20,238 nucleotides of DNA from a virus: positions 1-20,238 of the IMG/VR virus record IMGVR_UViG_3300032088_000122; one strand, written 5' to 3'. A model generated the notes under the pieces. It had not been told where the DNA came from, searched no databases, and saw only the letters and a program-made list of their open reading frames with translations. Position numbers and translations under genes: made by a program. This document shows, one piece after another, positions 1-20,238 of this stretch. The number at the start of each line of letters is the position of its first letter. Position 1 is the first letter of the stretch.

Positions 1-935
1 AGTGGTAATTTTCTTTCATTTACTGCACAAGGCATAACCTTCTCAACATCTTGAGCTAGTAGACCTGCTGACTCCATGCCATCTTTAAGGTATTTATAAG
101 TAACACCTGTAAGTTGAGCCACTTTGTCTAAAGCGTGGTCAATAGGGTTAATGTCATACTTGAGTGTTGCATCAGAGATAGTAGTTGAGAAAGCAATTAC
201 ATCACCCTCAACGTGTAAGTCACCATCATTCTCAAGTCGCATATCTACAGCACCATCAAGAACAAAGTCGTGGGCAGTAGCACCAATTGCAATATGGTCA
301 TTAGCATCTCTACCTACATGGGTAACACCTTTTCTTAAATCGCCCAAAGAGCCTGATAAGTGAGCCACATCAATACTTCCATCAGTATAGTGTTCTGAGT
401 CTATAGCATCATTTGCTATCTTAGTACCATCCACACAGTCTGCCGCTAGGTGTGCCAAGTCGATTGAGCCATCAGTATAGTGTTCACTATTAATAGCATC
501 ATCTGCTATCTTTGTTCCATCCACACAGTCTGCTGAGAGGTGTGCTAAATCTATACTTCCATCAGTATAGTGTTCACTATTACAAGCGTCATCAGCGAGT
601 TCTGCACCTGTGATTGCATCTGCCGCCATTAAAGCATTTGTTATAGCATCATCAGCTATTCTTGCTGTTACCACCCAATCGTTAGCTGTGATAGCGTTGA
701 GTTGTGTTTGAATAGCACTTGTAACACCATCTACATAGTTTAATTCAGCAGGTGTTGCTGTAACTACTGTGCCATCTATTTCTAAATCTGTTAAATCAGG
801 TGAGATTTGCGCTCCACCATCTAACAGGTTGTCAATTGTATCTAAGTTTGTATTAAGCTTCGTACCCCAAGTATCAGCCGATGCACCTACTTCCGGCTTA
901 GTCAAGGAGTATGTTGAAGTTGTTGTATCAGCCAT
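1..935 (-). CDS. Tail fibre with C-terminal S74 intramolecular chaperone, 3' end cut by window
   Basis: Host-recognition tail fibre or spike. The frame opens at ATG 935 behind a GGAGAG ribosome site and runs without a stop to base 1 (311 codons), so the C-terminus lies outside the window. The N-terminus has the [18 protein letters not shown] stretch common at the start of marine phage fibres, then [13 protein letters not shown], typical of fibre shaft repeats. Residues 113-193 hold a 30-residue repeat ([14 protein letters not shown]...). From residue 253 the text [12 protein letters not shown] and, about 45 residues on, [12 protein letters not shown] match the peptidase S74 chaperone of endosialidase-type fibres. 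In that family Ser and Lys five residues apart drive self-cleavage between Ser and Asp after trimer folding; here these are Ser254 and Lys259. The gene follows the capsid gene and a 96-residue protein. The family assignment is strong; the receptor is unknown. Confidence 0.9.
357..599 (-). repeat. 90-bp in-frame coding repeats in the tail fibre
   Basis: Two full and one partial copies of a 90-bp unit (30 residues). They are recognisable by the plus-strand string atcagtatagtgttc, which begins near 381, 471 and 561. Each copy encodes [10 protein letters not shown] followed by (L/V)AHL; the full copies continue with [10 protein letters not shown](D/N)DAI. The copies differ mostly at synonymous sites, so they are diverged rather than recent duplications. 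They probably form repeated turns of the fibre shaft. Confidence 0.85.
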
Positions 936-950
936 TATTACTCTCCATTA

Positions 951-1241
951 TTAAAAAGTTCCTTTCCATACTCGGAGTTTATCAAAATCGCCACTAAGAA
1001 TCTTTCTCTTAACGACCTCCTTACGAGCTTGAACATCACCCCATTTGATACCTGCTTCGTCACACCACATTTTGATGATGTGAATTGGTATCGTTCCAAC
1101 TAGCTTATTATCACCAGTTATACCAACCTTTGCTTTTCTGAGCTGTTCTGCCCTTTCAAGTGCAGGGTTGTTATCGTATGTACTCTCGACAATTATCTTA
1201 CCTTGTTTTGTGTCGTGATGTACTTGTTCTTTAATTTTCAT
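951..1241 (-). CDS. Small conserved phage protein downstream of the capsid gene
   Basis: 96 residues, ATG 1241 preceded by AAAGGAAAG. It is lysine-rich, with a polar N-terminus (about residues 1-30) and a compact C-terminal part containing IPIHIIKMWCDEAGIKWGDV and ending DKLRVWKGTF. Its layout (extended N-terminus, then NPALERAEQLRK, an IP...W helix and a C-terminal arginine/aromatic segment) is like small proteins often found just after the major capsid gene in podoviruses. Their function is not established. It sits between the twin-hairpin spacer and the tail fibre, with only 15 bases before the fibre start. A head- or tail-associated structural role is inferred from position alone. Confidence 0.75.
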   Translation of the reverse strand: MKIKEQVHHDTKQGKIIVESTYDNNPALERAEQLRKAKVGITGDNKLVGTIPIHIIKMWCDEAGIKWGDVQARKEVVKRKILSGDFDKLRVWKGTF

Positions 1242-1259
1242 ATCTTTCCTTTTGTAAGG

Positions 1260-1333
1260 TGGGGAGCTTAACTCAGACTCCCCATCTTAATGTTACCATG
1301 AAAGTGTGGGGAGATTAAGGAGGACTCCCCACA
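1260..1333 (-). repeat. Tandem pair of near-identical hairpins between capsid gene and next gene
   Basis: Read on the minus strand, the element TGGGGAG-11 nt-CTCCCCA occurs twice, at 1331-1307 and 1284-1260, offset by 47 bases. The first copy extends to a 9-bp stem (1333-1305). Loops are TCCTCCTTAAT and TCTGAGTTAAG, alike at TC and TTAA. The first stem begins 16 bases after the capsid stop codon and the second ends just before the ribosome site of the following gene. Neither stem is followed by a run of T, so a classical rho-independent terminator is not supported. An RNA-stability, processing or attenuation element that sets capsid expression apart from the fibre genes is the likelier reading. 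The structure is visible; the function is inferred. Confidence 0.7.
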
Positions 1334-1349
1334 GCTCTATTCTACCTCA

Positions 1350-2300
1350 TTACGAAGTAGACAAGTCTACAACCATTCCTGATGCCTTCTCATTTTTTGA
1401 AATAAGAGTCAACTCAGTCACTACTTGACGAGTTGAATTATCACCAGTTTTGGCTAGTTCAACATTCTTAGTACCTCTAAGAACACCTACTGCCCACATG
1501 TCATTCTGCATGATGTATAAATCACGAGAACGATTCTCCCTTGTAGGCATGAACTCAATAGTTCCCCAAGGAGTCACATAAATGTCCAAAGATTTAACAA
1601 CTTTCTCATCACCTGCTTGAACAGTTGAACGTTGGTTGTTATTACCTGTGAACGCTAATGCTACATTCATCTGAAAAGCACTCAGATAAACAGTATCAGG
1701 TTTACCACCCTTCTCCCAAATGGACTGCATAGCCGCATCGAATTTAGCTTGAGTCAACGCAGATTGCGTTCCATCTGTACGAGCATCAGCTCCTGTTCCT
1801 GCCGCATGTGCGCCACCTGAACCCTTGTTTTGAATAGTAGAAGTAAACCAACATGGCGCTCCTGCTAATTCACGAGCCGCAGATGCTGAACCTGCTTCTC
1901 TTTTGTTGTTGTCAAAGAGTGCCTTCTCGATGTCGAGTTTTTGCTCTTTTGCAATCTTCAAAGTCTGATATGCCATCTCTGATGCACGACCTGCTTTATC
2001 TAAGCCTGAGTCGGTATCAGGAATAACCACCGCATTTTTAAAGATTTGTGTGTAATTACCTAGACGAGTGGTCGCAACTCTAGCTTCTGCTGTTGTTGCA
2101 TCACCCTCTATATGAGCATTAGCCGCAGATGCTCTTAACGCATCTGTCTGCCACTCATGGTATGTGTTACTTGCTTTTACTTTCTTCGAGCTTGAGTAGA
2201 AAGGTGTTTCTTCAGGGGAGATGTCATAAATAACGTTCTCCAAGTCCTCACGAATACCTACTGCATCATAACTGTCGAAAGTATTACTTGGCTGTGCCAT
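1350..2300 (-). CDS. Major capsid protein (SU10 / DUF5309-like)
   Basis: Forms the icosahedral shell. It has 316 residues, a normal size for an HK97-fold capsid protein, and starts at ATG 2300 behind TGGAGA. The N-terminal stretch NTFDSYDAVGIREDLENVIY, the following ISPEETPFYSS and the EWQTDALRAS segment are characteristic of the SU10/DUF5309 major capsid family. The middle and C-terminal parts (a long helix-rich P-domain-like region near residues 110-135, then GTKNVELAKTGDN and a closing strand) also fit. The scaffold gene lies immediately upstream, the expected pairing. No cleavable N-terminal delta domain or head protease gene is obvious. The spacer after the stop holds twin hairpins, which may raise or isolate its expression. 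Confidence 0.88.
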   Translation of the reverse strand: MAQPSNTFDSYDAVGIREDLENVIYDISPEETPFYSSSKKVKASNTYHEWQTDALRASAANAHIEGDATTAEARVATTRLGNYTQIFKNAVVIPDTDSGLDKAGRASEMAYQTLKIAKEQKLDIEKALFDNNKREAGSASAARELAGAPCWFTSTIQNKGSGGAHAAGTGADARTDGTQSALTQAKFDAAMQSIWEKGGKPDTVYLSAFQMNVALAFTGNNNQRSTVQAGDEKVVKSLDIYVTPWGTIEFMPTRENRSRDLYIMQNDMWAVGVLRGTKNVELAKTGDNSTRQVVTELTLISKNEKASGMVVDLSTS

Positions 2301-2312
2301 AATATTTCTCCA

Positions 2313-3305
2313 TTAGTTTTGCATAATTAAATTGACAGCATCATCGATGCTACCAGTTTCCTTTAGTTTTGCCGATTGGCGTGAACGTATTTTCGCATTT
2401 GGAGTTGCCATTTTCTTAGCACCCGGCTTTACCATAGGTTTCGCAGACTTAGTTTTCACTTGGGCCTTTGATTTACCTGAGATAATATCCTGATACTTCA
2501 TAGCATCGTGCAATACTTTAATCGCTCGATAGTCAGATATTTGGTCAATTTCCTGAGTAGTGTAACCATACTTAGATTGACCGGTTCTGACTAACTGCTC
2601 CCTTAATTTTGTGCGTGAATCTTTATTCGCAAATTCAGGGATTTCTTTTTGGAGTATTTGCAATTGTTCTGTAAGATAAGCTTGTTTAGCGTTCTGTTGG
2701 GCCACACTATTTTGCTGTGAAGCCTGTTGGAGTTGTGCCATTTGCATATCATGACTAGCCTTTGCCTCTTCATACTCAAGATTCTTTTGCATGTACCCAA
2801 TAGGGTCAGCATCAAATTCCTCTTTAGTAGGTTTAACTGGCGCAGGTGCAAATCCTCCATTTTGGAGTTGATTGTATAAATCAGCCATCTGCTGACGTTC
2901 ATTATTCAAGGCTGTGTAGACTGCTTCGGCTTCTTTCTTTGCCGCCGCAACTTCCTGCATACCTTGTTGGACGTACTCTTGTCCACTATAGCCTTGCTTT
3001 AAGTCTTCTAAGGTTACCTGTTTCTCTTGTCCATCTACCTTGACAAAATGTAATTCAGGCTCTTCTTGACTTGGCTCTTCTATAAGGTCTTCGTCATCCG
3101 AATCAGAAGCTTCAATTTCAACTTCTTCATCTTCTTCAACTTCTTCAGTCTCAGACTCAGCAGTAGCTTCTACTTCTTCAGTAGCCTCTTCTGTTGCCTG
3201 AACTTCTAAAACTTCTTCAGTTGGTTCTTCACTTGGAGCAACAATGCTCTCTACAGCATCCTCTATGGTGCTGATTGGTTTGGTTTCAGTTGTGTCTTTT
3301 GCCAC
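2313..3305 (-). CDS. Capsid scaffolding protein
   Basis: Internal scaffold that guides assembly of the procapsid and is expelled before or during packaging. 330 residues. Residues 1-85 are extremely acidic and low in complexity (runs of E, T, S, D). Residues about 90-220 are a Gln/Ala/Glu-rich predicted coiled coil. The C-terminal 60 residues are basic (KTKSAKPMVKPGAKK) and end in the short helix KLKETGSIDDAVNLIMQN. An acidic N-terminus, coiled coil and basic capsid-binding tail is the usual design of podovirus scaffolds. The start codon is GTG at 3305, set by an AGGAG eight bases upstream; no in-frame ATG is nearby. It lies directly before the capsid gene. No protease domain is visible. Confidence 0.8.
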   Translation of the reverse strand: MAKDTTETKPISTIEDAVESIVAPSEEPTEEVLEVQATEEATEEVEATAESETEEVEEDEEVEIEASDSDDEDLIEEPSQEEPELHFVKVDGQEKQVTLEDLKQGYSGQEYVQQGMQEVAAAKKEAEAVYTALNNERQQMADLYNQLQNGGFAPAPVKPTKEEFDADPIGYMQKNLEYEEAKASHDMQMAQLQQASQQNSVAQQNAKQAYLTEQLQILQKEIPEFANKDSRTKLREQLVRTGQSKYGYTTQEIDQISDYRAIKVLHDAMKYQDIISGKSKAQVKTKSAKPMVKPGAKKMATPNAKIRSRQSAKLKETGSIDDAVNLIMQN

Positions 3306-3313
3306 GATGCTGT

Positions 3314-3318
3314 CTCCT
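3314..3318 (-). promoter_or_regulatory. Ribosome binding site that fixes the GTG start of the scaffold gene
   Basis: AGGAG on the minus strand, eight bases before GTG 3305 and overlapping the last codons of the upstream 81-residue gene. It supports translation starting at GTG, giving the N-terminus (fM)AKDTTETKPIS, and suggests coupled translation with the upstream gene. Confidence 0.6.
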
Positions 3319-3562
3319 ATTTCTTACGTTTGCGATTTTGCATTACTTCATCGGTATGTACCGAGTCGAAATAATCCTCAATCATTCTCAAAGCACGAAT
3401 AACATCATGTGCTTCCCCTCGCTGTTCCTCTGTTGAATCAGCGTTTACGAACACAGCAACTTGCTGATTCGTGATTTCTGTTATGACCAATTTAAACGTA
3501 TCATCAGCCTGTAATGTCTTTATCTTAGCAGATTTCTCTACAATTGAAAGTTTGTTAGCCAT
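3317..3562 (-). CDS. Small conserved protein between portal and scaffold
   Basis: 81 residues. Its start overlaps the portal stop codon (TAATG), so it is translationally coupled. It has a short beta-like N-terminal half (TFKLVITEITNQQVAVFVNA), then a helical segment (EEQRGEAHDVIRALRMIEDYFDSV) and a strongly basic tail (QNRKRKK). Small helical proteins with an EEQR-x-EAH-like segment are seen between portal and scaffold genes in other phages, but I know no assigned function. Position suggests a head-assembly accessory role, perhaps at the portal vertex; this is inference. Confidence 0.7.
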   Translation of the reverse strand: MANKLSIVEKSAKIKTLQADDTFKLVITEITNQQVAVFVNADSTEEQRGEAHDVIRALRMIEDYFDSVHTDEVMQNRKRKK

Positions 3563-5652
3563 TAGAATCTACCTCCCTCTACTGCTTTTGCAGGTGATTC
3601 TTGTGGGTATCTAGACTCTTGTTGAGCCGCTTTAATTTTTGCAGTATCTACCTGAGTGCCATATTTTCCTAATATTTCTGCTACTTTAATCATCAATTCT
3701 TGGTCTAATGCATCACGCTCTCTATCATCTACTGCAAGAGCCTTCTGAGCTTCAATTTGAAGTTTAATCATATTCATTTCTGCGGCTTTATCAGCTTTAT
3801 ACTGTTCTGCTTGTACTAGAGCCTCAGCTTCAGTAATTTCCGGAGACTGTGCCGCCATTTCTTGTTGCTGTTGAATTAACTGAGCTTCAATCTCAGGATT
3901 AATAGGTTGGAAATACCTATCGACATTTTTAACACCTTGTAAAGCTAACATATCACCTAGTGTGTTACGTATTCCAGTCATTGTAACTAAACCATTGCCA
4001 TTGCCATATTGACTCCATATCTGCATCTGCATTGTAAGAGCTTGACCTAAAGCCGCATGTCTTTCAGCTTCCTGACCTGTACCAACACCCACATTTACCT
4101 GTATATCCATAGCTGTGTTCCAAACTCTTGGGTCTACTGGTTGGAAATTGCCATGTAAGCGCATTAAGGTCTCTTCACAGCTATTTTCTACTAATATGTT
4201 GAGCATTAGCTTAAATAAACGTTTCATGCCGCCCTCGGCAATATTTCGAGCCATAACCTCTATCTGAGCTGAACCTTGTTGAGCTTGTAATCGTGCCGCA
4301 GTTGCTGAAGTGTTCTGTAATGCATCAGGGTCTAGGCCCATAGAAGCTCTAGTTACTCCAGTTTTAGCTTCGACAGCATCGTCCATGTATTGCATCGCTT
4401 GAAGAACTTGTCCTGCTACAAATGGTGTTGCAATATCTACGAGAGCCTGTGGTGACTTCATTCTAACTAATCCACCAATCTCATTGTTCATTAAATCGTC
4501 TACATTGACCTGACCTTGTACGTAACCCTGTCTAGGCGAGTTAGTTAAAGCTACGTTATCCATCATTCCTCTAAGCATAGCAGTTGAAGAGTCTTGGTCA
4601 TTCATAACTAGGTCTGCAACACTACGTCCAAAGAATGTATGTGGTTCAGGGTCTATTTCAAATACTGCAAATGGAACATCACCATAAGGCTCACACTCTA
4701 AAACTGTGTCATCTCCACCTGCCATTAGTATTTTGTACATCATAGCAACACCAGTACCTTCTTTATCCATTTTCATGTAGGCTTCAGTTACAGCTACTTT
4801 TTTCATTGAAACGTCTGCTGTTTGTTCGTCTTCTTCTTGCTCATAACCTTTACGTTCAAAATCCTCTGCATCTGAATAAGAATCATCTGAGCTTAAACCT
4901 GATAATTCTGAAATCATTTCAAAGTCATAACCCATCTCTACTAAATCACTTACACGCATTTCTGTTCTATGCGCTACAATATATGCATCCTCGATGCTCT
5001 TTGCGTTTCTATCTACTAAGAACTCTTCAGGAGGTACAGATTGCATCATTAGCTCACCATTTGATTTTGTGTGGCTTACTTTAAGTGAATGCATAGCTGA
5101 CTGTGTTTGTACACCTGTTTCATCAATTTCAATGTCTGTTTCTTCAGTATGCTCAATGACCTCTACATCTTCTTCATTGACAATAGCCGCCATTTCTTCT
5201 TCTGTTACGTTTGTGTATGTATGAATAGTGGCTGAAGTGTTCTCTTCCCACCAAATCTTTATTACACCTGTTTTTTTAACTAAAGCATCGTGTATAGCAT
5301 CGTTAAGTAACTTATAACCACTTAACTGTTGAAATTTCCAATGAGCGTATTTAGTGGCCTGTTCTGCGCCTAATACATCTTCCTGACTCGTAGGAATGTA
5401 CTCTACAGGGTTCTCTGATGATAAAAACACACGCATAAGGCTAGGTTTAATAGCTCTAATAGTGTCTCTGACCTTTGTAGAAACGATTTTTGAACGTCCA
5501 TCCTCTTGTCCTATGTCTGTCTCACCTTCAAAGTAGCGTTGAGATTTAATTCTATCGTCAGCTATTTCACTTTCAACGAATGATTTTGCGGCATCTAGAG
5601 CATCCTTAGCTATACTTTGAATTTGGTCTTCTGTCATTGGTTCTTGTTTCAT
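3562..5652 (-). CDS. Portal protein (podovirus, P22/SU10-like)
   Basis: Dodecameric DNA gate at one capsid vertex, binding terminase during packaging and the adaptor afterwards. 696 residues, the large size typical of podovirus portals. Supporting segments include RSKIVSTKVRDTIRAIKPSL with LSSENPVEYIPTS behind it (residues about 55-90), YKLLNDAIHDALVKKTGVIKIWW (about 113-135), VPPEEFLVDRNA (about 207-218), HTFFGRSVADLV followed by DQDSSTAMLRGMMDN (about 335-365) and GVTRASMGLDPDALQ (about 427-441). These are recurrent features of such portals. The last 110 residues are Gln/Glu/Ala-rich and likely form the helical barrel. The gene overlaps both neighbours by one base (TAATG), coupling it to the 881-residue protein upstream and the 81-residue protein downstream. 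Confidence 0.9.
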   Translation of the reverse strand: MKQEPMTEDQIQSIAKDALDAAKSFVESEIADDRIKSQRYFEGETDIGQEDGRSKIVSTKVRDTIRAIKPSLMRVFLSSENPVEYIPTSQEDVLGAEQATKYAHWKFQQLSGYKLLNDAIHDALVKKTGVIKIWWEENTSATIHTYTNVTEEEMAAIVNEEDVEVIEHTEETDIEIDETGVQTQSAMHSLKVSHTKSNGELMMQSVPPEEFLVDRNAKSIEDAYIVAHRTEMRVSDLVEMGYDFEMISELSGLSSDDSYSDAEDFERKGYEQEEDEQTADVSMKKVAVTEAYMKMDKEGTGVAMMYKILMAGGDDTVLECEPYGDVPFAVFEIDPEPHTFFGRSVADLVMNDQDSSTAMLRGMMDNVALTNSPRQGYVQGQVNVDDLMNNEIGGLVRMKSPQALVDIATPFVAGQVLQAMQYMDDAVEAKTGVTRASMGLDPDALQNTSATAARLQAQQGSAQIEVMARNIAEGGMKRLFKLMLNILVENSCEETLMRLHGNFQPVDPRVWNTAMDIQVNVGVGTGQEAERHAALGQALTMQMQIWSQYGNGNGLVTMTGIRNTLGDMLALQGVKNVDRYFQPINPEIEAQLIQQQQEMAAQSPEITEAEALVQAEQYKADKAAEMNMIKLQIEAQKALAVDDRERDALDQELMIKVAEILGKYGTQVDTAKIKAAQQESRYPQESPAKAVEGGRF

Positions 5653-8297
5653 TATTCTTCCCCTTGGACGTAATCTCTAATTTCTCTGCCTTTTGTTACT
5701 GATGCTGATATTAGATTTAAGTTAATACGTGTAGCTAGTAAATTAGATAGATATTCAATATGTTCCATTGTTTGCTGTCCATTCTTAACAGCATTATAAA
5801 CTTCTTTTAGCTGTGCCATAGCCGCTTTTCCTTTTGTACCAGTCATAGCGTTTGCAAGTTCTTTTAAAACAAGTTTTTTATGTTTTCTAGAAATAGCTTG
5901 TGTTTCGTTAATTCTTTGTATAATTTTTCTTGTTGCTTCTATTCCTCTACCCTCTGCCAATGTTTGTCTAATTGTAGAGGCTTCGTCAGTAACATCCTCA
6001 ATAGACTTGTAAACATTGCTACGTATAGCAGTCTTACTATTTTCTGCTACTGAGATTCTTAATTTAATAGCTACTTCTGCTTTGTCTAGCTCTTTAACCA
6101 TTTTTTTAAATTCTTTTGGCCCTAACACTAATTTCAATATTGAGCGGTTATCTCTAGATGATAGCTGTTTCCACATTGTATCTAATTCTTTAGAGTTCGG
6201 CATTCTTGAAGGTGTTGGTTGCATCCTGCCAATAATAGCCTCTAGATTTGCTCTTATACCCATCCTAGCGTGTGCTAACTCAGCTTCTCCTGCATCTTTA
6301 AGCATTCTTGTTACGTTAGCAGGTGATATATGACCATCTAACATGCTGTAACCCATTTCTAAAGCGTTCTCACGTGTTATTTTGTCTTGTCCTAGCTTGA
6401 CTGCCTTCCTATAAGCAGGATTTGCTTTTTTCAAGGCTTCTGATAATGCATGACGTAATCCTAAAGCATCTTTTGCTCGTTGACTTAGTGCAGGTAAGAT
6501 TTGTCCTACCGCCGGAACACCCGGTGAATTGTATGCTATATCGCTTAATGCACGTTTGATGTAATCAAGCTGTTTCATAGTAGGCATTTGGCCCAAACTA
6601 ATTATCTCTTTACCTGCCGCATCAGTAGTACGATTAAGAGTTAATTCAGTAATATCATCACCGGATTTTCTGATTGTTTTGTTAATACCGCTTAGTATTT
6701 CAGTCAATATATCTTCATCAATATCATCTAGAGCTTTTTTAACTGCTTCTCCTTTCGGAGTTAAATAATCAATTTGGTGAGCGTATGCTTTTTTATATGC
6801 TTTATCTCTTGCCGGTTTAGACTTTCTAGCGTTTTCTGCCGCTATCTCAGCCGGGTCTGCTTTTATATCAGGATGGTCTTTCATGTATGGTAAATCAGCT
6901 ATATTCTGATTCATTGCAGTATCTAGATTTTGATATGTGGTATTAACCCTAGTCTTTAATGCTGTATTGACTGCTGATGCACTTTCTCCACCTGCCGCCG
7001 CTACTGCATCTGTAATAACTTGTGTGGCTATATCTGCATCTGCAATCATCCCCTCATTACCGGCTCTTCTTAAATTTGCTAACATATCCTCTAGCGTTGA
7101 ACCTGTCTCACCAATAGTTTCTTTAATAATTTTTGCGGTATCTTTTGTGACTTCAAACAATGATGCTATAGCTTCTGTGCTTTTATCTTTAAGTCCATTT
7201 CCTATTCTTGACCATGCATATTGTATAGGCATTATTGCTGTGTTTGCAACTGAGCCTAATCCTGCTCCCCATATACCTTGAGAAATAGCTTCATCAACTC
7301 TTCCACCCTCCTCACCTGCACCATATCCATAGACAGTACCTTCTGTACCACCTATTATGCCACCAGTACCAAACAATGTCATTCCTTTCCATAACTTAGG
7401 TAAGCCATTAATCCATTTATAAAGCTGTTGTGCTTTTTTAGTTGAACCTGCCATGTAACCAGTCAGTAATCCACCTGCTACGTTAGCGGCTATTGCGGAT
7501 TTTCCGTAAGCTTCATCGAAATCTGCATCAATTTGCGCTGACTTAGCTGAGATTTCATCACCAGTCATTAATAGGTTTTCCGGGAGACCGGGTTTAGTAA
7601 ATGTTCCTCCACCTTGGTCAGCAAAATCTCCTTGACCAGTAGCGGCATGGTATAACCAGTTTACACCATCGTTCATAGCTCCCATAAATTCATCTCTGTA
7701 ACTTCCTAAGCCTAGACCACCTTCGACAATGTTTCCTGTTAGACCTGCCATGTAATTAATTGGGTTCTGTGTAAAGCCAACATTCTCCATTGCTTTCACT
7801 TTTGCATGTACCTCAGAAGGATGTATCTCGCTTTCTCCTTTTGAGTATGCCATAGCCGCCGCAACTACGTCTTCATTATCTGTAACGATACGATTAGGTT
7901 GGTCTACATATTGAATTATGCCAATAGGACTTTGTACTACTATTTGACCCTCATCTAATGTAGCGAGTAATTCTTGTGCAGGTCTTGTTTGTTGAGTTAT
8001 GTTTTCTGCGGCTGTAGCCGGAGGTATAACACCATCATTAGTTAACTGATGTTGAGCTGTTGGTACTATTTGGCTGTCTGCTGTGTTTGCAAGTAACTGT
8101 TCATTAACTAGAACATCTGTATTACCTAACCCTTCTGACTCAATATAAGCGGCATCTATAACTTCTTGTGAGTGAGTTTGCACTTCACCTTCAGGATACA
8201 GCTCTTTAATTAAAGCGGCTATCTCTTGAGCATCAGCAATATTACCTGCTTTGTCTGCTTTATTGAGTGCTGTATAAAGTTCTTCTAATGTAGGCAT
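5652..8297 (-). CDS. Large internal virion / DNA-ejection type protein
   Basis: 881 residues, the largest product in the window. The N-terminus LEELYTALNKADKAGNIADA resembles a short helical motif found at the start of many phage internal virion proteins. Residues about 180-365 are rich in Gly, Ala and hydrophobics with several membrane-compatible stretches (AIAANVAGGLLTGYMAG, then MTLFGTGGIIGGTEG, then GIWGAGLGSVANTAIMP). The remaining 500 residues are alpha-helical and include LKKANPAYRKAVKLGQDKI and nearby segments recalling a domain common in phage ejection proteins. No lytic-transglycosylase or peptidase signature is visible. Its place just before the portal gene and its Gly-rich, potentially membrane-inserting core suggest a protein packed in the head and ejected ahead of the DNA. 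The role is inferred. Confidence 0.7.
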   Translation of the reverse strand: MPTLEELYTALNKADKAGNIADAQEIAALIKELYPEGEVQTHSQEVIDAAYIESEGLGNTDVLVNEQLLANTADSQIVPTAQHQLTNDGVIPPATAAENITQQTRPAQELLATLDEGQIVVQSPIGIIQYVDQPNRIVTDNEDVVAAAMAYSKGESEIHPSEVHAKVKAMENVGFTQNPINYMAGLTGNIVEGGLGLGSYRDEFMGAMNDGVNWLYHAATGQGDFADQGGGTFTKPGLPENLLMTGDEISAKSAQIDADFDEAYGKSAIAANVAGGLLTGYMAGSTKKAQQLYKWINGLPKLWKGMTLFGTGGIIGGTEGTVYGYGAGEEGGRVDEAISQGIWGAGLGSVANTAIMPIQYAWSRIGNGLKDKSTEAIASLFEVTKDTAKIIKETIGETGSTLEDMLANLRRAGNEGMIADADIATQVITDAVAAAGGESASAVNTALKTRVNTTYQNLDTAMNQNIADLPYMKDHPDIKADPAEIAAENARKSKPARDKAYKKAYAHQIDYLTPKGEAVKKALDDIDEDILTEILSGINKTIRKSGDDITELTLNRTTDAAGKEIISLGQMPTMKQLDYIKRALSDIAYNSPGVPAVGQILPALSQRAKDALGLRHALSEALKKANPAYRKAVKLGQDKITRENALEMGYSMLDGHISPANVTRMLKDAGEAELAHARMGIRANLEAIIGRMQPTPSRMPNSKELDTMWKQLSSRDNRSILKLVLGPKEFKKMVKELDKAEVAIKLRISVAENSKTAIRSNVYKSIEDVTDEASTIRQTLAEGRGIEATRKIIQRINETQAISRKHKKLVLKELANAMTGTKGKAAMAQLKEVYNAVKNGQQTMEHIEYLSNLLATRINLNLISASVTKGREIRDYVQGEE

Positions 8298-8300
8298 ACT

Positions 8301-9875
8301 TTATTTTAGATTATATTTATCTGCTAATTCATTAGCTCGTTCTACTGAAAGTATGTTTTCTACTTCAGGTGGTTTCCATGCCTCTAATGGCTTCACATCT
8401 ATGTGTTTAAGTTTGCGGCTTCTTTGGTAATCATCATAATAACCATCTTTTAAAGCCTTGTTGTATGCCTCAATTACCATTCTTGAATATTTACGTCTGT
8501 ACAAAGTCATTCTGTGGAGAGCTTCAGGTGTCATTTTTCTTTCACCAGTCATAACCTTAATCAAGAAATCTCTCTCTGCCGGTGTATCAATACCACGTGC
8601 GCCGATACCTAGTATGGCAATCATTCCAAATACATCACTACCAAGTAAAGCTTCGAGTAATTGTGTATCTGTTGCTGAATTAGCAGATTCTTCTGACAAG
8701 CCAAACTTAGCCATAACTTCGTCTACTGTCTGATAAAAACCGCTTAATGCACCTAAGTTCGGGTCTCCTTCTGTAATAATTTGTAACACTTGGTCTAATT
8801 TTCTTATGTTAGCTTCTGCTTTTCTAACTGCTTTAATGTCTTTCATATCTTCAACAACTAAAGCGGCTTGTAATTTTTTATCATATTCAGCATCACTTAT
8901 ATCAGCTTGACTTAAATCAACATTAACATTTGTATCACCACCACCATAATCACGAAAGAATGCTTTGTATTCATCTGTTCCCGGTATGAGTCCTGCTTGT
9001 TTAGCTCTGTAATTCATAGTTTTAATAGCATCAGTCATACCATCATCGGCTGTGTAATTAGATATTAAATCTATCTTTCTATTCATTAGCTCGTTTGGTT
9101 TCATACCGCTTTCTTGTGCTAGTAACTCTAATTCGTCCATTTTCTTTTCAAAGTCTGATTGTCTCTCTGAAGGTATTCCAAGTAACTCCAACATCTTAGG
9201 AGATATTGGGCCTTTTGCTTTTAATTCATTGTACATATCTATTTTCTTTTCAAAGGCTTCTCTTGTAACAGCAGTACCTAATAATTGGTCTAATCCAATT
9301 TCTCTTTGCTGTGCAGTTAATATACTGTCTGGACTATCATCAGTAAATAATTCAAATTTTTTGTCAAATTCTGTTTGAATAGGCACAGTAATACCGGCTA
9401 ATGCTTTCTGTTCATCACTAGCATTCGGATTATCTTTTAACCATTGCATTTTTTCTGCAAATGCTGACATAGGCTCAACTTTTATAGCCATTGAGATAGC
9501 TTCAGCAGGTGGTAACACTCCCTGTTTAACCATAGCGGCTAAATCTACTCTACCATTAGGGTATTTATCTGAAGTCATACCTAATAAAGCTTCTACAGTA
9601 GCGTTTTTGTTCGCAGATGCGGCATCAGTAGCACGTATATCGCTAATTCTGTTCTCAAAACTTTCGTGCATAGCTTGGTCAGGCTCTAAACGCATTGTAT
9701 TGAAGCCTTGTCCTAGTCTGTACACCTGTTCTTGTGACATCCCGGCAAACATCGAGTTACTAATGTTTGTAAGACCACTCATGAAGCCTTGTTTCTCTTC
9801 GTCCTCGTCATTACCGCCTAACAGGCCACTTCCAAGTAAAGCTCCTCCTAACATTTGTCCTAGTCCTAAACTCAT
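8301..9875 (-). CDS. Probable internal virion protein, function unassigned
   Basis: 524 residues, starting behind TTAGGAGATAG. The N-terminus is a Gly/Leu-rich hydrophobic stretch (LGQMLGGALLGSGLLGG, residues 6-22), followed by an acidic patch and a mostly helical body. A C-terminal segment, about residues 400-460, contains LLGSDVFGMIAILGIGARGIDTP and then FLIKVMTGERKMTPEALHRM. This resembles a conserved helical region of internal virion proteins in other podoviruses. It stands in a run of four genes with three bases to the 881-residue gene. I recognise no enzyme motif. A structural or ejection role is inferred from composition and neighbours. Confidence 0.65.
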   Translation of the reverse strand: MSLGLGQMLGGALLGSGLLGGNDEDEEKQGFMSGLTNISNSMFAGMSQEQVYRLGQGFNTMRLEPDQAMHESFENRISDIRATDAASANKNATVEALLGMTSDKYPNGRVDLAAMVKQGVLPPAEAISMAIKVEPMSAFAEKMQWLKDNPNASDEQKALAGITVPIQTEFDKKFELFTDDSPDSILTAQQREIGLDQLLGTAVTREAFEKKIDMYNELKAKGPISPKMLELLGIPSERQSDFEKKMDELELLAQESGMKPNELMNRKIDLISNYTADDGMTDAIKTMNYRAKQAGLIPGTDEYKAFFRDYGGGDTNVNVDLSQADISDAEYDKKLQAALVVEDMKDIKAVRKAEANIRKLDQVLQIITEGDPNLGALSGFYQTVDEVMAKFGLSEESANSATDTQLLEALLGSDVFGMIAILGIGARGIDTPAERDFLIKVMTGERKMTPEALHRMTLYRRKYSRMVIEAYNKALKDGYYDDYQRSRKLKHIDVKPLEAWKPPEVENILSVERANELADKYNLK

Positions 9876-9884
9876 CTCTATCTC

Positions 9885-10880
9885 CTAAGCCGCATTACCG
9901 GTGTAAGCGTTTGCACCTAGTGTTAGGTAATCAAACAGACCCGGTGTCTTCGTTTGTGTTACTGTATTTGGTGTATTAACAGGATTGGCATTCAATGCGC
10001 CTGTTACATAACCAAGACCCTGTGCAGGATGATTAACAAATCCTTGATATTGTTGTTGTGCCGCATCAAATAGAGCTTGTTGTAACGCTTGTTGCTGTGC
10101 GCCTTGTTGTGAAAGGTTTCTATTAACTTGTTGGCCCATTCCAAATCCAAGATTAGATAATTGACCTAATTGATTAGCCGCTCCTAACCTTTGCTGATTA
10201 CCTTGTAGACCTGCTGTTTGATTAGCTAGTGAAGCTTGTAGTTGATTAGATATATCCTGTAATCCTGCTTGTTGATTTAACTGTTGTCCTTGCATTCCTG
10301 CTGATTGATTAGCTAGACCTGCCTGTAATGCATTTTGTTGGTTTGCTAATTGTCCTTGCATGTTATTAGCTTGATTCGCCATTTGTCCTTGCATATTTAA
10401 ACCAATATCTTGCATCGCCGCATTCTGTGCGTTTTGATAACCTGCTTGTCTAAGTCCTGCTGATTGTTGACCCATCATGTCTGCTACACCTCTGCCCATC
10501 TCACTCATAGCTATACCATGTCGTGAGCCACCAAAAGCATTAGCGTGTTGAGCTTGTGTGCCTAATTGGTCAAGACCTATGTTTGCTCCTCTCAATATAT
10601 CTGCTTGTTGAGCATCAATAACTTGTGAAGTGTAAGGATTCATGTATGGAGCTAGACTTGTAGTAGCTAATTGATTAGGTGTTACATTCGTTCCTGTAAC
10701 GTTAGTTCCTGTTACATTAGTTGGAGTAACTGAAGCACTTTGACCTGCCACACCAACCTGACTTGGAGTATATCCCATGCCTAATGCAGTACCCATCCCT
10801 GCACCCTGTATGCCCTGAGCCGCTAGGCTGTTAATGTTTGGTGGAGCTGTTTGTCCGCCGGGTAGTCCTTGATTTGCCAT
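9885..10880 (-). CDS. Gln/Asn-rich hendecad-repeat virion protein (putative ejection/pilot protein)
   Basis: 331 residues, overlapping the upstream stop codon by one base (TAATG), with GAGGGGG as ribosome site. The order is: a Gly/Pro/Gln-rich N-terminus, an NVTGT pentapeptide repeat (residues 55-66), the segment LAPYMNPYTSQVIDAQQADI (76-95) seen in phage structural proteins, then a long Gln/Asn/Ala helix. Residues 163-217 are five consecutive 11-residue repeats of the form (M/L)QGQxANQxxx. Another repeat sits at 225-235 after a 7-residue break. Eleven-residue periodicity with small and hydrophobic residues at positions 1 and 5 suits a nearly straight coiled coil or helical barrel. This would fit a DNA-injection tube component, but no such function is demonstrated for this family. 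Confidence 0.7.
   Translation of the reverse strand: MANQGLPGGQTAPPNINSLAAQGIQGAGMGTALGMGYTPSQVGVAGQSASVTPTNVTGTNVTGTNVTPNQLATTSLAPYMNPYTSQVIDAQQADILRGANIGLDQLGTQAQHANAFGGSRHGIAMSEMGRGVADMMGQQSAGLRQAGYQNAQNAAMQDIGLNMQGQMANQANNMQGQLANQQNALQAGLANQSAGMQGQQLNQQAGLQDISNQLQASLANQTAGLQGNQQRLGAANQLGQLSNLGFGMGQQVNRNLSQQGAQQQALQQALFDAAQQQYQGFVNHPAQGLGYVTGALNANPVNTPNTVTQTKTPGLFDYLTLGANAYTGNAA
10230..10394 (-). repeat. 33-bp tandem repeats coding for 11-residue units
   Basis: Five consecutive 33-bp units inside the Gln/Asn-rich protein, encoding MQGQMANQANN, MQGQLANQQNA, LQAGLANQSAG, MQGQQLNQQAG and LQDISNQLQAS. The plus-strand string gtccttgcat recurs at multiples of 33 bases (ending at 10294, 10360 and 10393 or close to these). 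The units are diverged at the DNA level. Confidence 0.8.
10677..10730 (-). repeat. 15-bp coding repeat (NVTGT pentapeptides)
   Basis: Short in-frame tandem repeat giving TNVTGTNVTGTNVTP, with plus-strand units of the form gttacattagttcct and close variants. It probably forms a flexible or extended linker before the conserved APYMNPYTSQVIDA segment. Confidence 0.65.
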
Positions 10881-11548
10881 TATAACCCCCTCACTTTGCC
10901 ACTTCGGTCACGTAGTATTTTATAGCTTCCACCACTACCCATTGTCGTGCCAAAATTTGATTTCTGTTTTCGATATGCGTTGTCTGATTCACTTACTGTA
11001 CTATTTGCCGCTATTTGCTTTCCATGACTTTTCTGTAATGCCGGTGACCATGTAGAAACATCATAATTAGGTACAAATGTTGGGTCACCACTTGGGCCTC
11101 TTGAAGGTCTAAAACCTCCACCGCCTCCACCGCCTCCACCACCACGTGCTACATTAGCAGGTATAGCATTACCAAATAGGTTGTTGTATGCCGCCATGTT
11201 TGCAGGGTCTCTAGCTGTAAGTTCTGCTAAAGCTTGGTCATATAGTCCGATAGAGCCATAACCTTTAAAGCCACCGGCATATTCTGTTGGAGTAGGTGTT
11301 CCAGTTGTAGCTGATAGTGTGCTATTAGGGTCTAGCAAACCAAATGCTTTTGCCGCACCAATGTTATTGTTCATTGCCGCATTTTGTGTTTCATTGAAGG
11401 CCGCAACCTGTGGGCCTGTGTATGGCATGTATTTTAATTGCTGTACCTGTTCAGCTCTTCGTAAATTTCGCTCTGCCGGGCCTCTAACCCAATCAGGTAT
11501 CGTTGTTGCTGTTTCTTTCTTACCGCCTTTTCCGCCGCCGCTACTCAT
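10880..11548 (-). CDS. Structural protein with polyglycine linker, function unassigned
   Basis: 222 residues, starting one base after the upstream stop behind AAAGGAG. The N-terminal third contains IPDWVRGPAERNLRRAEQVQ followed by YMPYTGPQVAAFNETQNAAM (about residues 17-59), a pattern familiar from phage virion proteins next to Gln-rich ejection-type proteins. Ten consecutive glycines at 136-145 separate it from a basic C-terminal part (about 146-222, with KQKSNFGTTMGSGGSYKILRD at the end). It overlaps the Gln/Asn-rich gene by one base, and the two probably work together. The function is unknown; a role as a small partner in the internal virion complex is inferred. Confidence 0.65.
   Translation of the reverse strand: MSSGGGKGGKKETATTIPDWVRGPAERNLRRAEQVQQLKYMPYTGPQVAAFNETQNAAMNNNIGAAKAFGLLDPNSTLSATTGTPTPTEYAGGFKGYGSIGLYDQALAELTARDPANMAAYNNLFGNAIPANVARGGGGGGGGGGFRPSRGPSGDPTFVPNYDVSTWSPALQKSHGKQIAANSTVSESDNAYRKQKSNFGTTMGSGGSYKILRDRSGKVRGL
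11114..11143 (-). repeat. GGT/GGC microsatellite coding ten glycines
   Basis: The plus strand shows a run of cc(a/g)cct units from about 11114 to 11143, read on the minus strand as ten consecutive Gly codons. It is a natural flexible hinge and a likely slippage site; changes by multiples of three would keep the frame. Confidence 0.8.
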
Positions 11549-11549
11549 G

Positions 11550-11927
11550 TCAAAACTCCTTTAATAAAGTTGTAAACTGTTCTGACCAACCTTTAGGTTC
11601 GAGAATCTTCTTCCACCCTCTCCGACCAGTAACAGTCATCCCTATACATCCTTGGTGTTTACCCCAAGTTATTGCATCATCATGCATGTCTGTAATCTGT
11701 TTAATTCCGTAGCCTTTATCGCCACCTGCTAAGAATACATGAAGTACCTTCTTATTAGGATACACTACTATCTCAGTTACTGCACATCCGTTTGACCCCA
11801 TCCATAGTTGAAAATCTCCTTTCATTACACCATCTACTATGTCTTTAAAGTTATGCGTTTCGCCACCTTTTTTAAGAGCTGACTCTATCCAGTCTTTACC
11901 ACGCATTAAATCTTCTTGTATACTCAT
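11550..11927 (-). CDS. GNAT-like phage structural-region protein
   Basis: 125 residues from ATG 11927, which overlaps the upstream stop as ATGA. An in-frame TTG at 11951 would add eight residues but overlaps the neighbour by 28 bases, so I prefer the ATG. The sequence DWIESALKKGGETHNFKDIV, then DGVMKGDFQLWMGSNGCAVTEI, VYPNKKVLHVFLAGGDKGYG and GCIGMTVTGRRGWKKIL matches a small phage family often described as having an acetyltransferase-like (GNAT) fold. The usual acetyl-CoA loop is not clearly present, so catalysis is doubtful. It lies between neck/tail and ejection-protein genes, where such proteins recur in podoviruses. The role is unknown. Confidence 0.72.
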   Translation of the reverse strand: MSIQEDLMRGKDWIESALKKGGETHNFKDIVDGVMKGDFQLWMGSNGCAVTEIVVYPNKKVLHVFLAGGDKGYGIKQITDMHDDAITWGKHQGCIGMTVTGRRGWKKILEPKGWSEQFTTLLKEF

Positions 11928-12139
11928 GGGTCTAATTCTATCCTTACCCAAGCATTATTCTTTGATACTACTATTGTGCCTTGAGCTTCATCCCACATAA
12001 TTATTCCATTTTCAGTTGCCTTAGAATCAGAATCTTTATGCTGTAATGTATTTCTAGTAGATGTTAGATACTTAATGATACGTTCTCCCCATATCTTCCA
12101 GTTACTACCTAATGGTGGTGGAGGTGTTGCTACACTCAT
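11924..12139 (-). CDS. Small proline-leading tail-region protein
   Basis: 71 residues, with start and stop each overlapping a neighbour as ATGA. It begins with VATPPPPLGSNWKIWGERI, continues with a basic helix (IIKYLTSTRNTLQHKD) and ends in a beta-like segment with GIIMWDEAQGTIVVSKNNAW. The C-terminal pattern (GxIxWD...xVVSxNxxW) is common in small phage proteins linked to fibre or tail-tip parts, where it makes a short beta motif. No function is established. The tight coupling to the nozzle-like gene upstream suggests a tail component. Confidence 0.65.
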   Translation of the reverse strand: MSVATPPPPLGSNWKIWGERIIKYLTSTRNTLQHKDSDSKATENGIIMWDEAQGTIVVSKNNAWVRIELDP

Positions 12140-13617
12140 CGTCTTCCTCCTGCATTAGCTTCTATTCTCATAACTCCTGACCTCCAATTAGTGTTTCCTA
12201 CACCCTGAACCTTCATTCTTACTTGTCTACCACTAAATCTAACATCTGTTGGATTCGTCAGAGTATAAGCACCATGCGATGTCTCTGTCGCATTCGGATA
12301 GAATCTTGATTTAAAGGTTACATTAACTTCTCCCTGTGTCGTTTCGTCAGGTATGAGCTGAGTAACTTTCATTATAGTATCGCCATTTCCAAGACTAATC
12401 GGGCCGCTCTCTGCATAAGGTTTGGCTGAACCTGTATGTGCATGTCCTGTCTCGTGATTGTATAAGTCACCATCTGCATCACACCATATAGGATTTTTAA
12501 ACACACCTATATCAACACCTGCTGTCCTGTCTAGTACACCTACATTCCAATGACCCTCTTTGTAATCCAATGAAATATATCTGTTGTTTTCAAGATTACC
12601 TGCACTCGGATAAAACCACCATATCTCACCATGTTGTGAATTATGTACTGCATAGACCTTGCTCATTTGTGAAGTATTAATGTCATCGAATACATAATCC
12701 AACGCTTCACAAGGTAATTCTTTAGCTGTTGAGCCATCGAATGTGAAGAATCCTTTCTTGCCCATCCAAAATGCACCCTCATCTATTGCTACAGCTCCTT
12801 TTCTTGATGCTACACCACAGGCTGTACCAACTCTCTCGAATCCATATATGAATGGCGGCCCTGAGTAAGTAGCTACATGTGCATCATTATCTGTCAGGAT
12901 AAGTGTAGCACCTCGCATTCTTAGTCCACACATAATTTGACCAGTAGTCTGTAATTCAAAATCACCTGCTTCGTTTGTTGCCGCAGGTGTCCAAACTGTG
13001 TTCGCTTCCTTATCGCACCATGCAACCTTTCTAGGATTACCACCTGCTCCGAGGGCGAATACGAATCTCTCTTCAGTTACCACCATTGATTTATTTCCTG
13101 TTGGAGCATTAGCAACTACCTGTGCAACTACCCCTGTATTGAGTTGCCACTCGTGAATCCTTCCATCCTTAGATGAACACGCTAGAAGGTACTCACCCCA
13201 TGTGTCCAATGCCCATGTTGTCGCTTCAGCGTAAATACCTGAACTTGTTGGTTCTCTACTATACTCATCATGTCCATAGAATCCACCACCATATCCAAGG
13301 TTAAGTGAACCATTCAAATTACCTGATGTTAGACCTGATGGTGTAATGTCATAAACTGTGTGTGAGGGATTAATGTATTTAAGTGAATTGTATGTACCAC
13401 CTACTAAATAGGAATCACTTGAATTGTCCAAGAAAGAAATCATACCTCTAGGTGCATCAGGAAATGCACTTGTCTTTCTACTTTGCCATCCACCAACTGG
13501 TCTTAATGAACCATCGTGCCATCTGACAAGACTAGCATCTCGCCATCTATTGGAAGACTCGAAATCTGTTCCGTTCCTATGTATTCCCGGTGGTAATTGT
13601 AAAGGTATTAATGCCAT
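12136..13617 (-). CDS. Probable beta-propeller tail nozzle / stabilisation protein
   Basis: 493 residues. The opening LQLPPGIHRNGTDFESSNRW, then RDASLVRWHDGSLRPVGGWQ, is typical of a phage family placed after the adaptor in podoviruses and usually annotated as a stabilisation or structural protein. The rest is a series of beta segments of WD-like character (WALDTWGEYLLACSSKDGRI, then VVTEERFVFALGAGGNPRKV, GQIMCGLRMRGATLILTD, GEIWWFYPSAG), suggesting a propeller. By analogy with P22 gp10 and SU10 nozzle proteins it would form the tail tube below the adaptor. Residues 109-119 hold YGGGFYGHDEY, a motif shared with the protein encoded just upstream. Assignment to the family is firm; the precise tail role is inferred. 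Confidence 0.72.
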   Translation of the reverse strand: MALIPLQLPPGIHRNGTDFESSNRWRDASLVRWHDGSLRPVGGWQSRKTSAFPDAPRGMISFLDNSSDSYLVGGTYNSLKYINPSHTVYDITPSGLTSGNLNGSLNLGYGGGFYGHDEYSREPTSSGIYAEATTWALDTWGEYLLACSSKDGRIHEWQLNTGVVAQVVANAPTGNKSMVVTEERFVFALGAGGNPRKVAWCDKEANTVWTPAATNEAGDFELQTTGQIMCGLRMRGATLILTDNDAHVATYSGPPFIYGFERVGTACGVASRKGAVAIDEGAFWMGKKGFFTFDGSTAKELPCEALDYVFDDINTSQMSKVYAVHNSQHGEIWWFYPSAGNLENNRYISLDYKEGHWNVGVLDRTAGVDIGVFKNPIWCDADGDLYNHETGHAHTGSAKPYAESGPISLGNGDTIMKVTQLIPDETTQGEVNVTFKSRFYPNATETSHGAYTLTNPTDVRFSGRQVRMKVQGVGNTNWRSGVMRIEANAGGRR

Positions 13618-13621
13618 AATA

Positions 13622-14908
13622 TTATGCCGCTATTTGTGTCCATGTTACTGAATCGTTAGTAATAATTTCCCATTTCTCTCTACCAATAGTAGCTGTTCCT
13701 GATGTTACACTTACAGCCGCACCACTTCTTTGTATCCTCTCACAAGATGCTGTAACTGTAGCTTCAGGTTGGGTAACTGTACTTCCTTGCCAAATTTTCT
13801 CTGAGTCTGCAACTAATGATGCAGACGGAGTACACGATGCAATTCCACCTCGTGTAGCAAATCCTAATACAGTTATACTTGCAACTGCTGTTGGTGTTCC
13901 TGAACCAAACCTTACCCTGTTACATATAGCCGCACTTGTTACTGTTGCTGTTAGCGAAGCCTCTCCTACCACAACAGTCACAGCATAAGCTGAAGTTGTG
14001 GATGTAGCAGTTACTGTCGCACTTCTTTCTCCAACTACCTGACCTGCTGTTGCAATCGTTGCTTCAGGAGTAGCTGTTGCACCACTTGTTCTTACCCTAG
14101 CACCATTTCCTGTAGTGGTTACTACAGTTGTCGAAGTTCCATCAATTAAAGCAGAACCTTCAGGTACTCTCCTAGCGACACACGTTACATTTGCAACAAC
14201 AGAGACTGTCGTTTGCAGAATGTTCTGTACTCTATTACAAGTAGCTGTAGCACTCGATGTCGCTGTTACAACTGTCTGTAGGTCTGATTGGTCATAAACC
14301 TGTTCACCATAAATACCATGTCCGTAAACCATCTTGTCCGATGCTTCAAGGAAGAACTCCTCTGCGGTACAGGTTGTAGCCGAAGCGACTGCAATCGGTA
14401 TCGTAAAGTTGAACGTACACGTTGAATTAGCTGTGATTGATGAAGCACTTGTAACAGTTGCACTTCTCTCACCAACCACTTGACCATCTGCTGTTGCACC
14501 ACTCGTAACTGTTACAGTTGCTGATGCATTACCTAAGAATCCACCTATAGCGGCGAATCCTGATGCACCTGCTGATAATGCACCTGAAAGTAGTATCCTT
14601 TCACATGATGCTGTTACAGCAGACGTAGCAGTTACTACTGTCTGTAAATCACCTTGAGTATATTCGTTCTGTCCATACAAGCCTGAACCATAGGAGAAAA
14701 CATCTGTCTCTTCTAAGATTACAACTTCACCACTACAAGTAGTAGCAGATGTAGAAGTCATGGATGCCGCCGCTCCTATCGCTACTACCCAATTTACATT
14801 GGCAATAGACGATGTTGCAGTTACTGTGGCTGAAGCATTTATAACCTCACCCACACTCGAACCATAGGTTCTTACACCATAGACCGATTCACTATATTCA
14901 AAAGCCAT
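13622..14908 (-). CDS. Ala/Thr/Val/Ser beta-repeat virion protein
   Basis: 428 residues of low-complexity, strand-forming sequence dominated by A, T, V and S. Irregular repeats of about 20 residues follow the form ATVTATSxATATCxR. Nine cysteines recur at a similar place within repeats (58, 102, 164, 180, 224, 243, 329, 359 and 389). Longer repeats are QVVGERSATVT (143-153 and 290-300) and DLQTVVTATS (87-96 and 209-218). A YGxGxYGxxxY motif occurs at 73-83 and 195-205, with a weaker form near the N-terminus (YGVRTYG). It ends in WEIITNDSVTWTQIAA. It lies between the Gp80-like and nozzle-like genes, so a tail or decoration protein with stacked beta-strands is likely. I do not recognise a named family. 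Confidence 0.65.
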   Translation of the reverse strand: MAFEYSESVYGVRTYGSSVGEVINASATVTATSSIANVNWVVAIGAAASMTSTSATTCSGEVVILEETDVFSYGSGLYGQNEYTQGDLQTVVTATSAVTASCERILLSGALSAGASGFAAIGGFLGNASATVTVTSGATADGQVVGERSATVTSASSITANSTCTFNFTIPIAVASATTCTAEEFFLEASDKMVYGHGIYGEQVYDQSDLQTVVTATSSATATCNRVQNILQTTVSVVANVTCVARRVPEGSALIDGTSTTVVTTTGNGARVRTSGATATPEATIATAGQVVGERSATVTATSTTSAYAVTVVVGEASLTATVTSAAICNRVRFGSGTPTAVASITVLGFATRGGIASCTPSASLVADSEKIWQGSTVTQPEATVTASCERIQRSGAAVSVTSGTATIGREKWEIITNDSVTWTQIAA

Positions 14909-14921
14909 TTACTGGCTCGTT

Positions 14922-15305
14922 TTAGTTAAGCGTTATATCTAGGTCACCCGATGGAACACGAAATACGTCACCAGTAGCAATAGCTTTACTTGACGATAAA
15001 GTCGCATAAGCCATTAAGTTGCCTGATGTAGATGCATCATATACACCAACATGAGTAACTGTACCCCAAGAACCTGTAGCAGTTGGAAATTCTACTGCCG
15101 CATTGTTTGAAGTTGTGTTACCTGAAGTTGTAAATGCAACTGATTGTCTAGCATATGCAGAACCTGATAACTCAGTTACTGAACCTGCCTCACCATCAGA
15201 GATTGCTGTAAACAACGCTAAGTATTTAGTACCGGGAGCTGTGTAAGCCGCCCCTGCAAATACATGGTCTAATATTTCTGTTTCTAAAAAGTTTGTAAAA
15301 CTCAT
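14922..15305 (-). CDS. Gp80-like / phage tail fibre-type protein
   Basis: 127 residues. The start overlaps the adaptor stop as ATGA. The sequence FTNFLETEILDHVFAGAAYT, then PGTKYLALFTAISDGEAG, SGSAYARQSVAF, FPTATGSWGTVTHVGVYDA and a closing GDLDITLN is the standard pattern of a small beta-rich phage family (Gp80-like, often labelled tail fibre protein). In that family the W-G-x-V-T-H-x-G-x-(Y/F)-D-A segment is the hallmark, and it is present here. It lies directly behind the adaptor gene and 13 bases before the beta-repeat protein. A virion surface or tail component is expected; its exact place is unknown. Confidence 0.8.
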   Translation of the reverse strand: MSFTNFLETEILDHVFAGAAYTAPGTKYLALFTAISDGEAGSVTELSGSAYARQSVAFTTSGNTTSNNAAVEFPTATGSWGTVTHVGVYDASTSGNLMAYATLSSSKAIATGDVFRVPSGDLDITLN

Positions 15306-15928
15306 ACTAATCCCCTCACTTTAAGTTTAAGTCCTGAACCACTAAACCTAGCATCTTCAGAGACTTCATTTAAACGCTGAACAGAGGCAGAATACATCTG
15401 CGCCCATACAGCTACTCGTTGGTCTTCCGCTAGATATGGCGCAGAATGTAATAACGCTCCGTAGAGGTATACATCCGGTGCTTCTAGTAAAAGCCAGTTA
15501 TCTGAATTGCTACTTAAAGATGGAATCTTCTGAAAGTAGAGCAACTCAAAATCTGTGTCGGTACTCGGAGTTGGGTACAATTGGAATTGTCCATCTGCGT
15601 GTGTGTACATTATTGGTGTTCCTGTTGTGTCTTCTTGTGCTGAACGTTTGTCAGCCATGGAATCTCTTGAAACTAAATTAACTACTGTAGTTCCTGTTCC
15701 TGTGAGATGTAATCTAATTGTTTCTACCCAATCAGCAGGTATTTGCATGTACTCATCACCTGAAGATTGCTGTCCACTTGAACGTGCTTCCATCTTCCAA
15801 TGACGTATATCTCTGTTAATTTGTGCTTCAGCTAACGCTATAAAATCAGGTATGACTGCTGTCAAATCATCTCTGTTTAGGAAATCAGCTACACTTGCTT
15901 TTAGTGCTGTGTAAGTATTTAAAGCCAT
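15302..15928 (-). CDS. Head-tail adaptor (SU10 / P22 gp4-type)
   Basis: Ring protein that binds the portal and connects it to the tail nozzle. 208 residues. The sequence NTYTALKASVADFLNRDDLT, then FIALAEAQINRDIRHWKMEA, EYMQIPADWVETIRLHL, the short GQFQLYPTPSTDTDFELLYF, and DVYLYGALLHSAPYLAEDQR closely follows the known SU10-type adaptor pattern: N-terminal helices, a central beta domain with PADW, and a C-terminal helix containing Y-L-Y-x-x-L followed by D-x-R-x-x-x-W. The start is two bases after the upstream stop, and the gene is coupled to the Gp80-like gene. Here it lies about 9.7 kb upstream of the portal gene that its product should bind, which is unusual. Confidence 0.87.
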   Translation of the reverse strand: MALNTYTALKASVADFLNRDDLTAVIPDFIALAEAQINRDIRHWKMEARSSGQQSSGDEYMQIPADWVETIRLHLTGTGTTVVNLVSRDSMADKRSAQEDTTGTPIMYTHADGQFQLYPTPSTDTDFELLYFQKIPSLSSNSDNWLLLEAPDVYLYGALLHSAPYLAEDQRVAVWAQMYSASVQRLNEVSEDARFSGSGLKLKVRGLV

Positions 15929-15930
15929 AA

Positions 15931-16719
15931 TTAGTACCCCAATCTATATTGGTTTTGTACTTCGTATCCACCGGCATCAATATTACCATTCATCATCCCA
16001 TTTATGAATACTTTCTGTTGCTCCTGATTCATACTCTGTAATATCATTTGAACTTTTTGTTGTTCTTGTGGGTCTAAATTAGCCATTATCTCGCCTATGC
16101 TGTGTCTCAAGGCAGGTGTCTCAAGACCCTGTGGGTTAGTAGGACTTGCAAATCCACCTGTGAAGTCTGACTGTAAGTCTGTTTGATATTGACCAAAGCC
16201 TAAGTTATCGCTTCCTCCACCAGTATTAGCTGTAATGTTGTTGCGGTCTCTGAACTGTGCCATTCCTACTTCACCTAAACCATCACCAGTAAAGTTGTAA
16301 CCATAATCTTTCCCATCAATACCAAGTGTGTACTCATTACCCATACCCTGACCCATGTTCATCATATAGTCTCTGTATGCAGGTGTTCCCGGTAGAAGTC
16401 CTCCGGTGGCGGCCTGAGCGGCATCACGTGTTGCTAATGTCTTTCCAATATCCGTTTGGTACTCCTCACCAGTATTAGTTGTAACAGCTCCCGGTAAGAA
16501 GTCATCTATAACCTGAGCGGCATCTCTAGATGCTTTTCCATACTCATCAAATTGTTTCTTTAACCATGGCCCTGCACCCAAAATACCTTCGATAAATGAG
16601 CCTTCCCTATCTTCAGGAGTATCAAGACCACTTAATAATGAACCTCCTTGTACTCCTTCTGCAATCGAAGCTTTGCCTAATAACTCAGCAATGATTTGTT
16701 TTATTCTTTCCTCATCCAT
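15931..16719 (-). CDS. Unassigned virion-region protein, 262 residues
   Basis: Starts at ATG 16719 behind CAGGAG. The N-terminal 30 residues are helical (DEERIKQIIAELLGKASIAE). The middle (about 110-200) is rich in Gly, Asn, Asp, Tyr and Gln and looks poorly folded or loop-like (GKDYGYNFTGDGLGEVGMAQ). The C-terminal 60 residues are Gln/Met-rich and helical (DPQEQQKVQMILQSMNQEQQ). Similar composition occurs in small structural or ejection proteins, but I recognise no family. It stands alone after the 829-residue protein with a 39-base spacer and before the adaptor. Confidence 0.6.
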   Translation of the reverse strand: MDEERIKQIIAELLGKASIAEGVQGGSLLSGLDTPEDREGSFIEGILGAGPWLKKQFDEYGKASRDAAQVIDDFLPGAVTTNTGEEYQTDIGKTLATRDAAQAATGGLLPGTPAYRDYMMNMGQGMGNEYTLGIDGKDYGYNFTGDGLGEVGMAQFRDRNNITANTGGGSDNLGFGQYQTDLQSDFTGGFASPTNPQGLETPALRHSIGEIMANLDPQEQQKVQMILQSMNQEQQKVFINGMMNGNIDAGGYEVQNQYRLGY

Positions 16720-16758
16720 GCCCTGCTCCTGTTTAATTTAACAATAGTATATCATCCA

Positions 16759-19248
16759 TTAATTGAATAATCCTTGTTTTTCCATCCGCATCAACATTTC
16801 ATGAGAGATTAATCCCATGTGGTTTGATGTATTAATTTGTCTAGTCTCATTTGGTAGTAACCCTTCTCTTGTAATTCTCTGTCCTGCTCGTTGACCACCT
16901 GATGCAATAATAGGATTTAAGTCTGAGATGTGTAGGTCATGACTTAATATACCAACTGGTGCGCCGGGCAATGATGAATCATAGCTTGTGTGTCTCCTTG
17001 CGTGGTCTGTGCTATTCAATTCAATCTGTCCTACATTTTGTAGTGTACCCTCTTGTTTGTTTAATTGCCTGTGGTCTGTGTTTGCTAGTCTAGCTTTTGT
17101 CCATGATAAGACACCATTGTCTGCACCTTTAGTATAGATACCTGCACCATCTCTGAAGTTAACATCAATAATTCTTGCAATAGCTTTGCGCTCTGCACCA
17201 TTTGAACCGAGTAATGGATTCTCTGCATCTATGCCTTTCCACTTCTGATTAATGTTCTTGCCTGTCTCTAAATCCTTAGATTGAGTCCTAATCATTTTGT
17301 CTAGCTTGGTCTTCTGAGACCTGTTTAATCCTTGTAATGCTGACTGCAACATTGAATCTACTACTTGGTGACTGAAGTCTAAGCCAGTAGGAGACATTCT
17401 AAATGGTAAATAGATTGGGTCTTTGCCATACATTTGTTTAGCTTCACCGGCCTGTCGTATGATTGAACTAATAGCATCTCTGTGTGAGGCCCATAGAACA
17501 CCTCTGTCTACGTTCTCCGGGATAATCATAAAGTCCTGTCCACCTTCTAGCTTCACCGGGTTAGGAAACTTAGTGCCATTAACGTGTGTCAAGTATCCAC
17601 CTGCACGAGATAAGTCTGCGTAAGTAGCTACATATGGGAAGCCTTCAAGGTTTCTGAGGTCAATGTCAGGAATAATAATGTTGTTCTCACCCTTGACTAT
17701 CGTACCACCTTTATCAAATGTACCTTCAGCTAAAGCTCTCTGCTCTGTTACTCTGTTGCTTAATCTAACAGAACCTTCATCTAGTGGCAGAGTAAGTATA
17801 CCTTGTTCAACACCTGCGGCTGTTTGTGTGTTCTTATCTATGTCTATGTCCTGACGTTTTAATATCTTAGTAGTGTCATCGCTGTACAAGACGTAGTTAC
17901 GAGGATTTCCTGCATCCTGTCCTGCGGCAAGATTACGTGCTGATGTGAACCTATCTGTGAATGACATACCTTTAATACCTAAGCTATTGAGATGTAGTGA
18001 TGCGGCCTTTTGAGACCTTCTTAGCAGGTCAAACATACTCAATCCCGGAGAACGTCCAACAATTGCAGGTTGGTTCATATCCATAGCATTCCTAACTAAT
18101 TCATCATAAAGGGTCTGCCCGGTAGCATCATCTCCTAACCCAAGTCTCTCCATTTCCTTTTGAACCATTGGGTTTTGGTCTGCCTTCTTAGCCTCACGAT
18201 TAATGAATGTCTTGATTGCATCGTCACTTAAATCAATCTCATACAGTTGGTTATCTGCTGTATCGAATCTACCTTCAATCTCATAGAGAGCTTTGTTAGC
18301 TTTGGCAATGTCAGCAGGGTCTGTTAAATTAGCTATAACGTCAGCTCGGATTGTGTCCGGGTAATAACCACTAGCGGCCCTGTCTAATATCTCTTTAATA
18401 AGTGGGTCTTTTTCTAACTTCATAAGCTCATCGAACTCGTCAAGCATGTCGGCATCATGTCTTGCATATCGCTTACCTTCATGCTTAGTTCCACTAACGT
18501 ATTGACCCCAACCTTGAACCATTGTGCCTGAGTTAGAACCTATAGCATCCATGTCTAATTGTCTGAAGATTGCACCTCTGTTGTTACCTTGCCAAGTAAT
18601 GAGTGGTGACTGCATTCCGTAATGACCTTGATTAGCGGCGGCTACTATGCCATTCATCTCATTCATGAACTTAGCTTGTACAGCAGGATTAGTTGCTACT
18701 TTGGTTAGAGCTTTAACCCCAAACCCTGCACCAACTGCCATAGATATTATCTCAGCCGGGTTCTTCCTAAACTCTTCCTTGAATCCTTCCCATGAACCAA
18801 ACGTGTCTGTAAGATATGAACCAAACTGATTAGCCATCTCACGTTGTTCAACACCTACATCCTCACTAAGCAATCCACCTACTGGTGTTAAATTAAGTAC
18901 ACCACCTGCTAATAAACTAGCTATAGCTTCAGTTGATGGGCCGGGATTGGTAGCCATGTATGCTCCATCTCGATACATTTGTCCGATGCTTTCAGGTAGA
19001 TTCTGTAACCAGTTGCCACTTCTCTCATCGTTGCCTTCACCCCAACCGAGTGCCTGAAAGAATGGACTTTGCGCTCTACTCTCATAGATTTCTGCATCTC
19101 TTGCATCTCTCCTTGCTTGAAGCTCAGGGTCAACATCCAATATACCAGTAAAGAACTTAGAGACACCTCCCCAAGCATTACTGAGTAGTCCATCTAATTT
19201 AACAGGGTCTTTGTCATCCTGATTGAGTAAGCCTTGATGTAGTCTCAT
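16759..19248 (-). CDS. Large protein with ADP-ribosyltransferase-like (ART-PolyVal type) domain
   Basis: 829 residues; ATG 19248 overlaps the upstream stop as ATGA. Residues 1-210 are partly helical and include a Gly/Ala hydrophobic region (about 105-185). Residues about 215-465 match the layout of the ART-PolyVal ADP-ribosyltransferase type: TWQGNNRGAIFRQLDMDAIG (218-237, where HGT is usual), GWGQY with a later Tyr (246-261), LYEIDLSDDAI (335-345), ASLHLNSLGIKGMSF (416-430) and NYVLYSDDTTKI (451-462). The expected His is replaced by Gln220, so NAD binding may be altered. Residues about 525-780 resemble a second domain that accompanies such domains in other phage proteins (EGFPYVATYADLSRAGGYLT, then PIYLPFRMSPTGLDFSHQVV, QNVGQIEL). 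Such proteins can travel in the virion and act in the host; here this is inference. Confidence 0.65.
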   Translation of the reverse strand: MRLHQGLLNQDDKDPVKLDGLLSNAWGGVSKFFTGILDVDPELQARRDARDAEIYESRAQSPFFQALGWGEGNDERSGNWLQNLPESIGQMYRDGAYMATNPGPSTEAIASLLAGGVLNLTPVGGLLSEDVGVEQREMANQFGSYLTDTFGSWEGFKEEFRKNPAEIISMAVGAGFGVKALTKVATNPAVQAKFMNEMNGIVAAANQGHYGMQSPLITWQGNNRGAIFRQLDMDAIGSNSGTMVQGWGQYVSGTKHEGKRYARHDADMLDEFDELMKLEKDPLIKEILDRAASGYYPDTIRADVIANLTDPADIAKANKALYEIEGRFDTADNQLYEIDLSDDAIKTFINREAKKADQNPMVQKEMERLGLGDDATGQTLYDELVRNAMDMNQPAIVGRSPGLSMFDLLRRSQKAASLHLNSLGIKGMSFTDRFTSARNLAAGQDAGNPRNYVLYSDDTTKILKRQDIDIDKNTQTAAGVEQGILTLPLDEGSVRLSNRVTEQRALAEGTFDKGGTIVKGENNIIIPDIDLRNLEGFPYVATYADLSRAGGYLTHVNGTKFPNPVKLEGGQDFMIIPENVDRGVLWASHRDAISSIIRQAGEAKQMYGKDPIYLPFRMSPTGLDFSHQVVDSMLQSALQGLNRSQKTKLDKMIRTQSKDLETGKNINQKWKGIDAENPLLGSNGAERKAIARIIDVNFRDGAGIYTKGADNGVLSWTKARLANTDHRQLNKQEGTLQNVGQIELNSTDHARRHTSYDSSLPGAPVGILSHDLHISDLNPIIASGGQRAGQRITREGLLPNETRQINTSNHMGLISHEMLMRMEKQGLFN

Positions 19249-19457
19249 GGCATTATAGTCTTTAAGAATTGATAAAACGAATCCATCTGCCCGGAGTGGT
19301 CTGCCTGTTGTCTCAGTCGTTCAACCTCATAGAACTCATCGTCCGGTAGAGTAAATAACCATTCTCTTATTTCAGGAGGGTCGTTGACGTTGGCCCATCC
19401 CTCACGAGGCATTGAGCTTATCTCTTCTGATGTCATTGCACCAAGCAAACCTGTCAT
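19245..19457 (-). CDS. Small hypothetical protein after terminase
   Basis: 70 residues, both ends overlapping neighbours as ATGA, with AAGGAG before the start. The sequence is acidic (LPDDEFYEVERLRQQADHSG) with a Pro/Trp-containing middle (NVNDPPEIREWLF), predicted mostly helical. I recognise no family. The overlaps, the good ribosome site and the matching strand support it as a real gene. Its position suggests an accessory role near terminase or the following large protein. Confidence 0.6.
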   Translation of the reverse strand: MTGLLGAMTSEEISSMPREGWANVNDPPEIREWLFTLPDDEFYEVERLRQQADHSGQMDSFYQFLKTIMP

Positions 19458-20238
19458 ACTACTCCTTGCAAGTTTCTCCTTAATGGTTTATCCCAGTTCT
19501 CGTTGAATGGTCTGTATCCTATAGCAAGATACCTCATCGCATCTGCCGCATGTGAACTCCAATCATGCTTTGGTCTCATTCTCCAAGTCATACCATTGTC
19601 ATCCCACTCTCTACTGTAAGCGAGTAAGGAGTCAATGAGTTTCTCACATGATACCTCATCGAAATAACATTTGTCTAACAAAGTTCTCACTTGTTGTATT
19701 CCATCGTCAATAAGTAGTTGTGGTGCTATCTCAATATTGTGTATGCCTAGCTCTTCCAACATCTCGACACGAGACTTACCTGAACCAAGCTCTCGTACTC
19801 TGACATCATGTGGTAGAACGTGTTGGTCATAGACATAACCTCTGTCCTGAAGAACCTTGACATAGTGTTCAAGACCTGCACCTGATGCTTCATAGAAATC
19901 AATAATGTGAACCTCAGCTCCAATGAATTGTGCAAAGACTATGCTTGTTGAATCACCTATACCTAAATCCCATGCTGTTATGACACCCTTGCCTCTGTCG
20001 TATCTTACCTTAGTGATTCTGTCTTCATCCTTAGCTCTGCGTAATTCAGTAGAATAGTATGCGCCCTCTGAATAAACAAGATAGCCGCCCTCCCAAATGT
20101 GTTCATACATGTCAGGTCGTTTCTCTTTATCTTCTAGTCTCTGCTCATTAAGCACTTCAGGAAACCATTCGTTGTCCTGCCATTGTAGAGCTACTATCTT
20201 ACTGTTACTTGGAAAGCTCTCTCTAAATCGTTCATGCG
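19454..20238 (-). CDS. terL: Terminase large subunit, C-terminal nuclease part (5' end outside window)
   Basis: DNA-packaging motor and headful nuclease. The frame is open to the right edge. Upstream of a GTG at 20155 it continues ...FRESFPSNSKIVALQWQDNE and WFPEVLNEQRLEDK, so that GTG is internal and the gene is partial (about 260 visible codons). The visible part has the linker with MYEHIWEGGY, normally just after the ATPase domain, then the RNase-H-like nuclease: ITAWDLGIGDSTSI with the first metal-binding Asp, HVLPHDVRVRELGSGKS with the second, and HDWSSHAADAMRYLAIGYRP with the last conserved Asp. This is the Terminase_3/PBSX-like C-terminal pattern. The Walker A and B motifs lie outside the window. 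It starts the visible head and tail gene cluster. Confidence 0.92.
   Translation of the reverse strand, partial: HERFRESFPSNSKIVALQWQDNEWFPEVLNEQRLEDKEKRPDMYEHIWEGGYLVYSEGAYYSTELRRAKDEDRITKVRYDRGKGVITAWDLGIGDSTSIVFAQFIGAEVHIIDFYEASGAGLEHYVKVLQDRGYVYDQHVLPHDVRVRELGSGKSRVEMLEELGIHNIEIAPQLLIDDGIQQVRTLLDKCYFDEVSCEKLIDSLLAYSREWDDNGMTWRMRPKHDWSSHAADAMRYLAIGYRPFNENWDKPLRRNLQGVV

What the first reader, a model, noticed from the sequence alone, without database searches (positions are those of the whole stretch)
17854..18606. Diverged ADP-ribosyltransferase-like domain in a virion-cluster protein, with apparent His-to-Gln change
Residues 215-465 of the 829-residue protein follow the ART-PolyVal layout (a WQGN segment in place of the HGT motif, GWGQY, a later Tyr, GIKGMSF, NYVLYSDD), yet the first motif reads Gln220-Gly221 rather than His-Gly-Thr. 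The gene sits between terminase and the adaptor. In other phages polyvalent proteins with such domains are injected with DNA to modify host targets. Either this is a delivered effector with altered chemistry, or a fold reused structurally after losing catalysis. The alignment is by eye from family knowledge.
Basis: partly seen in the sequence, partly recalled or inferred. Interest (0 to 1): 0.72.

Follow-up and report, generated by a model that had tools for sequence, protein, structure and literature searches.

The report
Phage virion-region protein with pseudo-ADP-ribosyltransferase
A short-tailed phage carries, among its particle genes, a protein with a domain that clearly descends from ADP-ribosyltransferase enzymes but has lost nearly all of the enzyme's active-site signature, so it is more likely a binding or building part than a working host-modifying enzyme.

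Summary
Residues about 227-467 of the 829-aa protein (window 17848-18606, minus strand) are homologous to phage ART-PolyVal-type ADP-ribosyltransferases. A profile of 82 relatives scores it 44 bits, against 5.6 for the best of 500 shuffles. Profile-profile probability is 98.9%, and a predicted model matches solved ARTs. Stock Pfam and PHROGs miss it.

The catalytic loss goes beyond His-to-Gln. The family H-G-S/T motif (82/82) reads Q-G-N, G-T-G-E-G-A-Q reads G-S-N-S-G-T-M, and the usual strand-5 Asp is Ser. In one close relative the Tyr is Phe and the next Asp is Asn. The H-Y-D signature thus becomes Q-Y/F-S, much like human PARP9 (Q-Y-T, inactive). Gln alone is not decisive: three other phage ARTs carry Q-G with everything else intact.

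The domain is inserted before a second, unnamed domain (residues 468-829). That domain occurs in over 100 viral ORFs, nearly all without an ART. The reading frame is intact and dN/dS is about 0.5.

Best reading: a catalytically dead ART kept as a binding or structural module in a protein of the virion gene cluster that is probably packaged and ejected. Catalysis, packaging and ejection were not tested experimentally. This is a new variant of a known kind.

The parts
16759..19248 (-). 829-aa polyvalent-type protein: N-terminal region + pseudo-ART + unnamed C-terminal domain
   Evidence: ORF; intact in relatives L004/L114-L116, L007, L008
18607..19248 (-). N-terminal region, residues 1-214, with two moderately hydrophobic stretches (about 105-127 and 164-185)
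   Evidence: hydropathy maximum 1.64; no family match; no detectable homology to the N-termini of proteins that carry only the C-terminal domain
17848..18606 (-). pseudo-ADP-ribosyltransferase domain, residues 215-467 (certain homology from about residue 227)
18583..18594 (-). W-Q-G-N, residues 219-222, in place of Y-H-G-S/T
   Evidence: column 220 is H in 82/82 family members, Q in all window-clade members
18520..18540 (-). G-S-N-S-G-T-M, residues 237-243, in place of G-T-G-E-G-A-Q
18499..18513 (-). G-W-G-Q-Y, residues 246-250; Tyr250 is Phe in relative L008
17959..17979 (-). GIKGMSF, residues 424-430, strand before the last catalytic strand
17875..17898 (-). NYVLYSDD, residues 451-458, strand 5; usual Asp is Ser456; Asp457 is Asn in L008
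16762..17847 (-). C-terminal domain, residues 468-829, unnamed family also found as about 435-aa stand-alone phage proteins
19454..20236 (-). terminase large subunit (C-terminal part, runs off the window)
15931..16719 (-). 262-aa gene of unknown function that follows the 829-aa gene; a 273-aa gene stands at the same place in relative L114
15302..15928 (-). SU10-type head-tail adaptor
   Evidence: PF24175 E 2.3e-38
3562..5652 (-). portal protein (places the phage among SU10/LUZ24-like podoviruses)
   Evidence: PF23899 E 3.9e-189; best phage match Octadecabacter Antarctic DB virus 2, 43%

Best explanation
The gene encodes a polyvalent-type protein of the head/packaging gene cluster of a short-tailed phage. 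A phage ART domain was inserted upstream of a conserved virion-region domain (residues 468-829). In this lineage the ART then lost its NAD-binding and catalytic signature (H-G-S/T to Q-G-N, G-T-G-E-G-A-Q to G-S-N-S-G-T-M, Asp to Ser; Tyr to Phe in one member). It most likely no longer transfers ADP-ribose and is kept as a non-catalytic protein-binding or structural module, in a protein that is probably packaged and ejected with the DNA. Shown: homology, motif loss, intact reading frame, purifying selection, gene position. Inferred: lack of catalysis, packaging, ejection, and the binding role.
For: Homology; fold: BFVD matches to ART-PolyVal-like proteins and solved ARTs among the top VIA rows. 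Motif columns in 82 family members against the window clade; conserved loss across clade members and Tyr to Phe in L008. PARP9 (Q-Y-T) and PARP13 lack the His essential for NAD binding and are inactive (PMC9189837). H20A/Y46A and D146A/E147A abolish AcrIF11 activity (PMC12421852). dN/dS about 0.45-0.50 in the ART and 0.24-0.34 in the C-terminal domain, no stops. Virion-cluster position. The ART is absent from nearly all C-terminal-domain proteins and a gene of this size is absent from this place in the nearest cultured relative. An ART-like segment lies in a cyanophage ejectosome protein.
Against: Gln at the His column also occurs in three ARTs that are otherwise intact (L275, L284, L292), so Gln may be tolerated. 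The strand-5 Asp is not strict in the family (D67, N7, S4 of 82). Tyr250 is retained in the window itself. The AF2 model is weak exactly at residues 208-228 (pLDDT below 50), so pocket geometry is unknown. No proteomics show that the protein is in the particle.
Confidence: 0.6

Rival explanations
1. Delivered non-catalytic effector or decoy: the pseudo-ART is injected and acts in the host by binding the target, or the defence ART, that its active ancestor recognised.
For: Polyvalent proteins are argued to be injected (PMC5512222). The recognition surface could survive loss of the pocket. The helical insert (266-330) evolves at dN/dS 0.30 between the window and L004, like the rest of the protein. 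PARP9 works as a catalytically dead partner.
Against: No target, no host and no proof of ejection. It cannot be told apart from the structural version of the best explanation by sequence.
Confidence: 0.2
2. Active ART with altered chemistry: Gln replaces His, and a shifted acid (Asp457 or Asp458) or substrate-assisted catalysis replaces the Asp.
For: Three phage ARTs with Q-G and otherwise intact motifs suggest Gln can be compatible with a working site. Asp458 is invariant in the clade. Mono-PARPs work without the third-position acid.
Against: The S/T after H-G and the G-E-G-A-Q loop are also lost. Tyr becomes Phe and Asp457 becomes Asn in L008. PARP9 with the same His-to-Gln is classed inactive.
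Confidence: 0.12
3. Decaying passenger: the ART insertion has no present function and is eroding.
For: The ART region evolves faster than the rest (dN/dS about 0.5 against about 0.3; 75-81% against 89-93% aa identity). Nearly all homologous C-terminal-domain proteins lack it.
Against: The frame is intact in all sampled members, dN/dS is still below 1, the core fold-defining glycines and strands are conserved, and the lost motif residues are fixed as Q, G, N, S and not random.
Confidence: 0.08

Closest known systems
ART-PolyVal (PF18760; Tox-ART-HYD2 clade) in phage polyvalent proteins, e.g. Tunturiibacter phage Tunturi_5 gp273 and Sulfitobacter phage phiGT1 gp5
   Same: Same domain layout with a long helical insert, GxG...GWGxY, YE strand, GIxGIKY, NYVVFDD; the gene sits among head genes in phiGT1
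   Different: H-G-S/T, G-E-G-A-Q and Asp are present in those and lost here; scores no PF18760 hit
Human PARP9 (Q-Y-T) and PARP13 (Y-Y-V)
   Same: ART-superfamily domains whose catalytic His is lost (to Gln in PARP9); regarded as inactive and working through partners (PMC9189837, PMC10789625)
   Different: Eukaryotic PARP-type with macrodomains; no direct relationship shown here; different biology
AcrIF11 (6KYF, 8DWQ), phage ART anti-CRISPR
   Same: VIA structural match over most of the domain (Z 4.8 and 4.5)
   Different: Active enzyme with His, Tyr and Asp/Glu needed (PMC12421852); made in the host, not part of a virion-cluster protein
Cyanophage A4 pre-ejectosome chain (9k3a_B; probably Anabaena phage A-4L ORF27L)
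   Same: Best structural match (Z 10.0, 161 residues); an ART-like segment inside a podophage ejection-apparatus protein
   Different: Its sequence keeps YHGT...GTYF and it has no sequence match to this family profile
C-terminal-domain proteins: Phage C72C1 gp23 and the phage ct7L0027 'type I restriction enzyme' protein
   Same: Share residues about 528-692 and beyond; C72C1 gp23 sits between TerL and portal
   Different: No ART domain; ct7L0027 has an inorganic pyrophosphatase domain instead
T4 Alt
   Same: Precedent for an ART packaged in the head and injected (PMC5512222)
   Different: R-S-E clade ART, active, T4-like myovirus

Membership tests
Pfam ART-PolyVal (PF18760) | score above the curated cut-off of 31.2 bits | tested here: not met
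   no match even at E 1
Phage ART-PolyVal-like homologous superfamily (profile of 82 members) | significant sequence-profile homology over the domain | tested here: met
   44.1 bits against shuffle maximum 5.6; hhalign 98.85%, E 4e-17
Tox-ART-HYD2 clade | His in strand 1 (H-G-S/T) | tested here: not met
   Q-G-N in all clade members; H in 82/82 of the family; the pairing of this motif depends on global alignment
Tox-ART-HYD2 clade | Tyr in strand 2 | tested here: met
   Tyr250 in the window, but Phe in L008
Tox-ART-HYD2 clade | Asp in strand 5 | tested here: not met
   Ser456; the family has D67/N7/S4/R2/P1
ART fold (split beta-sandwich) | predicted fold matches solved ARTs | tested here: met
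   VIA: 9k3a_B Z 10.0, 6kyf 4.8, 8dwq 4.5, 9g7n 4.5, all spanning the domain; BFVD 16 hits at E up to 1e-3. Caveats: plain Foldseek on PDB found none, beta-1 is low confidence, and the model used an MSA of ARTs
Polyvalent protein | several unrelated domains in one polypeptide encoded among virion genes | tested here: met
   ART-like domain plus unnamed C-terminal domain between TerL and adaptor
Polyvalent protein | packaged in the virion and injected | not testable with these tools
   needs proteomics and an ejection assay
Active ADP-ribosyltransferase | NAD binding and ADP-ribose transfer | not testable with these tools
   sequence argues against it

The most novel reading that the evidence does not exclude
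Phages have repeatedly turned injected ARTs into catalytically dead 'pseudo-ARTs' (a Q-Y-S/T state convergent with PARP9) that work after ejection by binding host proteins, for instance by blocking or titrating host ART-based or NAD-dependent defences.
Probability: 0.12. Interest if true: 0.8.

Novelty: new variant of a known kind. Interest (0 to 1): 0.45.

Why it matters
ARTs are the commonest predicted protein-modifying domains in phage polyvalent proteins and are assumed to be injected enzymes. A virion-cluster lineage that keeps the fold under selection after losing the NAD signature would show that annotation by fold overstates activity. It gives a natural dead/active pair (this protein and phiGT1 gp5) for asking what the ART fold does besides catalysis. 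The parallel with PARP9 (Q-Y-T), and the otherwise intact Q-G phage ARTs, make it testable whether Gln can replace the His at all.

Tried and rejected
Pfam, PHROGs and PDB sequence searches of the window protein: no match. Plain Foldseek on PDB: no hit with E below 1; an ART hit appeared only in the VIA realignment and in BFVD. PDB profile search with A4 gave only low-complexity helical matches such as gp41 constructs, rejected. AF2 of the C-terminal domain failed (pLDDT 37), so no fold is proposed for it. Homology of the N-terminal region with the N-termini of the C-terminal-domain proteins was tested and not found. No relative in genome contigs. A tree of ART domains places the three clade members together (support 1.0) on a long branch, with no reliable sister. 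The idea that His-to-Gln alone proves inactivity was rejected after natural Q-G variants with intact motifs turned up. The profile sample was chosen by patterns that include the GEGAQ and G.G.YF motifs, so invariance in those columns is partly by selection. The His column was not in the patterns, and a second sample chosen on the C-terminal half gave the same picture (133 H, 3 clear Q, 2 other of 138 distinct cores pooled).

Full report
What was checked. The finding's coordinates 17854-18606 on the minus strand are residues 215-465 of an 829-codon ORF, 16759-19248. Upstream are a 70-aa gene and the terminase large subunit. Downstream are a 262-aa gene of unknown function and then the SU10-type adaptor. 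The phage is a podovirus of the SU10/LUZ24-like portal and capsid type. The closest portal in a phage with a known host is that of Octadecabacter Antarctic DB virus 2 (43%). Its gene table shows only two small genes (gp4, gp5) between terminase and the next structural gene, so it lacks a gene of this size there. The window is a 20 kb virus record with no host given.

Is it an ADP-ribosyltransferase relative? Stock libraries do not say so: no Pfam, PHROGs or PDB sequence match. A direct search of phage genomes found one polyvalent protein, Tunturiibacter phage Tunturi_5 gp273, at E 2e-3 over residues 236-476. Pfam marks ART-PolyVal domains in that protein. From that seed, intact relatives were collected and then 80 more from viral contigs. 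A profile of 82 of these, excluding the window clade, scores the window protein at 44.1 bits; the best of 500 shuffled copies reaches 5.6. Profile-profile comparison gives 98.85% probability and E 4e-17 over 213 columns. An AF2 model of the domain, made with 70 aligned sequences, has mean pLDDT 74. It matches 16 viral models at E up to 1e-3, several named ART-PolyVal-like. Plain Foldseek against PDB finds nothing. The VIA realignment ranks first a chain of the cyanophage A4 pre-ejectosome (9k3a_B, Z 10.0, rmsd 4.7, 161 residues). It also places AcrIF11 (6kyf Z 4.8; 8dwq Z 4.5) and the catalytic end of a PE-like toxin (9g7n Z 4.5) among the top eight rows, each spanning the model. The identity of 6kyf and 8dwq as AcrIF11 is from PMC12421852. 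Because the model was built from ART sequences, the fold evidence is supportive, not independent proof. The sequence evidence stands alone.

What has been lost. In the 82-member alignment the His column is H in all 82; the window, L004 and L008 all read Q. The following Gly is kept. The S/T after it is N. The loop G-T-G-E-G-A-Q reads G-S-N-S-G-T-M. The Tyr column is Y in all 82, and Y, Y, F in the clade. The strand-5 Asp column is D 67, N 7, S 4, R 2, P 1, and S in the clade; the next residue is D, D, N. All six clade sequences examined agree on Q, G, N and S. The H-Y-D configuration that defines the family (PMC5512222) is therefore Q-(Y/F)-S here. Caution on pairing: local alignments begin after the motif, at about residue 227, and only global or relaxed alignment pairs WQGN with YHGS, through a two-residue insertion. 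AF2 has no confidence at residues 208-228. The absence of any H-G dipeptide in that stretch does not depend on the pairing. The sampling used patterns in the GEGAQ and G.G.YF motifs, so the invariance of those columns is partly by selection; the His and Asp columns were not in the patterns.

How unusual is Gln? A second sample was drawn with patterns from the C-terminal half only. Pooled over all loci, 138 distinct ART cores with a recognisable GxGEG core include 133 with His, three clear Q-G (L275, L284, L292) and two unclassified. The three Q-G cases keep G-T/S-G-E-G-A-Q, the Tyr and NYVVFD. Gln alone is thus a recurrent natural variant and does not by itself show loss of activity. What sets the window clade apart is the simultaneous loss of the neighbouring signature. 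The literature supports caution in both directions. PARP9 (Q-Y-T) and PARP13 (Y-Y-V) lack the His needed for NAD binding and are classed inactive (PMC9189837), and H20A/Y46A or D146A/E147A abolish AcrIF11 activity (PMC12421852). But pseudoenzyme status is hard to establish with certainty (PMC10789625).

The rest of the protein. Residues 468-829 belong to an unnamed family with no Pfam or PHROGs match in the window protein. It was first seen in Phage C72C1 gp23 and in a ct7L0027 protein that carries an inorganic pyrophosphatase. A search with an alignment found many more. Of 109 ORFs with this domain in the fetched loci, only the window-clade copies and L155 also carry an ART. Most others are about 435 aa long and lack one, and in L129 the gene lies upstream of terminase and portal. 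The simplest history is insertion of an ART into a head-region protein, at least twice, followed by loss of the catalytic signature in the window clade (inference). L155 is cut off at its 5' end, so its His motif cannot be read.

Selection. The frame is open in all members. dN/dS is 0.45-0.50 in the ART and 0.24-0.34 in the C-terminal domain; amino-acid identity is 75-81% against 89-93%. The ART evolves faster than its neighbour but under constraint.

How it most likely works. Commitment: a non-catalytic ART used as a binding or structural module in a protein that is probably packaged and ejected. Shown here: ancestry, motif loss, constraint, position. Inferred: inactivity, packaging, ejection, binding role. 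Precedents: polyvalent proteins lie near virion genes and are argued to be packaged and injected (PMC5512222). A podophage ejectosome protein carries an ART-like segment, since residues 1418-1611 of the matched chain correspond to YHGT...GTYF in Anabaena phage A-4L ORF27L. The equation of that chain with ORF27L is my inference from the residue numbering.

Verdict. It is a new variant of a known kind, of moderate interest. The interest lies in a clean natural dead/active comparison and the PARP9-like triad, not in a new system.

Noticed in passing
L275, L284, L292 (viral contigs): Otherwise intact ART-PolyVal-type domains with Y-Q-G-S or Y-Q-G-G in place of Y-H-G-S: natural His-to-Gln variants that keep GEGAQ, Tyr and Asp.
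   Followed up: partly
window 16762-17847 (-): C-terminal domain of the 829-aa protein is an unnamed phage family (DRTxxG, LTxIxG, GGxDFM, DFS/DSSH motifs) with over 100 members in viral contigs and no Pfam or PHROGs name.
   Followed up: partly
L155:1-1674 and L203-L206: ARTs in which strand 5 reads NFVVFPGEEQ in place of NYVVFDD; L155 is also fused to the unnamed C-terminal domain but is cut at its 5' end.
   Followed up: no
L213 20116-25269 (-), Anabaena phage A-4L ORF27L residues 1418-1611: An ART-like segment (YHGT...GTYF...VINPD) in an annotated 'tail protein' that appears to be part of the cyanophage A4 pre-ejectosome structure 9k3a.
   Followed up: partly
window 9885-11548 (-): Two adjacent genes (331 and 222 aa) match different parts of one 392-position DNA-ejection-protein family (phrog_4287), as if that protein were split in two here.
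   Followed up: no
window 13622-14908 (-): 428-aa protein made largely of Ala/Thr/Ser-rich VTATSS-like repeats with recurring YG.G.YG segments, no family match.
   Followed up: no
L103:3-2078 (+): Upstream of a C-terminal-domain gene lies an ORF with at least two further ART-like segments (ELYHGN..., LWHGTP...), a cluster of polyvalent domains.
   Followed up: no
L129:1448-2278 (+): A beta-glucosyl-HMC-alpha-glucosyltransferase-like gene (phrog_842, E 2.8e-45) a few kb before terminase and portal, hinting at modified DNA in that phage.
   Followed up: no
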